This document shows positions 1 through 64,000 of a DNA stretch of 64,000 nucleotides, piece after piece. Origin of the DNA: Chloroflexota bacterium (GTDB taxonomy: Bacteria; Chloroflexota; Anaerolineae; SpSt-313). Position 1 is the stretch's first letter. The number at the start of each line of letters is the position of its first letter. The stretch covers positions 186,001 to 250,000 of the forward strand of contig JAKPJZ010000250.1 in NCBI GenBank assembly GCA_029553955.1, in the 5' to 3' direction. The translations under genes and the position numbers were made by a program. A model generated the notes under the pieces. That model was not told the origin of the DNA and ran no database searches. It saw only the letters and a list, made by a program, of their open reading frames with translations.

Positions 1-110
1 TGGCCGCCCACGGGCGGCCATGGCTCAGCCAACCCGCCGATTCCCCCCCTAAGGGGTTCCGTTCCGGTCGTGTGCGAAGCGAAGCCCGGATGGCAAGCCA
101 CGACCGGCAC
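1..110. repeat. Hairpin and flank of the palindrome-cored repeat family (family P), cut by the window edge
   Basis: Bases 1-20 form a perfect hairpin (tggccgcc-cacg-ggcggcca). The stretch after it (cctaaggggttccgttccggtc then gcgaagc and cccggatgg) matches the right flank of the palindromic element at 25444. This is therefore probably the end of another copy of that dispersed family. No gene is visible before 176. Confidence 0.5.
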
Positions 111-175
111 GTATCGTTGCAGCATGAGGCGGCGTAAGCCACAGATGGCGCATCGTCCAGGGAGGGGAGGCACCG

Positions 176-1588
176 GTGACCAGCGAACACGTCGTCACAT
201 TCCGGCAACACATCGGGCCCGCACACACCGGCGAGTGCTTTTTGTTGCCCTTCGAGGTGCCGGCCGATGCGTCGCGCATCGAAGTGGAGCTGCACTACGA
301 CCATGCCATATCGGCTGCGCTGGGCGCCGGTCCGGGCAATGTGGTGGACTTGGGGCTCTTTGATGCGCGCGGCGCCGAGTTCGGCACCACCGAGGGCTTC
401 CGCGGCTGGAGCGGCTCGGCCAGAGCGCGCATCTTTGTGGCGCCCGACGCGGCGACGCCGGGCTACCTCCCGGGGCCGCTCTACCCGGGCGTGTGGAACG
501 TTTCGCTGGGGCTCTACCATGTGCACCCCTCGGGCTGCAACTATACCGTCACCGTGCGCCTAAGCCGCGGGCCGGCGGCCGAGCCGGTGCAGCTCACCTG
601 GCCGGTGCCGCCCCTGAAGCGCGAGGCGCGCTGGTACAAGGGCGACCTGCACTGTCACAGCCACCACAGCGAGGCCACCGGCTCGCTGGCCGACCTCTGC
701 GGGGCGGCGCGGGCGCAGGGGCTCGACTTTCTGGCGGTGACCGAGCACAACACCACGAGCCACCACCGCCTGCTCGGCGAGTTCCGCACGAGCGACTTCC
801 TGCCCATCGCGGGCCAAGAGATCACCACCTACCATGGGCACGCCAACGTCTGGGGCGCCGGGCGCTGGCTCGACTTTCGCTTCCACAGCGATGCCGACCT
901 GGCGCGGGTCATCGCCATGGCCCATGCCGCCGGCGCGCTCTTCTCCGCCAACCATCCCAAGACCAACGGCCCGCCCTGGGAGTTCGGCACCCTGGCCGGC
1001 ATCGACTGCCTGGAAGTGTGGCAGGCGCCGTGGTTCCTCTCGAACTATCAATCGCTCGCCAAGTGGGACGAGCTGCTGCGCAGTGGCGCCAGGGTGGTTG
1101 CCGTGGGTGGCAGCGACCAGCACCAGCCGGCGCCGGGCGACTCATACGCTCAGCAACTGGGCCAGCCGACCACCTGGGTCTATGCTGAGGCACTGGAGCC
1201 GGCGGCGATCCTGGGGGCCATCAAGGCGGGGCACGTCTTCATCTCAGCCGGGCCGGCGGGCCCACAGCTCGAGCTCGTGGCGCAGGCCGAGGGCCGGCAG
1301 GCGATGATGGGCGATGGCCTGGCGACGGCCGGCGGCCGGCCGCTGCAGTTGACGGCGCGGGTGCAGGGGGCGGGCGGCATGGTGCTGCGGCTGGTGGGGC
1401 CGCGCGGTGTGCTCGCGGAGGCACCCATCCCCAGCGACGATTTCGCTCTCGAACATACGCTCCTGCCCCGCGTGTCAGGCTATGTGCGGCCCGAAGTGAC
1501 GCTGCCCGTCGACCCCGAGGATGCCGATGAGCCGGCGGCGCTAATGATGCAAGCTCTGGGGAACCCGATTTACATTCAGGCGATCTGA
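176..1588 (+). CDS. CehA/McbA-type PHP-domain metallohydrolase
   Basis: Predicted cytoplasmic metal-dependent hydrolase of 470 aa. The PHP fold uses a cluster of His/Asp residues to bind two or three metals and usually cleaves phosphoesters; CehA/McbA relatives include carbamate-ester hydrolases, so the substrate is open. Residues 1-150 form a beta-rich N-terminal domain. The PHP domain begins at about residue 155 with DLHCHSHHS (HxH motif) and continues with DFLAVTEHN, ANHPK and GGSDQHQP, all expected metal-ligand regions. There is no signal peptide. The GTG start is chosen because ggaggggagg lies 5 nt upstream. The next gene on the same strand follows after about 400 bp containing a family P palindrome, so an operon is uncertain. 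Confidence 0.8.
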   Translation: MTSEHVVTFRQHIGPAHTGECFLLPFEVPADASRIEVELHYDHAISAALGAGPGNVVDLGLFDARGAEFGTTEGFRGWSGSARARIFVAPDAATPGYLPGPLYPGVWNVSLGLYHVHPSGCNYTVTVRLSRGPAAEPVQLTWPVPPLKREARWYKGDLHCHSHHSEATGSLADLCGAARAQGLDFLAVTEHNTTSHHRLLGEFRTSDFLPIAGQEITTYHGHANVWGAGRWLDFRFHSDADLARVIAMAHAAGALFSANHPKTNGPPWEFGTLAGIDCLEVWQAPWFLSNYQSLAKWDELLRSGARVVAVGGSDQHQPAPGDSYAQQLGQPTTWVYAEALEPAAILGAIKAGHVFISAGPAGPQLELVAQAEGRQAMMGDGLATAGGRPLQLTARVQGAGGMVLRLVGPRGVLAEAPIPSDDFALEHTLLPRVSGYVRPEVTLPVDPEDADEPAALMMQALGNPIYIQAI

Positions 1589-1696
1589 TTTGCAGTGGAG
1601 GCCGGGCCACGTTCCACGGGCGTCGGCCACGTGTTGCGCGATTCATCAGTACTGCAACCGCACATGACCGGAGAGTCATGGCATTCGGGCCCTGCG

Positions 1697-1840
1697 CTTC
1701 GCACGTAACCGGAATCGAACCCTTGAGGGCGGTTTGGGTGGGTTGGTTGGCCCTGGCGCGCCCGCGGGCGCGCCAGGGCCAACCAACCCACCCAAACCGC
1801 TTCCGGGTCAAGGCCGGGTGGGCGCGAAGCGGGCGAGCCG
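1697..1840. repeat. Family P repeat with a perfect 72-bp palindrome (1729-1800)
   Basis: Bases 1729-1800 are perfectly self-complementary around the core ggcgcgcccgcgggcgcgcc, with arms starting gcggtttgggtgggttggtt. The left flank (cgcttcgcacgtaaccggaat) is the reverse complement of the right flank of the copy at 25444, so the whole element is an inverted structure. It lies between two co-directional genes. The rest of 1589-1991 holds nothing else I recognise. Confidence 0.85.
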
Positions 1841-1991
1841 GCTGTTGCCGGATGCCTGGGCGCCAAACATGGTTGTGGTATGAGGGGGTATCCGAGCAGA
1901 GTGCAGGCGACGCTGGAGGTGAGTGGCCCGGGCTCCTGATGTGCCCGGCAAGGCGAATCTGCGCCTCGCTGGACGTATGAGGAGGACACCG

Positions 1992-3293
1992 GTGCTCAAC
2001 CCTGGCTTTGGCCGTTGGGCGCTGGCCATTATCGTCATTGCCCTCATTCTGGCGCTGGTGGCTGCCGCGACGGTGGTCATGGCCAGCGCCATCCTGCAGC
2101 CCGAGATCAACCCGACCATCGAAGTGCAGCCGCAGGTCGTCAAGCCGGGCGACATTGTCGTCGTCTCGGGCCGCGGCTGGCCTGGCCTGGCGAATACCGT
2201 CGTCGTCATCGCGCTGAGCCCGACGCGCGACCTGGCAAGCGCCGGCCTCCTGCCTGTGGGAGCGGTGGCCATCGACGTCTCCGGCCGGCTAGCGGCGAGC
2301 TTTGTCTACCCCAGCGACGTGCCCTGGTCGGCATTGCGCGAGGCCTGGGTGGTGGTGCGCCCGCCGACCGGCACCGTGCAGGCATCGGCGCACCTGTCGG
2401 TGCAGCGGCTGCTGGCCACGCCAACGCCCACACCCAACCTGGCAAGCACGCCCATCCTGGCGCGGCAACAGATCCAGGGCACCATCGTGCAGCTAGCCCC
2501 CGACCTGGGCCTAGCCGTCGTCAACCCCTTCACTGGCGGCGCCCACCGCGGCGTGAACGTACGCCATGCGCGCGTCCAGTTCGCCGACGGCCGCTCGGGC
2601 ACACTGGCCGACCTCAAGGTCGGCGTCACCATCGCAGCGTGGGGCTGGTTCGACAGCGGCGGCATCCTCACCGCCGAAGAGATCATGATCCTCGAAACCA
2701 AGACGACCCTGCTCGTGCCGGTGACGGTCGCCGCGCCCACGCCGGCCGCGGCGACCTGCCTCCTGCCCACGCCCGCAGTCATCCCCTTCGTGATGCCGGC
2801 GACGGTATGTGTCGTAGCCGCGCCCCCGGCCGCCCCGGCATGCACGCCCGCGCCTGCCATCTGCCCCACCGCCCTCGCAGGCGCCATCCCGCTCGACAGG
2901 TGGCAGGGCGACTACTTCCCCAACCCCTGGCTCTCGGGGCCGCCGGTGCTCGTGCGCGAGTACCGTGTCGTCGATTTCAACTGGCGCCAGGGCGCGCCCG
3001 CGCCCGAGCTGCCCGCCATGGGCTACTCGGCGCGCTGGAGCGGCGTCTTCTGGTACCCCAGCACCTGCTGCTATCGCTTCATGCTGCTGCTCAAAGGCAA
3101 CGCCCGCCTGTGGGTCGATGGCCGGCTGCTCATCGACCAGTGGAACAGCCCGCCGCCCAGCGAGTACCAGGCCGAGGTCAGCCTGGCGCAGGGGCCACAC
3201 CAGCTCAAGCTCGAATACCGCAACATGGGCACACAGGGGCGCATCCAGCTCCGCTGGGAGGCTGTAGGCACGCTCCTCGGCGAAGGGCTGTAG
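1992..3293 (+). CDS. Membrane-anchored DUF5666-like / PA14 domain protein
   Basis: Predicted extracytoplasmic protein of 433 aa held by one N-terminal membrane segment (ALAIIVIALILALVAAATVV, about residues 10-30). An Ig-like segment (VVKPGDIVVVSGRGWPG) follows. Then comes a DUF5666-like OB segment (QIQGTIVQLAPDLGLAVV to LTAEEIMIL), a low-complexity Pro/Ala/Thr linker with many Cys, and a C-terminal PA14 domain (WQGDYFPNPWLSGPP to QGRIQLRWEAVG). PA14 domains usually bind carbohydrate. The ORF track starts at 1923, but GTG at 1992 is preferred because aggagg lies 6 nt upstream; an ATG at 1977 is the alternative. The role is unknown; surface glycan binding is an inference from the domain. Confidence 0.72.
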   Translation: MLNPGFGRWALAIIVIALILALVAAATVVMASAILQPEINPTIEVQPQVVKPGDIVVVSGRGWPGLANTVVVIALSPTRDLASAGLLPVGAVAIDVSGRLAASFVYPSDVPWSALREAWVVVRPPTGTVQASAHLSVQRLLATPTPTPNLASTPILARQQIQGTIVQLAPDLGLAVVNPFTGGAHRGVNVRHARVQFADGRSGTLADLKVGVTIAAWGWFDSGGILTAEEIMILETKTTLLVPVTVAAPTPAAATCLLPTPAVIPFVMPATVCVVAAPPAAPACTPAPAICPTALAGAIPLDRWQGDYFPNPWLSGPPVLVREYRVVDFNWRQGAPAPELPAMGYSARWSGVFWYPSTCCYRFMLLLKGNARLWVDGRLLIDQWNSPPPSEYQAEVSLAQGPHQLKLEYRNMGTQGRIQLRWEAVGTLLGEGL

Positions 3294-3303
3294 AGGGTGC
3301 GGA

Positions 3304-3372
3304 ACCGTCATGGGAAGGGGATTGTCGGGCCGAGGCGGCCCCTCTGCCCGACAATCCCCTTCCCATGACGGT
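3304..3372. repeat. Long inverted repeat downstream of the PA14 gene
   Basis: Two perfect 27-nt arms (accgtcatgggaaggggatt... and its complement) flank a 15-nt loop. It starts 10 bp after the PA14 stop codon, so it could act as a transcript end or stability hairpin. There is no T-run, so an intrinsic terminator is not supported. Confidence 0.8.
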
Positions 3373-3476
3373 AGTTCGGAGGTGGCACGCGCCTTGCTCG
3401 CCTACGTGAGGGCGCCTGCCCTGCATACGCATGTTGCAGAGTCGCCCCCACTTGAAAGCCAAGGAGGAGCGTTGCC

Positions 3477-4634
3477 ATGCGTGACCGCAAAGTGCGGGTG
3501 GCCGTCAACGGCTACGGCGTCATCGGCAAGCGCGTCGCCGACGCCGTGGCCCGGCAAGACGACATGGAACTGGCCGGCATTTCCGATGTCGTCACCGACT
3601 ATCGCGTGCGCGTGGCCGCCGAGCGCGGCTACCCGATCTACGCCTCCATGCCCGACAAGGTGGCCGAGATGAAGGCCGCCAACCTGCCCATCGCGGGCAC
3701 ACTGCAGGACCTGCTGGGCCAGGTCGACGTCGTCGTCGACTGCACGCCCAAGGGCATCGGCGCCAAGAACAAGCCGATGTACGACAAGGCCGGAGTCAAG
3801 TCGGTCTTTCAGGGTGGCGAGAAGCACGAACTGACGGGGCTATCGTTCTGCGCCCAGGTCAACTATCACAAGGCGCTGGACCGCGACTCGGCCCGTGTCG
3901 TCTCGTGCAACACCACCGCCCTCTGCCGCGTGATGCACGCGCTGCACAAACACGGCTGGATCAAGCGCGCCCGCGCCGTGCTCCTGCGCCGCGGCACCGA
4001 CCCCTGGGAGAGCCACAAGAACGGGATGATCAACACCGTCATCCCCGAGACCAAAGTGCCCAGCCACCAGGGCCCCGATGCGCAGACGGTTGTCGAGGGC
4101 CTCAACATCACCACACTGGCCGGCGCCGGACCCTACAACCTGAGCCACATCCACTTTGCCATCGTCGAGACCACGCACCCCGTCTCCAACGAGGAACTGC
4201 GCCAGGCATTCATCGAAGAGCCGCGCATCGCCTTTGTGCGCGCCGGCGACGGCCTGGTGGCGCTGAACGCGGTGATCGAGCTGATGCGTGACCTGGAGCG
4301 GCCACGCCACGACATGTGGGAAGTGGCCGTCTGGGAAGACGTGCTCACATCCGACGGCACCGACGCCTACATCACCTTCCAGGTCGATAACGAGTCGATC
4401 GCCATCCCCGAGAACGTGGATTGCATCCGCGCCCTCACCGGCATCGAGCGCGATCCCATGCGCTCCATCCACAAGACCAACGCCAGCCTGGGCGTCACCA
4501 AGAACTATCTGCCCAAGACCGTCCCCACGCCCGAGGCGGCCCTGGTCGGCGTGCCGGGCACCGAGCGGTTCATCGCCGAAGGCTTCAAGGGCTCGGAGGA
4601 GCCGACGCCGGCGATCCCGGTCGAAAGGTGCTGA
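3477..4634 (+). CDS. Type II (archaeal-type) glyceraldehyde-3-phosphate dehydrogenase
   Basis: Cytoplasmic glycolytic/gluconeogenic enzyme that oxidises glyceraldehyde-3-phosphate to 1,3-bisphosphoglycerate with NAD(P). The sequence matches the archaeal class and not bacterial GapA. It has an N-terminal Rossmann motif (VAVNGYGVIGKRVADAV), the archaeal-type segment FQGGEKHE, and the catalytic cysteine in SCNTTALCR. It is 385 aa, roughly 40 aa longer than the usual archaeal enzyme; the excess is at the C-terminus (AALVGVPGTERFIAEGFKG onward). The ATG is preceded by aaggaggag. It stands alone, with repeats on both sides. Type II GAPDH is well known in archaea and sporadic in bacteria, so an old lateral transfer is plausible. 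Confidence 0.93.
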   Translation: MRDRKVRVAVNGYGVIGKRVADAVARQDDMELAGISDVVTDYRVRVAAERGYPIYASMPDKVAEMKAANLPIAGTLQDLLGQVDVVVDCTPKGIGAKNKPMYDKAGVKSVFQGGEKHELTGLSFCAQVNYHKALDRDSARVVSCNTTALCRVMHALHKHGWIKRARAVLLRRGTDPWESHKNGMINTVIPETKVPSHQGPDAQTVVEGLNITTLAGAGPYNLSHIHFAIVETTHPVSNEELRQAFIEEPRIAFVRAGDGLVALNAVIELMRDLERPRHDMWEVAVWEDVLTSDGTDAYITFQVDNESIAIPENVDCIRALTGIERDPMRSIHKTNASLGVTKNYLPKTVPTPEAALVGVPGTERFIAEGFKGSEEPTPAIPVERC

Positions 4635-4646
4635 CGTCGCGGCCAT

Positions 4647-4749
4647 GGGGGGTGCCCTTTGTGGCACCCCCGCGTTGGTAGTACCGGAGCACAGCAGGCG
4701 GGGCGTGGCCTCGCAAAACCGCACCCCGCCTGCTGTCCTCCGGTACTAC
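4647..4749. repeat. Two hairpins downstream of GAPDH
   Basis: ggggggtgcc-ctttgtg-gcaccccc (4647-4671) is followed by a longer inverted repeat with arms gtagtaccggag / ctccggtactac enclosing cagcaggcggggc / ccccgcctgctg (4678-4749). These probably mark the end of the GAPDH transcript. No T-run is visible. Confidence 0.7.
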
Positions 4750-4779
4750 GAGCCTCTACTACAGACCCATGTCGCCACT

Positions 4780-4808
4780 TTGCGCCCCACGCTCCTTGGC
4801 GCTACAAT
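4780..4808 (+). promoter_or_regulatory. Candidate sigma70-type promoter upstream of the first 5'-nucleotidase
   Basis: TTGCGC - 17 nt - TACAAT. It lies about 430 nt before the GTG at 5242, so the transcript would carry a long leader through the palindromes at 4957 and 5111. The same TACAAT hexamer and 17-nt spacing occur before the paralogue at 8458. Confidence 0.5.
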
Positions 4809-4956
4809 ACACCCATCACCTATGATACTTGCGCGGTGGGCGGTCTCGTGCGCGGTAGGCCCCCACCCCCTGCCTGCGCCCTCTGGGCGCAGGCCCTAAC
4901 CCCGCCCTCGGCGCGGGGGCGGGGAAACTGGAGGAATGGGGCCCCTGGCGGGGCAA

Positions 4957-5196
4957 GGGGTTTGGGCGGGCGCTTCGCGCCCGCCCAAACCCCCACTTAG
5001 GGTCTCCCCCTTCCCACCGCAGTGGGAAGGGGGCCCGGGGGGATGGGCACCCCGCAGTGGCAGCACGCTGCTCCGGGCAACCGCGTAAGTACTATCACCT
5101 GGTGCTTGAGCGCATTGATTCTGATGGGCGTAGCCTCGCCCCCCTTGGCCGCCGCAGGCGGCTTCGTGGGCGTCGGAGTCCATCCGAATCAATGCG
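4957..5196. repeat. GC-rich hairpin (4957-4993) plus family C repeat (5111-5196)
   Basis: Bases 4957-4993 form ggggtttgggcgggcgc-ttcg-... with complementary arms, resembling a short family P palindrome. Bases 5111-5196 have terminal inverted repeats cgcattgattctgatgg / ccatccgaatcaatgcg around the shared core ccccccttggccgccgcaggcggcttcg. The gene-free region 4635-5241 contains these structures, the hairpins at 4647-4749 and a candidate promoter, and nothing coding that I recognise. Confidence 0.75.
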
Positions 5197-5241
5197 GCGA
5201 ACTACTAACGCCTGTTCTGCCTGCGATGAAGGGAGCCGGCC

Positions 5242-6708
5242 GTGGCCACCAAAAAGCTGACCATCTTGCACTCCAACGACATGCACGGCGATTTCCTGGC
5301 CGAGGTGCAGGGCGCCGGCGGCCGGTTAGTCGGCGGGCTGGCATTGCTCTCGGGCTACATCAACAGAGTCAGGCGCGAAGAAGAAAACGTCATCTATGCC
5401 GTCTCCGGCGACATGCTGCAGGGCTCGGTCATCGACTCCGAATACCGTGGCATCTCCACCATCGAGGTCATGAACTACCTCGCCCCCGACGTGGTCACCC
5501 TGGGCAATCACGAGTTCGACTATGGCCTGCCCCACCTGCTCTTCCTCGAAAAAATGGCCAACTTTCCCATCGTCAACGCCAACCTCTACATCCGCAAGCA
5601 GAACAAGCGCCTCATGCAGCCCCACCTGGTGCTGGCCAGGGGCGGCATCAAGGTCCTCTGCATCGGCATCATCACCGAAACCGTCATCGAAGCCCTGCGC
5701 AAAGACGCCCAGATTGCCAGCTTTATCACCCTGAAAGAGGCCGGCGAAGAGGTGGGCCGCATCGCCGGCGCCTACCGCCGCGCCGATATCGACCTGACCG
5801 TGCTCCTCACCCACATCGGCTTCGAGTCCGATTGCGAGCTGGCGCGGCTGCTCAGGCCCGAGTGGGGCGTCGACCTCATCATCGGCGGCCACTCCCACAC
5901 CGTGCTCCAGCAGCCGGCGTGCGTCAACAACATCCTCATCGCCCAGGCCGGCGTCGGCACCGACCAAATCGGCCGCTTTGACCTCGAGATCGACGACGCG
6001 AACAACAGCATCGCCGGCTGGCGCTGGCAGCTCATCCCCATCGACCAGAGCCTCACCGAGCCCGACCGCGAGTTGGAAGCGTACATCGACTCCCTCAAGA
6101 GCGAGGTCGACCGCAAGTATAGCGCCATCGTCTGCAAGCTGGCGCGCCGCCTCACCCACCCCCGCCGCGAAATCGAGACCGCCCTGGGCAACCTGCTGGC
6201 CGACGCCGTCGCCGAGATGGCCGCCGCCGACGTGGCCCTCCTCGGCTCCGGCGCCATCCGTGTGCCCCAGCTCGGCCCGCTGGTCACCCTGGGCGGCTTC
6301 CTCGCCTGCTACCCTTTCAGCGAGCCCCTCACCCGCTTCACCGTCAGCGGCGCCCTGTTGCGCCGCATGTTCAACCACTGGATGCGCCCCGAGAACCGCA
6401 GCGGCGAAGGCGAATGTTACCAGGTCAACGGCGCCGTGCGCGCAGTGTACAGCGAACGCGCCCGGCAGGTCGCCACCCTCACCGTCCGCGGCCGGCCGGT
6501 GCAGGATGGCGAAACCTACACCGTCGCCCTCGCCGGCTACCACGTCATCAACTGCGAAGCCAACCTCGGCGTCACCAGCGCCGAGCTCGCCGGCGAGCGC
6601 GCCCCCCGCGTCGTCACCACCGCCATCCAGGACGTCCTGCTCGAATACCTGCGCGAAAACCAGAACGCCAGCCGCATCGTCGAGGGCCGGCTGGTGTACC
6701 AGGCCTGA
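5242..6708 (+). CDS. 5'-nucleotidase/UshA-family metallophosphatase, paralogue 1
   Basis: Predicted dinuclear-metal phosphoesterase of 488 aa acting on nucleotides or similar phosphoesters. The N-terminal calcineurin-like domain shows LHSNDMHGDF, SGDMLQGS, GNHEFDYG, LLTHIGF and GGHSHT. The C-terminal part (about residues 290-480) is the 5'-nucleotidase C-terminal domain with ALGNLLADAV and VNGAVRAVYS. No signal peptide is present, unlike periplasmic UshA, so a cytoplasmic location is inferred. The GTG start follows gggag by 7 nt. It is very similar along its length to the gene at 8458 and was evidently duplicated; a metallopeptidase-like gene lies between the two. Confidence 0.87.
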   Translation: MATKKLTILHSNDMHGDFLAEVQGAGGRLVGGLALLSGYINRVRREEENVIYAVSGDMLQGSVIDSEYRGISTIEVMNYLAPDVVTLGNHEFDYGLPHLLFLEKMANFPIVNANLYIRKQNKRLMQPHLVLARGGIKVLCIGIITETVIEALRKDAQIASFITLKEAGEEVGRIAGAYRRADIDLTVLLTHIGFESDCELARLLRPEWGVDLIIGGHSHTVLQQPACVNNILIAQAGVGTDQIGRFDLEIDDANNSIAGWRWQLIPIDQSLTEPDRELEAYIDSLKSEVDRKYSAIVCKLARRLTHPRREIETALGNLLADAVAEMAAADVALLGSGAIRVPQLGPLVTLGGFLACYPFSEPLTRFTVSGALLRRMFNHWMRPENRSGEGECYQVNGAVRAVYSERARQVATLTVRGRPVQDGETYTVALAGYHVINCEANLGVTSAELAGERAPRVVTTAIQDVLLEYLRENQNASRIVEGRLVYQA

Positions 6709-6715
6709 GCGCTGC

Positions 6716-6744
6716 TTGACGCCGCCCCCGTGACGCCGTAAGAT
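6716..6744 (+). promoter_or_regulatory. Sigma70-type promoter for the metallopeptidase-like gene
   Basis: TTGACG - 17 nt - TAAGAT begins just after the upstream stop codon. The expected start of transcription is near 6751, about 50 nt before the ATG at 6802. Confidence 0.6.
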
Positions 6745-6801
6745 GTATTCGTCGGAGAGTTGGCATTTGCCCGCCCCACGCCGGCGTACGGAGGCCTCGC
6801 C

Positions 6802-7992
6802 ATGTCGCTACCACCACGGCTCGCCCTGCTCGTCGCCCTCCTGCTCGCCCTCCTGGCCCCGGCCGGCTGCTGTGGCGCCACCAACCCCTCGCCCCTGGCC
6901 ACGCCCACCATTAACCGGGGTAAGACGGCCACCCCCTGGCCGACGCCTACCTGCAGCACCGCGCTCGTCCAATCGACCACGCTGCAACACGGCCAGGCGC
7001 ACACGGCCTACCTGGATATCACCTACCCCGTAGGCCAGGAGGAGCTGGTCCGCCGCTTCCTCTGCTTTGCTGAGGACCTCTACGCCGACGTCAATGGGCA
7101 TTTTGGTGGTGCGCTTCCTCCGACGATTGCCGTGCAATTGACGAGTGGGTGCCACGAGAGTCGTTCACAGGGCGGCGCCATCGAGCTCTGCATGCATGAC
7201 AAGCCTGGAATGGCAGAGGCCGCGTTCGTGCACGAGTTGGCGCATGAAGCCATGTACCAGCTCACAGCTGGACGCATCGCGTGGGCTGAGAACTCGAGAT
7301 TGCTGGGCTTCAATGAGGGCGTGGCCTCATGGCTCGATCAAGCCCATGGCCCTGCCTTGGGCGTGGCTGAGCCGCAGTGGCCATGGCCCTGGGCTGCCTA
7401 CGTGTACTCTCGTGGCCTGGCCTCACTCGGCGACCTGGAGGATTGGCAGGGGCTGGCTGACCGCGTCGGGACCGGTCTCGCCTACGCCACGGCCCGCAGC
7501 TTTGCCGAGCGCTTCATCGCCCTCTATGGCTGGCAAGGCGTCATGCGTACCTTGGAAGCCATACGCGATACGCCCCAGCCGTCGCTGCCCTCGGCCATGC
7601 AGGCGGCAGGGCTCGACTGCGATGCCCTGCTGGCCGATTGGCAGGCCGCGCTGGCCACGGAAGCGGCCGCCTGTGGCGCCGACCAGGCCCCGCGCGTCGA
7701 GGCCGACTTGCTCGTCTCCAGCGAAGGGCTCACCCGCGATGTCTCCGTCCGCGTGCGGGTGAAGAACGGCGCGCCCCAGCTCTACCGCATCGCCGTCTAC
7801 TACAATGCCGGCGAGGGCGACCAGGAAGTAGAGAGCGCCTCCTACTACCACGGCGATGCCGAGGACCTCGTGCACGTCGGCTGGTTCCGGGCCGGCACCG
7901 AGCTTTGCTGGACCGCCGGCGCGCCATGGATGCTGTCGGAGTCGTACCGGCTGGTGGTCATCAGCGGCTGGCATTGCCGCACGCTCGAATAG
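6802..7992 (+). CDS. Secreted gluzincin-like putative metallopeptidase
   Basis: Predicted exported protein of 396 aa. The N-terminus MSLPPRLALLVALLLALLAPAGC is a signal peptide; the Cys makes a lipoprotein possible, but Pro at -3 is a poor lipobox. A Thr/Pro linker follows. The central domain has the zinc motif HELAH in AAFVHELAHEAMYQ, and further on GFNEGVASW, where Glu would be the third ligand as in gluzincins (peptidase MA-like). The C-terminal 130 residues look like a beta domain. The ATG is supported by ggagg 7 nt upstream. The start in the ORF track (6760) lies too close to the predicted transcription start. The substrate is unknown; I infer a peptidase from the zinc motif alone. Confidence 0.68.
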   Translation: MSLPPRLALLVALLLALLAPAGCCGATNPSPLATPTINRGKTATPWPTPTCSTALVQSTTLQHGQAHTAYLDITYPVGQEELVRRFLCFAEDLYADVNGHFGGALPPTIAVQLTSGCHESRSQGGAIELCMHDKPGMAEAAFVHELAHEAMYQLTAGRIAWAENSRLLGFNEGVASWLDQAHGPALGVAEPQWPWPWAAYVYSRGLASLGDLEDWQGLADRVGTGLAYATARSFAERFIALYGWQGVMRTLEAIRDTPQPSLPSAMQAAGLDCDALLADWQAALATEAAACGADQAPRVEADLLVSSEGLTRDVSVRVRVKNGAPQLYRIAVYYNAGEGDQEVESASYYHGDAEDLVHVGWFRAGTELCWTAGAPWMLSESYRLVVISGWHCRTLE

Positions 7993-8039
7993 CCGCAGAG
8001 ACGCGGGCATGAGCGCTGCTACTCGACACGTTTGTAGTG

Positions 8040-8309
8040 CCAGAAAGCCCTGCCGGGGGGGCACCTGACGGGTCTCCGGAGACCTGTCACACCGATTTCC
8101 ATGGCGGCTAGCCAGCACCCGCTTTCTGGCGAAAACTCAGTCCACCTCGCGCCGCAGCCGGCAGACGATTCCGCCTGCTGCAGGCGAGGGCCCCCCTGCC
8201 GTTCCCCCGTCGCGGGGGACGGGTAGCGAGGGGCGCCAGCCGCGGCATGGGCACACCCCTGACGGAGGTTGTGCCTATCCCCTTCCCGCCATGGAAATCG
8301 GTGTGTCAC
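8040..8309. repeat. Repeat-filled spacer with 23-bp inverted ends
   Basis: tgtcacaccgatttccatggcgg (8085-8107) and its near-perfect reverse complement (8287-8309) bracket about 180 bp. The same end sequence recurs at 55229-55515. A second inverted pair, ccagaaagc / gctttctgg, lies around 8040 and 8130. The gene-free stretch 7993-8457 holds this, the promoter below and nothing coding that I recognise. Confidence 0.7.
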
Positions 8310-8381
8310 ATGTCTCCCCCACATCCGCGCTCCGGCGCTACCAACGGGGGTCGCCGGCGATTCTGAGATGCACCCCCCGTT

Positions 8382-8410
8382 TTGGCTCCAGACGCGGAAA
8401 ACGCTACAAT
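8382..8410 (+). promoter_or_regulatory. Promoter of the second 5'-nucleotidase
   Basis: TTGGCT - 17 nt - TACAAT lies 48 nt before the ATG at 8458. The -10 matches that of paralogue 1. Confidence 0.6.
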
Positions 8411-8457
8411 ACAGGCATTGTGCGCGTATCCTACAGACAGATGAGAGGGTGGCCCAC

Positions 8458-9924
8458 ATGAGCACCAAAAAGTTCACCATCCTGCACTCCAACGACATGC
8501 ATGGCGATTTCCTGGCCGAGATGCAGGGCGCCGAGGGCCGGCTGGTGGGGGGGCTGGGGCTCCTTTCCGGCTACATCAACCAGGTCCGCCGCGAGCAAGA
8601 AAACGTCATCTACTGTATCTCGGGCGACATGGTCCAGGGCTCCATCATCGACGCCGAGTACAAGGGCGTCTCCACCATCGAGATCATGAACTACCTGGCG
8701 CCCGATGTCGTCACCCTGGGCAACCACGAGTTCGACTATGGCCTGCCGCACCTGCTCTTCCTCGAAAAGATGGCCAACTTTCCCATCGTCAACGCCAACC
8801 TCTACATTCGCAAGTACAACAAGCGCCTCATGCGGCCCTACATGATCCTGCCCAAGGCCGGCCTCGACATCCTCTTCATCGGCGTCATTACCGACAAGGT
8901 CATCGATGCCCTCCAGCGCGATGCCACAGTCGGCGGCTTTATCTCCCTCGAAGATGCCGCGGCCGAGGTGGGCAAGATCACCAACGCCTACAAAAATGAC
9001 GACATCGACCTCACCATCCTGCTCACCCACATCGGCTTTGACTCTGACGTCGAGCTGGCGGGGATGCTCAGGCCCGAATGGGGCGTCGACATGATCATCG
9101 GCGGCCACTCGCACACCATCCTCGAGCAGCCGGCGCGGGTCAACGGCATCCTCATCGCCCAGGCCGGCGTCGGCACCGACCAGATCGGCCGCTTCGATAT
9201 CGTCGTCGATGACGACACCAACGCCATCGTCGACTATCGCTGGCAGCTCGTGCCCATCACCGAGGGCCTCGCCGAGCCCGACAAGGACCTGCAGGCCTAT
9301 ATCGACTCCTTCAAGGCGGTGGTCGACCGCAAGTACAACACCATCGTCTGCAAGTTCGCCACGCAGCTCACCCACCCCAAGCGCGAGGCCGAGTCGGCCC
9401 TCGGGAACCTCTTTGCCGATGCGCTGGCCGAAGCGGGCCTGATTGACGTGGTGCTGTTGGGCTCGGGCTCGGTGCGCCTGAAAGAGATGGGGCCGCTGGT
9501 GACGCTGGGCAGCTTTACGGCCTGCCTCCCCTATGCCGATTCGCTGACCCGCTTCACCGTCACCGGCGCCATGCTGCGCCGCATCTTCAGCCACTGGATG
9601 CGCGCCGAGAACCGCACCGGCGAAGGCGAGTGCTACCAGGTCAACGCGGCCGTGCGCGCAGTCTACAGCGAGGGCAAGCGTGCCCTCGAGTCCCTCACGG
9701 TCAACGGCCGGCCCGTGCAGGACGACGGGCTCTACACCGTCGGCCTGCAGGGCTACCACTACTCCAACTGCGCCCCCTACCTCGCCGTGACGCAGGAGGA
9801 ACTGGCCCAGGCCGGCAAGCCCAAGGTCGTCAGCACCAACGCGCAAGACGTGATGCTCGAATACCTGCGCAGCAATCAGAACCTGAGCCGTAAGGTCGAA
9901 GGCAGGCTGGTGTACGTCCCGTAG
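8458..9924 (+). CDS. 5'-nucleotidase/UshA-family metallophosphatase, paralogue 2
   Basis: 488 aa, exactly the length of paralogue 1 and closely similar throughout. It shares the metal-site motifs LHSNDMHGDF, GNHEFDYG, LLTHIGF and GGHSHT, and the C-terminal domain segment ECYQVNAAVRAVYSEG. It has no signal peptide. The ORF track begins at 8269, but ATG at 8458 is chosen because MSTKKFTILHSND aligns with the start of paralogue 1 and a good promoter lies 48 nt upstream. Differences between the copies concentrate in residues 140-180 and 240-300, so divergent substrate preference is possible. The two copies have separate promoters. Confidence 0.87.
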   Translation: MSTKKFTILHSNDMHGDFLAEMQGAEGRLVGGLGLLSGYINQVRREQENVIYCISGDMVQGSIIDAEYKGVSTIEIMNYLAPDVVTLGNHEFDYGLPHLLFLEKMANFPIVNANLYIRKYNKRLMRPYMILPKAGLDILFIGVITDKVIDALQRDATVGGFISLEDAAAEVGKITNAYKNDDIDLTILLTHIGFDSDVELAGMLRPEWGVDMIIGGHSHTILEQPARVNGILIAQAGVGTDQIGRFDIVVDDDTNAIVDYRWQLVPITEGLAEPDKDLQAYIDSFKAVVDRKYNTIVCKFATQLTHPKREAESALGNLFADALAEAGLIDVVLLGSGSVRLKEMGPLVTLGSFTACLPYADSLTRFTVTGAMLRRIFSHWMRAENRTGEGECYQVNAAVRAVYSEGKRALESLTVNGRPVQDDGLYTVGLQGYHYSNCAPYLAVTQEELAQAGKPKVVSTNAQDVMLEYLRSNQNLSRKVEGRLVYVP

Positions 9925-9926
9925 AA

Positions 9927-9989
9927 CGCGATGCGTAATGCGTAGACTCTCACGCATCACGCATTACGCATCACGCATTACGCATCGCG
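9927..9989. repeat. Inverted gcgtaatgcg repeat (family N)
   Basis: cgcgatgcgtaatgcgt and acgcattacgcatcgcg form 17-nt arms directly after the stop codon of the nucleotidase. The element is built of repeated (g)cattacgcat units, which also occur at 12954, 16332, 50273 and 50800. Confidence 0.75.
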
Positions 9990-10066
9990 CACGCTGCGCC
10001 AAAGGGTTCATCCCGCCTGCTGCGACAATAGTGTGACATGCAGCAGACGTGACCGGGCCTGCAGCC

Positions 10067-10246
10067 GCGCCGTAGCCGCGGCATCGTGCCGCGCGTCTGC
10101 GGCAACACGTCGCGCCGTAGCCGCGGCATCGTGCCGCGTGTCTCCGGCAACACGTCGCGCCGTAGCCGCGGCATCGTGCCGCGCGTCTCCGGCAACACGT
10201 CGCGCCGTAGCCGCGGCATCGTGCCGCGCGTCTCCGGCAACACGCC
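10067..10246. repeat. Four tandem copies of a 45-bp unit
   Basis: gcgccgtagccgcggcatcgtgcc... is repeated four times with only a few substitutions. Forty-five is a multiple of three, so every reading frame stays open. This is why long ORFs appear here on both strands, including a spurious 107-aa N-terminal extension of the dppA-like gene. Each unit contains gccgcggc and can form small hairpins. No ribosome binding site or known domain supports translation. Confidence 0.9.
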
Positions 10247-10353
10247 GCAGCCACGGTCCGGCGGCCTACGTCATGAGCAGCGTAGCGAAGCAATCTCCGG
10301 CCATACTCGCAACCACCGCTGGGCGAGCATGGGTCTGGCTACGGGAGGCGCAG

Positions 10354-11178
10354 ATGAGGGTCCTGATTACGGCTGACCTCGAAGGGGCGTCGGGCGTGGT
10401 GGGTCTCGAGCAGGCGGGCGAGGCGTACCAGGCGGCGCGGCGCTGGCTCACCGGCGATATCAACGCGGCCGTCGAAGGGGCCATGGAGGCGGGCGCCACC
10501 TCTTTTGTGGTTCACGACGGCCACCGGCAGGGGCAAGAGACAATCCTGCTCGACGAGCTGCACCCGGCGGCCGAAGTCGTGCGCGGGCGCCCCATCATCC
10601 TCTGCGAAGAGGCCGACCTGGCCCGCGGCTACGACGGCGCCTTCCTGGTCGGCATGCATGCGCGCCCCGGCCAGCCGGCGGTGCTGGGGCACTGCTGCGC
10701 CTGGCCGCTGGTGCGCGAGGTGCGGCTGAACGGCCAACCCGTGGGCGAGGCCGAGCTCGTGGCCACCCTGGTCGGCGCCTACGGCATCCCCACCCTGCTG
10801 GTGACCGGCGACGACCGCGTCTGCCTCGACGTGCAGCGCTGGAGCAGCGGCAAGATCGAGGCGGCGGTCGTCAAGTACGCCCTGTCGCGCTACACGGCCC
10901 GCTGCCTGCCCCTCATCGAGGCCCGCGAGCGCATCCGCATCGCCGCGCGGCAGGCGGTGGAGCGCCTGCCGCAGGCCAGGGCCTTCGTGGCCGCCGCGCC
11001 GGTCGACCTGGAGGTCGAGCTCGATGAGCGCGAGGCCGCACGCCGCGTGGCCTGGATGCCGCAGGTGGCCTACGACGGCGAGCGCACCCTGCACTATGCC
11101 CACGCCGACTATCGCCAGGTCTACCGCGCCTTCCTGGCCATGCTCGCCATCGCCACCTCGCCCTTTGCCGCACCCTAA
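10354..11178 (+). CDS. DppA-like M55 D-aminopeptidase
   Basis: Predicted cytoplasmic zinc aminopeptidase of 274 aa. The family founder, Bacillus DppA, releases D-amino acids from D-Ala peptides, giving a role in cell-wall peptide recycling. Family signatures are MRVLITADLEGASGV at the N-terminus, then SFVVHDGHRQGQETI, GMHARPGQPAVLGH and VTGDDRVC, which carry the expected Asp/Glu/His metal ligands. The ORF track starts at 10033, but that extension is the tandem repeat. ATG at 10354 has gggaggcg 6 nt upstream and matches the usual family start. A perfect 84-bp palindrome begins one base after the stop codon. Confidence 0.87.
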   Translation: MRVLITADLEGASGVVGLEQAGEAYQAARRWLTGDINAAVEGAMEAGATSFVVHDGHRQGQETILLDELHPAAEVVRGRPIILCEEADLARGYDGAFLVGMHARPGQPAVLGHCCAWPLVREVRLNGQPVGEAELVATLVGAYGIPTLLVTGDDRVCLDVQRWSSGKIEAAVVKYALSRYTARCLPLIEARERIRIAARQAVERLPQARAFVAAAPVDLEVELDEREAARRVAWMPQVAYDGERTLHYAHADYRQVYRAFLAMLAIATSPFAAP

Positions 11179-11179
11179 T

Positions 11180-11263
11180 GAGTCTGGGGTATTTGTGGTT
11201 GAGCAGCGCCGGCCTGCCCCGCGGGGCAGGCCGGCGCTGCTCAACCACAAATACCCCAGACTC
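11180..11263. repeat. Perfect 84-bp palindrome
   Basis: gagtctggggtatttgtggt... reads identically on both strands over 84 bp with no unpaired loop, centred at 11221/11222. It fills the gap between the dppA-like gene and the fdhD promoter. It has no T-run, so it is not a standard intrinsic terminator, although it could end transcription as a very stable hairpin. Confidence 0.92.
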
Positions 11264-11288
11264 TGGCAGATGCCGGGTGGCAGCGCCT

Positions 11289-11318
11289 TTGACGCCGGGC
11301 ACGCCAAGCGGGTATAAT
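11289..11318 (+). promoter_or_regulatory. Promoter of fdhD
   Basis: TTGACG - 18 nt - TATAAT; predicted start near 11325, 40 nt before the fdhD ATG. The -10 is a perfect consensus. Confidence 0.72.
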
Positions 11319-11364
11319 AGGGCCGCTTCATTGGCGGCGATCGTAGCCTGGCGCGGGGGGATGC

Positions 11365-12195
11365 ATGGTACCGGTGGCCCAACGCTCGGTGCGGCTGGTA
11401 TCCAAAAACGGTGTGGCGAGCGCGCAGGTGCTGCTGCCCGGCGAGGTGCCGCTCGCCATCGAGATCGGCCAGCGGCAGGTGGCGGTGCTGATGCGCACGC
11501 CGGGCGACGAGAAGGCGCTGGCGCTCGGCTATTGCCTGAGCGAAGGGCTGATCGCATCGCTCGAAGACGTGCGGGTGCTGCACCACTGCGGCTCGGGCGA
11601 CGACGAGGAGCTGTTGCCGGGCGAGCCTGGCCCCTATGGCGCAGGCAACCGCGTGCGCCTGCAGCTCACGCCCGAGGCCGAGGCCCGCCTGGCGCCCGCC
11701 GCGGCCGCGCGCTGGGTCTTTTCGGGCTGCGGCGGGGTCGACGCGGCGGCCCTCGGCGAGGAGCTGCGCCTGGCGAGCGACGGCGTGCACGTGGCGCCGG
11801 AAACGCTGTTTGCGCTCGTGCCCGCCATGGCCCGCGTGCAGCGCGCCTACCGGGAGGCGGGCGGCATCCACGCAGCGGGCGTGTTCGATGCAGCAGGCCG
11901 GCCCCTGGCCATCTGCGAGGATGTGGGGCGCCACAACGCTGCCGACAAGGCCATCGGCGCGGCGTTGCTCGCAGGCCAACTGCCGGCGGCGGCCATCCTC
12001 GCCGCGACCGGACGCGCCAGCTCCGACATTGTGGCCAAAGCGGCGCGGGCCGGCATCCCCATCGCGGCCTCGTTCTCCTCGTCCACCTCGCTGGGCATCG
12101 AGCTGGCCGAAGCGGCCGGCATCACCCTGGCCGGCTACCTGCGCCGCAACCGCTTCACGCTCTACACCCACCCCCAGCGCATCGCCGGGGCATAG
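11365..12195 (+). CDS. fdhD: FdhD-family sulfur carrier for molybdo/tungsto-enzymes
   Basis: 276 aa. FdhD transfers sulfur from a cysteine desulfurase to the bis-pterin Mo/W cofactor and is needed for formate dehydrogenase activity. Family segments include RTPGDEKALALGYCLSEGLI, GGIHAAGVFDAAGRPLAICEDVGRHNAADKAIG, ATGRASSDIVAKAARAGIP and SFSSSTSLGIELAE. The mobile loop that carries a Cys-x-x-Cys pair in E. coli FdhD reads FSGCGGVD here, so only the first Cys is kept. The ATG has gggggg upstream and its own promoter. The neighbours (AOR, MoaD-like proteins, moaA) suggest it serves the local tungsto/molybdo-oxidoreductase; no formate dehydrogenase is in the window. Confidence 0.92.
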   Translation: MVPVAQRSVRLVSKNGVASAQVLLPGEVPLAIEIGQRQVAVLMRTPGDEKALALGYCLSEGLIASLEDVRVLHHCGSGDDEELLPGEPGPYGAGNRVRLQLTPEAEARLAPAAAARWVFSGCGGVDAAALGEELRLASDGVHVAPETLFALVPAMARVQRAYREAGGIHAAGVFDAAGRPLAICEDVGRHNAADKAIGAALLAGQLPAAAILAATGRASSDIVAKAARAGIPIAASFSSSTSLGIELAEAAGITLAGYLRRNRFTLYTHPQRIAGA

Positions 12196-12199
12196 AAGG

Positions 12200-12341
12200 G
12201 ATCCACCGCAGAGGCGCAGAGGCGCAGAGGTCATTTGCTTTCCTCTGCGCCTCTGACTTGAAAATGCGGCTCCGATCCACCGCAGAGGACGCTGAGGAAT
12301 CCCGCATCTCCTCTGCGCTCTCTGCGCCTCTGCGGTGAAAT
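12200..12341. repeat. accgcagag-type dispersed repeat
   Basis: Imperfect inverted runs of caccgcagaggcgcagagg and cctctgcgcctctgcggtg occupy the space between convergent fdhD and the MoaD-like gene. Related copies lie near 19281, 29457 and 39722. Confidence 0.75.
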
Positions 12342-12709
12342 CAGGGGGCGGGCTGCTCTGGCGGGCGCAGGCCCCAATCGTCGAGCGCGCGCGCCATCTC
12401 GTCGATCATCGCCGCCCCATGGCGGTACTGGAAGGGCCACATGCTCTTGGGGTCGAACAGGCCGATGCGGTCGCCATCGACGAGGATGTGGCCCAGGTCG
12501 GGCTGCACGCCGGGCAGGGCGCTGATATTGCCGCTGATGAAAGAGAAGCCGCGTTCGCCCGTCGGCAGGTGCAGGTGAGCCAGCAGATCGGCCACGGTGC
12601 TGCCGGCGGGCAGGCGCACCGCCAGGTTGGCGTAGCTCCCCTGGTCGGCGTCGCCGCCGTAGCGGGCCAGGGCGCCGTACAGCCAGACGTCGACAGTGAT
12701 GTCTCCCAT
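12341..12709 (-). CDS. MoaD/ThiS-like beta-grasp protein without a diglycine tail
   Basis: 122 aa. The first 85 residues have the MoaD pattern (VDVWLYGALARYGG, LPAGSTVADLLAHLHLP, GDRIGLFDP). Canonical MoaD ends in Gly-Gly, which is adenylated and thiocarboxylated. This protein instead continues for about 35 residues past GDRIGLFDP and ends PPEQPAP, so it probably cannot act as a classical sulfur carrier. It may be an accessory or degenerate subunit of the adjacent aldehyde oxidoreductase. The start is set at MGDITVDVWLYG, which immediately follows the stop of the second MoaD-like gene; the longer ORF is a shadow. Cotranscription with AOR is inferred. Confidence 0.65.
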   Translation of the reverse strand: MGDITVDVWLYGALARYGGDADQGSYANLAVRLPAGSTVADLLAHLHLPTGERGFSFISGNISALPGVQPDLGHILVDGDRIGLFDPKSMWPFQYRHGAAMIDEMARALDDWGLRPPEQPAP

Positions 12710-12710
12710 C

Positions 12711-12950
12711 TCAGCCCCCACCGATGGGTGGAAAGACGCCCACCTCATCGCCCGGCGCCAGCGCCCAGTCGAGCGGACGCGTGCGGCCGTTGACAAAGAC
12801 CACCTTGGCCTCGGCCGCCGGCACACCCAACTGCGCCAGCAGATCGACCACCGTCGCCCCCTCGGGCAACTCCACGGCCGTAAACGTCCCCAGCTCGGCC
12901 TGGGGCAGGTAGTGGCGCAGCATGGCGAAGAGCCGGACGTGGATGAGCAT
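12711..12950 (-). CDS. MoaD-like sulfur carrier with Gly-Gly tail
   Basis: 79 aa ubiquitin-like protein (MLIHVRLFAMLRHYLP, LPEGATVVDLLAQLG, FVNGRTRPLDWALAPGDEVGVFPPIGGG). The C-terminal GGG is the hallmark of a MoaD/ThiS carrier that is thiocarboxylated to donate sulfur during molybdopterin synthesis. ATG at 12950 has gaggtg just upstream. It lies between AOR and the other MoaD-like gene with tight spacing, so the three probably form one operon read on the minus strand. No MoaE or MoeB is in the window. Confidence 0.85.
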   Translation of the reverse strand: MLIHVRLFAMLRHYLPQAELGTFTAVELPEGATVVDLLAQLGVPAAEAKVVFVNGRTRPLDWALAPGDEVGVFPPIGGG

Positions 12951-12985
12951 CGTCACCTCACGCATCACGTCTCACGCATCACGCC

Positions 12986-14749
12986 CTACAGCTCCCCAAA
13001 GACCGAGTCGAGCGCGCTGTCGGGCACGTCGAAGACCTGGTTGTGTGGCGGCAGCGGCTCGTAGCGCATGAACTCTGGCATGCGGTCCTGCGCCTTGCCG
13101 ATGCCGGCAGCTTCGTTGAAGGCGCGCTCCTTCTTGAGGATTTCGCCGCCGAGCCGGGGCACGTCGTCGCCGGTCCAACTGGTGCCCAGCACGCCGTTCA
13201 CCTCTTCCACCATGCCCTCAAAGCCGCTGGCGATGTCGAGGATGGGGAAGGCGATGAAGAGACAGTGGCCGGTCGAGTCGATAAAGGCGGTGGTGGCCTG
13301 GAAGGCGCGGCTCAGGGCGGCTTTGCCCTCGGGGGTCAGTGCGTCGAGCTTGCCGCTGACGCCCAGGATCTCGGGGGCGATGGTGTAGCCGGCGGTGTGG
13401 TCGGCGCCCATGGTGGTGGTGGCGTAGGTGATGCCGATGCCCTTGACGGCGCGCGGCTCGTAGGCCGGCATGCCCTGGCCCTTGACCTCGGGCACGCGGG
13501 TGACGCCGAGCGCCTTGCCGGCGAGGCCGGTGCCGCCGCCGAGGATGCGGCCCATGGGCGTGCCCCGGCCCATCTCGTGGATCAGGCCGATGGCGCCCTT
13601 GGCGTCGCCAAAGGCGACCACGCCGGCCTGCATGGCCACGCCCAGGGTGGCGCCGGTCTCGATGGTGTCGAGGCCGTAGGCGTTGCACAGGCGCACCATC
13701 TCGGCGATGTCGTCGAGCGAGTCGATGCCAAGGTTGGCGCCCAGCGCCCAGTCCGACTCGTACTCTATGCAGGAGGCGATCTCCGAGCCGTCGGCCGCGT
13801 GCCAGGTGTTGGAGCACTGGATGATGCAGCCGGGGCTGCAGGCGTGGTTGTAGAGTTCCTTGCCCAGGCGCTGCTTGTTGCCCTCAAAGATCGACTCGCC
13901 GGCGATGCGGGCGGCACCTTCGAAGCGGCCGCTGGAAAAGTTGCGCGTGGGCAGGCCGCCAGCCTCGTTGAGGATGTTGATGAGCACGGCGGTGCCGTAA
14001 CTGTTCAGGCCGCCCTGGGGCTTGGTGATGGCGTGCTCACGGATGGCTTCGGCCAGCTTCTTGCGCCCCTGGTCGAACAGGGCCTTGTTGGCGACCTCTA
14101 CCCCTGGGGCGCCGGCATTGTCGCTGACGATGAACTTGAGCCCCTTGCTGGCCATGACCGCGCCCAGCCCGCCGCGGCCCGAGTAGCGCGTGGGGGCGTC
14201 TTTGCGGTCGTTGAAGGCGATGCCCGCGTTGCCGTAGCCATGCTCGGCAGCCAGGCCGCAGGCCGCCACGGCCACCTTGGCGCCAAAGCGCTTGTAGACC
14301 TCGGGGAAGACCTGGTAGAGGTCGCGGCCGGCATACTCGTCGGCGGGGAAGAACTCGACCTTGGGCCGGGCGGCGGGCACGTCCCAGGTGAGGTAGGCCA
14401 GCCAGTAGTGGCCCTGCTCTGCAGGCTGCCCCTCCACCACCAACGCCTTGATGCGCATGGCGGCCAGGTGCTGCGCCCACGAAGTGCCTGCGTTCGACTC
14501 TTTGATGCCGCCCGTCAGTGGCGACTTGGCGCCGGCCGAGATGCGGGCCGAGGAGGGGGCGGTGGTGCCGGTGACGATGCCCGGGGCGAAGACGAGCTTG
14601 TTGTTGGGGCCGAGTGGGTGGCACTGGGGGTCGACCTCATCATAGACGAGCGTCGACGTCATGCCGCGGCCGCCGAGGCGCGTGTAGGCCGCCGGGGCCT
14701 CCTCGAGGCGGTAGGTGCGGTCGGCCATGTTCAGTCGCAGGATCCACAT
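12986..14749 (-). CDS. Aldehyde ferredoxin oxidoreductase family tungsto/molybdo-enzyme
   Basis: 587 aa. AOR-family enzymes oxidise aldehydes to acids with ferredoxin (or run in reverse), using a tungsten or molybdenum bis-pterin cofactor and one [4Fe-4S] cluster. The N-terminal pterin-binding region (LGGRGMTSTLVYDEV, GTTAPSSARISAGAKSPLTGGIKESNAG) and GRGGLGAVMASKGLK are typical. The cluster ligands appear as CSPGCIIQC with a distal Cys in DSTGHC. ATG at 14749 (MWILRLNMADRTYR) is chosen because ggaggtgg lies 5 nt upstream; the ORF track's extension is leader RNA. The gene is preceded by a long leader with an intrinsic terminator and by its own promoter. Substrate unknown. Confidence 0.92.
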   Translation of the reverse strand: MWILRLNMADRTYRLEEAPAAYTRLGGRGMTSTLVYDEVDPQCHPLGPNNKLVFAPGIVTGTTAPSSARISAGAKSPLTGGIKESNAGTSWAQHLAAMRIKALVVEGQPAEQGHYWLAYLTWDVPAARPKVEFFPADEYAGRDLYQVFPEVYKRFGAKVAVAACGLAAEHGYGNAGIAFNDRKDAPTRYSGRGGLGAVMASKGLKFIVSDNAGAPGVEVANKALFDQGRKKLAEAIREHAITKPQGGLNSYGTAVLINILNEAGGLPTRNFSSGRFEGAARIAGESIFEGNKQRLGKELYNHACSPGCIIQCSNTWHAADGSEIASCIEYESDWALGANLGIDSLDDIAEMVRLCNAYGLDTIETGATLGVAMQAGVVAFGDAKGAIGLIHEMGRGTPMGRILGGGTGLAGKALGVTRVPEVKGQGMPAYEPRAVKGIGITYATTTMGADHTAGYTIAPEILGVSGKLDALTPEGKAALSRAFQATTAFIDSTGHCLFIAFPILDIASGFEGMVEEVNGVLGTSWTGDDVPRLGGEILKKERAFNEAAGIGKAQDRMPEFMRYEPLPPHNQVFDVPDSALDSVFGEL

Positions 14750-14991
14750 AGTCCACCTCCATGTGCTGCGTTGGGCACAGCCTCTGCCCAAGAGGGTGTG
14801 GGATATGCCGACTGAAAAAAACGGGAGGCAGCGCCGCCCACGCGGGACCGGCACTGCCTCCTTTGCCAACACGGCAGGCGCCGCGATTGCTCGCTGCACC
14901 CTCATAGTGGGCTGTGGCCCACTAACCGCCCAGTCTTCCCGGTAGGAAGGGGAGGGTCGGAGGAAGTTCGCCCTTTTTGCCCTGTTGTTCT
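14750..14991 (-). promoter_or_regulatory. Long AOR leader, candidate riboswitch or attenuator
   Basis: The predicted transcript starts near 14991 and runs about 240 nt before the AOR start codon. It contains a strong hairpin (agtgggc-cac-agcccact on the minus strand), a possible anti-terminator segment (cgcctgccgtgttggcaaaggaggc) that would compete with the terminator's 5' arm, the terminator itself, and then the ribosome binding site. Known molybdenum-cofactor riboswitches control this kind of gene, but I could not match their conserved sequence by eye. Confidence 0.5.
14815..14861 (-). terminator. Intrinsic terminator inside the AOR leader
   Basis: On the minus strand ggaggcagtgcc pairs with ggcgctgcctcc (12 bp, one G-U pair) and is followed by cg and seven T residues. 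It lies 66-112 nt before the AOR ATG. No upstream minus-strand gene is close enough to need it, which points to a conditional role. Confidence 0.75.
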
Positions 14992-14997
14992 GCAGGT

Positions 14998-15026
14998 ATT
15001 ATACACTGTTTTTGCGTATTGCGCAA
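14998..15026 (-). promoter_or_regulatory. Promoter of the AOR transcript
   Basis: Minus strand TTGCGC - 17 nt - TATAAT, with a perfect -10. It faces away from the moaA promoter. Confidence 0.68.
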
Positions 15027-15062
15027 TGGCCTGGCGAGGGCGTGATTGCGGCCAGGCGCAAC

Positions 15063-15091
15063 TTGAACTGGCCCGCCTCTCTGACTATAAT
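15063..15091 (+). promoter_or_regulatory. Promoter of moaA
   Basis: TTGAAC - 17 nt - TATAAT; expected start near 15098, about 55 nt before the moaA ATG. It is divergent from the AOR promoter. Confidence 0.72.
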
Positions 15092-15152
15092 GGGAGCATG
15101 CGGCCCTTTCCCGCCTCGGCGCAGCGCCGGGGCCACACGATTCAGGTAGCCC

Positions 15153-16139
15153 ATGCCATATCTCGACTCCTTCAATCGCCCCATCGAATACCTGCGCATC
15201 TCGGTCACCGACCGCTGCAACCTGCGCTGTGTCTATTGCATGCCCGAGGAGGGCGTGGCGCCGCTGGGCCACGAGGCGGTGCTGCGCTATGAGGAGATTG
15301 CGCGCCTGGCGCGGCTGGTGGTGGGCCTGGGGGTCAGCAAGCTGCGGCTGACCGGCGGCGAGCCGCTGGCGCGCAAGGGTGTGGAGCAGCTCGTGGCCAT
15401 GCTGGCCGGCATCCCCGGCGTGCGCGACCTGGCGATGACCACGAACGGCACCCTGCTCGCCGGCCAGGCCGACGCGCTGGCACGGGCCGGGCTCAGGCGC
15501 GTCAACGTCAGCCTCGATACGCTGCGCGCCGAGCGCTATCACGCCATGACACGACGCGGGCAACTGGCCGACGTGCTGGCGGGCCTGGCGGCGGCCGGGC
15601 ATGCGGGCCTCGCGCCGGTCAAGATCAATATGGTGGTGGTGCGCGGGCTGAACGACGACGAGGTCGTCGATTTCGCCCGCAAGACGGTGCGCGACGGCTG
15701 GCACGTACGCTTCATCGAGGTCATGCCCCTGGGGGCCGGCCAAGCCGGCGCGCAGGCCGGCTTCGTGCCGACGGCAGAAACGCGCGCGCAGATCGAGGCG
15801 GCGTTCGGCCCGCTCACCGCGGTCGACGGCAGCGGCGCGGGGCCGGCGCGCTACTACCGCATCGCAGGCGCATCGGGGTCCATCGGCTTTATCAGCCCGC
15901 TCAGCGAGCACTTTTGCTTTGGTTGCAACCGCTTGCGCCTCACCGCCGACGGCCAGCTCATGCCCTGCTTGATGTCGGAGCGGGCCATCGACCTGCGCTC
16001 GCTCCTGCGCCGCGGCGCGAACGACGACGAGCTGCAGAGCGCCGTGCGGGCGGCCATCGCGGCCAAGCCCGCCGGCCATCACATGGACGCGGGGCCGCGG
16101 GGGCCAGGCGCAAGGCCGATGTCGAGGATTGGCGGATGA
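15153..16139 (+). CDS. moaA: GTP 3',8-cyclase MoaA
   Basis: 328 aa radical-SAM enzyme that converts GTP to 3',8-cyclo-GTP, the first step of molybdopterin synthesis. The SAM cluster motif is DRCNLRCVYCM near the N-terminus. The second cluster region is HFCFGCNRLRLTADGQLMPCL. The C-terminus ends RIGG, giving the Gly-Gly tail MoaA inserts into its active site. LTGGEPLARKG and NVSLDTL are further family motifs. ATG at 15153 has only a weak purine-rich site. It is divergently transcribed from AOR, and the MOSC gene follows on the same strand after a repeat-rich 334-bp gap. MoaC is not in the window. Confidence 0.95.
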   Translation: MPYLDSFNRPIEYLRISVTDRCNLRCVYCMPEEGVAPLGHEAVLRYEEIARLARLVVGLGVSKLRLTGGEPLARKGVEQLVAMLAGIPGVRDLAMTTNGTLLAGQADALARAGLRRVNVSLDTLRAERYHAMTRRGQLADVLAGLAAAGHAGLAPVKINMVVVRGLNDDEVVDFARKTVRDGWHVRFIEVMPLGAGQAGAQAGFVPTAETRAQIEAAFGPLTAVDGSGAGPARYYRIAGASGSIGFISPLSEHFCFGCNRLRLTADGQLMPCLMSERAIDLRSLLRRGANDDELQSAVRAAIAAKPAGHHMDAGPRGPGARPMSRIGG

Positions 16140-16189
16140 GACGTAATTCGTAAGTTCCTACTCAGCCCGTCATTGCAGGCACGAACCTT

Positions 16190-16462
16190 GAACCGCGAAG
16201 GACGCCAAGAACGCGAAGGAGACGCCAAGGGGAACTAGCGAATCCTGACTGTGAACCTTGGCGCCCCCTTCGCGCCCTTGGCGTTCTTCGCGGTTCAGAA
16301 GACATAGCATGGCCGACTGAGCAGTCACATTCGTAAAACGCAAAACGTAATGCGTAATGTTTGATGCGTGATGTCGCGGGCCTTGCCCGTTTGGCCTGAT
16401 GGAGGGAACGGAACGCTCAATGCAGAGTTCTTACGCATTACGTTTTGCGCATTACGTACAAG
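16190..16462. repeat. Two dispersed repeats upstream of the MOSC gene
   Basis: Bases 16193-16303 are an imperfect inverted repeat of the aaccgcgaaggacgccaaga type. Bases 16332-16456 carry gcgtaatgcgtaatg and its complement (family N), flanking about 90 bp. The gene-free region 16140-16473 consists almost entirely of these. Confidence 0.7.
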
Positions 16463-16473
16463 GAGACATACTC

Positions 16474-16947
16474 ATGTCACAGCGTGGCACCGTCCTCGCC
16501 GTGTGCACCAGCGAGCGCAAGGGCACGCCCAAGCGCGATGTGGGGCGCGGCGAGCTGCGGGTTGATTGGGGCCTGGTGGGCGATGCCCATGCGGCCAACT
16601 GGCACCGCCAGGTGAGCCTGCTCGCCTGGGAGTCGATCGAAAAGATGCGCGCCAAGGGGCTGAATGTGCGCGCCGGCAGCTTTGCCGAGAACATTACCAC
16701 GCAGGGCCTGGAGCTCTACACCCTACCGGTGGGCACGCGGCTGCGCATCGGTTCGGCGTTGGCCGAGGTGACGCAGATCGGCAAGGTCTGCCACGATCGC
16801 TGCGCCATCTACTATGCCGCGGGCGACTGCGTCATGCCGCGCGAGGGCATCTTTGTCAAGGTGCTCGAGCCGGGCGAGGTCAAGGTCGGCGATGCCGTGG
16901 AGGCGCTGGGCGACCAAACGGCCGCCGGCTACTCACCCAGGGTGTAG
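16474..16947 (+). CDS. MOSC domain protein
   Basis: 157 aa. MOSC domains bind molybdopterin-type cofactors and act in cofactor sulfuration or detoxification. The sequence shows GLVGDAHAANWHRQVSLLA, GSFAENITTQGLEL, the conserved Cys in QIGKVCHDRC, and PREGIFVKVLEPGEVKVGD. A single-domain form like this usually sits with moa genes, as here. ATG at 16474 follows aaggaga; the track's longer ORF is repeat sequence. The last 19 bp overlap the 3' end of the response regulator on the opposite strand. Confidence 0.88.
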   Translation: MSQRGTVLAVCTSERKGTPKRDVGRGELRVDWGLVGDAHAANWHRQVSLLAWESIEKMRAKGLNVRAGSFAENITTQGLELYTLPVGTRLRIGSALAEVTQIGKVCHDRCAIYYAAGDCVMPREGIFVKVLEPGEVKVGDAVEALGDQTAAGYSPRV

Positions 16948-17645
16948 CCCACGCCGCGCACATTGAGCACAAGGCGAGGGCGGGCGGGGTCGGGCTCGAT
17001 CTTGCGGCGCAACTGGTGCACGTACCACTTGATGATCTCGCGCGCCTCGTAGCGGCTATCGGGATCATAGTCGCGCACGATGCGCACGAGCTCTTCGGCC
17101 GAGAGGACACGTCCGGCGTTCTGCATCAGATGCACGAGCAGCTTGAACTCTTGCGGGCCGAGGTCCACAGGCACGCCATCGCGTGTGACCAGGTGCTTTG
17201 GCAGATCGACCAGCAGCGGGCCGTGCTGCAGCGTCCGTTGCTCGGGCACGCGCTCGGGGCGGGCCAGCGCGCGGCGCCGCTCGATGGCCTCGCCGATCAC
17301 CTGGCGCAGCTCGGCCGGCTCGACCGGCTTGAGCAGATAGCCGTCGACCCCTTCGCGGATGGCCTCCAACGCCGAATCGAGCGTGCCATGGGCGGTGAGG
17401 ATGACAACCGCCGTTTGCGGCCAGCGCCAGCGCACGGTGCCGAGCAGCCGCAGGCCGTCGACGCGGCCGCCCAGCCGCAGGTCGAGGAGCGCCAGGTCAA
17501 AACGCGTGTCGCGCAAGATGTCGAGCGCCTCTTCCCCACTCGATGCCGTGGTGACCTTGAAGCCCGAGCGGGCCAGCGTCTCCTGCAGGAAGAAGCGCAC
17601 GTTGCGCTCGTCGTCGACGACCAGAGCGAGCAAGTCCTCAGCCAT
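16929..17645 (-). CDS. OmpR/PhoB-family response regulator
   Basis: 238 aa. The receiver domain (residues 5-120) has the acidic pair in VVDDERNVRF, the phospho-acceptor Asp in LALLDLRLGG, Thr in ILTAHG and Lys in LLKPVEP. The winged-helix DNA-binding domain (about 145-238) has GPQEFKLLVHLMQNAGRVLS, the recognition segment IIKWYVHQLRRKIE, and ends NVRGVGYTLGE. ATG at 17645 has ggag upstream. It is a tail-to-tail neighbour of the MOSC gene. No adjacent histidine kinase is present, so its partner is not known; the kinase at 20055 is possible. Confidence 0.92.
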   Translation of the reverse strand: MAEDLLALVVDDERNVRFFLQETLARSGFKVTTASSGEEALDILRDTRFDLALLDLRLGGRVDGLRLLGTVRWRWPQTAVVILTAHGTLDSALEAIREGVDGYLLKPVEPAELRQVIGEAIERRRALARPERVPEQRTLQHGPLLVDLPKHLVTRDGVPVDLGPQEFKLLVHLMQNAGRVLSAEELVRIVRDYDPDSRYEAREIIKWYVHQLRRKIEPDPARPRLVLNVRGVGYTLGE

Positions 17646-17784
17646 GTGCCGGTCTCCGGGTAAAGCGCCGGGCGAGGGGCGCCGGCAAGCGGTCCCACCT
17701 GGCCTCCGTGCGGCAGCAGGCATGTCCATTCTAAGCGCTGGCGCCCACGGCGTCAACTGCCCCTCCCCGCATGTCTGTTCGGAC

Positions 17785-17880
17785 TGTCATTGCGAGTACC
17801 CCGGGGTCTCCGAACCCTGTGACCAGCACAGAACCTCGGCCTGTCATTGCTTCGTCGGCTGCGGCCTCCTCGCAATGACA
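17785..17880. repeat. gtcattgcgag inverted repeat, copy 1 (family T)
   Basis: Begins tgtcattgcgag and ends ctcgcaatgaca; the 96-bp interior is nearly identical to 38965-39060. A short perfect palindrome with the same ends is at 51059. The region 17646-18048 contains this element, a possible cataat -10 near 17986, and nothing else I recognise. Confidence 0.85.
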
Positions 17881-18048
17881 GGCCGAACACGTTCCGCTCC
17901 GCGGGGCCAACGGGTTGCCAACCAATGCCAACCTTTGCCCACTCTGCATGCAACGAAGGCCAGCGGTAGGCACGCATCCTCTGTGCCATAATGGAGGGGA
18001 GCCAGGTGACTACCTCTGGCAGGATCGACGAGCTAGAGAGGAGGCAGG

Positions 18049-19230
18049 ATGATGGGCGCAGGCGTGCGCGTCGGCCGGGTGTTGGGCATCGAAGTTCGTG
18101 TCGATTGGAGCTGGTTTCTCATCTTCTTCCTGATTGTGTGGAATCTGTCGTCGACATTCGCTGCGCTACAGGGGAGCTGGAGCGCCCCGTTGCGCTGGGG
18201 AGTAGCCACCCTGGCTGCCCTGGTGTTCTTCGCTTCGGTGCTGGCCCACGAGCTGGCCCATTCCCTGGTGGCTCGTTCGCGCGGCATCCCGGTGCGCAGC
18301 ATCACGCTGTTCTTGTTCGGAGGAGTCTCGAACATCCAGCGCGAGCCGACCTCGCCGGGGGCCGAGTTCCTCATGGCTATCGTGGGGCCTTTGAGCAGCC
18401 TGGTTCTGGGGGCCATCCTGCTATGGCTGGGAAGCATAGCCGCTGGGCCGGCGGGCGTGCCGGCGCTGGACCCGGGGCAGGCCCTCATCCAGCTTGGCCC
18501 GCTGGCCATGCTGCTTTCGTGGGTGGGGGGCGTCAACCTGACCCTCGGCATCTTTAACCTGCTGCCCGGCTTTCCGCTGGATGGTGGCCGCGTCTTGCGC
18601 TCGCTGCTCTGGGCGCTGTCGGGCAACCTGCGCCGCGCGACCCGCTGGGCCTCGTGGGTGGGCCAGGGCATCGCCTGGTTGATGATCGTCGGCGGTATCG
18701 CCATGGCCTTTGGCGCCCAGGTTCCCTTCTTCGGCAGCGGCCTCGGGAGCGGACTCTGGTTGATCTTTATCGGATGGTTCCTCAATGGCGCGAGCGAACA
18801 GAGCTACCGCCAAGTCGTGGTGCAGGATGTGCTCGCCGGTGTGTCGGTAAGCCGCCTGATGCGCAGCACCGTGCCGACCTGCGACCCGGGTTGCACGGTC
18901 AGCCAACTGGTGCACGAACACGTCATGGGTTCCGACGACCAGGCGTTCCCTGTCATGATGGGCGGCGAGTTGATTGGCCTGGTGACCCTCGACGACGTGC
19001 GCAAGGTGCCCCGCAGCGATTGGGATGTGGTCACCGTCGCCGATATCATGACCCCCGCGGACAGGCTGGTCACGGTCTCGCCTGACGACGAAGCGGCCGA
19101 GGCCCTGAACAAGCTGGCGCAGCACGACATTCGCCAGCTCCCGGTCCTCAGCGGCGGGCGGTTGGCCGGCCTGTTCCGGCGCCACGACATCGTCAAGTGG
19201 CTGCAGTGGCAGTCGACGCAGCACTCATGA
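18049..19230 (+). CDS. Site-2-type (M50) membrane metalloprotease with CBS domains
   Basis: 393 aa intramembrane protease of the SpoIVFB/archaeal S2P class. About six membrane segments fill residues 15-250. The zinc site is HELAH in VLAHELAHSLVARSRG, with the distal Asp in NLLPGFPLDGGRVLRSLLW. Residues 260-390 carry a pair of CBS domains (VSRLMRSTVPTC, VADIMTPADRLVTVSPDDEAAEALNKLAQHDIRQLPVL), which usually sense adenosine nucleotides. Two adjacent ATGs (18049, 18052) follow gaggaggcagg; the first is used. Its substrate is not evident; such enzymes release membrane-tethered regulators. Confidence 0.92.
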   Translation: MMGAGVRVGRVLGIEVRVDWSWFLIFFLIVWNLSSTFAALQGSWSAPLRWGVATLAALVFFASVLAHELAHSLVARSRGIPVRSITLFLFGGVSNIQREPTSPGAEFLMAIVGPLSSLVLGAILLWLGSIAAGPAGVPALDPGQALIQLGPLAMLLSWVGGVNLTLGIFNLLPGFPLDGGRVLRSLLWALSGNLRRATRWASWVGQGIAWLMIVGGIAMAFGAQVPFFGSGLGSGLWLIFIGWFLNGASEQSYRQVVVQDVLAGVSVSRLMRSTVPTCDPGCTVSQLVHEHVMGSDDQAFPVMMGGELIGLVTLDDVRKVPRSDWDVVTVADIMTPADRLVTVSPDDEAAEALNKLAQHDIRQLPVLSGGRLAGLFRRHDIVKWLQWQSTQHS

Positions 19231-19277
19231 TCGAAACGATCTGGCTCCTCGCGAAGCTTTGCGTCAGACCGACCAGG

Positions 19278-19448
19278 ACATCCACCGCAGAGACGCAGAG
19301 GTCCTTCTGATCCTCTCCGCGTCCTCTGCGCCTCTGCGGTGAGATCTTGCCTCAATCGTTGAGAATCTGACTTGAAAACGGCGCCGACGCGCCCGCAGCC
19401 CAGCCCCCCTTGGCCGCCGCAGGCGGCTTCGCGGGCGTTTTCATCGTT
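19278..19448. repeat. accgcagag repeat and family C core
   Basis: Bases 19281-19343 are caccgcagagacgcagagg paired with cctctgcgcctctgcggtg. Bases 19395-19444 contain the core ccccccttggccgccgcaggcggcttcg, bounded by gaaaacg / cgttttc. These fill most of the gap before the receiver gene. Confidence 0.75.
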
Positions 19449-19505
19449 TGTGGCGCCCCTGGGGGCATGGTGTCTGATCTGTGAAGATGTCTAGAGGGAA
19501 TCGAG

Positions 19506-19889
19506 ATGCAAGACCGCAAGCGAATCCTGGTGGTCGATGATGACGAGAACGTGCGGTTCGTCTTGGCGCGAGCCCTGGCCAGGCTGGGCTCGGAGTATGA
19601 TATCGTCCTTGCTGGCGATGGCGGCGACGCGCTGCGCCTGATCGATGAACTGGCCGTCGACCTGCTGATCAGCGATATCCGCCTGCCCGGGCTCGACGGC
19701 ATTGCCCTGACCAGGGCGCTGCGCCAGCGGGGGCAGCGGTTGCCGGTGATCTGGATCACCGCCTACGGCGGACCCGCCATCGCAGACAAGATGGCCGAGC
19801 TGGACGTCTGCCGCTGCATCGACAAGCCTGTCGAAGTGGCAGAAATCCGCCGGGCTGCGCTGCAGGCCCTGCGGGTCGAGCCCGCCTGA
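19506..19889 (+). CDS. Single-domain response regulator
   Basis: 127 aa CheY-like receiver with no output domain. Acidic pocket LVVDDDENVRF, phospho-acceptor Asp in LLISDIRLPGLDG, Thr in WITAYGGP, and Lys in CRCIDKPVEV. ATG follows agggaatcgag. It lies directly upstream of, and in the same orientation as, the large histidine kinase at 20055. A hairpin and a separate promoter lie between them. It may receive phosphate from that kinase or act in a relay; this is inferred from position only. Confidence 0.9.
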   Translation: MQDRKRILVVDDDENVRFVLARALARLGSEYDIVLAGDGGDALRLIDELAVDLLISDIRLPGLDGIALTRALRQRGQRLPVIWITAYGGPAIADKMAELDVCRCIDKPVEVAEIRRAALQALRVEPA

Positions 19890-19890
19890 G

Positions 19891-19932
19891 GGCGACACCT
19901 GACAGGTCTCCGAAGACCTGTCAGGTGTCGCC
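19891..19932. repeat. Perfect hairpin after the receiver gene
   Basis: ggcgacacctgacaggtct-ccga-agacctgtcaggtgtcgcc, 19-nt arms with a 4-nt loop. The motif acctgacaggtctcc also occurs near 8062 and inside the palindrome at 42359. Confidence 0.85.
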
Positions 19933-19967
19933 GCCTGATAGCCATCGAACACACCCCGCTGCGTATG

Positions 19968-19996
19968 TTGACATGACGCCCGTGCCAGGTTATCAT
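19968..19996 (+). promoter_or_regulatory. Promoter of the histidine kinase
   Basis: TTGACA - 17 nt - TATCAT; perfect -35. It lies about 60 nt before the ATG at 20055. Confidence 0.7.
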
Positions 19997-20054
19997 CAAA
20001 GTACTGCTGTGCGGCCTTGGGGCTATCGCGGACTGTATCGAGTGAAGAGGGGGA

Positions 20055-22298
20055 ATGGTGCCCGCAGACCTCATCAACCAGAGGCTCGCGGAGGTGCAGG
20101 AGAGCCTCGCCGGCCTGCGCCTCCTCGCCAGCTCCGGGTGCACGGCGGCCGGCGCCTGGGCTCAGGCCCGGCAGACGCTCGATGCCGGTTGGGCGGAGCT
20201 GCAAAAGGCGCTGGGCGAGCGCTGTTGGAGCAACGAGCGGCCGGCGGCCCCCGAAAGCGGCCAGCCCTCGCGGGCCGCGCAGCCGCTGGCGTACCCTGCG
20301 GCCCCTAGCTCGCGCTGCGAGCTGCTGTGGACCATCCTCGACACCACGCACGTGCACATCGCCTATCTCGATCCCCAGTTCAGCTTTGTCACGGTCAATG
20401 CGGCCTATGCCCAGGGCTCGGGCTACACCAGGGAGCAACTGATTGGCCGCAACCACTTTGACCTCTTCCCCAATGCCGAGAACGAGGCCATCTTTGCGCG
20501 GGTGAGGGATAGCGGCGAGCCGGCGACTTTTGTCGCCAAGCCGTTCGTCTATCGCGATCGGCCAGAACTGGGCACCACCTATTGGGATTGGACCCTGGTG
20601 CCGATCAAGGACGGGCATGGCTCTGTGCAGGGCCTGGTGTTCTCGCTGCTCGACGTCACCGAGCGCGAGCGTGTGCGCCAGGCACGCGACCGCCTGGCCG
20701 AGCGCCTGCGCCTGCTGCATCAGGCTGAGCAGGCGATCTTGGGCGCACAATCGGTAGAGGAGACGGCTGCCGGCGTGCTCCGCCACCTGCGCGAGCTGGT
20801 GCCCGTCGCTCGGGCCAGCGTGGCGCTCTTCGACTGGGAGCGGAACGAGCTGGCCCTGGCTGCGGTGACGCCGGAGATCGTGCCCAGCATGCCCGCCGGT
20901 TGGCGTGGCTCGCTGGGCGGCGCCTGGTTCCTCGACGTCCTCCAGCGGGGCGAAGCCTATGTCGCCGAGAGCCTGGGCTCGCTGGACCAGGTATCGCCCT
21001 GGCTCGAGGCGCTGCGCGCCGAGGGAGGGCGTGCTTTTGTCAGCCTCCCGCTCATGGTGCGCGGCGAGCTGCTCGGCTCGTTGAACCTGGGGCTGGCCGC
21101 CAACGGTCGCCCTTCGGATGAGGATATCGAGATCCTGCGCGAGATTGCGAGCGAGCTGGCCGTGGCCCTGCAGCAATCGCGCCTGCTGGCCTGGCTGGCG
21201 CGCCACAATGACGAGCTCGAGACTCTCGTGGCGCGCAGGACGGAGGAGGTGCGGGCCGGCGAGGAGCAGTACCGCACCATCTACGAGAACAGCGTCGATG
21301 GCATCCTCGTGTCGGCGCCGGATGGGCGCATCGACGCGGCCAACCCGGCCGCCTGCCGCATTCTGGGGCGCACAGAAGCCGAGATCCGCGCCCTGGGCAG
21401 GGATGGCCTCTTCGACCAGTCGGACCCCCGGCTGGCGCCGGCCCTCGAGGAGAGGTCGCACACCGGCAAATTCAGCGAAGAGCTCCTTCTGATCCACCGC
21501 AATGGGTCCCGGCTGCTCTGTGAGGTCGCCTCCGCCCTCTTCCGCGACCCGAACGGCAACCAGCGCACCAGCATGATCATCCGTGATATCACTGAGCGCA
21601 AGCGGGCCGAGGCAGCGCTGATCCAGGCCGAGAAACTGGACATCGTTGGCCGCCTGGCGGCCTCGCTGACGCACGAGATCAACAATCCGCTGCAATCGGT
21701 CTTGGGTTGCCTGGGGTTGGCCAGGGAGGCGCTGGCCGATGGCGAGAGCGCCGACCGCTACCTGGATGTGGCGCTTGCGGAGCTGCGGCGAGCGGCCGAC
21801 ATCGTGTCGCACCTGCGCGACCTGCAGCGCCGCCCGCAGTGGGGGCAGCGCGAGTTGGCCGACCTGGCTACGCTCGTGGACGGCGTGCTGACCCTGACGG
21901 CCCGCAAGTGCAGCGATCGCCGCATCGCCGTCGTCTGGCAGGCCCAGGCGGAGCTGCCCCGGCTCATGCTGGCGCGCGACCAAATCTCGCAGGTGCTGCT
22001 GAACATCATCCTCAACGCCATCGACGCCATGCCCCATGGCGGGCAACTGCATCTCGCGGCGACCCTGCAGCAGGAGCCGCCCGGGGTTACACTGACGATC
22101 GCCGACACTGGCGAGGGCATGGATGAAGAGACCCTGGGCCACCTCTTCGAGGCCTTCTTTACGACCAAGTCGGACGGCGTAGGCATGGGGCTCTACGTCT
22201 GCCGCAACATCGTACACGATCATGGCGGCCGCATCGAGGTTGCCAGCGAGAAGGGCCGCGGCAGCACCTTTTCCGTCTGGCTGCCCAGTGCCCCGTGA
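20055..22298 (+). CDS. PAS-GAF-PAS sensor histidine kinase
   Basis: 747 aa, no membrane segment, so a soluble sensor. After a helical N-terminus there is a PAS domain (about 95-215, LDTTHVHIAYLDPQFSFVTVNAAYAQGSG) and a GAF domain (about 240-385, ELVPVARASVALFDW). A second PAS follows (about 405-520, YENSVDGILVSAPDGRIDAANPAA). The HisKA dimerisation helix has the phospho-accepting His in ASLTHEINNPLQSVLG. The ATPase domain has N-box NIILNAIDAMPHGG, DTGEGMDEE and GVGMGLYVCRNI. ATG follows gaggggga. The signal is unknown; a cytoplasmic ligand or redox cue would fit the domains. Likely partner: the single receiver just upstream. Confidence 0.93.
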   Translation: MVPADLINQRLAEVQESLAGLRLLASSGCTAAGAWAQARQTLDAGWAELQKALGERCWSNERPAAPESGQPSRAAQPLAYPAAPSSRCELLWTILDTTHVHIAYLDPQFSFVTVNAAYAQGSGYTREQLIGRNHFDLFPNAENEAIFARVRDSGEPATFVAKPFVYRDRPELGTTYWDWTLVPIKDGHGSVQGLVFSLLDVTERERVRQARDRLAERLRLLHQAEQAILGAQSVEETAAGVLRHLRELVPVARASVALFDWERNELALAAVTPEIVPSMPAGWRGSLGGAWFLDVLQRGEAYVAESLGSLDQVSPWLEALRAEGGRAFVSLPLMVRGELLGSLNLGLAANGRPSDEDIEILREIASELAVALQQSRLLAWLARHNDELETLVARRTEEVRAGEEQYRTIYENSVDGILVSAPDGRIDAANPAACRILGRTEAEIRALGRDGLFDQSDPRLAPALEERSHTGKFSEELLLIHRNGSRLLCEVASALFRDPNGNQRTSMIIRDITERKRAEAALIQAEKLDIVGRLAASLTHEINNPLQSVLGCLGLAREALADGESADRYLDVALAELRRAADIVSHLRDLQRRPQWGQRELADLATLVDGVLTLTARKCSDRRIAVVWQAQAELPRLMLARDQISQVLLNIILNAIDAMPHGGQLHLAATLQQEPPGVTLTIADTGEGMDEETLGHLFEAFFTTKSDGVGMGLYVCRNIVHDHGGRIEVASEKGRGSTFSVWLPSAP

Positions 22299-22360
22299 GT
22301 TGATGGGTTAGCCGCATCGTGGCCGCCCGTAGGCGGCCACGATGCGGCTAACCCATCAAC
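22299..22360. repeat. Hairpin after the histidine kinase
   Basis: gttgatgggttagccgcatcgtggccgcc-cgta and the complement: perfect 29-nt arms, starting at the kinase stop codon. Probably marks the transcript end; no T-run. Confidence 0.85.
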
Positions 22361-22536
22361 GATACCAACTGCCTCTCTGCAACCGTACCCCAACTATCCC
22401 CAACTGTCGCCGACGGGCCCTCCAACCCGATGCTGCATCTGCCATCCATAATCTATGCCATACTATGAGTGTCGAACCAGGCACTGGCCCAGCGCGGTCA
22501 AATCGGAGAGCCAAACAGGCAAGAGGAGGAGAAGCC

Positions 22537-22932
22537 ATGGCGACACTCGGTGAGCACGTTCAGCATGCCGACTGGAAGCTGGAGAAGCACGCGCCCGCGA
22601 TCGCATGCCCAGAGCGGGTCAAAGCGGGCGAGCTCTTCACCGTCGGGCTCACGCTCGGCAGCGAGAACGCCCATCCCAACACCACCGAGCACCACATCCG
22701 CTGGATTGCGCTCTACTTCCAGCCCCAGGGTGCCAAGTTCATCTATGAGGTGGACCGCTTCGAGTTCAACGCCCACGGCGAGGCGACCGCCGGCGCGAAC
22801 CAGGGACCCGTCTACAGCCACTATGCGACCTCGGCCACGCTCAAGATCACCCAGCCCGGCACCCTGCACGCCCTGGCGTTCTGCAACATCCACGGGCTGT
22901 GGGAGAGCACGAAGGAGATCGAGTTGTTCTAG
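22537..22932 (+). CDS. Class II superoxide reductase (neelaredoxin type)
   Basis: 131 aa cytoplasmic enzyme that reduces superoxide to hydrogen peroxide without releasing oxygen, typical of anaerobes. It lacks the N-terminal desulforedoxin domain, so it is the one-iron class. The Fe(His)4Cys site is visible as HVQHADWKLEKHAP, HPNTTEHHI and CNIHGLW; the EKHAP segment carries the Glu-Lys pair near the active site. ATG at 22537 follows aagaggaggagaagcc; the longer ORF in the track has no ribosome site. A ferritin-like gene follows 52 bp downstream, supporting an iron and oxygen-stress operon. Confidence 0.93.
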   Translation: MATLGEHVQHADWKLEKHAPAIACPERVKAGELFTVGLTLGSENAHPNTTEHHIRWIALYFQPQGAKFIYEVDRFEFNAHGEATAGANQGPVYSHYATSATLKITQPGTLHALAFCNIHGLWESTKEIELF

Positions 22933-22984
22933 CGCGCCATCATGCGTATCAGGCTGATGCTGCACTGCACAAGGAGACAGACAT

Positions 22985-23299
22985 ATGGCCGAGTTTCTCA
23001 ACCCATACAGCGGCAAAGCGCTGGGGCGCGAGATGGCGATGCAGGAGCTGATCCGTGCTATTCGCCAGAGCATCGCCGCCGAACACGAGGCCATCCATCT
23101 CTACATGGCCTACGCCGAAGTGACCGCCCATCCGCTCGCCAAACGCGTTTTGACGGACGTGGCCAATGAGGAGCGCATGCACGTCGGCGAGTTCCAGCGG
23201 CTGTTGGAGATCCTGAGCGGCGACGAAGCAGCCTGGCTGGCCAAGGGCCGGCACGAGGTGGATGAGATGGCCGCCGAGCTTGCGCAGGAAGGGCGATGA
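22985..23299 (+). CDS. Ferritin-like four-helix protein (rubrerythrin/EncFtn type)
   Basis: 104 aa. The pair of helices AIRQSIAAEHEAIHLYMAYAEV and VLTDVANEERMHVGEFQRLLEIL carries Glu and ExxH ligands for a di-iron site. The short length with only two long helices resembles encapsulin-associated ferritin-like proteins, which assemble to complete the bundle, more than full rubrerythrin. No encapsulin gene is in the window. The tail (AAWLAKGRHEVDEMAAELAQ) is helical. Position behind superoxide reductase suggests peroxide or iron handling. ATG follows aaggagacagacat. Confidence 0.8.
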   Translation: MAEFLNPYSGKALGREMAMQELIRAIRQSIAAEHEAIHLYMAYAEVTAHPLAKRVLTDVANEERMHVGEFQRLLEILSGDEAAWLAKGRHEVDEMAAELAQEGR

Positions 23300-23505
23300 T
23301 TCCCTTCGGCACAGGGTGCCGGCTGAGCCCGCCTACCAGAAGCAGCAGAAGCGGCTCCCGCGCCGCCGGAGGGTGGGGCTGATGGGGCGGCTCGAGGTGA
23401 CAGCTTGGCATCAATCGACGGCGCTCGGGACGCCGTGCGGGGCAGGCTCTCCCGACAGCCATGGGCCTGCCCCGATCGATCGCACAAATGGTGGAGGTTC
23501 AGGCA

Positions 23506-23982
23506 ATGGAACGACAGGCACGTACCCTCTGGGCGGCGGTGCGCATCGCGCTCGGCTGGCTCTTCCTGTGGGCCTTTCTCGACAAGCTCTTTGGCCTGGG
23601 CCTGGCGACGCCGGCCGGCAAGTCGTGGCTGGCCGGGGGCTCACCGACCCTGGGCTACCTCAAAGGCGCGACGGCCGGCCCGCTGAGCGGCATCTACCAG
23701 AGCATGGCCGGCGCGGCCTGGGTCGACGTGCTGTTCATGTTCGGGCTGCTCGGCCTGGGCATCGCCCTCATCCTGGGCATCGCCATGCGCCTTGCGGGCT
23801 ATGGCGGCGCACTCTTGATGCTGCTGCTCTGGTCGTCGCACCTGCCGCCGGCCCAGAACCCGCTCATCGACGATCACATCATCTATGCGCTCACGCTGCT
23901 GGCGCTCGCGGCATCGCGGGCGGGAGACACCTTGGGCCTGGGCCGCTGGTGGGCAGGGCGGTTCAAGGGCTGGCTGGCCTGA
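23506..23982 (+). CDS. DoxX/DoxD-like membrane protein
   Basis: 158 aa with four membrane segments (WAAVRIALGWLFLWAFLDKLFGL, VDVLFMFGLLGLGIALILGIAM, YGGALLMLLLWSSHLP, HIIYALTLLALAAS). DoxX/DoxD proteins are quinone-linked membrane proteins, including the small subunit of thiosulfate:quinone oxidoreductase; most bacterial members are uncharacterised. ATG at 23506 is preferred because ggaggttc lies 8 nt upstream; the track starts at 23461. A 206-bp gap separates it from the ferritin-like gene and shows nothing recognisable. Confidence 0.78.
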   Translation: MERQARTLWAAVRIALGWLFLWAFLDKLFGLGLATPAGKSWLAGGSPTLGYLKGATAGPLSGIYQSMAGAAWVDVLFMFGLLGLGIALILGIAMRLAGYGGALLMLLLWSSHLPPAQNPLIDDHIIYALTLLALAASRAGDTLGLGRWWAGRFKGWLA

Positions 23983-23994
23983 GGCTGTATGGTA

Positions 23995-24023
23995 TTGACA
24001 ATGGTAGGCCATGACGTTATACT
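23995..24023 (+). promoter_or_regulatory. Promoter of the toxin-antitoxin pair
   Basis: TTGACA - 17 nt - TATACT, near consensus. The predicted transcription start coincides with the first possible antitoxin start codon at 24030, so a leaderless mRNA is possible. Confidence 0.75.
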
Positions 24024-24029
24024 GATGGT

Positions 24030-24305
24030 ATGAATGGAGGTATGACCGCAATGGCCAATGTCAAGACTGCAGTCTCGATCGAGGAGCCGCTCTTGGAGCG
24101 GGCCGAGGCGCTGGCCCGCGAGATGAGAGTCTCGCGCAGCCGCCTGTTCGTGCTGGCGCTCGAGGAGTATATCCGGCGGCGCGAGAACCGGCAACTGCTG
24201 GACAGGATCAACGCCGCCTACGAAGACGGCCCGGATGCGATAGAGCAGTCGCTGCAACGGCGAATGCGCCGGCAACACCGGCAGATCGTCGAGGGAGAAT
24301 GGTGA
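24030..24305 (+). CDS. Ribbon-helix-helix antitoxin (CopG/MazE-like)
   Basis: Up to 91 aa. VKTAVSIEEPLLERAEALAREMRVSRSRLFVLALEEYIRRREN is a typical ribbon-helix-helix DNA-binding unit that would dimerise and repress its own promoter. The C-terminal charged helix (LQRRMRRQHRQIVEGEW) is the expected toxin-binding tail. Three starts are possible: ATG 24030 (leaderless), 24042 and 24051. The last has ggagg 10 nt upstream and begins MANVKTAVSIEE, which fits the family. Its stop overlaps the toxin start by 7 nt, indicating translational coupling. Confidence 0.88.
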   Translation: MNGGMTAMANVKTAVSIEEPLLERAEALAREMRVSRSRLFVLALEEYIRRRENRQLLDRINAAYEDGPDAIEQSLQRRMRRQHRQIVEGEW

Positions 24306-24664
24306 TCGATCAGGGCGACGTCTGCTGGGTGGATCTCGATGACCCTGCCGGCTCCGCGCCCGGCTATCGCCATCCCCACGTCGTTGTCCAGAACAACCTC
24401 TTCAACCACAGCCGGATCGGTACCGTGGTTGTCTGTGCCCTCACGTCGAACCTCAGACGTGCCGATGCGCCCGGCAACGTGCTGCTCGAATTGGGCGAGG
24501 CCAGCCTTCCCAGGCAGAGTGTGGTCAACGTCTCGCAGATCTTTACTGTGGATAAGGCGCATCTGGGCGAGAAGATCGGCACGCTCTCTTCCAGGCGCGT
24601 GCGGCAGATTCTCGATGGCATCAGGCTGCTGACCGAGCCACGTGAGGCCGATGAGGACAAGTGA
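24299..24664 (+). CDS. MazF/PemK-family mRNA interferase toxin
   Basis: 121 aa. MazF toxins cleave RNA at short specific sequences. Family features are the N-terminal strand VIDQGDVCWVDLDDPAGSAPGYRHPHVVVQNN, VVVCALTSNLRRADAPGNVLL and QSVVNVSQIFTVDKAHLGEKIGTLS. The length fits single-domain MazF. The start ATG overlaps the antitoxin's end, so both are made from one message. No mobile element surrounds the pair. Confidence 0.92.
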   Translation: MVIDQGDVCWVDLDDPAGSAPGYRHPHVVVQNNLFNHSRIGTVVVCALTSNLRRADAPGNVLLELGEASLPRQSVVNVSQIFTVDKAHLGEKIGTLSSRRVRQILDGIRLLTEPREADEDK

Positions 24665-24774
24665 GGCGTGATCTTTGGTGATACGCTTGTGCTATCTTGA
24701 CCTCGACACTAACCTGCTCGCAACCCCTTTTCGTCAATTCACCTGCTGCCAGATTGCCGCATTGGATGCATAAT

Positions 24775-25383
24775 ATGCGTCCCGCTCGCCCCGACGACGC
24801 CGCCATCGGCGCGCACCTGATCTTGCTCAGCGGCCCCGAGGCGGCCAGCTACGGCCTGGCGCTGCCGCCCGAGGCGACGCAGCGGCTGCTCGCGGAGCTC
24901 TGGCCGCACCCGGGGCACCTCTTCAGCTATCAGTGGGGCTACGTGGCCGCGGCCGGCGGCGCGGTGCAGGGCTTGCTCGTGGCCTACCCGGCGGCGACGA
25001 TGCTGGGCGCCGAGCTGGCGACCGGCCGGCTGCTCTTGCGGCGTGTGGGGCTGCGGCAGGTGCTGCGCATGGCCTGGCACGGCTCGACGCTGATGCAGGT
25101 GATGGCGCCGGTGGCGCGCGACGATTTCTACATCGGCCACCTGGCCGTGCTGCCCGAGGCGCGCGGACGGGGCCTCGGCACGCAGTTGCTGGCGCTGGCC
25201 GAGGGGCTGGCGCGCGAAGCCGGCTGCCGGCGCCTGGCGCTCGACGCGTTCATCGAGAACGAGCGGGCGCGGGCGCTGTACGTACGCGTGGGCTACCGCG
25301 TCGAGCAGGTGGCGCGGAGCCGTCGCCTGCAGCGCGCCACCGGCTACAGCGGGCTGGTGCGCCTGGTCAAGCCGCTCTCGTAG
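24775..25383 (+). CDS. GNAT-family N-acetyltransferase
   Basis: 202 aa. The acetyl-CoA-binding segment is FYIGHLAVLPEARGRGLGTQLLALAEGLAREAG, with the RGRGLG loop. NERARALYVRVGYRVEQ is the typical C-terminal motif B. An extra alpha-helical insert (residues 50-110) precedes it. ATG 24775 gives the usual MRPARPDDAA start; ATG 24766 is also possible and neither has a strong ribosome site. Substrate not predictable. It is a lone gene between the toxin-antitoxin pair and a repeat. Confidence 0.82.
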   Translation: MRPARPDDAAIGAHLILLSGPEAASYGLALPPEATQRLLAELWPHPGHLFSYQWGYVAAAGGAVQGLLVAYPAATMLGAELATGRLLLRRVGLRQVLRMAWHGSTLMQVMAPVARDDFYIGHLAVLPEARGRGLGTQLLALAEGLAREAGCRRLALDAFIENERARALYVRVGYRVEQVARSRRLQRATGYSGLVRLVKPLS

Positions 25384-25443
25384 AAGATTATGCGGATAGT
25401 CGCCGGGTGCCATGCTCCGCGTCAGCCCGGCCCCAGCCCGGAG

Positions 25444-25541
25444 GGGGTTTGGGTGGGTTGGTTGGTCTTGCCGGCTGCCCCTGGCGCGCCCGCGGGCGCG
25501 CCAGGGGCAGCCGGCAAGACCAACCAACCCACCCAAACCCC
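25444..25541. repeat. Family P: perfect 98-bp palindrome
   Basis: ggggtttgggtgggttggtt... around the core ggcgcgcccgcgggcgcgcc, no unpaired loop. The right flank (accttaaggttccgttccgg, then cgcgcgaagcg) recurs at the start of the window and, inverted, at 1697. Sits between the GNAT gene and a decayed gene on the opposite strand. Confidence 0.92.
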
Positions 25542-25620
25542 ACCTTAAGGTTCCGTTCCGGTCACGCGCGAAGCGTCAGACCCGGATGGCGCCTGCCACT
25601 GCACAGTCGCCAAGGGCGAA

Positions 25621-26140
25621 CTACAGCGGCAGCCAGGTGCCGAGGCCCTTCTCCAGCGCGCTTGTAGACGATGGGGGCCACGGCCATGTCGTCGAGGGCG
25701 AACCCCAGGTTGCAGGCCATGGGCAGCCCAAGACGTCCACCGTCTCCGACTCGGACTGCGCCAGGTACGTGGCCGCCAGCGCCGTGGCGGCGCCGGTGCG
25801 CAGGGCGGTGATCCAGGAGCAGTCCATCACCGCCAGGGGCAGGCCGGTCTCTTCGTCGTTGAGGATGAGCAGGCCGCTGATGTAGGGCAGGCCGCGCGCC
25901 TGGTTCTGCGGGTAGCCGCTGACCCACTTGACGCCGATGGCGTGCAGCGCGGGGATGTAGGCCGGCATGGCGTGGATAAAGGCATCGGGTTGCGAGTGCA
26001 CGCCCGGCTTGGGCGGCATCTCCGCGGCCCTCGCCGTGCTCACGAAAGGCAGTTTCGAGCGCGGCGATGATCTCGGGCATGGCCAGGCCGACCGCCCGCA
26101 CATCGGCCTGCGAGAGGTAGAGCAGTTGCTGTTCGGGCAT
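25621..26140 (-). pseudogene. Decayed ornithine cyclodeaminase/mu-crystallin family gene
   Basis: Fragments of one protein appear in two alternating frames. MPEQQLLYLSQADVRAVGLAMPEIIAALETAFREHGEGR comes first, then a frame change to GVHSQPDAFIHAMPAYIPALHAIGVKWVSGYPQN through AVMDCSWITALRTGAATALAATYLA. It changes back to MACNLGFALDDMAVAPIVYK, and again to ALEKGLGTWLPL and the stop. These are the N-terminal, substrate-lysine and C-terminal parts of ornithine cyclodeaminase. The Rossmann NAD-binding middle of about 120-150 residues is missing, so at least three frameshifts and one large internal deletion have occurred. Intact relatives are about 320-330 aa. The start codon and flanks are clean. 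Confidence 0.88.
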
Positions 26141-26215
26141 GGCGAGGCTCCCTTCTGTGGACCATCTACCAACAGTACAAATGATTCTACTACCAAGGTA
26201 TCAAGATTCCAGGGC

Positions 26216-26440
26216 GTTTGGAGCACGAAGGACACGAAGCGGCGCGAAGCACGCGAAGGGCAGTCGCCATGGGAGAGGAGGTTCTGCCCATGTCACAGGT
26301 GGGCAAGGAGTGGTGCGGCCGCGTCCATCAGAGCAGGCCTCGCGCTGAGCAGCGACTCTCCTTCGTGTCCTGATCCGAAAATAGCGCCCGCGCGTGCGTA
26401 GCCTAGCCCCTTGTGGGCGTTTTCCTGCGTGGTGGTGAGC
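26216..26440. repeat. Degenerate dispersed repeats in a gene-free stretch
   Basis: gagcacgaaggacacgaagcggcgcgaag (from 26219) belongs to the gaag-rich dispersed family also seen at 16193 and 51205. gcgtagcctagccccttgtgggcg (from 26396) is a shortened family C fragment lacking the central ggccgccgcaggcggc. Nothing coding is seen in 26141-26485. Confidence 0.55.
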
Positions 26441-26485
26441 GTCGCGCTCATGAACACTCCGTGCTCCAAAGCCCGCTCGTGATCC

Positions 26486-27151
26486 TCATGTCTGTGTGGT
26501 CAAGAACATCTCCACCGCGCGCACGACCTTGAGCATGGCCTCGACCGTCTGCAGGGTGTTGCCGGCGATTTCGAGGCTGTGGTCGGCGCCGTCGATGCGC
26601 AGTTGGCGGCCGTGCGTCGCCGCGACCGCCGCTTCCAGGCGGGCTGGGTCATAGTGCGGATCGGCCGTGCCGGCGACGAAGAGGCTGCGCCCGCCCCAGC
26701 GGCCGATCTGCTCGAGCAGGCGCTCGTTGCGCAGGAGTGGCGTCAGCCAGAGGGCACGCGCCCCCTCGAGGCGCGGCTGGCCCGCGAGGAGGTGCCCCAT
26801 GGCCAGGGTGCCGATGGACTTGCCGACGAGCGTGACCTCGCTGTAGGCGCGCTGGGCGAGCCCAGCCTCCAGCGCGGCGCTGACGTCGGCGATGAGCCAC
26901 TCCTCCCGCTCTGCTTCGGTGGCTGCCAAGTAGTCGGGCCGGCGTACATAGTTGTACTCTACGCGCAAGAGGTCGGCGCCGCGGTCGAGGAGCAGCAGGC
27001 CGGGGTAGTAGAGGACGGGACGGTCGGCGGTGTAGCCCCAGCCGGGGAAGATGACGCCCAGGTGGCGCGTCTCCTCGGCCTGGCGCAGGAAGGTGTGCGG
27101 CAGCGGCTCGCCGCGGTAGCCGGCGATCTCGAGCGAGGTGAAGGAGTACAT
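26486..27151 (-). CDS. Alpha/beta hydrolase
   Basis: 221 aa. The nucleophile elbow is VGKSIGTLAMG (GxSxG with Ser). LGVIFPGWGYTADRPVLYYP contains the oxyanion strand, TADPHYD a likely acid residue, and DGADHSLEIAGN the catalytic His. No signal peptide. ATG follows cggaggtacgatcg. A 79-bp hairpin-forming repeat lies just upstream. The substrate cannot be read from sequence; this subgroup is usually annotated simply as alpha/beta hydrolase. Confidence 0.83.
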   Translation of the reverse strand: MYSFTSLEIAGYRGEPLPHTFLRQAEETRHLGVIFPGWGYTADRPVLYYPGLLLLDRGADLLRVEYNYVRRPDYLAATEAEREEWLIADVSAALEAGLAQRAYSEVTLVGKSIGTLAMGHLLAGQPRLEGARALWLTPLLRNERLLEQIGRWGGRSLFVAGTADPHYDPARLEAAVAATHGRQLRIDGADHSLEIAGNTLQTVEAMLKVVRAVEMFLTTQT

Positions 27152-27272
27152 CGATCGTACCTCCGTGCAAAGCGATGCACCAGTTCGCCTGCCATTGTAC
27201 CATGCCGTGCTGCAGGAGGCGAGCCAGGGCCGTGCTCAGGGTGCATCCCGATACTGCTGCTGCCACGTGCTT

Positions 27273-27351
27273 GTAGTGCGGGAGAGTCAGCGGGCGGGCC
27301 TGCACAGCCTTCGGAGCTGTGCAGGCCCGCCCGCTGACTCTCCCGCACTAC
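27273..27351. repeat. Inverted repeat with 36-bp arms
   Basis: gtagtgcgggagagtcagcg... and the complement around a 7-nt loop (cttcgga). Lies between the hydrolase start and the end of the SIS gene, both on the minus strand. Confidence 0.88.
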
Positions 27352-27364
27352 GAACCCACCCAGC

Positions 27365-28138
27365 CTAGCGGCCGCGCTTTTTCATGGGCGAGTGGATGCC
27401 GCCGAAGCGGGTGCGGTTCTCGTTGACGAGCGTGGCCAGCGCCTGCTTGTACTGCTCGTCCTTGTCGACGTTGCCGGCCAGGTAGATCGGCGGGGTGACC
27501 CCCTTGGCCAGCAGGTGCTCGGCGACGGCGACCATCAGCGTCTGCAGGATGACGATGCCCATCCAGCCGGAGGTGGGGCCCACCTTCTGCGGCAGCCGCT
27601 CGTCGACAATGGAGGCATCGCCCGGCTGGGTCAGGTTGTCGAGGATGACGTCGCAGTACTCGTACATCTTGGCGCCGGAGTGATGCCGCGAGGGGAAGGC
27701 CTTGGAGTAGGCCAGGGAGGTCATGCCGATGACCTTGAGGCCCGCCTCTTTGGCCGCCAGGGCCATTTCGATGGGGAAGGGGTTGCGCCCCGAGGTGGAG
27801 ACCAGCAAGATGGTATCGCCCGCCTCGGCGCCGATCTGCGCAAAGAACTCGCGGCCATAGCCCTCCAGGCGCTCGAGTTGCGTGCCGATCTTGATCGGCC
27901 CATCCTCATAGGAGAGACCGGGCGTGATCACCAGGTTGACGAGCGGGGAGCCGCCGGCCCGGTCAAAGATGTCCTGCACGGGCAGCGAGGAGTGGGGCCC
28001 GCCCCAGGCGTAGAAGGTGTGGCCATCGACATAACCCTGAGCGATGAGCTCAGCGGCCTTCTCGATGTTTTCCATCTGTGTCTCGCGCAGGCTCTGGAGC
28101 AGCTCAAACGCGTGGTCGAGATACTTGTCGGCTAGCAT
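27365..28138 (-). CDS. SIS-domain sugar isomerase-like protein
   Basis: 257 aa. A single SIS domain (about 35-200) with TFYAWGGPHSS, the phosphosugar-binding loop LLVSTSGRNPFPIEMALAAKEAG, and MTSLAYSKAFPSRHHSGAKMYEYCDVILDNLTQPGDA. This is the UPF0309-like family, which often travels with amino-sugar or PTS genes. It may isomerise or sense an amino-sugar phosphate. It would be the last gene of the transcription unit that begins with EIIA at 32232, although a family C repeat separates it from nagA. The classical AgaS-type isomerase is a different protein, at 33730. Confidence 0.82.
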   Translation of the reverse strand: MLADKYLDHAFELLQSLRETQMENIEKAAELIAQGYVDGHTFYAWGGPHSSLPVQDIFDRAGGSPLVNLVITPGLSYEDGPIKIGTQLERLEGYGREFFAQIGAEAGDTILLVSTSGRNPFPIEMALAAKEAGLKVIGMTSLAYSKAFPSRHHSGAKMYEYCDVILDNLTQPGDASIVDERLPQKVGPTSGWMGIVILQTLMVAVAEHLLAKGVTPPIYLAGNVDKDEQYKQALATLVNENRTRFGGIHSPMKKRGR

Positions 28139-28165
28139 GATAGTCTATCCCCCTAGCGGATCGCC

Positions 28166-28249
28166 GCATTGAGTTTGATGGGCGTAGCCTAGCCCCCCTT
28201 GGCCGCCGTAGGCGGCTTGGTGGGCGCCGGAGCCCATCAAAATCAATGC
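28166..28249. repeat. Family C repeat with terminal inverted repeats
   Basis: gcattgagtttgatgggc ... gcccatcaaaatcaatgc enclose the core agccccccttggccgccgtaggcggc. Same arms as the copy at 5111. It separates nagA from the SIS gene. Confidence 0.85.
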
Positions 28250-28258
28250 ACTAGACTA

Positions 28259-29416
28259 CTAGTCTGTTTGTCGGTATACAATGTGCCCGGCGATCATGGT
28301 GAGGCGGACGTGGAGATTGGCGTCGAGCAGCACCACGTCGGCGTCGGCGCCCGGCGCCAGGCAGCCCTTGCGGCCTGCCAGGCCCATGGCCTCGGCCGGC
28401 ACCGCGCTGGCCATGGCCACGCTCTCGGCCAGCGAGAGGCCGGCGAAGCGCATGGCGTTGCGCACTGCGGCATCGAGGGTGAGGGTGCTGCCCGCCAGGC
28501 CGCCCGCGGCGGTGCGGGCGATGCCACCCTCAACCCTGATCGCCTGCCCACCCAAGTCGTACTCGCCGTCGCCCACGCCGGTGGCGCGCATGCCGTCGGT
28601 GATCAGGATGGTCCGCCCGACCCCCTTGGCCCGGATCAGCACCTTGACCACGGCCGGGTGCAGGTGGACCCCATCGGCGATGACCTGGGCGTAGATGCGC
28701 TCGTCGGCGAGGACGGCGCCGGCGGTGCCGGGCTCGCGGTGGTGCAGACCAAGCATGCCGTTGAAGGTGTGGGTTGCCTGTTGCAGGCCGCGGTCGGCCG
28801 CCGCCAGCATCTGCTCGTAGCTGGCCCCGCTGTGGCCCACGGCGAACTTGATGCCCTGGCTGGCCCCGCGTTCGATCAGGTCCAGCGCGCCCGGCAGCTC
28901 GGGTGCGATGGTGATAAGGCGCACAGCCTTATTCGCCAACCAGGCCGCGTATTCGTCGGGATCTGGTAGCCGCAACTGCTCGGGCGGCTGGGCGCCCCTG
29001 TGCTCCGGGTTGGCGTAGGGGCCCTCCAGGTGCAACCCCAGGTGCTGGGCGCCGTCGGCCGGCTGGGGGCAGCGCGCCACGTTCTCGATGGCGGCCCAGG
29101 TGGCCTGCGACGAGGCGGCGCAGGTGGTGGGGAAGTAGGCCGTCACGCCGTGCCGCGCCAAGAAGCGCGCCATGCTGTGCAGGGCCTCGGGCGTGGCCTC
29201 CATGACATCGTGGCCGCTCGAGCCATGAATGTGGACGTCGATGAGGCCGGGGATGACCCACAGCCCGCGAGCGTCGATCATCTGCTCGCCTGCGCCGCCG
29301 CCACGCAGAGGCTGGGGCTCGATGCCCGCAATCTGCGGACCGTCGATCACGAGCGTGTGGTCCGGTAGGGTCTGCTCGGGCGTCAGCAGCGTGCCCCCGA
29401 AGATGAGTGTGCGCAC
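28259..29416 (-). CDS. nagA: N-acetylglucosamine/galactosamine-6-phosphate deacetylase
   Basis: 385 aa amidohydrolase that removes acetate from GlcNAc-6-P or GalNAc-6-P. Key features are the metal motif IPGLIDVHIHGSSGHDVMEA, the Glu in GLHLEGPYANPEHRGA, the His ligands in FAVGHSGAS and THTFNGM, and the catalytic Asp in ILITDGMRATG. The length is typical. In this context (AgaS, GatZ-like, PTS) GalNAc-6-P is the more likely substrate, in which case the symbol agaA would be equally fair. It probably follows EIIC in the same transcript, across a 415-bp repeat-filled gap. Confidence 0.92.
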   Translation of the reverse strand: MRTLIFGGTLLTPEQTLPDHTLVIDGPQIAGIEPQPLRGGGAGEQMIDARGLWVIPGLIDVHIHGSSGHDVMEATPEALHSMARFLARHGVTAYFPTTCAASSQATWAAIENVARCPQPADGAQHLGLHLEGPYANPEHRGAQPPEQLRLPDPDEYAAWLANKAVRLITIAPELPGALDLIERGASQGIKFAVGHSGASYEQMLAAADRGLQQATHTFNGMLGLHHREPGTAGAVLADERIYAQVIADGVHLHPAVVKVLIRAKGVGRTILITDGMRATGVGDGEYDLGGQAIRVEGGIARTAAGGLAGSTLTLDAAVRNAMRFAGLSLAESVAMASAVPAEAMGLAGRKGCLAPGADADVVLLDANLHVRLTMIAGHIVYRQTD

Positions 29417-29456
29417 CGGAATCTCCTGCCCATCTAGCGAAGCTTGGCCTCAGACC

Positions 29457-29775
29457 GACGAGGATATCGACCGCGGAGGCGCAGAGAACGCGGAGGCGGT
29501 GGCGGTGAGGCCTGCGCCCTCCGTGCTCGCACGGAGCATCGGCCCGCGGTGGAGCCCCACAACCTCTGCGCCCCCCTGTGCTTGCACGTGGCGTCTCAGC
29601 GGTGAGATCCTGCCCCAGTCTTTGAGAATCTGACCTCTGAACGCGCCCCTAGAACAACGGTCAAGTACTCCTGCGAAGGCCCCCAGACGGCCGAATCATC
29701 GCCCTCCGACGCCCACGAAGCCGCCTGCGGCGGCCAAGGGGGGCTAGGCTACGTCGTCTATACGAATACTTGACC
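29457..29775. repeat. accgcagag repeat and family C element with new arms
   Basis: Bases 29459-29608 hold degenerate accgcggaggcgcagagaacgcgg units and their complement. Bases 29659-29775 form a family C element in reverse orientation (gcccacgaagccgcctgcggcggccaaggggggctaggctacg) bounded by ggtcaagta / tacttgacc, unlike the arms of other copies. Nothing coding is seen in 29417-29831. Confidence 0.75.
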
Positions 29776-29831
29776 GGTGTTCCAGAGGGGTCGAGGAGGG
29801 GAGACCCTCCTCGACCCACTCGCGGAGAGAA

Positions 29832-31145
29832 CTAGACGCCGAAGAGCTTGGCGACGAGCCAGATCACGATGCCGGGGAAGATGGCATCGGGGCAGGTGAA
29901 GCCCAGGTTGACCGCGCCCATGGCGGCGAGGTCACCGAACACGCCGAATTTGTAGGCAAAGCTGATGATGAACCAGCCCAGGAAGCACCACAGGAAGCCG
30001 CCGGCCCAGGCGCCGCGCCGGCCGCCGGTGGCATTGCCAAAGATGGCGCCGGTGCCGCTGGCAAAGAAGGCCGCGATCATGCTGGGCAGGGGCACCGGCC
30101 AGCGCATCAGCGCCAGGAGCGCCATGGCCAGCACCTGCGCGATGGTGCCCGAGATCAGGCCGATGATGAGCGAGTTGGGGGCGAAGGGATAGATCACCGG
30201 GCAGTCGAGGGCGGGCTTGGCACCCGGGATGAGATTTTCGGCGATGCCCTTGAAGGCGGGGACGATCTCGGCGATCAGCATGCGCACGCCCTGGAGCAGC
30301 ACCAGCACGCCGGCGGTGAAGCCCAACGCCTGCAGGATGGAGAAGACCAGCCACTGCTGGCCGCCGCTGATGTCGGCCTCGAAGGCAGGCACGCCCTTCT
30401 GGATCACGGCTAGGACGGCCCCGATCAGGGTCACGAGCAGCATGACCAACGAGATGGAGATGGCCATGTCGCGGAAAAAGTTGAGGCCCTCGGGCACCTT
30501 CATGTCTTCGGCCGATTCCTTGGGGTTGCCGATGAGCTTGCCGATCCAGCCGCCGATCACGGCGAGGCTCGTCTGGCCGTGTCCGAAGGCGATGGCATCG
30601 CTGCCCGTGATCTTGGTCATGAACGGCTGGGCGAGCGCCGGGGCAAAGGTCATGTAGGCGCCGTCGACGATCGAGGCCAGGATAACGACCAAGGGTAGCG
30701 GCAGGCCGAAGGAGTAGAAGAGGATCGCAAAGGCGCCGGCGTGGATCCAGATCATGTGGCCGGTCAGGTAGATGTAGCGGAACTTGGTGAAGCGAGCGAG
30801 CAGGATGTGGACGATGTAGCCGAAGAGCATCGTCCAGCCGATGGCGGCGCCGACCTCGCCGGCTTTGGCCTGGACGGCGCCGACCACGCCCTCGTCAAAG
30901 GTCACAAAAGTCTGGAAGCCGGCGGCCGGTATGCCGGCTTCGAACATCGCCTGGATGGGGATCAGGGCGTTGATGAGCGCCCCAATGCCGACGCTCATGA
31001 TGAGCAGGCCGAGGATCGTCTTGAGGGTGCCGCTCAGCACCTCGCCGGCCGGCTTGCGCTGCATCAGGAGGCCGATGAGCGCGATGAGGCCCAGCACGAC
31101 GGCTGGGATCTGGACTAACTGGATGATGAAGGCAAAGACTGCCAT
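29832..31145 (-). CDS. PTS EIIC permease, ascorbate (UlaA/SgaT)-like family
   Basis: 437 aa polytopic membrane protein with roughly ten hydrophobic segments. It would carry the sugar across the membrane while EIIA and EIIB pass phosphate. The pattern VQIPAVVLGLIALIGLLMQRKPAGEVLSGTLKTILGLLIMSVGIGAL at the N-terminus and LTGHMIWIHAGAFAI are typical of the UlaA-type permease superfamily. ATG at 31145 has aaggggg upstream; the longer ORF is leader. Although the family founder takes up ascorbate, the neighbouring nagA and agaS point to an amino sugar. That substrate call is inference. Confidence 0.88.
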   Translation of the reverse strand: MAVFAFIIQLVQIPAVVLGLIALIGLLMQRKPAGEVLSGTLKTILGLLIMSVGIGALINALIPIQAMFEAGIPAAGFQTFVTFDEGVVGAVQAKAGEVGAAIGWTMLFGYIVHILLARFTKFRYIYLTGHMIWIHAGAFAILFYSFGLPLPLVVILASIVDGAYMTFAPALAQPFMTKITGSDAIAFGHGQTSLAVIGGWIGKLIGNPKESAEDMKVPEGLNFFRDMAISISLVMLLVTLIGAVLAVIQKGVPAFEADISGGQQWLVFSILQALGFTAGVLVLLQGVRMLIAEIVPAFKGIAENLIPGAKPALDCPVIYPFAPNSLIIGLISGTIAQVLAMALLALMRWPVPLPSMIAAFFASGTGAIFGNATGGRRGAWAGGFLWCFLGWFIISFAYKFGVFGDLAAMGAVNLGFTCPDAIFPGIVIWLVAKLFGV

Positions 31146-31267
31146 GGCATAGCCCCCTTCTCTGGGAATTGGCCCACAGGGCGCGGTACACAATCCGACG
31201 TCAGACGCGAATCCGTAGCCGAACCGACAGGGGTTGCCGATCTTTCCGGGCGATCACCTCCTTTGTA

Positions 31268-31346
31268 GTGGGGTTTTGGCGGGTTGGTTGGCCCTGCGGG
31301 CACCCCTGGCGCGCCCGCAGGGCCAACCAACCCGCCAAAACCCCAC
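31268..31346. repeat. Family P, asymmetric derivative between EIIB and EIIC
   Basis: 34-bp perfect arms (gtggggttttggcgggttgg...) with an 11-nt unpaired centre acccctggcgc. The centre is half of the usual core, as if a one-sided deletion removed the rest. The right flank (acctggctcagagccgggc) is the inverse of the left flank at 61445. Confidence 0.88.
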
Positions 31347-31432
31347 CTGGCTCAGAGCCGGGCAGCAGCAACGCTCATAGCCCGGCTATCGCCAGGATGC
31401 TGAGGGCGACAGGTTTCCTCTCCGGCAGGCTG

Positions 31433-31726
31433 CTAGGCGCTGCCTGCCGCACCCTGCAGCTCGCGGATGGCGGCGACGACCTTGGTCCTGATTTCAGCCT
31501 TGTCGACCAGGTTACGGATCAGCACCACGCGCGCGGTCGTGCTCCTGAGGTGCATTTCCATGTCCATGGCGGCGACGATAATATCGGCCTGCTGCCCCTT
31601 GAACGTGCCCAGGTCCCAGGGGATGACCTCAGCCTTGATGCCTTCGGCTTTGAGGATGTCGTCGATAAAGAGCTTGAGCATCATGCTGGTGCCGAACCCC
31701 ATGCCGCACAGCGTGGCGATGCGCAT
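31433..31726 (-). CDS. PTS EIIB component
   Basis: 97 aa. EIIB carries phosphate on a cysteine; here it is in ATLCGMGFGTSMMLK, near the N-terminus as in UlaB/GatB-type domains. GTFKGQQADIIVAAMDME is the rest of the Rossmann-like fold. It is translated after EIIA with a 47-nt gap and before EIIC with a long gap holding a palindrome. No HPr or EI is in the window. Confidence 0.92.
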   Translation of the reverse strand: MRIATLCGMGFGTSMMLKLFIDDILKAEGIKAEVIPWDLGTFKGQQADIIVAAMDMEMHLRSTTARVVLIRNLVDKAEIRTKVVAAIRELQGAAGSA

Positions 31727-31773
31727 TCTCGTCTCCTTTGGACCCCTATAGGATACAACACTCTGACAGGCCG

Positions 31774-32232
31774 CTAGATGCCGGATTCTTGCGGTCGCAC
31801 GGCGAGGAGTAGGTCGCGGTCGTTCTCTGCGGCTCGGATGCGCTGCAGCGCGGCCTCGTCGCCCAGGAGCCTGGCCAGCTCCTGCAGCGCGGCGACGTGC
31901 GCGTGCTTATCGACGGCACCCAGGGCCACGACGAGGTCGACGGGGTCATTCTCGCGATGGCCAAAGGGCACCGGTGTCGCCAGGGTGACGAGCGCCAGGC
32001 AGGGCTGGCGCACCCCATCTTCCCGGCGGGCGTGAAGCAGGACAATGCCCGGTGCGATGACGGCGTAGGGGCCCATCTCGCGGAGCACATCCATCATGGC
32101 GTCAACGTAGCGGGGCTCAGCGCTGCCGGCCGCCACCAAGAGGTTCCCGGCAGCCCTGGAAGCCTCCTCCCACGAAGCGACGCGGATTTGGGCGCGCACG
32201 GTCTCTGCAGTCAACATGGTCGACAGTTGCAC
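31774..32232 (-). CDS. PTS EIIA component, mannitol/ascorbate type
   Basis: 152 aa. The phospho-histidine lies in APGIVLLHARREDGV, the family signature (usually PHARPEDGV). It takes phosphate from HPr and passes it to EIIB. The GTG start follows agaggg by 5 nt. It is the first gene of the unit EIIA-EIIB-EIIC-nagA-SIS, driven by the promoter/operator at 32292. Confidence 0.92.
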   Translation of the reverse strand: MQLSTMLTAETVRAQIRVASWEEASRAAGNLLVAAGSAEPRYVDAMMDVLREMGPYAVIAPGIVLLHARREDGVRQPCLALVTLATPVPFGHRENDPVDLVVALGAVDKHAHVAALQELARLLGDEAALQRIRAAENDRDLLLAVRPQESGI

Positions 32233-32291
32233 GGCTTCCCTCTGATCCAGGCCTGATGGTGCATCCTGTACAATGCGGTTGATCTTCTTTC

Positions 32292-32343
32292 AGTCTAGCG
32301 TCCTTTTGTGACTTTGTCAATGATTCGCACAGGACCGCACATC
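32292..32343 (-). promoter_or_regulatory. Promoter and operator-like box for the PTS operon
   Basis: Minus strand TTGACA - 17 nt - TAGACT. The -35 lies inside GATGTGCG-N4-TGTGCGAATCATTGACAAAGT, and almost the same 32-nt box occurs at the promoter of the DeoR gene (35652-35682). A shared regulator binding site is the simplest reading. Confidence 0.78.
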
Positions 32344-32349
32344 ACCCAC

Positions 32350-33588
32350 TCACGGCGAGGCTTGCAGCAGGCGCTGTGCATCGAAAAGGTGAAAGTGAGT
32401 GACATAGCGCTCCATGGCGCGGGCGATGCGGTCGACGACGGCCTGGTGCGGGTCGGCCATGGCGGTCGCCAGATTCTCGTACAGCCGCTGCCTGGCCTCG
32501 AGCACGCGCGGGTCGGTCCAGGCGTAGCGGGCGCCGGTCTGCACCAGCCAGGTGCGGCGCGCCGGCGACAGCTCGGCAAAGGCGACGTCCTTCTCCTCGG
32601 GTCTCAGCCACTTCTGCCAGCGGTTCGACTCGACCACCGCCGCCTGCAACGCCTCCATGATGCCCGAGCGCGCTCGCCCGCTGCGGCCACGCAACATGTC
32701 GGACTCACGTGCGGCGAGCTCGGCCAGTGCCAGGAGCTCTTCGCCGGTGAACTCGGGCCCCACGTTGGCGCCACCCATGCCGCTGGCGGGGTAGGCCTCG
32801 GGGTTGGCCACCCAGTCGGTATAGTGCCCTTTGACGAGCGAGCCCAGGGGGGCCACGATGCCGTAGAGGCGGCCGGCGATCGCGGGGTCGAAGACCGGGT
32901 TGCCCAGGTCGGTGCCCACTTTGCCGACGATGAAGCAAGGCCAGGTATCGCCCAGGCCCGCCGCATCCAGGCGCACTCGCAACCCGCGCACAAAGGCACA
33001 AAAAGTATCGAAATCTACCAGGCCGCCGTGCACTTCCTCGGTGCCCACCTCGTAGGAGACGGGGGGCAGCCGCCGGTGCTGCCGTTCGGCCTCGCAGTGG
33101 GCCACCAGCTCGACGGTGCGCTCGAGCACAGCTTCGATGGCGAGCGGCCGGCCGGGTGCGAGCTCGCGGTCGACGGTCGGGTCGAGGTGCAGGAGCTGGT
33201 AGCCGGCCTCGAGGCAGGCGGTCAGCGAGGCCTTGAGCTCGGCCATTGTCTCGGCCAGCGAGAGGTGGGCGGCGGCATGGCTGTCTTTGAGCCAGGGACC
33301 GCCGTGATCGAGGCAGGGGTAGAGGGCGCTGCGGCAGCCGTACTTGCGCCGGTAGCCCTCCATCTCGCGTACAAAGGTCGCGGGCGTCCAGCCGGTGTAG
33401 CCGCCGTCGCGGTCGACCTGGTTGAGGGTGGCTGCGAAGAGCATGGGGGCGTTGTTGGCTGCCGCGACCTGGACCGCCGCTTCGAGCACCGCCGCCGAGT
33501 TGGGGCAGGTCGCGAGGAGCGTGAGCTACGCCTGGCCGTTCTCGCGCAGTTCGATGATGCGGGCAATCGTCTCCTGCAGGGTACGCAT
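32350..33588 (-). pseudogene. GatZ/KbaZ-like protein interrupted by an in-frame amber codon
   Basis: Read through the stop this is 412 codons, the normal length. The natural start is ATG 33588 (MRTLQETIARIIELRENGQA) with gaggtg 6 nt upstream. Codon 21 is TAG (33526-33528). The frame then resumes [51 protein letters not shown], followed by [10 protein letters not shown] and [10 protein letters not shown], as in the non-catalytic subunit of tagatose-bisphosphate aldolase. No GatY/KbaY catalytic partner is near. Related thermophile proteins have been reported to act alone as fructose-6-phosphate 4-epimerases. Without readthrough, only an internal start (GTG 33489) gives protein. It may be a recent mutation, a sequencing error or recoding; all other domains look intact. 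Confidence 0.85.
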
Positions 33589-33729
33589 GTGCTTCACCTC
33601 GCGCGGGGACCGGCGGGCCGACCCCGCGTAGATCGGGCTTCCCTAGACGGCTGCGGCAACAATCATTCCACGGGGCGAGGATAAGGAACGACGCCCACAA
33701 GGGGCTAGGCTGCGACTTTTCGGACAGGC

Positions 33730-34776
33730 TTACAGGTAGACGACGCTGCTCAGGTTGCGCGGCGCGTCGGGATTGAGCCCTTTCGCCATGGCACGGTGGT
33801 AGGCCAGGAGCTGCAGTGTGGGCAGGTAGAGCGGCCCGCGCAGGTCGTTGGGCAGGCCCGACTCGAGGTAGACCGTATAGTCGGCGGGCAGCGGTGCGGC
33901 GCCTCTGTCCTCGGCGAGCACAAGGGTCTGCGCGCCCATCTCCCTCACCTCGGCCAGCACGGCCGCCTCCTGCTCGCGCGCGTTCTGGCTGAGGAGCCCC
34001 ACGACGAGCATGTCGGGCGCGACGACCGATTTCGGCCCGTGGCGGAACTCGAGCAAGTGAAAGGCCTCGGAGGCGGAGAGGCTCATTTCTTTCATCTTGA
34101 GCATGGCCTCGCAGGCCAGGCCGTAGCGCACGCCCGAGCCGAGGAAGGCGAAGCGCTGGATGCCCTGGTCGCGGCCGAGCTGTTCGGCCAGCGGCCCGTA
34201 GGTGGCGACCTGCCGCGCGGCCAGGGCGGGGAGGGCCTCGATATCGCGCAGCGCTGCATCCCGGCCGGCGGCCAGGAGCGCCGCGTAGAGGGTGAGCAGC
34301 AGCATGCTGGAGAACGAGCGCGTCTGCGCGACGCTCTGCTCCTCCGCGCCCCGCGCCACGAGGGCGTGCCTCGCAGCGGCAACGAGGGGCCGCCCGGCAT
34401 AGCAGCTCACCGCGAGCACGTCATCGCCCGCCCGCCGGCGATATACCTCCACGGCGCGCAAGGTCTCGGTCGTTTCTGCAGAGCGCGAGACCGCGACCAG
34501 GAGCGAGGGCGACCTGGGGAGCGCCAGTTCGGGGTAGAGCCAGAGCTCGGAGGCAGGGAAGGCCCGCGCCGGCGTGCCGGTCACAGCCTGCCACGTGGCA
34601 GCCGCCGTCACAGACAGATAGTAGGTCGAGCCACAACCGGTGAAGGCCACCTCGGCGCGCGGCCTGGCCAGCCATGGACGCAAGGCCGCGCCCTCGGTTG
34701 CCGCCGCGGCCAGCGTAGCCGCCCAGGCTTCGTCCTGACCGACGATCTCGCGATAGGTGTAGCTTCCCGGCCTCAT
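33730..34776 (-). CDS. agaS: AgaS-type SIS aldose-ketose isomerase/deaminase
   Basis: 348 aa with two SIS domains. AgaS converts galactosamine-6-phosphate to tagatose-6-phosphate plus ammonia. Motifs: VAFTGCGSTYYLSVTAAATW, SRSAETTETLRAVE, SFSSMLLLTLYA and LLEFRHGPKSVVAPDMLVVGLLS. The Ser/Thr loops bind the phosphate. ATG 34776 follows agggag. It lies between the DeoR-type regulator and the GatZ-like gene in one transcript. Glucosamine-6-phosphate deaminase is a less likely alternative. Confidence 0.87.
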   Translation of the reverse strand: MRPGSYTYREIVGQDEAWAATLAAAATEGAALRPWLARPRAEVAFTGCGSTYYLSVTAAATWQAVTGTPARAFPASELWLYPELALPRSPSLLVAVSRSAETTETLRAVEVYRRRAGDDVLAVSCYAGRPLVAAARHALVARGAEEQSVAQTRSFSSMLLLTLYAALLAAGRDAALRDIEALPALAARQVATYGPLAEQLGRDQGIQRFAFLGSGVRYGLACEAMLKMKEMSLSASEAFHLLEFRHGPKSVVAPDMLVVGLLSQNAREQEAAVLAEVREMGAQTLVLAEDRGAAPLPADYTVYLESGLPNDLRGPLYLPTLQLLAYHRAMAKGLNPDAPRNLSSVVYL

Positions 34777-34820
34777 CTCGATGCTCCCTTTGACTGTCTC
34801 TTTGGCAGCGCAGGGAATCT

Positions 34821-35585
34821 TTAGACCAGGACGACCTGGATCCCTGCGCTGCGCAACTCGGCTACAATGTCGGCGGGAGCCTCGCTGTCGGTCACAACTA
34901 TCGTCGCCGCAGTCACTGGCGCTGTTCGGCTCGCCGCGATGTGCCCGAACTTGGTATGATCGGCGACGATGATCACAGTGTCGCTGATGCTCAGGATGGC
35001 CCGGTCGGTCATCAACTCTTGCAGGTGCTCGCTGCTCAGGCCGTGTTGGACGTCGATGCCGGCGATGCCCATAATGACTTTGCTGACCTTGATATCGCGC
35101 AGAGCGGCCTCGGCCAGGTGCCCGATGAGCGAGAGCTCGCTATGCCGCAGGAAGCCACCGACGACGGCGACGGTGATCGAGGGGGCGCAGGCCAGGGCCT
35201 CGGCCACTGTGAGGGCATTGGTGACGACCGTCAGGCTGGTACGGCCCACCAACGCTTCGGCCACCGCCAGCGCCGTCGTGCCCGAGCCGATAAAGATCGC
35301 CTCGCCTTCGCGCACCATCGCGGCCACAGCGAGCGCGATGCGCCGCTTGACCCCCGCCTGCTGCCGCACACGCTCCAATACCGGCGGCTCGGCGTGGGCC
35401 GGCCGTTCGCAACGCAGCGCCCCGCCATGGATGCGCCGTAGCAGTTGCTGCGCGTCGAGGTCATCCAGGTCGCGGCGGATGGTCATTTCGGCGACGCCAA
35501 AACGCTGCGCGAGGTCGGCGACGGTGGCGCGCCCGCCGGCGTCGATGAGGCGCACAATCTCGCGACGGCGCTCTTCTCTCAACAT
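34821..35585 (-). CDS. DeoR-family sugar-phosphate-responsive repressor (AgaR-like)
   Basis: 254 aa. The N-terminal helix-turn-helix MLREERRREIVRLIDAGGRATVADLAQRFGVAEMTIRRDLDDLD is followed by the DeoR sensor domain (AIFIGSGTTALAVAEAL, TVVTNAL, GGFLRHSELSLIGH, HTKFGHIAASRTAPV). Such repressors release DNA when a pathway sugar phosphate binds. It is the first gene of the deoR-agaS-gatZ unit and shares an operator-like box with the PTS unit, so autoregulation and control of both units is inferred. Confidence 0.93.
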   Translation of the reverse strand: MLREERRREIVRLIDAGGRATVADLAQRFGVAEMTIRRDLDDLDAQQLLRRIHGGALRCERPAHAEPPVLERVRQQAGVKRRIALAVAAMVREGEAIFIGSGTTALAVAEALVGRTSLTVVTNALTVAEALACAPSITVAVVGGFLRHSELSLIGHLAEAALRDIKVSKVIMGIAGIDVQHGLSSEHLQELMTDRAILSISDTVIIVADHTKFGHIAASRTAPVTAATIVVTDSEAPADIVAELRSAGIQVVLV

Positions 35586-35630
35586 TGGCCCTGCCCCAAG
35601 GTACGATTGCGTAGGTGTGCGTTCTGTTCT

Positions 35631-35682
35631 ATCTTAGCATATTCATGTCACTTTGTCAACGATTCGCACACGTACGCACATC
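35631..35682 (-). promoter_or_regulatory. Promoter and operator-like box for deoR-agaS-gatZ
   Basis: Minus strand TTGACA - 17 nt - TAAGAT. The box GATGTGCG-N4-TGTGCGAATCGTTGACAAAGT covers the -35 and matches the PTS-operon box in all but the 4-nt spacer and one base. Confidence 0.8.
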
Positions 35683-35846
35683 GCCTCTAGTACGGCAACC
35701 GTGCTTGTGTGGCAAGGCACGCGATCCGGGCGCACGACGGTATGTGCCCGCGCAGGTATGCCTGCGCCCAAGGGGCGGATGCGGAGCGTGTCAGCCGGCA
35801 GCTACCCGGAAGGTCAGCAGTGGCAGCGCCAAATACGGTTGTAGTA

Positions 35847-38498
35847 CTAGCGGCGCGCCAGACGCATGCCGTTCAGCGTGACGATGAGTGACGTGCCGAC
35901 GTCGGCAAAGACGGCGCTCCACAGAGTGGCGATGCCGAGCACGGCCAGAGCCACGAAGGCGAACTTGACGGCGAGCGAGAAGCCGATGTTTTGGCGGATA
36001 ACGGCCAGGGTGCGCCGGCTGAGCTGCAGGGTGCGGGGCACCTTGGCGAGGTCGTCGCCCATGAGGGCGATGTCGGCGGTCTCGAGCGCGGCGTCGGAGC
36101 CAGCGGCGCCCATGGCGATGCCGACGGTGGCGCGCGCCAGCGCCGGCGCGTCGTTGACCCCGTCGCCCACCATGGCCACCGAGCCGTACTTGGCCAGCAG
36201 GCCGGCGATGGCGCCGACCTTGTCCTCGGGCAGCAGGTTGGCGCGCACCTCGTCGATGCCGAGCTCGCGGGCGATGGCGGCCGCGGTGGCGGGGTTGTCG
36301 CCGGTGAGCATGACCGTGTGCCGGATGCCGGCCTGGCGCAGGCTGGCGACCGCCTCGCGGGCCTCGGGCCGCGCCCGGTCGGCCACGGCGATGATGCCCC
36401 GTAGGGGCGAGGTCTCCTCGCCCCCGTTGGGTGGGGGCTCCTCGCCGCCACGGTGATGGGGCGAGGAAACCTCGCCCCTACGGTCGCCGGGTTCGCAGCG
36501 GCCGAGGACGAAGACGGTCTTGCCCTCGCGCTCCAGGTCGAGCAGGCGCGCCTCGACCTGCGGCGGGATGGTGAGGCACTCGGCCAAGAGCGAGCGGTTG
36601 CCGATGGTGAAGGTCGTTCCCTGCGCCACGCCGCGCGCCCCACGGCCGGGCAGCGCCTGGAAATCGGCGGCCGGCGGCGGGTAGATGCCGCGATGGCGTG
36701 CCTCGCGTACCACGGCCTGGGCCAGCGGGTGCTCCGAGTTGCGCTCGAGCGCGGCGGCCAGTGTGAGCACCTCGGCTTCGCTCGCTGTGCCCAGGGGGAG
36801 GATGTCGGTCACCACTGGCTGGCCCACGGTGAGCGTGCGTGTCTTGTCGAAGGCGATGGCCTGTACCTCACCCAGCGTCTCGATGTAGGCGCCGCCTTTG
36901 ACGAGCACGCCCTCATGGGCGGCGCGGCCCAAGGCCGAGACGATGGCGACCGGCGTGGAGATGACCAGCGCGCAGGGGCAGGCGATGACCAAGAGCGTCA
37001 GCGCGCGCAGGATCCACACGTTGGCGGGCGCGCCGGTCAAGAGCGGCGGGATGATGGCGATGGCGACGGCGATGGCGATGACCACCGGCGTGTAGATGCG
37101 CGCAAAGCGGTCGACAAAGCGCTGCGAGGGCGCCCGTTGTGCCTGGGCCTGCTCGACCAGGCGCACGATGCGCGCCAGGGCGCTGTCGGAGACCGGCTGG
37201 GTGACGTGCACGGTGAGCGCACCGTGGCCGCTCACGGTGCCGGCATAGACGCGGTCGCCCTGCGCCTTGTCGACCGGGACGGCCTCGCCGGTGATGGGCG
37301 ATTCGTCGACGGCCGAGGTGCCTGCGGCGACCTCGCCGTCGGCCGGGATGCGCTCGCCGGGCCGCACGCGCACCAGGTCGCCCACGTGGAGCGCCTCCAC
37401 GCGCACGCGCTCCTCGTGGTCGCCATGGATGAGGGTGGCCTCCTGCGGCGTGAGCTCGATCAACGCGTGCACGGCATCGCGGGCGCGGTCGAGGGTGTAG
37501 GCCTCGAGCGTGTTGCCCAGCGAGAAGAGGAAAATGACGACGGCGGCCTCGCTCCACTCGCCGATGGCGGCGGCGCCAATGACGGCGATGGTCATCAGCA
37601 GGTTCATGTCGATGACGAAGGTGCTGCGCAGGCTGGCCACGGCGCTGCGTGCCACGTCGTAGCCGCCGACGACGATAGCCAGGCCGTAGAAGACGATGCC
37701 TACCCAGGGCGCCAGGGGCGCGGCCGAGAGGATGGCGCCCAGGGCCGTGAGGGCGCCTGCGGCGATGGTGCGCCGGCCGCGGCGCTGCCGGAAGAGGAAG
37801 GCCCAAAAGTCACGCCGGGGCGGCTGCCGCACCACCTCGCCCGCCTCCAGGCGCGCCGTGTAGCCCGCGCGCGAGACGGCGCTCGTGATCTGGGCCACCA
37901 CCTCGTCGCCGCCGGTCGCCTGGACGTCGATGGTGGCGGCGCCAAAGTTGATGCTGGCGCCGGCCACGCCGGGCAGGCCGGCGACGAGGCTTTCGAGCCC
38001 CTTGGCGCACTCGGCGCAATCGAGTCCCTCGAGGCGGAAGCGCAGCGCGGCGGGCGCACGCTCGGCCACGTCGTAGCCCAGGGCGCGGATCAGGGCGACG
38101 ATCTCGTCGCGGCCGACGCGCTCAGCATCGTAGGCCAGCTCGACCTGGCCCAGGGCGAACTCGACGCGCGCCGACTGCACGCCCGGCATGTTGGCGAGCG
38201 ACGCCTCCACGCCGCGCGCGCACTCGGGGCAGTCCATCTCGGTGACGTTCAGGCGCTCGTGGCGATAGCGGCGGCTCACGGCCTCGCCGGCGCTGTCGAC
38301 CGCGTTCGCCATGTCTTCTGCCGAGATGATTGCGGGGTCGTAGCCGACGATGAGCTTGTCGCGCTCGTGCGAGAACTGCACCGATTGCACCCCAGCGCGC
38401 TGCTCGAGCGCGCTCGATAGGTGGCTGATGCATTGCTCGCAGCCCGCAGCATTGGGCAGCGCGCGGGCGATGTCATAGATACCGGTGGCGGTAGGCAA
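35847..38498 (-). CDS. P1B-type heavy-metal ATPase (Zn/Cd/Pb type) with three HMA domains
   Basis: 883 aa metal-efflux pump. Three N-terminal HMA domains each keep a CxxC: GCEQC (about 20), DCPEC (about 90) and DCAEC (about 160). The membrane metal site is ACPCALVIS in helix 6, the Cys-Pro-Cys of ZntA/CadA. TGEAVP, MLTGDN and GDGVNDAP are normal. Two oddities are visible. The phosphorylation motif reads DKTRTLT instead of DKTGTLT. A 30-residue insert (GDRRGEVSSPHHRGGEEPPP...) in the nucleotide-binding domain is encoded by a palindromic repeat. The start is TTG with gaggtg upstream. It lies 9 nt after arsR, one operon. Confidence 0.93.
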   Translation of the reverse strand: MPTATGIYDIARALPNAAGCEQCISHLSSALEQRAGVQSVQFSHERDKLIVGYDPAIISAEDMANAVDSAGEAVSRRYRHERLNVTEMDCPECARGVEASLANMPGVQSARVEFALGQVELAYDAERVGRDEIVALIRALGYDVAERAPAALRFRLEGLDCAECAKGLESLVAGLPGVAGASINFGAATIDVQATGGDEVVAQITSAVSRAGYTARLEAGEVVRQPPRRDFWAFLFRQRRGRRTIAAGALTALGAILSAAPLAPWVGIVFYGLAIVVGGYDVARSAVASLRSTFVIDMNLLMTIAVIGAAAIGEWSEAAVVIFLFSLGNTLEAYTLDRARDAVHALIELTPQEATLIHGDHEERVRVEALHVGDLVRVRPGERIPADGEVAAGTSAVDESPITGEAVPVDKAQGDRVYAGTVSGHGALTVHVTQPVSDSALARIVRLVEQAQAQRAPSQRFVDRFARIYTPVVIAIAVAIAIIPPLLTGAPANVWILRALTLLVIACPCALVISTPVAIVSALGRAAHEGVLVKGGAYIETLGEVQAIAFDKTRTLTVGQPVVTDILPLGTASEAEVLTLAAALERNSEHPLAQAVVREARHRGIYPPPAADFQALPGRGARGVAQGTTFTIGNRSLLAECLTIPPQVEARLLDLEREGKTVFVLGRCEPGDRRGEVSSPHHRGGEEPPPNGGEETSPLRGIIAVADRARPEAREAVASLRQAGIRHTVMLTGDNPATAAAIARELGIDEVRANLLPEDKVGAIAGLLAKYGSVAMVGDGVNDAPALARATVGIAMGAAGSDAALETADIALMGDDLAKVPRTLQLSRRTLAVIRQNIGFSLAVKFAFVALAVLGIATLWSAVFADVGTSLIVTLNGMRLARR
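36399..36483. repeat. Palindromic repeat inside the metal ATPase gene
   Basis: ccgtaggggcgaggt ... acctcgcccctacgg form 15-nt terminal inverted arms; a second hairpin-like stretch lies inside. Read in frame it adds about 30 Gly/Glu/Pro-rich residues between VFVLGRCEP and IIAVADRARPEA without breaking the gene. Confidence 0.85.
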
Positions 38499-38507
38499 AT
38501 CGGCACC

Positions 38508-38864
38508 TCACTCGTGCGTGACGTGCTCCATGCCGCTCGTAAAGAGGCCGAGGATGTGGTCATCGTCGAGCGCATAGTAGACCATGCGTCCGCGCTTGGC
38601 GCGTCGCACCAGGCGAAGGGAACGCAGCAAGCGCAACTGGTGCGAGATGGCCGACTGGCTCATGCCCAGGCTGGCGGCCAGGTCGCAGACGCAGAGCTCG
38701 GCCTGGCTGAGCGCCGAGATGATGCGCACGCGGGTGGGGTCGCCGAGGGCCTGGAAGAGCTCGGCGAGGCGCGTGGCGGTCAGGCCGTCGACGATGTGCG
38801 GCGCGACGGCGCGCACCCGCTCCTCGTCGATGTAGGTCACCTCGCAGCGGTCCTCGCGCATCAT
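38508..38864 (-). CDS. ArsR/SmtB-family metal-sensing repressor
   Basis: 118 aa winged-helix repressor. The recognition helix is in LGMSQSAISHQLRLLRSLRLV. Two metal-site signatures are present: ELCVCDLAA in the alpha3/alphaR region (ArsR/CadC-type thiols), and DDDHILGLFTSGMEHVTHE at the C-terminus, matching the alpha5 Zn site (DxHx10HxxE/H) of SmtB/CzrA. An N-terminal Cys (REDRCEV) could complete a CadC-like site. It precedes the ATPase in one operon. Its own promoter contains the classic SmtB/CadC operator. Confidence 0.93.
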   Translation of the reverse strand: MMREDRCEVTYIDEERVRAVAPHIVDGLTATRLAELFQALGDPTRVRIISALSQAELCVCDLAASLGMSQSAISHQLRLLRSLRLVRRAKRGRMVYYALDDDHILGLFTSGMEHVTHE

Positions 38865-38883
38865 CCTGTGCCTCTTTCTGAAC

Positions 38884-38935
38884 GTATGAGCAACTGTTCA
38901 TATATCAGTATATCATGGATTGCGCATGCCGTCAA
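38884..38935 (-). promoter_or_regulatory. Promoter and SmtB/CadC-type operator of the metal operon
   Basis: Minus strand TTGACG - 17 nt - TATACT (38907-38935). The inverted repeat TATGAACAGTTGCTCATA (38885-38902) starts just past the -10, over the transcription start. Its form matches the known SmtB-family operator ATATGAACA-N2-TGTTCATAT closely. Confidence 0.88.
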
Positions 38936-38964
38936 AACGTGCCGTCTCTCTACCGGTCCGGTCC

Positions 38965-39060
38965 GTCATTGCGAGTACCCCAGGGTTCGCCGAACCCTGT
39001 GCCAAGCACAGAACCTTGGCTTGTCATTGCTTCGTCGGCTGCGGCCTCCTCGCAATGACA
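38965..39060. repeat. gtcattgcgag inverted repeat, copy 2 (family T)
   Basis: Nearly identical over 96 bp to 17785-17880, including gcttcgtcggctgcggcctcctcgcaatgaca. It lies between the metal operon promoter and the end of the nitroreductase gene. Confidence 0.87.
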
Positions 39061-39071
39061 GATCGAGCCGG

Positions 39072-39695
39072 CTATCCCTCCCAGCGGACGACGCTCGGCA
39101 GGGGCTTGCGGCGGCGGGGGGCGGGCTGCTCGGCGGGGTAGCCGAGGGCGACGGTGGCCAGGAGCTGGCCTTCGCCGCCGAGCCAGGCGTGCACCTCGCG
39201 TGTGGCGAGGTTGGGGTAGCCCAGCCACACGGCGCCGAGGCCGAGGCCGTGGGCGGCGAGGAGCAGGTTCTGCACGGCGGCGGCGACGCTTTCGACGACC
39301 ATGGTCCAGGTGAAGAGCGGGGCGAGGTCGCCGCTGGCCACCAGGCGCACGGCGGCGTCGCTGGGGCTAAAGACCGCCCATGCGGTGACGACGGCGGCCG
39401 CTTGCGCGATCATCTCGGCCGCGCGGCGGATGCCGTGCCGGTGCACCCAGAGGACGGGGTTGATGCCCGGCTGCATGCCGGCGGCGAAGCGGTGCAGCAG
39501 GGCAGCCAGCTCTTGCTTGCGCTCGCCCTGAAAGACGACAAAGCGCCATGGCTGCAGGTTGTCGGCCGAAGGCGCCCAGATGGCCGCCTCGAGGATGCGC
39601 TCCAGGTGCTCGCGGGGGATGGGCCGGCTCTGCCACGTGCGGATGCTGCGCCGCGCGCGCATGGCGGCGAGGAGGGCGTCGCTGTTCTGTTGCAT
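39072..39695 (-). CDS. Nitroreductase-family flavoprotein
   Basis: 207 aa. FMN-binding signature RRSIRTWQSRPIPREHLERILEAAIWAPSADNLQPWRFVV at the N-terminus and LLLAAHGLGLGAVWLGYP in the second half. These NAD(P)H-dependent enzymes reduce nitro compounds, quinones or flavins; the physiological substrate is open. The C-terminal RRRKPLPSVVRWEG matches the usual end. It has no close operon partner. Confidence 0.88.
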   Translation of the reverse strand: MQQNSDALLAAMRARRSIRTWQSRPIPREHLERILEAAIWAPSADNLQPWRFVVFQGERKQELAALLHRFAAGMQPGINPVLWVHRHGIRRAAEMIAQAAAVVTAWAVFSPSDAAVRLVASGDLAPLFTWTMVVESVAAAVQNLLLAAHGLGLGAVWLGYPNLATREVHAWLGGEGQLLATVALGYPAEQPAPRRRKPLPSVVRWEG

Positions 39696-39721
39696 GTCGA
39701 TATCCTGTCTCCCTGGGCCTG

Positions 39722-39790
39722 GATATCACCGCGGAGGCGCAGAGGACGCGGAGATGTTACTCATCCTCTCTGCGGCCTCTGCGGTGACTC
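39722..39790. repeat. accgcagag-type dispersed repeat
   Basis: tcaccgcggaggcgcagaggacgcgg and cctctgcggcctctgcggtga flank about 20 bp between the nitroreductase start and the WD40-like gene's end. Confidence 0.75.
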
Positions 39791-39797
39791 CTACCCT

Positions 39798-40835
39798 CTA
39801 CAATTGCGGCACGGCTTCGGCCTGAAAGGCGTAGAGGTGCAGGGCGCCGACGGCAGAGAAGGGGCGGCTGAGCCCGGCCACGGCCAGCACGTCGCCGGCC
39901 GGCGTGGCCGTGAGGGTGACCCGGCGGCCCGCAAAGCCCCGCTCTTCGTCGACCATGACCTCGGGCACGACGTTGGCGATGTGCGCGGCGACTTCGTATT
40001 CGGGGATGCGCCAGATCCACAGCGAGCGGCTGTTGTCGGTCAACGTAGCCACGAAACGCCCCCCACCCAAGAGCGCGGCATGATAGTCGCAGGGGATGCG
40101 GGCGACATCCTCGCCGGTGCGATAGTCCCAGAGGTAGGCCCAGCCGTGCGCCGCCTGGTGGAGGCGGCCGCCGGCCTCGAGGAAGGTCGGCGCCGTGGCC
40201 GCGAGCAACTGGGGCTCGCTGGGATGGAAGGCCAGCGCCGTCACCGGCTGCGCGATCTCGGGCCGCGCGGCCACGATGTGGCGCGCCTCCAGATCGACCA
40301 CGACCGCGCCGCCGGAGCGCAGGCCTACCGCGATGAGCTGGCCGTTGGCCGCAGAGCGCATGCTCGCGATGGGGCCGGCAAGCCCGAGCACCCACAGCCA
40401 CTCGCCGCGCTCGATGCCCCACAGCTCCAGCCGGTTGCCCTGGGCGATGGCAATGCTCTCGCCGCTCGGCCCAAAGGCGTGCGTGGCCACCTCGCGGCCG
40501 CCCTGGGGGACATAGTCGAGGACCATCTCCCCATCGGGCAGCGACCACACGGTCACGCCGCCCCCCTTGCGTGCGGCGGCCAGGCGGCGACCGTCGGGCG
40601 AGAAGCGCGGGCGGGCGTACGTCACCTGGGGGGTCTGCTGCGGCAGCATGGGCCCCTCGATGGCCGTGCCCGGCAGGGCCACCTCGCGCACCCAATCGCA
40701 GCCGGTGGTGCGCCACACGCCCAGCCGCGGCCCCTCGTCTTCCTGGTAGACGGCGGCCACGGCCTGGCCGTCGGGGCTCAGGTCGCAATCCCACAGGCCC
40801 AGGCGGGTGATGGTTTCCAGGCGTCGGATTTCCAT
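39798..40835 (-). CDS. WD40/beta-propeller-like protein
   Basis: 345 aa, no signal peptide. Successive blade-like repeats can be seen: LWDCDLSPDGQAVAAVYQ, RPRFSPDGRRLAAARKGGGVTVWSLPDG, HAFGPSGESIAIAQGNRLELWGIERG, ALAFHPSEPQLLAATAP and GWAYLWDYRTGED. The SPDG and LW patterns are typical of WD40 propellers, usually protein-binding platforms. ATG follows ggaggagg. It has its own promoter. Function unknown; no enzyme domain is attached. Confidence 0.78.
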   Translation of the reverse strand: MEIRRLETITRLGLWDCDLSPDGQAVAAVYQEDEGPRLGVWRTTGCDWVREVALPGTAIEGPMLPQQTPQVTYARPRFSPDGRRLAAARKGGGVTVWSLPDGEMVLDYVPQGGREVATHAFGPSGESIAIAQGNRLELWGIERGEWLWVLGLAGPIASMRSAANGQLIAVGLRSGGAVVVDLEARHIVAARPEIAQPVTALAFHPSEPQLLAATAPTFLEAGGRLHQAAHGWAYLWDYRTGEDVARIPCDYHAALLGGGRFVATLTDNSRSLWIWRIPEYEVAAHIANVVPEVMVDEERGFAGRRVTLTATPAGDVLAVAGLSRPFSAVGALHLYAFQAEAVPQL

Positions 40836-40882
40836 CCCGGCCTCCTCCGCTCGCCGGCGTGAACGCGGCGGTGTGCGACTGG

Positions 40883-40911
40883 AGTATAGCGCCCCTGAGG
40901 AGAGTGGTCAA
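40883..40911 (-). promoter_or_regulatory. Promoter of the WD40-like gene
   Basis: Minus strand TTGACC - 17 nt - TATACT, about 48 nt before the start codon. Confidence 0.65.
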
Positions 40912-41045
40912 AGCCAAGACGCGCCCTAGCTGCAGCGTTTCTTGGCCGCGGCATCGGGCACTGAAGGAGTCCCTGCGCTTGCAGCGACAGACTGATACTC
41001 GGTCATGCGCCGCAGCGGGTTTGAGCGCACACGAGGAGGTCGTCG

Positions 41046-42212
41046 ATGCCCAGAGAGACTCACAACGAGGCGAGCGAGCGCGGCCAGACGCTGGTCCTCT
41101 TTGCACTGGCCCTGGTCGCCATGATCGGCTTCCTCGGCTTGACCATAGATGGCGGGAACCTCTATGCCGAACGCCGGCTCGCTCAGAATGCCGCCGATGC
41201 CGCCGCACTGGCCGGCGCTTATGCTCTCGGAGAGGGCGGCGACCAGCGGGCCACCTATCGCCGCATCGAAGAGTATGCGGTCGCAAAGAATGGGGCCACG
41301 GCTTTCAGCGCCCGCTACCTGCCGGGCAACCAGCCTGTGGCCGACGTCGCAGCGGGCTCGCCACCAGGCGCGAACGCCATGCAGGTGACGGTGCGCAAAG
41401 AGGTCAAGACGTTCTTCATGGCGGCCCTGGGCATTTCGACCGTCCAGGTCAGCGCTGAGGCCGAGGCCATCGTCACGCAACGGCCCCATGAGTGCCTCGG
41501 CGGCTGCGTAATGTGGGCCGGCCAGAGCATCAATCTGGACAAGAACAATGGCGTCTACACCGGCAACGTGCACTCTAATGGCAGCCTCGATCTCGGCAAG
41601 AACAACAATGTCTTCAACGGCATCTGCGAGTCCGTGGCTCCTCCGATATACGATCCCCACAAGACGACCTTCAACCCCAGCGCGGGCAACCCCAGGCGGG
41701 TGACCCCCGCCGGCTGGCCGGTGGAGTACAACATCGCCGATTATGATATTGACCTGGGCGGCCAGATGGCCACGGCCGCGGAGCTGGACGGTCGCTATCA
41801 CCGCTATCGGACAAGCATGTCGCTTGGGGGGAACAACGAGACGCTGAGCGGCCTGTACTATGTGCACGGCGATTGCACCGTCTATGGCAACAAGGTCCAC
41901 GGCAAGGTGACCATCGTGGCGACGGGCTCGATCATCCTGAAAGATAACCAGTACACGATGGAGGCATACTCTGACGGGCTGCTGTTCTTCTCAGAGCAGG
42001 GCGATATCACTGTGGAGAAAAACGGCGCTTCACTGCGCGGCATAGTCTATGCGCCGAACGGCACCATCTCCCTGGAGAAGAACAACAGCACCCTCGACCG
42101 GGGCGGCTTTGTGGCCCAGAATATCGTGATTCTCAAGAACAACACCCAGCTCGCCTACGATGCGGACTATTGCCCGGGCCCGAAGCGGCTCGATGTCCGC
42201 CTGCAGCGCTAG
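41046..42212 (+). CDS. TadG-like secreted protein with repeated Asn-rich beta motifs
   Basis: 388 aa. The N-terminus ERGQTLVLFALALVAMIGFLGLTIDGGNLYAERRLAQNAADAAALAGA is the TadE/TadG-like signal (membrane anchor plus pilin-like helix) of tight-adherence pilus assembly. After a linker, residues 150-375 repeat a short unit built on KNN or a variant: LDKNNGVYTG, LGKNNNVFNG, LKDNQYTME, VEKNGASLRG, LEKNNSTLDRG, LKNNTQLAY. Spacing of roughly 20-30 residues and alternating hydrophobics suggest a right-handed beta-solenoid. ATG follows gaggaggtcgtcg. No other tad genes are nearby, so it may be a standalone surface protein. Confidence 0.75.
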   Translation: MPRETHNEASERGQTLVLFALALVAMIGFLGLTIDGGNLYAERRLAQNAADAAALAGAYALGEGGDQRATYRRIEEYAVAKNGATAFSARYLPGNQPVADVAAGSPPGANAMQVTVRKEVKTFFMAALGISTVQVSAEAEAIVTQRPHECLGGCVMWAGQSINLDKNNGVYTGNVHSNGSLDLGKNNNVFNGICESVAPPIYDPHKTTFNPSAGNPRRVTPAGWPVEYNIADYDIDLGGQMATAAELDGRYHRYRTSMSLGGNNETLSGLYYVHGDCTVYGNKVHGKVTIVATGSIILKDNQYTMEAYSDGLLFFSEQGDITVEKNGASLRGIVYAPNGTISLEKNNSTLDRGGFVAQNIVILKNNTQLAYDADYCPGPKRLDVRLQR

Positions 42213-42448
42213 TCGTGTTCGCAAACCCGTAGTCTAGCCCCCCTTGGCCGCCGCAGGCGGCTTCGTGGGCGTTGCTGGCAGCCAATCTGCCGCCGTGGCG
42301 ACGCGAAACGGGCACAAGGCCCTAGGCTACGGGGGTTTGCGAACACGACCTAGTCGTGCTTGTAGTACGTGAGAGCGTGAAGGGGAACACCTGCCGGGTC
42401 TCGGAAGACCTGGCAGGTGTCCCCCTTCACGCTCTCACGTACTACAAG
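42212..42448. repeat. MITE-like family C element (42212-42349) plus an inverted repeat (42359-42448)
   Basis: gtcgtgttcgcaaaccc / gggtttgcgaacacgac flank 138 bp containing the family C core; the same element is at 47735. Directly after it, cttgtagtacgtgagagcgtgaagggg and its complement enclose an acctgccgggtctcggaagacctggcaggt hairpin. The element's first base is the last base of the upstream stop codon. Confidence 0.88.
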
Positions 42449-42455
42449 CGAACTG

Positions 42456-43916
42456 CTAGAGCAGCCCCACGCGGGCGTTGAACTCGTCGATCAGGGTGTC
42501 GATCTCGTCTGCCTGCCCCTGGAAGCCGGTCCAGTAGCTGCGGTCGTACCACTGGGCCTGGATCTCCTGATAGCTGCGCCCTTGCTGCTCGACCCAGGTG
42601 TAGTACTTGAGCTGGTGGATGCGGCGGCGGTCGGTGTAGCGCAGCTCGAGCATGTTGTCGGTCGATTGGCCCAAGAGCCAGCGGGCATAGTCGGCGGCGG
42701 CCTGCGTCTCGGTATAGTCGCCGAGCTCGGCGCGCATCTCTTCGAGCCGGCTGCCGTAGAGCTCCATCGAGTCGGTGAGGATGGTGAGCACGATATCGTC
42801 GCCGGTCATCTCATAGTACTTGGCGAGCTTGCACGCCGAGAGCACGTTCCCGATGCCCGAAAAGCCCAGCAGGTCGAGCTGGCCGACGATGGCCTCGGGC
42901 ACGCCCATGCGCACCAAGTAGGCACGCCCCATGGGCTCGTTGAAGAGGCGCGCCAGGTTGGCCACGGCGTTGTCGTCGATGGCGACGACGACGTCGGTGT
43001 TGCCCACGTTGTGGATCCAGGGCACGTGCTTGTCGCCGATGCCCTCGATGCGGTGCGCGCCAAAGCCGTTCTCGAGCAGCGTGGGGCACTGTAGCGCCTC
43101 GGAGGCCACGATCTTGCTCGCGGGGAAGATCTGCTTCAGGTAATCGCCGCTGGCGATGGTGCCCGCCGAGCCGGTGGCCGAGACCAGGCCGCGATAGACG
43201 CTGCGTGGGCCCATGGCCTGCTGCAGCACCTCCTCCATGGCATGGCCGGTGATCTCATAGTGCCAGAGATAGTTGCCAAACTCTTCGAACTGGTTAAAGA
43301 TCATCAGGTCCTGGCCCGAGCGGCGCAGCTCCCAACACTTGTCAAAGATCTCTTTGACGTTGGACTCGGTGCCGGGGGTGGCGATGATCTCGCCCGCGAT
43401 GCCGGCGAGCCAATCAAAACGCTCGCGGCTCATGCCCTCGGGCAGGATGGCGATCGACTGGCAGGCCAAGAGAGCCGAGTCGTAGGCGCCGCCGCGGCAA
43501 TAGTTGCCGGTGGAGGGCCAGACGGCCTTTTGCGTGGTGGGGTCGAACTGGCCGGTGACGAGGCGGGGCGCCAGGCAGGCGTAGGCCGCGCCGACCTTGT
43601 GCGAGCCGGTGGGGAACCACTTGCCGACGAGGGCGATGATGCGCGCATCGACGCCGGTGAGCGCCTTGGGCAGCTCGATCCAGTTGGCGCCGCCAAAGCC
43701 GCCGCCCGAGGCCGTGGGCTCGTTCTTCCAGGTGATGCGGAAGAGGTTGCGCGGGTTCACGTCCCACAGGCCGATCGTCGCCAGTTCCTCGCGGATGCGG
43801 GCGGGGATCAGCGCGGGGTTCTTCATCTGCCTGAAGGTGGGGATGATGATGTTGCGCTCGCGCGCCCGCTGCACGGCGCGTTCGAGGCGGTCGGGATGCA
43901 CGGTCAGGTCGATCAT
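42456..43916 (-). CDS. Fold-type II PLP-dependent enzyme (cysteine synthase-like)
   Basis: 486 aa. A PLP enzyme of the tryptophan synthase beta/cysteine synthase fold, expected to catalyse beta-elimination or replacement on an amino acid. The PLP lysine is in FPTGSHKVGAAYA. The segments VWPSTGNYCRGGAYDSALLA and SATGSAGTIASGDYLKQIFP hold the substrate and phosphate loops. The N- and C-terminal extensions (about 80 and 70 residues) make it longer than typical cysteine synthase. ATG 43916 follows gaggagagg; the track's start is 13 codons upstream. It is the third gene after the GntR regulator, across a family P palindrome. I do not recognise its exact reaction. Confidence 0.82.
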   Translation of the reverse strand: MIDLTVHPDRLERAVQRARERNIIIPTFRQMKNPALIPARIREELATIGLWDVNPRNLFRITWKNEPTASGGGFGGANWIELPKALTGVDARIIALVGKWFPTGSHKVGAAYACLAPRLVTGQFDPTTQKAVWPSTGNYCRGGAYDSALLACQSIAILPEGMSRERFDWLAGIAGEIIATPGTESNVKEIFDKCWELRRSGQDLMIFNQFEEFGNYLWHYEITGHAMEEVLQQAMGPRSVYRGLVSATGSAGTIASGDYLKQIFPASKIVASEALQCPTLLENGFGAHRIEGIGDKHVPWIHNVGNTDVVVAIDDNAVANLARLFNEPMGRAYLVRMGVPEAIVGQLDLLGFSGIGNVLSACKLAKYYEMTGDDIVLTILTDSMELYGSRLEEMRAELGDYTETQAAADYARWLLGQSTDNMLELRYTDRRRIHQLKYYTWVEQQGRSYQEIQAQWYDRSYWTGFQGQADEIDTLIDEFNARVGLL

Positions 43917-43993
43917 GAGATTCCTCTCCTCTGTGCCTGGGCCACCGCCGGGCATCTTGCTCCGCTCAGGCCCCCGGCCTTAGCCCAGGGCGA

Positions 43994-44069
43994 GGTTTTG
44001 GTGGCTGGGCGGCGTTGGCTGCCCCCGCCCGCAGGCGGGGGCAGCCAACGCCGCCCAGCCACCAAAACC
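43994..44069. repeat. Family P relative between the two PLP genes
   Basis: 36-bp perfect arms (ggttttggtggctgggcggc...) with a 4-nt loop cgca. It shares the outer aaaacc pattern and flanks (cggccttagcccaggg) with family P but has a different centre. Confidence 0.85.
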
Positions 44070-44120
44070 CCTATGGGGGTGGTACCGGGTGGGAGCGAAG
44101 CCTGAGGGCCGGTCGCCGGC

Positions 44121-45392
44121 CTACTCCACTCCGATGGACTGCTGCAGGCTCGCTTCGTCGACGATGCGTCTGACGTCGGCCAGATCCTTGTCCACCACAT
44201 AAGGCTCGCCCACGGACTTGCGCGCCGAGGCGATGTCCTTCAAGCCGTTGCCGGTCGCGAGGACGACGATGCGCTCGCTGGGGTCGACGAGGCTCTCGGC
44301 CACCGCTTTCGCCAGCCCGGCGTACGCTGCGGCGCCGGCCGGCTCGGCGAAGACGCCTGCGCCCCGCGCGAGGGCGGGGATGGCGGCGAGGATGTCGTCG
44401 TCGCTGACCTTGATGTAGGCACCGCCGGTCTCGCGCACAGCGGCCAGGGCCTTGATGCGATCGGCGGGCAGGTCGGCCGAGATGCTGTCGGCGACAGTAC
44501 GGGCGTGGATGGGTGCCATGTCGCTGGCCGCGGTGCCGTTCTTCCAGGCATCGTAGAGCGCCGCCGAGCCGGCAGCCTGCACGCCCATGAGCTTGGGCAT
44601 GCGCCCGATCCAGCCCAGGGCTGTGAGGTCTCTCAGCCCTTTGTGCAGGCCGCCGATGATGCAGCCATCGCCGACGGAGACAAAGATGCGATCGGGTGCG
44701 TCCCAGCCGAGCTGCTCGCAGATCTCGAGCGCGGCGGTCTTTTTGCCCTCCGACATGTAGGGGTTGTAGCCGGTGTTGCGGTTGTACCAGCCGAACTCTT
44801 GGCAGGCCTGCCCACAGAGCGCAAAGGCGTCGTCGTAGCTGCCGCGCACCAGGATGACCGTGCTGCCAAAGACCAGGAGCTGGGCGATCTTGGCGGGGGG
44901 CGCCGACTCGGGCACAAAGATGACGTTGGGCTGGCTCACGCTGGCGCAGAGGGCCGCGAGGGCGGCCGCGGCGTTGCCGGTGCTGGCGGTGGCGATGATG
45001 CGCGCCTTGCGTTCGCGGCCCTTGACCACGGCGATGGCGCTGGCGCGGTCCTTGAACGAGGCCGAAGGCTGGCGGCCGTCGTCTTTGACCCAGACGTGCT
45101 CGAGCCCCAGGCCGGCGGCCAGGCGGCCGGCGCGGTAGAGCGGCGTCCAGCCGACGGAGAGGGGCGGCACCGGGCTTGTGGGCTCGATGGGCAGGAGTGG
45201 CCGGTAGCGCCAGATGGTATAGTCGCGGTCTTTGGCCAGCGTGCGCGGGCTGATGCGCCCGGCGATGCTGGCATAGTCGTACTGCACGTCGACGATGCCC
45301 TGGTCGCCGTGCAGCGGGCAGACATACTCGATCTCGTCGGGCCGGTACTCGCGGCCGCAGATGAGGCACTTGAGCGCGCGTACATGGTCCAT
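44121..45392 (-). CDS. Threonine synthase-like PLP enzyme with an N-terminal zinc ribbon
   Basis: 423 aa. An N-terminal C4 zinc knuckle (LKCLICGREY ... YVCPLHG) is followed by a threonine synthase-type core. PLP lysine in SASFKDRASAIAVVKG, phosphate loop ATASTGNAAAALAAL, and VSVGDGCIIGGLHKG. The zinc ribbon is seen in some archaeal and Chloroflexota threonine synthases and cysteate synthases. No homoserine genes are nearby; the neighbours are a GntR repressor and carbamoyl-compound genes. A role in diamino- or sulfo-amino-acid metabolism is therefore as likely as threonine synthesis. ATG follows ggggcagatcc. Confidence 0.82.
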   Translation of the reverse strand: MDHVRALKCLICGREYRPDEIEYVCPLHGDQGIVDVQYDYASIAGRISPRTLAKDRDYTIWRYRPLLPIEPTSPVPPLSVGWTPLYRAGRLAAGLGLEHVWVKDDGRQPSASFKDRASAIAVVKGRERKARIIATASTGNAAAALAALCASVSQPNVIFVPESAPPAKIAQLLVFGSTVILVRGSYDDAFALCGQACQEFGWYNRNTGYNPYMSEGKKTAALEICEQLGWDAPDRIFVSVGDGCIIGGLHKGLRDLTALGWIGRMPKLMGVQAAGSAALYDAWKNGTAASDMAPIHARTVADSISADLPADRIKALAAVRETGGAYIKVSDDDILAAIPALARGAGVFAEPAGAAAYAGLAKAVAESLVDPSERIVVLATGNGLKDIASARKSVGEPYVVDKDLADVRRIVDEASLQQSIGVE

Positions 45393-45453
45393 GGATCTGC
45401 CCCGTGTGCGAGAGACCCGTCAACGGGTCTGCGGCATGATGTGCTGGATCACC

Positions 45454-46212
45454 TCAGGCAACAGGCTCGAACTGGCTGGCCGGGCCGATGCGCCTGATCA
45501 CGTGGAAGCGAAAGCAGCCGGTCACAAAGTAGCTGAGCGAATAGTCGACGATGCGCCCGTCGCGAGCGACGAGCTGGGCCTGCAGCTTGAGCAGCGTGGC
45601 CCCGCGCCGCAGGGAGAGCTTGCGGGCGATGGGGCTGGTGGCGCGCTCGGCCATAATGTCGGCGCGCGAGTGGCTCAGCGCGGGTTCGCCGCGGCGCAGG
45701 AAGAGGTCGAGCACCGAGCCACTGAAGGACCCGTCCAGGTCCTCGCGGCGCAGGAAGGCGATCGGGACGACGTCGACCAGGTAGGCTACAGGGCTGCCAT
45801 CGGCCACCATCACCCGATCGACCGCAAGGATGGGGGTGCCGGGGGGCACCTGCAGCAAGTCCGCCTCGGCCCGTGTGGCCTCGCGTTCTTGGGTCACGGC
45901 GTCGAGCATGCGCGTTTCGAGGCCGATGCGCTGCGCCATGGCCTCCAGGCTCTCCAGCACTTCGAGCCCGGTTTCGATGAGCGGTGGCGGGGGGGCGACG
46001 AAGGTGCCCACACCCTGCCGGCGCGTGATCACCCCCCGCAGCTCGAGCTGGGCGAGGGCTTCACGGAGCGTGGCCCGGCTCACGCCGTAGCGCTGGCCAA
46101 GCTGGGCCTCCGAAGGGAGCAGGCCACCTTCTCGCGCGAGATCGCCCGCCTCGATGCCGGCGAGCAGCTCTTGCATGACCTGTTGTGCCAAGGTCGTGCG
46201 CTTGCGGCCCAT
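45454..46212 (-). CDS. GntR-family (HutC subfamily) transcriptional regulator
   Basis: 252 aa. N-terminal winged helix (TTLAQQVMQELLAGIEAGDLAREGGLLPSEAQLGQRYGVSRATLREALAQLELRGVITRRQGVGTFVA), then a UTRA effector domain (LQVPPGTPILAVDRVMVADGSPVAYLVDVVP, GATLLKLQAQLVARDGRIVDYSLSYFVTGCFRFHVIRR). ATG 46212 is chosen for the ggggggt upstream; the extra 26 codons in the track are promoter and operator DNA. It is divergent from ygeY and upstream of the two PLP genes. Both divergent promoters carry a TGTC-N-GAC-like site, so it probably represses both arms. Confidence 0.92.
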   Translation of the reverse strand: MGRKRTTLAQQVMQELLAGIEAGDLAREGGLLPSEAQLGQRYGVSRATLREALAQLELRGVITRRQGVGTFVAPPPPLIETGLEVLESLEAMAQRIGLETRMLDAVTQEREATRAEADLLQVPPGTPILAVDRVMVADGSPVAYLVDVVPIAFLRREDLDGSFSGSVLDLFLRRGEPALSHSRADIMAERATSPIARKLSLRRGATLLKLQAQLVARDGRIVDYSLSYFVTGCFRFHVIRRIGPASQFEPVA

Positions 46213-46244
46213 GGACCCCCCAAGTGGTGACAGCCAGATGTCCG

Positions 46245-46290
46245 TCGTCTGACAATAGGACATTATAGGGCATTTCGGCAGAGGCGTCAA
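46245..46290 (-). promoter_or_regulatory. Promoter and operator-like site of the GntR-PLP operon
   Basis: Minus strand TTGACG - 17 nt - TATAAT (46262-46290). TTGTCAGACGAC (46245-46256) overlaps the expected start site. Confidence 0.78.
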
Positions 46291-46321
46291 CGAGGCACGC
46301 CCGCTGACAGTGCCGGGCGTG

Positions 46322-46370
46322 TTGACGTGCTCTCAGCAGTGTGCTAGAATGGGGCAAGTTGTCTGACAAC
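46322..46370 (+). promoter_or_regulatory. Promoter and operator of the ygeY-ygeW-arcC arm
   Basis: TTGACG - 17 nt - TAGAAT (46322-46350), followed by the perfect inverted repeat GTTGTC-T-GACAAC (46358-46370) at the predicted transcription start, well placed for repression by the divergent GntR protein. Confidence 0.8.
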
Positions 46371-46459
46371 GGCACAGGCGACGCGGCCTGAGAAGGTGCG
46401 GGCTGCAGCGCTTGGCCGGGCGCTGGGGCCGATTTCTCGCCCGTTCAAGATAGGAGCAC

Positions 46460-47626
46460 ATGGCGGTGAGCGTGAGGCAAGAGCACGATGTGATCGAGTT
46501 TTGCCGTGACCTGGTCCGGCGTCCCAGCCCCCCGGGCGAGGAGTCGGCGGTCGCCGAGGCGGTGCAGGCACGTATGCGTGACCTCGGCTACGATCAGGTG
46601 ACTGTGGACGCCTGGGGCAACGTGGTGGGCCGCATCGACGGGCACCGCCCTGGCCCCAGCCTGCTGTTGGATGCGCACATGGACACGGTCACCGTCGACG
46701 AACCCGAGCGCTGGACCCATGACCCGTTCGGGGCCGAGATTGTGGGCGATCGCCTCTATGGCCGCGGGGCCATCGACTGCAAGGGCTGCCTGGCGGCGAT
46801 TGTCTCTATGGCGGCCTTGCTGGATCGCGACCGCCTGGCGGGCACGGTGTACGTCTCGGGCACTGTGATTGAAGAGCTCTCCGAAGGCGCCGGCCTGGCC
46901 AAGGTGTGTCAGGCTATCGCGCCAGACGGCGTGATCATCGCCGAGGGCACGGCGCTGGAGCTTGGCGTAGCGCAGAAGGGTCGGGCCAGCGTCGTGGTCG
47001 AGGCGAAGGGCAAGCCGGCCCATGCGGCCAACCCCACAGAGGGCGTGAATGCCGTATACAAGATGCTCCCTGCCCTGACCCGGCTGCGCGACCTGCCGCT
47101 GCGCGCGGACTCCGTGGTCGGCCCGCAACTGACCGAGTTGGCCGAGCTGATCGAGCTCAATTCGGCCCCCTACCCCTCGAACTCGGTCGTGCCTTATCAC
47201 TGCCGTGCTCGCTACGACTGCCGCATGCGCACCGGCGAGACCCCTGCTGCCCTGCTGGCGCGCTGGCAGGCGCTCGCGGGCGATGAGGTGACCGTCAGCA
47301 TCCGGCGACAGACCCTCACCTGCTACACGGGCGCGCAGATCGAGGTGGAAGACTTTTACCCCGCCTGGTATACGCCCCCTGAGGCCACGCTGCGCAGCAC
47401 CGCCCAACGCGCTCTGCGCGAGATCGGCCAGGAGGCCAAGGACTTTGTGGCGCACTATTGCACCAACGGCTCCTACTGCGGTGGCGTGGCGGGCCTGCCT
47501 ACCCTGATCTATGGGCCAGGCGTGATGCAGCACGCCCACATGACCGACGAGTTTGTCGAGATCCCACAGGTGGTGGCCGCCACCCAAGGCTACGCGGCGA
47601 TCGTCTCGGCAATGCTCGCCGCCTAG
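46460..47626 (+). CDS. ygeY: YgeY-family M20 metallohydrolase
   Basis: 388 aa di-zinc amidohydrolase or peptidase. The metal site is in LLLDAHMDTVTVDEPERWTHDPFGAEIVGDRLYGRGAIDCKGCLAAIV, with Glu residues in SGTVIEELSEGAGL and the dimerisation domain after residue 180 (KGKPAHAANPTEGVNAVYKML). This matches YgeY, annotated as a selenium-metabolism-linked hydrolase in E. coli, where it neighbours ygeW and ygeX. It probably cleaves an amide or carbamoyl-type bond on a small nitrogen compound; the substrate is unproven. ATG follows taggag. Confidence 0.87.
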   Translation: MAVSVRQEHDVIEFCRDLVRRPSPPGEESAVAEAVQARMRDLGYDQVTVDAWGNVVGRIDGHRPGPSLLLDAHMDTVTVDEPERWTHDPFGAEIVGDRLYGRGAIDCKGCLAAIVSMAALLDRDRLAGTVYVSGTVIEELSEGAGLAKVCQAIAPDGVIIAEGTALELGVAQKGRASVVVEAKGKPAHAANPTEGVNAVYKMLPALTRLRDLPLRADSVVGPQLTELAELIELNSAPYPSNSVVPYHCRARYDCRMRTGETPAALLARWQALAGDEVTVSIRRQTLTCYTGAQIEVEDFYPAWYTPPEATLRSTAQRALREIGQEAKDFVAHYCTNGSYCGGVAGLPTLIYGPGVMQHAHMTDEFVEIPQVVAATQGYAAIVSAMLAA

Positions 47627-47664
47627 TAGTACTTTGTCACTATGCCGTACGAAGCGGCTGGCCA

Positions 47665-47876
47665 GGTTCATAGTCGGCGCTTGAGCGCCGACTATGAACC
47701 CATTGCACATGGCGATTACTGGCAGAGTGCTACGAGGGCGTGTTTGCAAACCCGTAGTCTAGCCCCCCTTGGCCGCCGCAGGCGGCTTCGTGGGCGTTGT
47801 TGGCGGCGAACCCGGTGCCGCGGAGACGCGAAACGGGCACAAGGCCCTAGGCTACGCAGGTCTGCAAACACGCCCT
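47665..47876. repeat. Hairpin (47665-47700) and MITE-like family C element (47735-47876)
   Basis: ggttcatagtcggcgc-ttga-... forms a perfect 36-bp hairpin. agggcgtgtttgcaaaccc / its near-complement then flank 142 bp that match 42212-42349 nearly throughout, including aaacgggcacaaggccctaggctacg. Lies between ygeY and ygeW; nothing coding is seen in 47627-47928. Confidence 0.87.
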
Positions 47877-47928
47877 AGACTGGCGACCGAGACGGTGCAC
47901 TCACCATCATTTCGAAGGAGCGATAACC

Positions 47929-48969
47929 ATGGACCTCTACGGAAGAGACCTCATTACCTCGCAGGAATGGGCGGTCGAAGAGCTCGAGGCGGTGCTCGAC
48001 CTGGCGGCGCGCATGAAGGCCGACCGCTATGGCCCCGCCTACACCAGCCTCCTCCGCCACAAGACCTTTTTCATGTTCTTCTACAACCCATCGGTGCGCA
48101 CGCGCCAATCCTTCGAGGTGGCAGCCACCGAGCTGGGCGGCCACGCCCAGTTCCTCGAGCCCAAGGCGATGCGCCTCAAGACCGCCAAGACCGCCGGCGA
48201 GACGGTGGAGGATGCCGCCCAGGTGATGAGCCGTTACGCGGCCGGCCTGGGCATTCGCATCCTCGAAGACCAGATCGGCGCCTACGGCGAGGGCGATGCC
48301 CTGCTGCGCGAGTACGCCCGCTGGGGCAGCATCCCGGTCATCTCGATGGCCCACGACAAGTTCCACCCCTGCCAGGGGCTGGCCGACATCATGGGCTGGT
48401 CGGAGTGGTTCGGCGCCGGGCCGGGCAAGGGCGTGGACCCCACCGTCCTCAAGGGCAAGAAATTGCTGCTGTCGTGGGGCCATGGGGCGCTGGTCCGCTC
48501 TTGGTCTTCGGTGCAGGAGGCCATCCTCATCGCCTCGCGCTTTGGCATGGACGTCACCATGGCCTACCCCGAGGGCTTTGACCTCGACCCACAGGTGATG
48601 GGCTGGGCCAAGGACAACTGCCGGGCCAACGGCCGCACCTTTGAGATCACGCACGACTCGCAGGCAGGGTACGAAGGCGCCCACGTCGTCTATGCGCGGC
48701 ACTGGATGAGCCCCCAGGCCTACCAGGATGGCCAGCTCCAGAAGGCGCGGGAGACCGAAATGGCGCTGCGCTACCCCGAGTGGATCTGCGATGCGGCCAA
48801 GATGGCGCTGACCGACAATGCCATCTTTACCCATCCTATGCCGGTCGATCGCGGCTCCGAGGTCACCGACGAGGTGGCCAGCGGCCCTCGCTCCTGCGTC
48901 TATGATGTGGCCGAGAACCGGCTGCATGTGCAAAAGGCCGTGCTGGCTCTGACCATGGGCGGCCGCTAG
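47929..48969 (+). CDS. ygeW: YgeW-like knotted carbamoyltransferase
   Basis: 346 aa transcarbamoylase of the aspartate/ornithine family, in the knotted subgroup with YgeW and N-acetylornithine transcarbamoylase. Carbamoyl-phosphate contacts: the family SxRTR motif appears as PSVRTRQSFE, HPCQGLADIMG, and the C-terminal HPMPVDRGSEV. Usual anabolic ornithine signatures are missing. YgeW's own substrate is unknown. With carbamate kinase next door, the enzyme most likely runs in the catabolic direction, making carbamoyl phosphate from a carbamoylated amine. ATG follows aaggagcgataacc. Confidence 0.9.
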   Translation: MDLYGRDLITSQEWAVEELEAVLDLAARMKADRYGPAYTSLLRHKTFFMFFYNPSVRTRQSFEVAATELGGHAQFLEPKAMRLKTAKTAGETVEDAAQVMSRYAAGLGIRILEDQIGAYGEGDALLREYARWGSIPVISMAHDKFHPCQGLADIMGWSEWFGAGPGKGVDPTVLKGKKLLLSWGHGALVRSWSSVQEAILIASRFGMDVTMAYPEGFDLDPQVMGWAKDNCRANGRTFEITHDSQAGYEGAHVVYARHWMSPQAYQDGQLQKARETEMALRYPEWICDAAKMALTDNAIFTHPMPVDRGSEVTDEVASGPRSCVYDVAENRLHVQKAVLALTMGGR

Positions 48970-49102
48970 CAACCTGTCGCAGAGGGAAGGCGTCGCCCTC
49001 GCAGTCCTGGTAACAGCCGGGCAGCTGGCGAGCCTGTCACCCCTTGGGCGCGGACAACCCTGTGCAGGCGCATGCCCTCGTGCGCCCGGCCCTGCCCAGG
49101 AA

Positions 49103-49198
49103 GGGGTTTTGGGGATTGATTGGTCCTGCTGGCGGCCCCTGGCGCGCCCGCGGGCGCGCCAGGGGCCGCCAGCAGGACCAATCAATCCCCAAAACCCC
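49103..49198. repeat. Family P: perfect 96-bp palindrome between ygeW and arcC
   Basis: ggggttttggggattgattggt... around ggcgcgcccgcgggcgcgcc with no loop. The left flank (cctcgtgcgcccggccctg) is nearly that of the 61476 copy. Nothing coding is seen in 48970-49311. Confidence 0.92.
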
Positions 49199-49311
49199 AC
49201 TTCAAGGGACCCGCGCCGGGTTTGTGCGCAGATTAAAGGCCGGTTGGCTGGCTTGGGCCTTCCTCTCCGACAGACTGCTCGCTGCTGGAAACGAACGTTC
49301 AAGGAGCAGGC

Positions 49312-50286
49312 ATGAGCGACAGAGTCGCAGTCGTCGCGGTCGGCGGCAACTCGCTGATCACCGACAAGCAACATGAGGATGTGGCCTCGCAGGTGCGCGC
49401 GGTCGAGGAGACCTGCCGGCACATCACCGACATGATCGAGCGTGGCTGGAACGTCATCGTCACCCACGGCAACGGCCCGCAGGTCGGCTTTATCCTGCGT
49501 CGCAATGAGCTGGCCGCACACGAAGTGCACACCACGCCGCTCGACGTCATCGGCGCCGATACCCAGGGCTCCATCGGCTACATGATTGCCCAGGCGCTCG
49601 ACAACGAGTTCAGGCGCCGCAGTATCGGGCGCTCGGTCGCGGCCGTGGTGACCCAGGTGCTGCTCGATCGCAACGATCCCGGCTTCAGAAACCCCACCAA
49701 GGGCATTGGCGGCTTTACGACCAAAGAGAAGGCCGAAGAGTTCGCCAAAGAGGGCTGGACGGTAAGGGAAGACGCCGGCCGTGGCTGGCGGCGCATGATC
49801 GCCTCGCCCATCCCCCTCAAGATTATCGAGCGCGATGCCATCAAGGCCCTGATCGACGCCGGCTTTGTCGTCGTCGGCGTGGGTGGCGGCGGCATTCCGG
49901 TGATCGAGGATGAGCAGGGCAACCTGCGCGGCGCCATGGCCGTGATCGACAAAGACCGCGGGTCAGCGCTTCTGGCCTCGGACCTGAAGGTGGACCTCTT
50001 CCTGATCTCGACTGCTGTGGAGAGGGTCGCCATCAACTACAACACGCCCAACCAACAGTGGCTCGACCGCATGACCCTCAGCGAGGCCAAGAAGTACTAT
50101 GCCGCAGGGCACTTTCTCTCGGGCTCGATGGGCCCCAAGATCGAGGCTATCATCGCCTTCCTCGAGGCCAACCCCAAGGGGCAGGGCCTGATCACCAAGC
50201 CCGAGACGATCGTGCAGGCCCTCGACGGCGAGACGGGGACGTGGATTGTGCCCGACGAGGGCGGGGGCGTAATACGTAATGCGTAA
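49312..50286 (+). CDS. arcC: Carbamate kinase
   Basis: 324 aa. Converts carbamoyl phosphate plus ADP to ATP, carbon dioxide and ammonia. Signatures: VVAVGGNSLI, ERGWNVIVTHGNGPQVGFILRRNE, QGSIGYMIAQAL, DAGFVVVGVGGGGIPVIED, VIDKDRGSALLASDLKVDLFLIST and GSMGPKIEAIIAFLE. ATG follows aaggagcagg. The last residues (VIRNA) and the stop codon are supplied by a gcgtaatgcg repeat that begins inside the gene. It is the final member of the ygeY-ygeW-arcC arm and gives that pathway an ATP-yielding end. Confidence 0.95.
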   Translation: MSDRVAVVAVGGNSLITDKQHEDVASQVRAVEETCRHITDMIERGWNVIVTHGNGPQVGFILRRNELAAHEVHTTPLDVIGADTQGSIGYMIAQALDNEFRRRSIGRSVAAVVTQVLLDRNDPGFRNPTKGIGGFTTKEKAEEFAKEGWTVREDAGRGWRRMIASPIPLKIIERDAIKALIDAGFVVVGVGGGGIPVIEDEQGNLRGAMAVIDKDRGSALLASDLKVDLFLISTAVERVAINYNTPNQQWLDRMTLSEAKKYYAAGHFLSGSMGPKIEAIIAFLEANPKGQGLITKPETIVQALDGETGTWIVPDEGGGVIRNA

Positions 50287-50374
50287 TGCGTGACTCTGTT
50301 GCGTATTGCGTGTTCCGTCTCCCTGGACGAACATACGGAACACGCAACAGAGTCACGCATTACGTATTACGCCT
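50273..50374. repeat. Family N inverted repeat overlapping the arcC stop
   Basis: cgtaatacgtaatgcgtaatgcgtgactctgttgcgt and its complement enclose about 30 bp. The element donates the final five codons and stop of arcC. Confidence 0.8.
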
Positions 50375-50440
50375 CACGTTCCCCCTGGCACACCTCCTGC
50401 TGGAAGCAGCGCAGCATTATGCGCAGATGGAGGTATGGCC

Positions 50441-50797
50441 ATGGGCATCTACTGGAAGCCGAATCGCATGGCGGGCTGGACTGACCCTGCGCGCGCCCGC
50501 TCCTCGCGGTCGCCTCAGGAGGGGGTCGAGAGCGCCGTGGCCGAGCAGGGGACCGAAGAAAGCCTCCAGGCTGCCGAGCGCAGCCAGGCGCACCACTGGG
50601 CCAAAGAGGTATCGAAAGACGACTTTGTGGCCGGCCTGCGCGCCCTGGCCGACGCGCTGAGCCAGAGCCAGAACTTTACTTTTAGCGTCGAGCACCAGTT
50701 CATGCTCATGCGCCCTCTGGGCACCCCCAGCATCGAGTACACCGAGCGCGAGAACCAGCGCAAGGAAGTGACCTTCCGCTTCTCGTGGCAGGCGTGA
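50441..50797 (+). CDS. Probable amphi-Trp domain protein
   Basis: 118 aa. The N-terminal half is charged and low-complexity. The C-terminal 60 residues (VSKDDFVAGLRALADALSQSQNFTFSVEHQFMLMRPLGTPSIEYTERENQRKEVTFRFSWQA) fit the amphi-Trp domain: a helix, alternating strands and a final Trp. The function of such proteins is unknown. Start ATG 50441 is preferred with tggagg 7 nt upstream; ATG 50435 is the alternative. Family N repeats flank it on both sides. Confidence 0.6.
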   Translation: MGIYWKPNRMAGWTDPARARSSRSPQEGVESAVAEQGTEESLQAAERSQAHHWAKEVSKDDFVAGLRALADALSQSQNFTFSVEHQFMLMRPLGTPSIEYTERENQRKEVTFRFSWQA

Positions 50798-50799
50798 CG

Positions 50800-51130
50800 C
50801 GTGGCGTGAGGCGTGATGCGTGATGCGTAATGCGTAAAGGGAGACGTCGCCTCTGGCTGCACGTCTCCTCTTGCGCCTCACGCATTACGCATTACGCCTG
50901 CCCACCCAAATGCTTCCTGGTTGATTGTGCGAGACGTCAGCGATCCATAGGGCCGACGGAGTTGGCCACGAACGGAGAGCCTTCGTGCAAATCCGTGCAA
51001 TTCGTGGCCTCATACCCCGTCCAGATACGTCCAGGTCGATTGTAGGCTACGGGTCACTGCTCAGCCTGTCATTGCGAGCATCCCATGCCGCCGCGCGGCG
51101 GCATGGGATGCTCGCAATGACAGGCTGAGC
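50800..51130. repeat. Family N repeat, cgtgcaa repeat and a perfect 72-bp palindrome
   Basis: Bases 50800-50900 have gcgtgatgcgtaatgcg ... cgcattacgcattacgc. Around 50965-51015 ggccacgaac and gttcgtggcc-like arms enclose cgtgcaaatccgtgcaattcg. Bases 51059-51130 (gctcagcctgtcattgcgag...) are a perfect 72-bp palindrome with family T ends. Confidence 0.8.
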
Positions 51131-51263
51131 AGTTGCGGCTACGGGAGCACGCTTCCTGAACGTATCCGCGTAACGCAGGATTTGGCTGGAAGCATTGAGC
51201 GGCGCCGTCACCGCCTTCTTCGCGTCCTTCGCGCCCCTTCGCGTCCTTCGTGCTCCCCCCCCA

Positions 51264-51292
51264 TTGCACAAATCCGCAGCATGCGCTATACT
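51264..51292 (+). promoter_or_regulatory. Promoter of rel
   Basis: TTGCAC - 17 nt - TATACT; predicted start near 51299, about 36 nt before the ATG at 51335. Confidence 0.7.
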
Positions 51293-51334
51293 ATGTTAAT
51301 CATCACAGGCGGCTGCAGTGCCGGACGGGTAACC

Positions 51335-53467
51335 ATGGACACCGAGCGCATACTCACAGAGATCATCCCTTCCTTTGAGGGCGAAGAGGCCGACGCCATC
51401 CGCCGCGCGTACGAGCTGGCCGTGAGTTCGCACAATGGGCAGGCGCGCGAGTCGGGCGAGCCCTACATCACGCACCCGGTGGCCGTGGCCGCCATCCTCT
51501 ATGACATGGACCTCGACGCCGCGACCATCCAGGCGGCGTTGCTGCATGATATCGTCGAAGATACCGAGGTGACCCTCGACCAGGTGCGCGCGCAGTTCGG
51601 CGACGAGGTGGCCCAACTCGTCGACGGTGTGACCAAGCTGGCCCGCATCCGCCGCCTGAGCCGCCTCGATGGCCCCGCTGCTTTTGAACAGGAGCAGGCC
51701 GAGAACCTGCGCAAGATCTTTCTCGCCACGGTCGACGACGTGCGGGTGATCTTTGTCAAGCTGGCCGACCGTCTGCACAACATGCAGACCCTCGGCAGTC
51801 TATCGCACGAGCGCCAGGTGCGCATGGCCCGCGAGACCGTCGAGATCTATGCCCCCCTGGCCAACCGCCTTGGTATCTGGCAGTTCAAGTGGCAGCTCGA
51901 GGACCTGGCGCTGCGCTTCCTGGCCCCCGAGGCCTACCGCCAGATTGCTGGCTATCTCTCCGAGCGCCGGGCCGAGCGCGACGCTTATGTCCAAGAGGTC
52001 GCCCAGATGCTCGAGGAGCGGCTGCGGGATGAGGGCATCGCCGCCCAGGTGAGCGGACGGCCGAAGCACCTCTACAGCATCTATACGAAGATGCGCGAGA
52101 AGGGCCGCACCTTCGACCAGATCTATGATGTGCGCGGCGTGCGCATCATCGTCGAAGAGGTGGGCGACTGCTACGCTGCCCTGGGCCTGGTGCACACGCT
52201 GTGGCGGCCGATCCCGGGCGAGTTTGACGACTATATCGGCACGCCCAAAGACAATGGCTACCAATCGTTGCACACGGCCGTGCTCGGCCCCGATGGCAAG
52301 CCGCTGGAGGTGCAGATCCGCACGCAGCAGATGCACCAGGTGGCCGAGTACGGCATCGCCGCTCACTGGCGCTACAAGGAGCGTGCGCGGCGCAACGCTG
52401 CCGTGGAGGCAAAGATCGCCTGGCTGCGCCAGGTGAGCGAATGGCGCCGCGATGTGAGCGACCCACAAGAGTTCGTCGACTCGCTCCGCAGCGACGTCAT
52501 CTCGGAGCGCATCTATGTCTTCACGCCCAAGGGCGATATCGTGGACCTGCCCGCCGGCTCGACGCCGGTCGATATGGCTTACTATATCCATACCGACATC
52601 GGCGACCACTGCCGCGGCGCCAGAGTCAACGGCCGGTTGGTGTCACTCGACCATACCCTGCACACCGGCGATCAGGTCGAGATCCTGACCTCGCGGAAGG
52701 GCGGCCCCAGCCGCGATTGGCTGAACGCCAACCTGGGCTATATCACCACTGCCCGTGCCCGGCAGAAGGTGCGCCAGTGGTTCCGCCGCCAGGAGCGCGA
52801 ACAGAATATCGCGCAGGGCCGTGAGATCCTCGAGCGCGAGCTGCGCCGCCTGGGGCTCGACTCGCCGTCGTTCGAAGACATCGCGCGGCTGTTCAAGTTC
52901 AGCCGGGTGGAGGACCTGCTCGCAGCCATCGGCTATGGCGATATCAGCCCCATCCAGATCGCCAACAAGATCGACGATGCGGCCGCGCGCAAGCCCGATC
53001 TCAGGATCACACCGCTGCCCCAGGGGCGCGCCGACCTGCGCGTCACCGGCGTCGGCGACCTTTTGACGCGCCTAGCCGGCTGCTGCAGCCCTGTGCCGGG
53101 CGACGAGATTGTCGGCTTTATCACGCGGGGCAAGGGCATCACCATCCACCGCGCCGATTGCGTCACGCTGCGGCATATCGAAGAGACCGAGCGGCTGATC
53201 CCTGTGAGCTGGGGGCCAACGCGCGAGGTATACCCGGTAGTCGTCCACATCGAGGCCTTTGATCGTCCAGGGCTGCTGCGCGATATCGCTTCGGCCGTCT
53301 CCGACGCCGGCATCAGCATGAGCGCGGCCAACGTGACCACCCACGAAGACCAGACGGCGACGATCGTGGCCACGTTGGGCATCACCAGCATCGGCCAGCT
53401 CAGCCAGATCATGGGTCGCATCGAGAGCATCCGCGATGTCGTCGAGGTGCACCGGCAGATGGCGTGA
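51335..53467 (+). CDS. rel: Bifunctional (p)ppGpp synthetase/hydrolase (Rel)
   Basis: 710 aa stringent-response enzyme. HD hydrolase domain (residues 25-180) with the intact HDIVEDT motif. Synthetase domain follows (about 225-340): GRPKHLYSIYTKM, FDQIYDVRGVRIIV and PKDNGYQSLHTAVLG. Then TGS (YVFTPKGDIVDLPAGSTPVDMAYYIHTDIG), a Zn/helical region with GCCSPVPGD, and a C-terminal ACT domain (VHIEAFDRPGLLRDIASAVSDAGI). The charged synthetase motif reads EFDD, the form usual in RelA, although the HD domain looks active. ATG 51335 (MDTERILTEIIPSF) is the family start; the track's longer ORF is upstream sequence. Confidence 0.96.
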   Translation: MDTERILTEIIPSFEGEEADAIRRAYELAVSSHNGQARESGEPYITHPVAVAAILYDMDLDAATIQAALLHDIVEDTEVTLDQVRAQFGDEVAQLVDGVTKLARIRRLSRLDGPAAFEQEQAENLRKIFLATVDDVRVIFVKLADRLHNMQTLGSLSHERQVRMARETVEIYAPLANRLGIWQFKWQLEDLALRFLAPEAYRQIAGYLSERRAERDAYVQEVAQMLEERLRDEGIAAQVSGRPKHLYSIYTKMREKGRTFDQIYDVRGVRIIVEEVGDCYAALGLVHTLWRPIPGEFDDYIGTPKDNGYQSLHTAVLGPDGKPLEVQIRTQQMHQVAEYGIAAHWRYKERARRNAAVEAKIAWLRQVSEWRRDVSDPQEFVDSLRSDVISERIYVFTPKGDIVDLPAGSTPVDMAYYIHTDIGDHCRGARVNGRLVSLDHTLHTGDQVEILTSRKGGPSRDWLNANLGYITTARARQKVRQWFRRQEREQNIAQGREILERELRRLGLDSPSFEDIARLFKFSRVEDLLAAIGYGDISPIQIANKIDDAAARKPDLRITPLPQGRADLRVTGVGDLLTRLAGCCSPVPGDEIVGFITRGKGITIHRADCVTLRHIEETERLIPVSWGPTREVYPVVVHIEAFDRPGLLRDIASAVSDAGISMSAANVTTHEDQTATIVATLGITSIGQLSQIMGRIESIRDVVEVHRQMA

Positions 53468-53570
53468 AAGAGCCGTCTAGGTAACCGAATATTAACCTGA
53501 TTCCGTGCAAATTCGTGCAACGATTCGGGCCGGATTCTGCAATAGTATAGTAGAGCGCTGCGTGGGGTCC

Positions 53571-54197
53571 ATGGACAGAGAGACATCGGGGCACACCGAT
53601 CCTCGGGGAGATGCAACTGCGGCTCAGGAGGCTTCTCACCCTCTGCAGGCCGCTGCGGAGGAGTGGAGTGGGCACCTCGCCGCAGAGGCGGTGTACAGCC
53701 GTGAGGCGCTCGAGCACCTCTACGCCCTGCACGCGCCCCAGTTGTATCGATACTTCTGGATGCACACGCGCTCGCAGCAGCTCGCCGAGGACCTGGTGTC
53801 GGAGACCTTTCTCGGCGCTCTGCGCAGCCTGTCGAGCTATCGGGCCGACCAGGGGCTCTTCATCGCCTGGCTCTACGGCATCGCCCGGCACGTCCTGGCG
53901 CGGCACGCGTACGACCTGGCGCGCCGGGCAGCCCGCATCGCCGGTGAGGCCCGTGCAGATGGGCTGGCCGACGACTCGACCGCCGCTGCCGAGGAACGCA
54001 TCGACCTGTGGCAGGCGATGGGCGAGCTCTCGGGGTTTGAGCGCGAGGTCATTGCGCTCAAATTCGGCGTTGGGCTGACGCACGTGGAAATCGGCGAGAT
54101 GAAGGGGCTGCGTACCGGGAGTGTGCGCGCTGTGCTGCGCCGTGCCCTACAGCGGCTGCGGGCTCGCCTGGCGAGTGGAGGCGGCGATGCGCAGTAA
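53571..54197 (+). CDS. ECF-type RNA polymerase sigma factor
   Basis: 208 aa. Sigma region 2: EHLYALHAPQLYRYFWMHTRSQQLAEDLVSETFLGALRSLSSYRADQGLFIAWLYGIARHVLARH. Region 4: ELSGFEREVIALKFGVGLTHVEIGEMKGLRTGSVRAVLRRALQRLRARL. The 50-residue N-terminal tail is polar and probably disordered. ATG 53571 is used; ATG is preceded by tggggtcc. Its 3' end overlaps the next gene by 11 bp, so both are cotranscribed, and the second is the likely anti-sigma factor. Confidence 0.92.
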   Translation: MDRETSGHTDPRGDATAAQEASHPLQAAAEEWSGHLAAEAVYSREALEHLYALHAPQLYRYFWMHTRSQQLAEDLVSETFLGALRSLSSYRADQGLFIAWLYGIARHVLARHAYDLARRAARIAGEARADGLADDSTAAAEERIDLWQAMGELSGFEREVIALKFGVGLTHVEIGEMKGLRTGSVRAVLRRALQRLRARLASGGGDAQ

Positions 54198-55062
54198 GGA
54201 CCAGATCTTGGCTGAGGTGCTCGATAGCCTGATTCGGCCGAGCGAAGGGCGCGTGCCCGATGAGATCGGGTCGCTGGTAGAGATCGGCCTGCGCCTGTAC
54301 AACGAGTGCCCCGAGGCCGACCCGGCGTTCCTGAAGCGGCTGGGCCAGCAGTTGCAGGCCGAGTGGGCGCCGCCGCGGCCGCGCCTGAACGACTTGTTCA
54401 AGGGGCTGCTGCTGCGCCTGGCTCCGGCGTGGCCCAAGGTCTCGCGCTGGGCGCTGCGCCTTGGGGCTGCTGTGATGGTGGCGCTGGGCCTGACGCTGGC
54501 GCTGAGCAGCATTCCGGGCTTGCGCTCTTCGCAGGCGAGCCTGAGCCGGGTGATCAGGCTGTTCCAGCATGTGCCCGTCGAGCAGCGGCCGGCTACGGTC
54601 AGCACGCCATGGCCCTCGCCTGCGGTCTGGCGGTCTTTCCTCGATGTGGCACAGGCAGAGGAGGCAACCGGCCTGGCCATCCGCACGCCCTCCTACCTGC
54701 CTGCTAGCGTGGTGCTCGACAGTGTGCAGGCGGGCGAGACCCAGGGGCGATGGCGAGTGATACTGCACTACAGGCCCGCCAACGAGGTCGGCATGGCCCT
54801 CTTCCTCCAGGAGGTTCAGGCCGGCGGCACGCCCGAACAAGGCGTCATGGTGCTGGAGATCGGCGAGGGCAGCGCCGAGCGCGTGCTGATCGCGGGGCGG
54901 CCGGCGCTCTGGGTTGGCGGCCATTGGAGCGCCGACGGCCGCTGGGTATCCAGCAGGCGCGAAGGGGCGGTCCTGGTCCAGGACGGTGATGTGCTGTTCA
55001 TTCTGTCGGGCACCTGCGGCCGCGCCGAGATGATCCGTGTGGCTGAGTCGCTCTTCCCGTAG
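54187..55062 (+). CDS. Membrane-anchored putative anti-sigma factor (DUF4367-like)
   Basis: 291 aa. The cytoplasmic N-terminal 100 residues are helical (SKDQILAEVLDSLIRPSEGRVP, DPAFLKRLGQQLQAEW). One membrane segment (ALRLGAAVMVALGLTLALSSIPGL, about 100-123) follows, then an outside domain (RTPSYLPASVVLDSVQAGE ... RPALWVGGHWSADGRWVSSRREGAVLVQDGDVLFILSG) resembling DUF4367. The start ATG lies inside the sigma gene's last codons, a typical sigma/anti-sigma coupling. No zinc-binding HxxxCxxC motif is seen, so it is not a classical ZAS anti-sigma. Confidence 0.75.
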   Translation: MRSKDQILAEVLDSLIRPSEGRVPDEIGSLVEIGLRLYNECPEADPAFLKRLGQQLQAEWAPPRPRLNDLFKGLLLRLAPAWPKVSRWALRLGAAVMVALGLTLALSSIPGLRSSQASLSRVIRLFQHVPVEQRPATVSTPWPSPAVWRSFLDVAQAEEATGLAIRTPSYLPASVVLDSVQAGETQGRWRVILHYRPANEVGMALFLQEVQAGGTPEQGVMVLEIGEGSAERVLIAGRPALWVGGHWSADGRWVSSRREGAVLVQDGDVLFILSGTCGRAEMIRVAESLFP

Positions 55063-55149
55063 GGCGTCGTGGCTGCCGGCCCCGTCCCTCAGAGAGGCCA
55101 AGCCCCTGAGCAGCCGCCATGGCCCCAGGGCACCACAAGCGATGAAAAC

Positions 55150-55515
55150 GGGGTTCTTCGCCTTAGACGGCACAGAGGATTCCTTATCCTCTGTGCCCTT
55201 TGTTCTCTGCGTCGGAGAGCGGGCCGCGGGGAGATACCTGACACAGCGATTCCCCTGGCGGGCAGGCGATTGGCAGAAACCCGCTGAAGGCTGGCGAGCC
55301 TAAGATGGAGCTCGTAGTGCACACGCCTGTGCGCCGTACCCCTCTGACGGCCAGGCAACGCTTATGCGAGCCCTCTGCGCCTGGACGGACTGGCGCCACG
55401 CCGCAGAAAGCGCACAGGCGTGCGCACTACGAGCTTGCCAGCGGCGAACTGGCTTTTTGCCAGGAAAGGCGGCCCAACCACCCGCCATGGAAATCGGTGT
55501 GTCAGGTGTCTCCCC
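55150..55515. repeat. Nested inverted repeats
   Basis: A small hairpin gcacagaggat-tcctt-atcctctgtgc lies near 55170. Outer arms gatacctgacacagcgattcccctggcgg and ccgccatggaaatcggtgtgtcaggtgtc run 55229-55515. Inside them ctcgtagtgcacacgcctgtgcg (55311) pairs with cgcacaggcgtgcgcactacgag (55411). The outer arms match the element at 8085-8309. Nothing coding is seen in 55063-55634. Confidence 0.8.
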
Positions 55516-55634
55516 GCCCTTATCGTGCATTTGGTTCTTGACAGAGCAGCGCCTTCCGGGTAACATCCTGACGATGGTTCGTGGCCGGCTGCTTCTGTGC
55601 ACGAGGCCGGCGTTCGGCACGATGGGAGCCCGTG

Positions 55635-56744
55635 ATGATGGCAGACAAGCCGGTGTACATTCCTGTCGCGACCCTGCAGGGCTTTATGCGCGATGTGTTC
55701 TTGGGGCTCGGCGTGCCCCCCGAAGACGCCGCGATCACCGCTGAGGTCCTCATCACGTCGGACCTGTGGGGCATCGCATCGCACGGTGTGGGCCGGCTCA
55801 AGCAGTACTATGACCGCATCAAGGGTGGCCTGCAGCACCCCGTGACGCAGATGCGGGTGCTCAAAGAAACGCCGACGACTGCGGTCATCGACGGCCAGTT
55901 GGGTATGGGCCAGGTGGTCGCCCACCGTTCGATGCGCATGGCTATCGACAAGGCGCGCCGCTACGGCATGGGCGCCGTGGCGGTGCGCAACTCGGGCCAT
56001 TTTGGCATTGCCGGCTACTATCCGCTGATGGCGGTGAAGGAGGGCATGGTAGGTCTGACGGTCACCAACGCGCGCCCCTCCATCGCACCGACCTTTGGCG
56101 TGCAGCCCAAACTGGGCACCAACCCCATCGCCTTTGGCGCCCCCAGCGATGAGCCCCACCCCTTCCTGTACGATGCGGCGACCTCCATCACGCAGCGCGG
56201 CAAGATCGAGGTGCTGGACCGCGCCGAAGAGCCCACCCCTGCCGGCTGGGTCATCGGCGCCGATGGCACAACGGCCACCGACAGCGCGCAGATTCTCAGG
56301 GACCTGACGACCGACTCGGCGGCGCTCTTGCCCCTGGGGGGCGCCGGCGAGGAGATGGCCGGCCACAAAGGCTATGGCCTGGCCACGATGGTCGAGGTGC
56401 TCTCGGCATCGCTGCAGGGCGGCCTCTTCCTCAGCGCCGTGACCGATATCGACCGCCAGGGCAGGCCACAACCGTTGCGCATCGGCCACTTCTTCCTGGC
56501 TATCGACGTGGAGCATTGTGTGCCGCTCGCAGAGTTCAAAAAGACCACCGGCGACATCATGCGCGAACTGCGTGCCTCCAAAAGGGCGCCGGGGTGCGAG
56601 CGCATCTACACCGCCGGCGAGAAGGAGTATGCCAACGAGCAGCGCGTGCGCGCCGAGGGTGTGCCGGCCAACGCCAACTTGCAGAAGGTCATCAAGACCA
56701 TGCAGCAGGAGTTGGGGCTGACCAGGTACGACCTGGGGTTCTAA
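55635..56744 (+). CDS. Malate/L-lactate dehydrogenase (MDH2/LDH2 family)
   Basis: 369 aa. This family is unrelated to classical MDH/LDH and oxidises 2-hydroxy acids (malate, lactate, ureidoglycolate, sulfolactate) with NAD(P). Signatures: ASHGVGRLKQYYDRIKGG, DGQLGMGQVVAHRSMRMAIDKAR, GAVAVRNSGHFGIAGYYPLMA, TNARPSIAPTFGVQPKLGTNPIAFG and GHKGYGLATMVEVLS. ATG 55635 with an adjacent ATG and GTG; gggag lies upstream. It ends 23 bp before the epimerase gene. Substrate not predictable. Confidence 0.9.
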   Translation: MMADKPVYIPVATLQGFMRDVFLGLGVPPEDAAITAEVLITSDLWGIASHGVGRLKQYYDRIKGGLQHPVTQMRVLKETPTTAVIDGQLGMGQVVAHRSMRMAIDKARRYGMGAVAVRNSGHFGIAGYYPLMAVKEGMVGLTVTNARPSIAPTFGVQPKLGTNPIAFGAPSDEPHPFLYDAATSITQRGKIEVLDRAEEPTPAGWVIGADGTTATDSAQILRDLTTDSAALLPLGGAGEEMAGHKGYGLATMVEVLSASLQGGLFLSAVTDIDRQGRPQPLRIGHFFLAIDVEHCVPLAEFKKTTGDIMRELRASKRAPGCERIYTAGEKEYANEQRVRAEGVPANANLQKVIKTMQQELGLTRYDLGF

Positions 56745-56767
56745 TCTGCATTGAGGAGCATGATGGC

Positions 56768-57691
56768 ATGAGAATCCTGGTCACTGGAGGGGCCGGTTTC
56801 ATCGGCTCACACGTCGTCGATGCTTTGGTGGCCGAGGGCCACCAGGTGGCGGTGGTCGACGATCTCTCAACCGGCAAACGCGAGCAGGTCAACCCCGCCG
56901 CGCGCTTTTACCGGGTCGATCTTCGCGACGAGGCGGCGCTGGAGGATGTCTTTGCGGCCGAACGGCCCGAGGCGATCGCCCACCAGGCCGCCAAGGCCAA
57001 TGTGCGCGAGTCGCTGGAGAAACCGGTGCTCTATGCCGACGTCAACGTGCTCGGCTCGCTCAGGCTGCTGGAGCTGGCGCGCAAGAACGGCGTGCGCAAA
57101 GTGGTCTACGCCTCCACAGGCGGCGCTGCCTATGGCGAGCCGCAGCGTCTGCCGGTGGATGAGAGCCACCCCGTCAATCCTCTGGACCCCTACGGGGCGT
57201 CGAAGCACCATGTGGAGCACTATCTCTTTCTCTACCGGCACAACTATGGCCTCGACTATACCGTACTGCGCTACCCCAACGTGTATGGGCCGCGGCAGGA
57301 TCCGTTGGGCGAGGCGGGGGTCGTGGCCATCTTCACCGGGCAGATGCTGACGGGCCGCCATCCCCTGATCAACGGCAGTGGCGAGCAGGAGCGCGATTTC
57401 GTCTACGTCGGCGATATCGCGCGGGCCAACGTGCTGGCGCTCGAACGAGGCTCGGGCGGCATCTACAACATCGGCAGCGGCGTGGGCACATCGGTCAACC
57501 AGGTCTTTGCGGCGCTCAAAGAGGCCACCGGCTACGAAGGGCCCGAGCTGCACGGCCCGGCCAAGCTGGGCGAGGTGTTCAAGATCTATCTCGACGCCGG
57601 CCGCGCGCGCGACGAGCTGGGCTGGGAGGCCACTGTGCCGCTGCAGGAGGGCATCCGCCACACGGTGGAGTATTTCCGTTCGCGGATGTAG
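56768..57691 (+). CDS. NAD-dependent sugar-nucleotide epimerase (GalE-like)
   Basis: 307 aa extended SDR. N-terminal NAD loop MRILVTGGAGFIGSHVVDAL, active-site Ser/Thr in VYASTGGAAYGEP, and YxxxK in PYGASKHHVEHYLFLYRHNYGLDY. RYPNVYGPRQDPLGEAGVVAIF and NGSGEQERDFVYVGDIARANVLAL are typical of UDP-glucose 4-epimerase relatives. The glycosyltransferase gene downstream suggests glycan synthesis. ATG follows gaggagcatgatggc. Confidence 0.92.
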   Translation: MRILVTGGAGFIGSHVVDALVAEGHQVAVVDDLSTGKREQVNPAARFYRVDLRDEAALEDVFAAERPEAIAHQAAKANVRESLEKPVLYADVNVLGSLRLLELARKNGVRKVVYASTGGAAYGEPQRLPVDESHPVNPLDPYGASKHHVEHYLFLYRHNYGLDYTVLRYPNVYGPRQDPLGEAGVVAIFTGQMLTGRHPLINGSGEQERDFVYVGDIARANVLALERGSGGIYNIGSGVGTSVNQVFAALKEATGYEGPELHGPAKLGEVFKIYLDAGRARDELGWEATVPLQEGIRHTVEYFRSRM

Positions 57692-57710
57692 ATCAGCAGA
57701 GGACCTGGCA

Positions 57711-57826
57711 TGCAGCGTGTTGCGTGTTGCGTGTTCCGTTGTCGCAGCTAGAGGCCGGTGCCCCCAGGGCGAGCCTTCGACAGTTCGCGAGCAAACGGAA
57801 CACGTAACACACAACACGTTGGCGCC
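57711..57826. repeat. gcgtgttgcgtgttccg inverted repeat
   Basis: agcgtgttgcgtgttgcgtgttccgtt and aacggaacacgtaacacacaacacgtt enclose about 50 bp between the epimerase and glycosyltransferase genes; a relative of family N. Confidence 0.75.
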
Positions 57827-57849
57827 AGTCGCAACGGATGGGAGACCGC

Positions 57850-59115
57850 ATGTCCGACGCACGTCTGCGCGTGGCCATCAACGCCAGCTTCTGGGGCCAG
57901 GAGACGGCCGGGAGCGGGCAGTACCTGCACCACCTGGTGGAGGCCCTGGCCGGCCTGGACGAGGATCTCGAGCTGGTGCTGTGCGGGCCGGTCGGGCTGG
58001 AAAGCCCGACCCACGGGCGGGTGGGACAGGCTTTCCAGCCTGTCGGGTCTCGAACGGGCGGGGGGCCGGTCGGGCTGGAAAGCCCGACCCACGGGCGGGT
58101 GGGACAGGCTGGAGAGCCTCTGGCTCGGGTGACGTGGCACAGCGTACCGGCCTCCGGCCGGCGCCGGCTGGGCGAGAACGTCGAGAAGGTGTGGTTCGAG
58201 CAGGTGGCCTTTCCGCGGGCGGTGCGGGCGGTGGGCGCGACGGTGGCACACGTGCCCTACTTTGCCTCTCCGCTCTTGCCGGCCCAGCCGACGGTGGTCA
58301 CCGTGCACGATCTCATCCCCCTGGTGCTGCCCGGCTACCGCACTTCGGCGCTCGTGCGTGGCTACATGCGTCTGGTGGCGGCGGCGGCGCGCCGCGCCGA
58401 CCTGGTGCTGACCGATGCCGAGGCCTCGGTGGGCGACATTGTGCGCTGCTTGGGCGTGGCGGCCGAGCGGGTGCGCGCCATTCCTCTGGCCGTGACGCCC
58501 GGCTACCATCCGATCACCGATGGTGAGGCCTTGGCGGCGCTGCGGGTGCGCCATAGCCTGCCCGACCGCTACCTGCTGTACCTGGGTGGCTTTGACCAGC
58601 GGCGCAACCTGGGCACACTCTTCAGGGCGCTGGCCGAGGCGCGCCGCCGCGAGCCTGGCCTGCCGCCCGTGGTGCTCGCCGGGGCGCTGCCGGCCGGCGA
58701 TAGTGCCTTTGCGCCCGACCCGCGTCGCCTGGCGGCCGAGGCCGGTGCGGCCGCGGGGGTGCGCTTTCTGGGGCGTGTGCCCGAAGAGGACAAGCCCCTG
58801 CTCTACAGTGGCGCTCTGGCCTTCCTCTTCCCCTCGCGCTACGAGGGCTTTGGCCTGCCCGTGCTCGAGGCGCTGGCCTGCGGCGCGCCGGCGGCCGTCG
58901 CTAGCGCGACCACGCTCCCCGAGGTCGCAGGCCCGGGCGCGCTGCTGATCGACCCCGACGATGTGGCCGGCTGGGCTGAGGCCCTGGTGCGCCTGGCCAC
59001 TGACGAGGTGCTGCGCGGCAGGCTGCGCGACGCGGGCCTGGCCCACGCCGCCCGCTTCTCCTGGGCGCGCACGGCCCGTGAGACGCTCGCCGCGTATCGA
59101 GCGGTTGTAGCATGA
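57850..59115 (+). CDS. GT4-type glycosyltransferase with a repeat-derived insert
   Basis: 421 aa GT-B glycosyltransferase. The acceptor-side N-terminal domain begins RVAINASFWGQETAGSGQYLHHLVEAL. The donor-side domain has YLLYLGGFDQRRNLGTLFRALAEA, RFLGRVPEEDKPLLYSGA and the EX7E motif in PSRYEGFGLPVLEAL. Residues about 47-91 (GPVGLESPTHGRVGQAFQPVGSR ... GPVGLESPTHGRVGQAGEPL) are two in-frame copies of a palindromic intergenic-type repeat. They are inserted where the family has a short loop. ATG 57850 (ggagaccgc upstream) is preferred over 57838. Probably acts in surface polysaccharide synthesis with the epimerase. Confidence 0.88.
   Translation: MSDARLRVAINASFWGQETAGSGQYLHHLVEALAGLDEDLELVLCGPVGLESPTHGRVGQAFQPVGSRTGGGPVGLESPTHGRVGQAGEPLARVTWHSVPASGRRRLGENVEKVWFEQVAFPRAVRAVGATVAHVPYFASPLLPAQPTVVTVHDLIPLVLPGYRTSALVRGYMRLVAAAARRADLVLTDAEASVGDIVRCLGVAAERVRAIPLAVTPGYHPITDGEALAALRVRHSLPDRYLLYLGGFDQRRNLGTLFRALAEARRREPGLPPVVLAGALPAGDSAFAPDPRRLAAEAGAAAGVRFLGRVPEEDKPLLYSGALAFLFPSRYEGFGLPVLEALACGAPAAVASATTLPEVAGPGALLIDPDDVAGWAEALVRLATDEVLRGRLRDAGLAHAARFSWARTARETLAAYRAVVA
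57987..58110. repeat. Two 46-bp identical repeats inside the glycosyltransferase gene
   Basis: gccggtcgggctggaaagcccgacccacggg... occurs at 57987-58032 and 58065-58110, 78 bp apart (26 codons, so in phase). Each contains the hairpin gtcgggctggaaagcccgac. Confidence 0.92.
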
Positions 59116-59167
59116 GACCATGAATGTGCCCGACCACGCGTCGCTGTGTGACGCACTGTGAGGTTGC

Positions 59168-60442
59168 GTGAGACTCGCCCCGATCTATCGTCGTCTGCGC
59201 CGCCTGCGCCTTGAGCCCTGGCAGCGCACGCTCTACACCATCGTCATCGCCGAAGGCATCGCGATGCTGGGGTTTGGCGTCTCGAGCCCCTTCCTGCCCT
59301 TTTTCATCGAAGAGCTTGGCGTCACCGATTTCGCCCAGGTGACCTTTTGGGTTGGGCTGATCAACTCGCTGGCGCCGGTGCTCATGGCCATCTCGTCACC
59401 CATCTGGGGACTCCTTGCCGACCGCTATGGGCGCAAGCCGATGCTGGTGCGCGCCATGTTGGGGGGCGCGGTCACGGTCGGCCTGCAGGCGTTTGTGGCC
59501 AACGTGTCGCAGTTGGCCAGCCTGCGCATCGCGCAGGGAGCGCTGACCGGCACCATCGCTGCCGCGGTGACGCTGGTGGCGACTCAGGTGCCCCGTGAGC
59601 GCTGCGGCTTTGCGCTGGGGTTGCTGCAGACGGCGGTGTTTGTGGGCAACTCGCTGGGGCCATCGCTGGGTGGTGTCGTAGGCGGCACGCTCGGCTACAA
59701 GGCGGCCTTTCTCATGTCGGGGCTGCTGCTTTTCGGCGCCGGCGTCGCCGTGATCGTGTTGGTTCGCGAAGAGTTCGTGCCGCCCTCCGTGCAGCAGCGG
59801 AACGGCAACACCCTGGCCGCCAACGCTCGCACGGTCGCGGGCGACCGCATCCTGCTGGCCATGGTCGCGCTGTTGATGCTGTATAACCTGAGCAGCGCGG
59901 TCGCAGGGCCGATCCTGCCCCTCTACGTACAGTCACTCGTCGGCAGCATGCAGGAGGCCTCGACGGCCACGGGCATGATCATCGGCGCGACGGCGGTGGC
60001 CAATGCCCTGGGCGCGGTGTGGATCGCGCGCTCGGCCGACCGGCTGGGCCCTCGCCGGGTGCTGTTGGCCTCGCTGGCCGTGAGCTCGGTGGTGCACTTG
60101 CCGCAGATGTTCACGCGTACCCCCATGCAGTTGCTGGCGCTGCGCTTCATCCTGGGGGTCGCTATGGGGGCCATCTCGCCAATCGCCAATGCCGTCATCG
60201 CCGGGCGGACGCCGCGGGGGCGCCAGGGCGGCATCTTTGGCATCTCGACGAGCCTCAATGCATTCGGCAGTGCGCTGGGCCCGGTGCTCGGCACGTTTGC
60301 CGCGACCTACTGGAGCCTGGGCAGTATCTTCCCGGTGACCGGGGCCATCCTGGCGCTGCTCATCGTGTGGGTGGCGCTGACGACGGGCGGCATCGAGAGC
60401 GCCCCTGGCGCCGGCAAGTCTCGGGTGCGGCCTCTCCCTTGA
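59168..60442 (+). CDS. MFS transporter, drug-efflux type
   Basis: 424 aa with 12 predicted membrane segments in two six-helix halves. The loop 2-3 motif A is GLLADRYGRKPMLV; the second half repeats a similar pattern (WIARSADRLGPRRVLLA). RIAQGALTGTIAAAVTLVATQVPRERCGFALGLLQTAVFVGNSLGPSLGG fits the multidrug/proton antiporter group. GTG start with a weak ribosome site; no better start. It lies just after the glycosyltransferase on the same strand. The substrate is unknown. Confidence 0.85.
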   Translation: MRLAPIYRRLRRLRLEPWQRTLYTIVIAEGIAMLGFGVSSPFLPFFIEELGVTDFAQVTFWVGLINSLAPVLMAISSPIWGLLADRYGRKPMLVRAMLGGAVTVGLQAFVANVSQLASLRIAQGALTGTIAAAVTLVATQVPRERCGFALGLLQTAVFVGNSLGPSLGGVVGGTLGYKAAFLMSGLLLFGAGVAVIVLVREEFVPPSVQQRNGNTLAANARTVAGDRILLAMVALLMLYNLSSAVAGPILPLYVQSLVGSMQEASTATGMIIGATAVANALGAVWIARSADRLGPRRVLLASLAVSSVVHLPQMFTRTPMQLLALRFILGVAMGAISPIANAVIAGRTPRGRQGGIFGISTSLNAFGSALGPVLGTFAATYWSLGSIFPVTGAILALLIVWVALTTGGIESAPGAGKSRVRPLP

Positions 60443-60460
60443 GGCACAGAAGGAGCTCGT

Positions 60461-61252
60461 ATGTCGCCAACGTATGTCCTCGCCCTCTTTGGCAGTGGCA
60501 TTGCAGCAGGGATCGTCGCGGCGCTGCTCGGCGTCGGTGGCGGCATCCTCATGGTGCCCCTGATGACGATGGTGTTCGGCGTACCCGTGCACACTGCCCT
60601 CGGGGCGAGCCTGGTCGCTGCAATGGCCACCTCTGATGCGGCCTGTATCTGGCCGGCCAAGCGGCGGCTGATGGACATCAGCCAGGCGTGGACGCTGGGG
60701 CTGACGACCACCATCGGGGCGGCAATCGGCGCCATGGTGGCCCTGGCCTCCAAGCCTGAGGTGATCCAGGCCATCTTTGCCGTCCTCCTGCTCTACACGG
60801 CCTTTCAGCTTGCACGGCCGCAGCGCCAGGCCGCCGAGGTGCCCGACGGCAAAGGCGCGGCCGGCGCCAGTCGCGCCCGCCATGCGCTGATGCTGCTGGT
60901 GGGCCTCTTCGCCGGCGCCAGCTCGGGCCTGCTGGGCATCGGCGGCGGCATCATCATCGTGCCGGCGCTGCACCTCATCCTGCGCAAGCCTTTCAAAGAG
61001 GCGACGGCGACGAGCAACCTGCTGGTAGGCATCACCGCGTTGACTGGCGCCTTTGCCTACTGGTGGCGGGGCGCCCTGCTGCTCGTGCCTACCGTGCCGA
61101 TTGCGGCCGGCGCCTTTGTCGGCGCGCTGCTCGGCTCGGCCATCGACAAGCGGCTGAGCAGCCAGGTGCTGCGCTGGGGCATGGCGCTCCTCCTGACCTT
61201 CACCGCATTGCAGATGGGCTCGGCGATTGTCGGCGCCCACCTGGGCCGTTAG
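60461..61252 (+). CDS. TauE/SafE-family sulfite/organosulfonate exporter-like protein
   Basis: 263 aa with eight membrane segments in a duplicated arrangement: GIVAALLGVGGGILMVPLM in the first half is mirrored by GASSGLLGIGGGIIIVPALHLIL in the second. HTALGASLVAAMATS and KEATATSNLLVG are family motifs. Family members export sulfite, sulfoacetate or related anions. ATG follows aaggagctcgt, 18 bp after the MFS gene, and a 57-aa membrane ORF follows 12 bp downstream. Confidence 0.88.
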   Translation: MSPTYVLALFGSGIAAGIVAALLGVGGGILMVPLMTMVFGVPVHTALGASLVAAMATSDAACIWPAKRRLMDISQAWTLGLTTTIGAAIGAMVALASKPEVIQAIFAVLLLYTAFQLARPQRQAAEVPDGKGAAGASRARHALMLLVGLFAGASSGLLGIGGGIIIVPALHLILRKPFKEATATSNLLVGITALTGAFAYWWRGALLLVPTVPIAAGAFVGALLGSAIDKRLSSQVLRWGMALLLTFTALQMGSAIVGAHLGR

Positions 61253-61264
61253 GGAGGAAGACAG

Positions 61265-61438
61265 ATGACTATGGGCCCGTCGCAACTTGCCATCCTCGCC
61301 CTCATTGCCACACCGCTGCTCATCCTGGCGCGCGATGCGTTCAATCGTCGCCGCGAGCCGCGCCAGCTCCTGCTGGCCCTCGCCCTGCTGAGCGTCATCG
61401 CGGCCAGCATCGCGCTGACCATCGGCCTCAACCCCTAG
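61265..61438 (+). CDS. Small two-helix membrane protein (57 aa)
   Basis: Too short for the ORF track. MTMGPSQLAILALIATPLLILARDAFNRRREPRQLLLALALLSVIAASIALTIGLNP has two hydrophobic helices with a basic turn (RDAFNRRREPRQ). agggaggaag lies 4 nt before ATG 61265 or 10 nt before ATG 61271. It starts 12 bp after the TauE-like gene and ends before a family P palindrome, so it may be a small partner of that transporter. I know no named family for it. Confidence 0.6.
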   Translation: MTMGPSQLAILALIATPLLILARDAFNRRREPRQLLLALALLSVIAASIALTIGLNP

Positions 61439-61475
61439 ACCATCGGTCCCTCGTGCGCCCGGCTCTGACCCAGGC

Positions 61476-61573
61476 GGGGTTTTGGCGGGATGGTTGGCCC
61501 TGCCGGCTGCCCCTGGCGCGCCCGCGGGCGCGCCAGGGGCAGCCGGCAGGGCCAACCATCCCGCCAAAACCCC
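61476..61573. repeat. Family P: perfect 98-bp palindrome
   Basis: ggggttttggcgggatggtt... around ggcgcgcccgcgggcgcgcc, no loop. The left flank cctcgtgcgcccggctctgacccagg closely matches the copy at 49103. Confidence 0.92.
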
Positions 61574-61657
61574 CTTTAGGGGCTGGCATGGCACAGCTAT
61601 TGCTGGCCGTCGGCGCCGCAATCGAGGCCGGCTGAGTCAAGGCGGCATCTCGGGGGG

Positions 61658-62569
61658 GTGGCCGTGATCTTGAGCTCGGACCTCAGCGTGCCCGAAGCCC
61701 CGGTGCTGCTCGCCGACGGCAGTTGGCTGCTGGTCGAGATGGGCGCCGACCGGGGCTCGGTGACCCACCTGAGCCGCGATGGCCGCGAGAAGCACATCGT
61801 CGCCCGCACGGGCCGGCCCAACGGCCTGGCGCTCGATGGGCAGGGCGCGATCTGGGTGGCAGAGTCGTGGGACCCGGCGCTCCTGCGTGTGGGCCCCGAC
61901 GGCCGGGTGGAGGTATGGCTGACCGCGTGCGAAGGCGAGCCCTTTCTCTTCCCCAATGACCTGGCCTTCGGGCCTGATGGCGCTCTGTACATGACCGATT
62001 CGGGCGTGCGCGTGCAGGACCTGCTGGAGTGCGGCCAGATCCGCCCTGATTATGCGATGCTGCCCATGGATGGCCGGGTCTACCGCATCGACATCGCCCG
62101 CCGCGAGGCCGTCAAGCTCGACTCGGCGCTGCGTTTCGCCAACGGCCTCGCCTTTGGCCGCGACGGTGACCTCTATGTCGCAGAGACGCTGACGGGCTGG
62201 GTGTACCGCTACGCCCTGGCCGATGGCGGCGTTGCGGGCCGCGCCGAGTTTGCCAACGTCGTGCAGCGTGGAGCGCCGACCGGCTTTCAGGGGCCCGATG
62301 GCTGCAAGTTCGGCGCCGATGGCCACCTCTACGTGGCCGTCTTCGGCCAGGGCCATGTGGCCGACGTCGCTCCTGATGGCGCCGTCGTGCGACGCATTTG
62401 GACGGCCGGCGCGCTGCCGACGAACCTGGCCTTTGGGCCCGGCGGTGACCGGCGCATCTATGTGACCGAGGATGAGTACGGCGCGGTCGAAGTGTTCGAC
62501 GTCGGCGTCGATGGCCTGCCGCTGTGGGCGCCACTCGCGGCTGGTACGGGCATTGCTGGGGCCGGGTGA
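61658..62569 (+). CDS. SMP-30/gluconolactonase-like protein
   Basis: 303 aa beta-propeller. The SMP-30 family binds one divalent metal and hydrolyses sugar lactones or related esters. Signatures: SVPEAPVLLADGSWLLVEM (first Glu ligand), RPNGLALDGQGAIWVAES, FPNDLAFGPDGALYMTDSG (Asn and Asp ligands), and FANGLAFGRDGDLYVAETLTGWVYRY. GTG 61658 or GTG 61664; the poly-G stretch is a plausible ribosome site for the second. Pathway not evident. Confidence 0.85.
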   Translation: MAVILSSDLSVPEAPVLLADGSWLLVEMGADRGSVTHLSRDGREKHIVARTGRPNGLALDGQGAIWVAESWDPALLRVGPDGRVEVWLTACEGEPFLFPNDLAFGPDGALYMTDSGVRVQDLLECGQIRPDYAMLPMDGRVYRIDIARREAVKLDSALRFANGLAFGRDGDLYVAETLTGWVYRYALADGGVAGRAEFANVVQRGAPTGFQGPDGCKFGADGHLYVAVFGQGHVADVAPDGAVVRRIWTAGALPTNLAFGPGGDRRIYVTEDEYGAVEVFDVGVDGLPLWAPLAAGTGIAGAG

Positions 62570-62598
62570 GAAGCCATACCGACCGTGTGGAGGACAGT

Positions 62599-63564
62599 AT
62601 GAGGTTCCAGCAAGGGGTCGACACGCTGGCCCAGCAGAAAGTGCTGGATCCCATCTCGCAGACGATCCAGGATCTGGTCAAGGGCATCTACCGCTCGGGC
62701 GGCGTCGCAGGCCGGCAGGTAGGCAATGCCATGTACGGCACCTGGCTTGGCCATCCCTTTCACCCCTCTACGACCGATGTGGTCGTCGGCAGTTGGACCG
62801 GCGGGTTCGTGCTTGACGTGCTCAACGCCGTCACCGGCAGCGGCCTCTTTGCCCGTTGCGCAGATGCTGCCGTGGCCATCGGCACCCTGGGCGCTCTGGC
62901 CGCCGTGCCTTCGGGCCTCACCGATTTCCAGCATCCCAGTGGAGAGGCGCGCCGCGTTGGCCTGGTGCATGGCCTGCTCAACATCGGCGGTACCCTGCTC
63001 CAGATGCTCTCGCTGCTGCAGCGGGCGCGGGGTGAGCGGGGCAGCGCCCGTACCCTCTCGAGCATGGCGTTTGGTGGGCTCCTGGTGTCGGCCTACCTGG
63101 GCGGCGACATCATCGACAAGTACCAGGTCGGCGTCAATCGCGCCGCCGGCGAAACGGTGCCCGCCGATTTCGTGGCGGTGATGCGGGAGGCCGATCTGCC
63201 ACAGGAGCGGCTGCACCAGGTCGACGTCAACGGCTCGCCAGTGCTCTTGGTGCGCCGGGGCGATCGCATCTATGCCATGCATGCCACCTGCACGCACATG
63301 GGCGGTCCGTTGGCCCAAGGCACGATTGCCGGTGATGCCGTGCAGTGCCCCTGGCATGGCTCGCGCTTTGCCTTCGATGATGGCCATGTGATCGGCGGCC
63401 CGGCGAGTTACCCGGAGCGCTGCCTGGCGACGCGCGTGCGCAACGGCATGATCGAGGTCGGGCCGGGCGCCGGCCTGGGCCGCTGCCGGCACGAGCCGGT
63501 CTCGACGAGGCAGGCCCAGGCCGAGGCAGAGAGGCAGATGGCTGTGGCGCCGGCCCTCCGCTAG
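62599..63564 (+). CDS. DUF2231 membrane domain fused to a Rieske [2Fe-2S] domain
   Basis: 321 aa. Residues 1-185 are a DUF2231-type membrane region (GHPFHPSTTDVVVGSWTGGFVLDVLNAVTGS, ADAAVAIGTLGALAAVPSGLTDF, RVGLVHGLLNIGGTLLQMLSLL, GGLLVSAYLGG). Residues 205-300 are a Rieske domain with CTHMGG and CPWHGSRF, the two Cys-His pairs that bind the cluster. RRGDRIYAMHATCTHMGGPLAQGTI is a typical ferredoxin-like Rieske. It may pass electrons at the membrane; partner unknown. ATG 62599 follows ggagg; the track's longer ORF is the SMP-30 3' end. Confidence 0.88.
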   Translation: MRFQQGVDTLAQQKVLDPISQTIQDLVKGIYRSGGVAGRQVGNAMYGTWLGHPFHPSTTDVVVGSWTGGFVLDVLNAVTGSGLFARCADAAVAIGTLGALAAVPSGLTDFQHPSGEARRVGLVHGLLNIGGTLLQMLSLLQRARGERGSARTLSSMAFGGLLVSAYLGGDIIDKYQVGVNRAAGETVPADFVAVMREADLPQERLHQVDVNGSPVLLVRRGDRIYAMHATCTHMGGPLAQGTIAGDAVQCPWHGSRFAFDDGHVIGGPASYPERCLATRVRNGMIEVGPGAGLGRCRHEPVSTRQAQAEAERQMAVAPALR

Positions 63565-63571
63565 GCCTGTT

Positions 63572-63682
63572 TTCCGCATCGAGCAGAGGCGGCTCCCACG
63601 GCGCCGGGCTCAGTCTGTGGCAGAGGGCAACCCTGCGCGGCCACGGCCGGCGGCGTGGGAGCCGCCTCTGCTCGATGCGGAA
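63572..63682. repeat. Inverted repeat with 29-bp arms
   Basis: ttccgcatcgagcagaggcggctcccacg and the perfect complement, with a 53-nt centre, directly after the Rieske gene. It lies between convergent genes and may end both transcripts. Confidence 0.85.
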
Positions 63683-63742
63683 TCTGGGCCAAGTGCCTCC
63701 GAGTTGGTTGTGCGATGCATCCCGAGAACCGGCGACGTAATG

Positions 63743-64000
63743 CTAGAAAATGCCGGGCTCGCCGCGGGCGGTGGTCAGGTCGCCAGGCCGCTTTCTGAGG
63801 CCCATGGGTAGAATGGACCGGCGATACACTGACCTGAGCAGGAGCCCCGATGCCGTGTACCAACCGGCCGCCGCTGCAGCCATGAACACCGCGCCCGCGG
63901 CCACGGTCACGGTCGGGTCGCCGGTCGCGTTCGCGGCCGATCCGACGGCAGCGCCTGAGGCCAACAGGAACAGGGTCGCGCACAGGGCCAGGTTCACCCT
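63743..64000 (-). CDS. C-terminal part of an acetate uptake transporter (SatP/YaaH, GPR1/FUN34), cut by the window edge
   Basis: About 85 C-terminal residues, reading off the right edge. Two membrane segments (LALCATLFLLASGAAV and TVTVAAGAVFMAAAAAGWYTASGLLL) are followed by SVYRRSILPMG, which resembles the WYxAxAGxxNxxYGRTVLPVG ending of SatP/YaaH acetate-proton symporters. The open frame continues past 63997 with no stop, so the track's start there is artificial. Confidence 0.6.
   Translation of the reverse strand, partial: RVNLALCATLFLLASGAAVGSAANATGDPTVTVAAGAVFMAAAAAGWYTASGLLLRSVYRRSILPMGLRKRPGDLTTARGEPGIF

Follow-up and report, generated by a model that had tools for sequence, protein, structure and literature searches.

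The leader RNA of an aldehyde oxidoreductase (AOR) gene in the window (the whole 64,000-nucleotide stretch of Chloroflexota DNA analyzed here) belongs, as a divergent representative, to the established riboswitch family of the molybdenum/tungsten cofactor (Moco; RF01055) and does not form a new class. It very probably works as a transcriptional ON switch that governs AOR together with the MoaD-like gene that follows. Its aptamer and its terminator have one strand in common, a wiring that is found repeatedly before AOR genes, in several phyla of bacteria. A search of open-licence papers gave no description of Moco ON switches, AOR leaders, or the P5 variant presented below, so that, while the family itself is known, the recurrent ON-wired, AOR-linked variant is apparently undescribed there.

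The AOR gene (positions 12986 to 14749, minus strand) encodes a protein of 587 amino acids with the Pfam domains AFOR_N and AFOR_C. Among solved structures, its best matches are aldehyde:ferredoxin oxidoreductases, the tungsten enzymes 1AOR and 8C0Z being two of them; the genome also encodes a TupB-like permease. Immediately 3' of AOR lies the gene of a small MoaD/ThiS-like protein (12711 to 12968, minus strand; Pfam Ub-Mut7C/ThiS), and on the other side a divergent moaA (15153 to 16139, plus strand; TIGR02666) with its own promoter (TTGAAC-17-TATAAT, 15063 to 15091), which places the leader among genes for the synthesis and use of Moco or the tungsten cofactor. The AOR promoter (14998 to 15026, minus strand) combines the perfect -10 hexamer reported in the initial annotation (TATAAT, 15003 to 14998) with a 17-nt spacer and a -35-like TTGCGC (15026 to 15021). 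Because the latter matches at 3 of 6 bases, this promoter was absent from the output of the consensus promoter scan. Transcription is predicted to start at ca. 14991, ca. 242 nt upstream of the AOR ATG (14749, minus strand), which is preceded by the Shine-Dalgarno sequence GGAGGUG (14754 to 14760, minus strand; together with the start codon, 14760 to 14747).

Several other elements were noticed around these genes. A second hairpin (UUGGGCA...UGCCCAA, 14791 to 14771) sits between the terminator and the AOR Shine-Dalgarno sequence. Elsewhere, moaA is a classic target of Moco riboswitches; here, its promoter is close to consensus and its leader is short (15063 to 15153), and the Rfam covariance-model scan of the window placed no Moco RNA on the moaA side of the intergenic region. 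Just 5' of an fdhD-like ORF, positions 11180 to 11263 form a perfect 84-nt palindrome (two 42-nt arms, zero spacer). This genome has one complete copy of it and matches parts of it at two further sites; the palindrome may resemble a terminator in function or be an artifact of assembly. At positions 10066 to 10248, a 45-bp unit is repeated in tandem (4.1 copies, 97% matches). A query of two units matched the genome 72 times, in several cases within arrays, which suggests a GC-rich repeat family that is dispersed over the genome.

The assignment to the Moco family is based on a cmscan match to RF01055 at 14842 to 14974 of the minus strand, which covers the full-length model (1 to 135) with 43.7 bits (gathering score, 36) and an E value of 4.2e-7, computed over the 64-kb window. 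The initial annotation had described ca. 130 nt of foldable leader RNA, and this was borne out both by the match and by the folding energy of positions 14995 to 14825 (-89.3 kcal/mol versus -71.5 +/- 4.4 in shuffles; z, -4.0). The RNA has the whole P1-to-P5 architecture, P3 included, and keeps the conserved junction (CCGA / AGGG / CCU...AAAGGAG). On the minus strand, P1 pairs CCUCC (14959 to 14963) with GGAGG (14857 to 14861), as seen in an alignment described below (A1) and in pair counts. P2 (14929 to 14956) is followed by the 8-bp P3 hairpin UAGUGGGC-CACA-GCCCACUA (14905 to 14924), P4 (14876 to 14901) carries a GNRA-type tetraloop, GCAA (14890 to 14887), and P5 (14865 to 14875) consists of a G-C pair (14875-14865) and a C-G pair (14874-14866). 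It is in the last two helices and in P2 that the window RNA departs from the common form, which has a GAAA tetraloop closed by G-C instead of GCAA closed by A-U, an 11-nt GAAA receptor in P2 where the window RNA has none, and C-G/C-G in P5. In addition, the terminator arm of the window RNA coincides with a strand of P1. The receptor is an optional part of the family, since the four GCAA RNAs in the 2008 paper also lacked it (Regulski et al. 2008, PMC2408646).

The intrinsic terminator inside the AOR leader (14815 to 14861, minus strand) is, as initially annotated, a hairpin (14861 to 14824, GGAGGCAGUGCC...GGCGCUGCCUCC) followed by seven U residues (14821 to 14815), although a terminator scan alone found 1 against a shuffle mean of 1.0 and thus no excess over chance. 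Given that moaA, the upstream neighbor (15153, plus strand), is divergent, this terminator serves no upstream gene, just as had been proposed. The competing stem suspected ahead of it turned out to be P1, whose 3' strand GGAGG (14861 to 14857) doubles as the opening five bases of the terminator 5' arm, where it forms the base of the stem (five pairs). Aptamer and terminator are therefore mutually exclusive, and the aptamer, the terminator, and the strand common to both support the layout of a transcriptional riboswitch. Sequence inspection and folding of the window leader revealed no antiterminator between the aptamer and the terminator. In ViennaRNA, the terminator fold reached -92.8 kcal/mol versus -77.5 kcal/mol with the aptamer enforced, in a ligand-free model that is silent on the lifetime of bound P1. 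The probability of P1 rose (up to 0.54) only in transcripts ending before the 3' arm of the terminator was complete.

From this anatomy we infer ligand binding, the identity of the metal, and the direction of control in the cell. Without ligand, the terminator hairpin would capture the P1 3' strand GGAGG and transcription would halt at the U-run. The ligand would be a pterin metal cofactor, either Moco or, more likely for AOR, its tungsten analogue; ligand binding was put forward without direct demonstration in the paper that defined the Moco family (PMC2408646). The bound cofactor would keep P1 in the aptamer and leave the terminator short of its basal five pairs beside the U-run, and the weakened terminator would allow RNA polymerase to read through into AOR. 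Since the ligand would hold P1, which the terminator needs, read-through would be permitted by binding, that is, the predicted device is an ON switch. The outcome would be production of the AOR enzyme when its own cofactor is present, a direction that suits AOR because the enzyme requires this cofactor.

We then compared this design with a survey of RF01055 hits from relatives, from Chloroflexota, and from one class and one phylum centered on two distant carriers, together with genomes from one contig pattern scan for the P5 G-C form. The sample is nonrandom, because weak hits were fetched deliberately, and kinship among loci was handled only by dereplication (a single representative of each protein family, 50% identity). 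The RNAs and their flanks were aligned with a covariance model built in this analysis, and 302 distinct Moco RNAs were parsed. The wiring was called heuristically, by seeking a terminator within ca. 160 nt of each RNA and locating the start of its 5' arm. Of the 34 callable AOR leaders (12 of the 46 AOR leaders gave no platform call), 33 had the start of this arm within the P1 3' strand or the GCAAAGGAG ahead of it, versus 9 of 76 leaders of TupA, TupB, WtpA/ModA, MoaA, and MoeA genes (Fisher, 1e-18). With a single leader retained per gene family (50% identity), the ratio was 9:1 for AOR versus 3:26 for the others (P, 9e-6). The sequences of the terminator arms vary among loci, while the overlap with P1 is maintained; one AOR leader, L190, is an apparent OFF switch. 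In some non-AOR leaders (for example, L001, L009, and L015, as read by inspection), the terminator arm holds a CUUUCC-like complement of the aptamer segment GGAAAGGAG that would be an antiterminator, giving an OFF switch.

Among the 302 aligned RNAs, those linked to AOR mostly resemble the window RNA in three respects: a non-GAAA GNRA loop without receptor, a compensated change of C-G to G-C in P5, and an overlap of the terminator with P1. Across the survey, the receptor-like pattern was absent in 41 of 47 non-GAAA RNAs and present in 196 of 251 GAAA RNAs. The P5 pair was C-G in 222 of the parsed RNAs, G-C in 62, and U-A in 18, totals that carry no covariation evidence, since the final parser favors complementary pairs. 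In alignment A1, which comprises the window RNA and 33 others drawn from RNAs already parsed as Moco-like, 88.9% of the cells were paired, and covariation was 0.573 versus 0.217 in shuffled and ca. 0.11 in slid alignments. P5 was C-G in 21 of the 34 rows, G-C in 13, and mismatched in none, which is partly an effect of selection because the rows had been preparsed as matched C-G or G-C; that two compensated P5 forms exist can safely be read from these sequences. With the pattern-scan loci left out, because they are G-C by design, the G-C form was present in 16 of 25 AOR-linked RNAs versus 8 of 239 others (P, 7e-14), and in 6 of 13 versus 4 of 120 after dereplication (one per protein family, 50% identity; P, 4e-5). 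A strictly AOR-specific swap was considered and dropped, as G-C also occurs before formate dehydrogenase, rhodanese-like, moaA, and TonB genes.

Other arrangements were seen among the survey loci. L214, L068, and L019 are ON-wired Moco RNAs with P5 G-C located 5' of a lipoprotein-like gene, the protein of L214 having a rhodanese-like domain. At L018, L020, L155, L273, and L289, two Moco RNAs form tandem pairs within ca. 1 kb on one strand. In L058 and L079, both with P5 G-C, a MoaA-like start codon follows the P1 3' strand GGAG at a distance of a few bases, and these are perhaps translational OFF switches. In the source genome, there are six RF01055 matches: one before the TupB-like permease (L002), three before other genes, the window RNA (L005), and L006, which scores slightly under gathering (35.8 bits) and precedes a ferredoxin-AOR operon. 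The terminator of L006 shares its arm likewise (GGAGGCAAG...CUUGCCUCC), as judged by inspection where the caller was silent. The genome has eight AOR genes (PF01314), two with a Moco RNA and six without.

According to a published proposal, P3 marks the RNAs that sense Moco, and its absence marks those that sense the tungsten cofactor, or "Tuco" (Regulski et al. 2008, PMC2408646). The window RNA shares with the P3-lacking "Tuco" variants an apparent association with tungsten enzymes but differs from them in its 8-bp P3 (14924 to 14905), so that absence of P3 does not hold for it. It resembles the E. coli moaA RNA of the same paper in aptamer family and in having P3; however, the latter is a translational OFF switch of a synthesis operon that does not respond to the tungsten cofactor, whereas the window RNA is a predicted transcriptional ON switch of a tungsten-type enzyme. 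With P3 called by folding of each segment, not by covariation, 43 of the 46 AOR-linked RNAs lacked it and 3 had it (the window RNA, L087, and L089), 21 P3-containing RNAs preceded TupA- or TupB-like genes, and P3-less RNAs were also found before MoaA. P3 was dropped as a molybdenum/tungsten marker on these grounds, and the published rule is not safe here, because P3 occurs before a tungsten-type AOR and before TupA/TupB-like tungstate transporters. Among the transporters checked with metal-specific models, the substrate-binding ones matched TupA only and the permeases matched TupB best, although their metal is not certain because all score below the NCBIfam equivalog cutoffs.

The initial annotation had allowed for a new class of riboswitch and had suggested the Moco covariance model as a check on novelty. 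The reading of a class with no kinship to Moco can appeal to a modest RF01055 score and to the Moco consensus having gone unrecognized, probably because the RNA is divergent (GCAA, no 11-nt receptor, and a swapped P5 pair). We give it next to no chance, since the full-length match lies above the curated gathering score; moreover, intermediates connect the window RNA to canonical members, and the joint alignment is well paired (88.9% of cells) with strong covariation. The leader could also be simply a constitutive attenuator or an aptamer that has decayed and no longer senses. A single assembly is the source of this exact RNA, which would fit such a reading, but the reading is very unlikely in view of an intact P1 to P5 and conserved junction and of compensated pairs in P5 and at the P4 closing position. 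The structural conservation for which the initial annotation had proposed to examine the AOR leaders of relatives is also there, with the design kept before related AORs. An OFF switch like that of E. coli moaA would follow the documented direction of the Moco riboswitch (PMC2408646), and terminators separate from P1 do dominate before uptake and synthesis genes in the survey. For the window leader, we regard this direction as improbable: its terminator arm is the P1 strand itself, no antiterminator was seen, and the AOR Shine-Dalgarno sequence lies far from the aptamer, outside P1.

The ON switch that we favor is compatible with a further reading, in which the AOR-linked variant (P5 G-C, non-GAAA, no receptor) would sense the tungsten cofactor or a nucleotide-free bis-pterin and the common form Moco. 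A tungsten-cofactor subtype, already contemplated in the initial annotation, may exist, and the enrichment of P5 G-C before AOR genes, together with the many genomes that carry both P5 forms, speaks for it. We nevertheless hold this division of ligands to be doubtful, given that the common form sits before TupA/TupB-like tungstate transporters, the C-G form is found before some AORs, in other phyla RNAs that combine G-C with GAAA stand before moaA and TonB genes, and the correlation between P5 and AOR is confounded with ON wiring.

Whether and how Moco riboswitches discriminate between the molybdenum and tungsten cofactors is a question standing since 2008. To it, the survey adds a P5 change that is compensated and goes along with AOR genes, cases that contradict the P3 rule, and several genomes with both forms, and it provides a testable rule of direction, with ON before AOR and, for the most part, the reverse wiring before genes of uptake and synthesis. 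If the division of ligands were true, one genome would read two cofactor pools through two forms of one aptamer.

Follow-up and report, generated by a model that had tools for sequence, protein, structure and literature searches.

REP-like elements in head-to-head pairs lie in frame within a GT4-type glycosyltransferase and at least eight further proteins of a Chloroflexota genome

REPINs and BIMEs are mobilised by RAYT transposases. The GTAG-tagged REPs (repetitive extragenic palindromes), of which 24 families have been named, are short stem-loops with a GTAG head at one end; they occur predominantly as head-to-head dimers and in clusters and are mostly intergenic (Di Nocera et al. 2013, PMC3733652). 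Some GTAG REPs are located inside genes, in frame within proteins such as DNA polymerase I, DnaE and repair enzymes, and intragenic clusters coding for 43-82 residues have been described; GTAG REPs have also been reported in Chloroflexi, and the authors of that study argued that intragenic REPs may be tolerable owing to flexible linkers or loops (PMC3733652). In Rickettsia, the palindromic dispersed repeats RPE-4, RPE-6 and RPE-7 are found in frame at solvent-exposed sites of housekeeping proteins, with DNA polymerase III alpha and the tRNA ribosyltransferase-isomerase QueA among the hosts (PMC3767692). In-frame intragenic REPs and palindromic elements are already known, therefore, from the GTAG REPs, from Rickettsia and from a few other bacteria, and the case described here is a striking one.

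The window (the whole stretch of DNA analysed, 64,000 nucleotides from a Chloroflexota bacterium) contains a forward-strand coding sequence (57838..59115) for a GT4-type glycosyltransferase of 425 amino acids, counted from the ATG at 57838, which carries a REP array in frame; an alternative start at ATG 57850, noted on inspection, would give 421 amino acids and has no effect on the result. The gene is preceded by one for an NAD-dependent epimerase and followed by genes for MFS and TauE proteins, and the nearest named relatives of its product are from Chloroflexota MAGs, in itself a pointer to that phylum as the probable source of the window. The protein matches both Pfam Glyco_transf_4 and Glycos_transf_1 above cut-off, and AlphaFold2 modelling (with five sequences) gave a confident GT-B fold (mean pLDDT of 81), for which the best structural matches were GT4 enzymes, e.g. 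MshA, GlgM and BshA; fold and domains are both those of the GT4 class. The frame runs for 425 codons without a stop or frameshift and the family sequence blocks are kept on both sides of the insert, in agreement with an earlier note on this DNA, in which the frame was said to be kept and the catalytic domain to be intact; both GT4 domains are in fact intact. Just upstream of the gene there is a 28-nt inverted repeat, CAGCGTGTTGCGTGTTGCGTGTTCCGTT (57713-57740 and 57794-57821), a member of a second class of dispersed repeats, for which the genome has 47 matches.

The REP array (57985..58119, plus strand) consists of one copy of a 78-nt unit followed by a truncated second copy, although the fragmented assembly may misstate how many tandem units there are. 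It is visible as a 57-nt direct repeat (57985-58041 and 58063-58119) with 93% identity over 57 nt and a start-to-start spacing of 78, the leading 48 nt being identical between the copies when the sequence is read directly. Tandem Repeats Finder gave no report above threshold for the array, because it has fewer than two full copies. The earlier note had described two identical 46-bp units, 78 bp apart, each holding a hairpin and together encoding one peptide twice. The spacing and the peptide (GPVGLESPTHGRVGQA, coded twice in frame in the GT4 protein) were both recovered, while the identical core was found to be 48 nt rather than 46 bp. The hairpin of the central palindrome, GGTCGGGCTGGAAAGCCCGACC, is also real, with exactly 2 occurrences in the window versus 0 expected from shuffles, but a further hairpin, GACAGGCTTTCCAGCCTGTC, sits between its two copies, so that the repeat unit has two hairpins and not one. 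As RNA, the array segment has a predicted folding energy of -96 kcal/mol (z -5.8), a much stronger fold than that of shuffled sequences.

In place of the single palindrome originally proposed, the array was resolved into REP elements in head-to-head pairs, a BIME-like arrangement, with the consensus GTRGGRCRGGCTTTCCAGCCYGYC. The first REP (57991..58014, minus strand) reads GTGGGTCGGGCTTTCCAGCCCGAC on its own strand with 2 mismatches to the consensus, and stands head-to-head with the second (58021..58044, plus strand; GTGGGACAGGCTTTCCAGCCTGTC), which has 0 mismatches. The third (58069..58092, minus strand) equals the first in sequence, and the fourth (58099..58110, plus strand) is truncated to GTGGGACAGGCT only, after which orthologue-alignable sequence follows, as seen by direct reading and in the alignment with locus L032. 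The exact left boundary of the insert is ambiguous because GGGCCG is common to the REP spacer and the orthologue.

The genome to which the window belongs was found to contain 77 copies of the consensus on each strand at up to 2 mismatches, and 86 and 89 at up to 3 mismatches, using a search pattern that permitted both GTAG and GTGG heads; the same pattern read backwards as a control gave 0 matches in this genome. The family thus comprises approximately 170 dispersed copies. Neither of the two same-family genomes had any copy, and the remaining class members searched had close to none. Among the copies listed, every head is GTAG or GTGG, with GTGG the form of the GT4 copies, and arrays elsewhere in the genome have the same alternating +-+- order with a period of about 76-78 nt. 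The family lies mostly outside strong coding context, with 8 of the 55 arrays examined (the GT4 array excluded) in frame between coding-like flanks, which bears out the earlier impression of an intergenic dispersed repeat. A high-copy palindromic stem-loop with a GTAG-type tag, organised in head-to-head dimers and clusters and predominantly intergenic, has the attributes of the GTAG superfamily of REPs. No RAYT (Y1_Tnp) gene flanked by the GT4-type REP, a typical but not universal REP trait, was found in the available, incomplete assembly, and for these two reasons the element is classed here as 'REP-like' only. Three Y1_Tnp genes (IS200/RAYT-like; L118, L119 and L120) are present in the genome, each among other repeats; a role for one of them as the mobiliser of this REP was not supported, as none has flanking copies of it. 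Two of them (L119 and L120) adjoin tandem arrays of other repeats, with translations containing CRAREGAPRWRGYG and RTPELVRGRAAGNAPTSWGV, and these are possibly the REP families of those Y1_Tnp genes themselves.

The glycosyltransferase orthologue in a same-family genome (G001), where the gene order GT-MFS-TauE is kept, is 35 residues shorter exactly at the insert site. The segment is likewise missing from 27 further homologues, giving 28 usable homologues from the class with the G001 orthologue included, all of the genomes compared being from outside the genus. The absence from homologues anticipated in the earlier note was therefore confirmed, and its estimate of about 45 residues for the total insert has to be reduced to a net 35 relative to the nearest orthologue. 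In the homologue alignment the insert site is a loop of very variable length, leading from a conserved GSGQY-containing N-terminal block to an N-[LV]-x-K-[VL]-WFEQ helix. Differences between the GT4 gene and the G001 orthologue at first, second and third codon positions numbered 8, 8 and 16 on the near side of the insert and 77, 71 and 170 beyond it; as they fall mainly at third positions on both sides, a purifying pattern, the two halves derive from a single protein under constraint. GT4 residues 56-94 have a pLDDT below 50 in the AlphaFold2 model, between strands at 44-51 and 98-103, and the natural reading of this model is that the REP-coded insert would form a disordered surface loop. Absence from orthologues, a kept frame and a location in a surface or variable loop are also the marks of RPE-like in-frame palindromic elements. 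A glycosyltransferase homologue in G002 (L060, G002:C721) has an unrelated N-terminal part, is near a contig end and may represent either a misassembly or a gene that is truncated; with an N-terminal part foreign to the family, it was left out of the insert comparison. The corresponding loop in G008 (ELRIAHYALCIVHC) was considered as a possible dispersed repeat of that genome, which was not supported, there being no second copy in approximately 330 kb.

Forty-nine further loci with REP copies were taken from the genome, and in-frame codon usage was scored on both sides of 55 arrays. At least eight more proteins of the genome have the array within one uninterrupted frame whose flanks, left and right, are coding-like, namely PolA (DNA polymerase I; L064), a DUF2298 membrane protein (L072), a MiaB/RimO-like methylthiotransferase (L088), an AMP-binding enzyme with weaker flank coding scores than the other hosts (L091), DnaE (DNA polymerase III alpha; L121), two GH65 proteins fused to a HAD domain (L127 and L132) and QueA (L133). 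The two GH65 proteins are paralogues (69% identical) that carry the array at one and the same site. The insertion in GT4 is thus not a single case, as at least nine enzymes or other proteins of one genome carry the element. For PolA, DnaE, QueA and the methylthiotransferase, orthologues from up to eight genomes are without the REP-coded residues. The DnaE of two class members (L166 and L167; G060:C38 and G011:C102) is interrupted near query residue 588 by additional open frame of approximately 1.2 kb, the resulting frames being 1589 and 1645 amino acids, and this segment is possibly an intein.

The GT4 gene could alternatively be a decaying pseudogene, inactivated by the REP, its frame being open only by chance since the repeat is poor in stops. 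A REP with a GTGG head has no stop in any of its six frames (five of six are open with a GTAG head), so the open frame is weak evidence, and an insertion in the N-terminal Rossmann domain could be harmful. Against this stand the uninterrupted 425 codons with family blocks on either side, a loop that was hypervariable already, and the REPs within polA, dnaE and queA, all three of which are unlikely to be dead; we consider decay of the gene improbable.

Among the nine host proteins, GT4 included, all six REP reading frames and both orientations are used, and consequently the hosts have no peptide in common. The sole frame in which the GTAG head gives a stop is used only by the methylthiotransferase, where the copies in that frame are all GTGG-headed. 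This pattern fits better with insertion at random, after which harmful cases were purged, than with recruitment of a particular peptide. Selection of the repeat-coded peptides or of the mRNA hairpins for a role, for example in regulation of the enzyme or the mRNA, might be argued from the RNA fold, from the recurrence of replication and tRNA-modification enzymes as hosts both here and in Rickettsia (PMC3767692), and from the replication and repair enzymes that are hosts in other species (PMC3733652). Any REP folds strongly, however, and the GT4 insert occupies a variable loop that is predicted to be disordered, so that such a role, with every frame in use, appears very doubtful. An assembly artefact, in which repeats joined two unrelated contigs or expanded the array, is hardly credible: the assembly is indeed fragmented (272 contigs, 92% complete, 8% contamination) and repeats are classic misjoin points, but the two halves make up one glycosyltransferase, colinear with the syntenic orthologue, which is likewise followed by the MFS and TauE genes, and a misjoin would have been needed at the same homologous point and in frame, and likewise in eight other genes.

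The reading that we prefer, with a probability of roughly 0.85, is that a GTAG-superfamily-like REP array inserted in the variable loop of GT4 and is read in frame as a tolerated disordered loop, most likely functionless. A lineage-specific array that is, or once was, mobile in this genome would have entered the hypervariable surface loop between strand 2 of the N-terminal domain and the helix with the N-[LV]-x-K-[VL]-WFEQ motif, and we infer that it did so by transposition and that the insert is neutral. The inserted length preserved the reading frame and, the element being stop-free with a GTGG head, the array would be translated throughout into a disordered loop rich in Gly and Pro and tolerated by the enzyme; judged from the sequence, it is probably translated in vivo into a floppy loop of 35 residues. 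The view of the earlier note that the repeat has been turned into protein is thereby supported as the probable outcome. The GT4 insert would then be one survivor of many insertions filtered by selection, which would explain why at least nine proteins carry the element in differing frames and orientations.

Dispersed repeats of other kinds were found in some of the corresponding loops of other class members. The QueA loop of G020 (L146) is made of short dispersed repeats of that genome (14 matches in a few hundred kb; shuffle mean of 0), as is the PolA loop of G060 (L136) of repeats of G060 (39 matches; shuffle mean of 0.1), where both counts include partly overlapping matches and the PolA count includes the loop itself. 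The repeats in these two loops differ from the REP described here, and simple repeats resembling them are also present in some other class genomes. The methylthiotransferase loop of G020 (RHETRNTEHETE) had one extra match, a weak one. Since the QueA and PolA loops hold other repeats in these genomes, and since two of the host proteins, QueA and DnaE, recur as hosts in Rickettsia (PMC3767692), certain loops of the core enzymes QueA, PolA, DnaE, the MiaB-like methylthiotransferase and GT4 might be recurrent landing sites at which unrelated repeats were independently captured as protein, a suggestion that we hold tentatively and with rather less than even confidence.

Extragenic repeats here probably become protein in a lineage little studied for such events, and do so in nine or more enzymes encoded by a single genome. 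As the empty site can be named for several hosts, the genome offers a natural experiment on which loops tolerate sudden insertions of 10-55 residues, and on whether a repeat without stops in any frame can give rise to new protein segments. It is also a rich case of recurrent tolerated sites.

Compared with the Rickettsia RPEs, which are of unrelated sequence and from another phylum, the likeness is that palindromic dispersed repeats lie in frame within housekeeping proteins, DnaE and QueA being hosts in both; in Rickettsia several species have the insert at a common site (PMC3767692), whereas the same-family genomes lack the inserts tested here. A dedicated RAYT, as expected of REPINs and BIMEs, was not found for this REP in the available assembly, but paired inverted REPs with conserved spacing, forming a population within one lineage, are shared with those elements. 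The family was not traced to any of the 24 named GTAG families, and differs from the GTAG REPs in that many heads are GTGG, the host is a GT4 enzyme and no flanking RAYT was found; it is like them in its hairpin, its GTAG or GTGG head, its head-to-head pairing and its mostly intergenic location with some copies in frame (PMC3733652).
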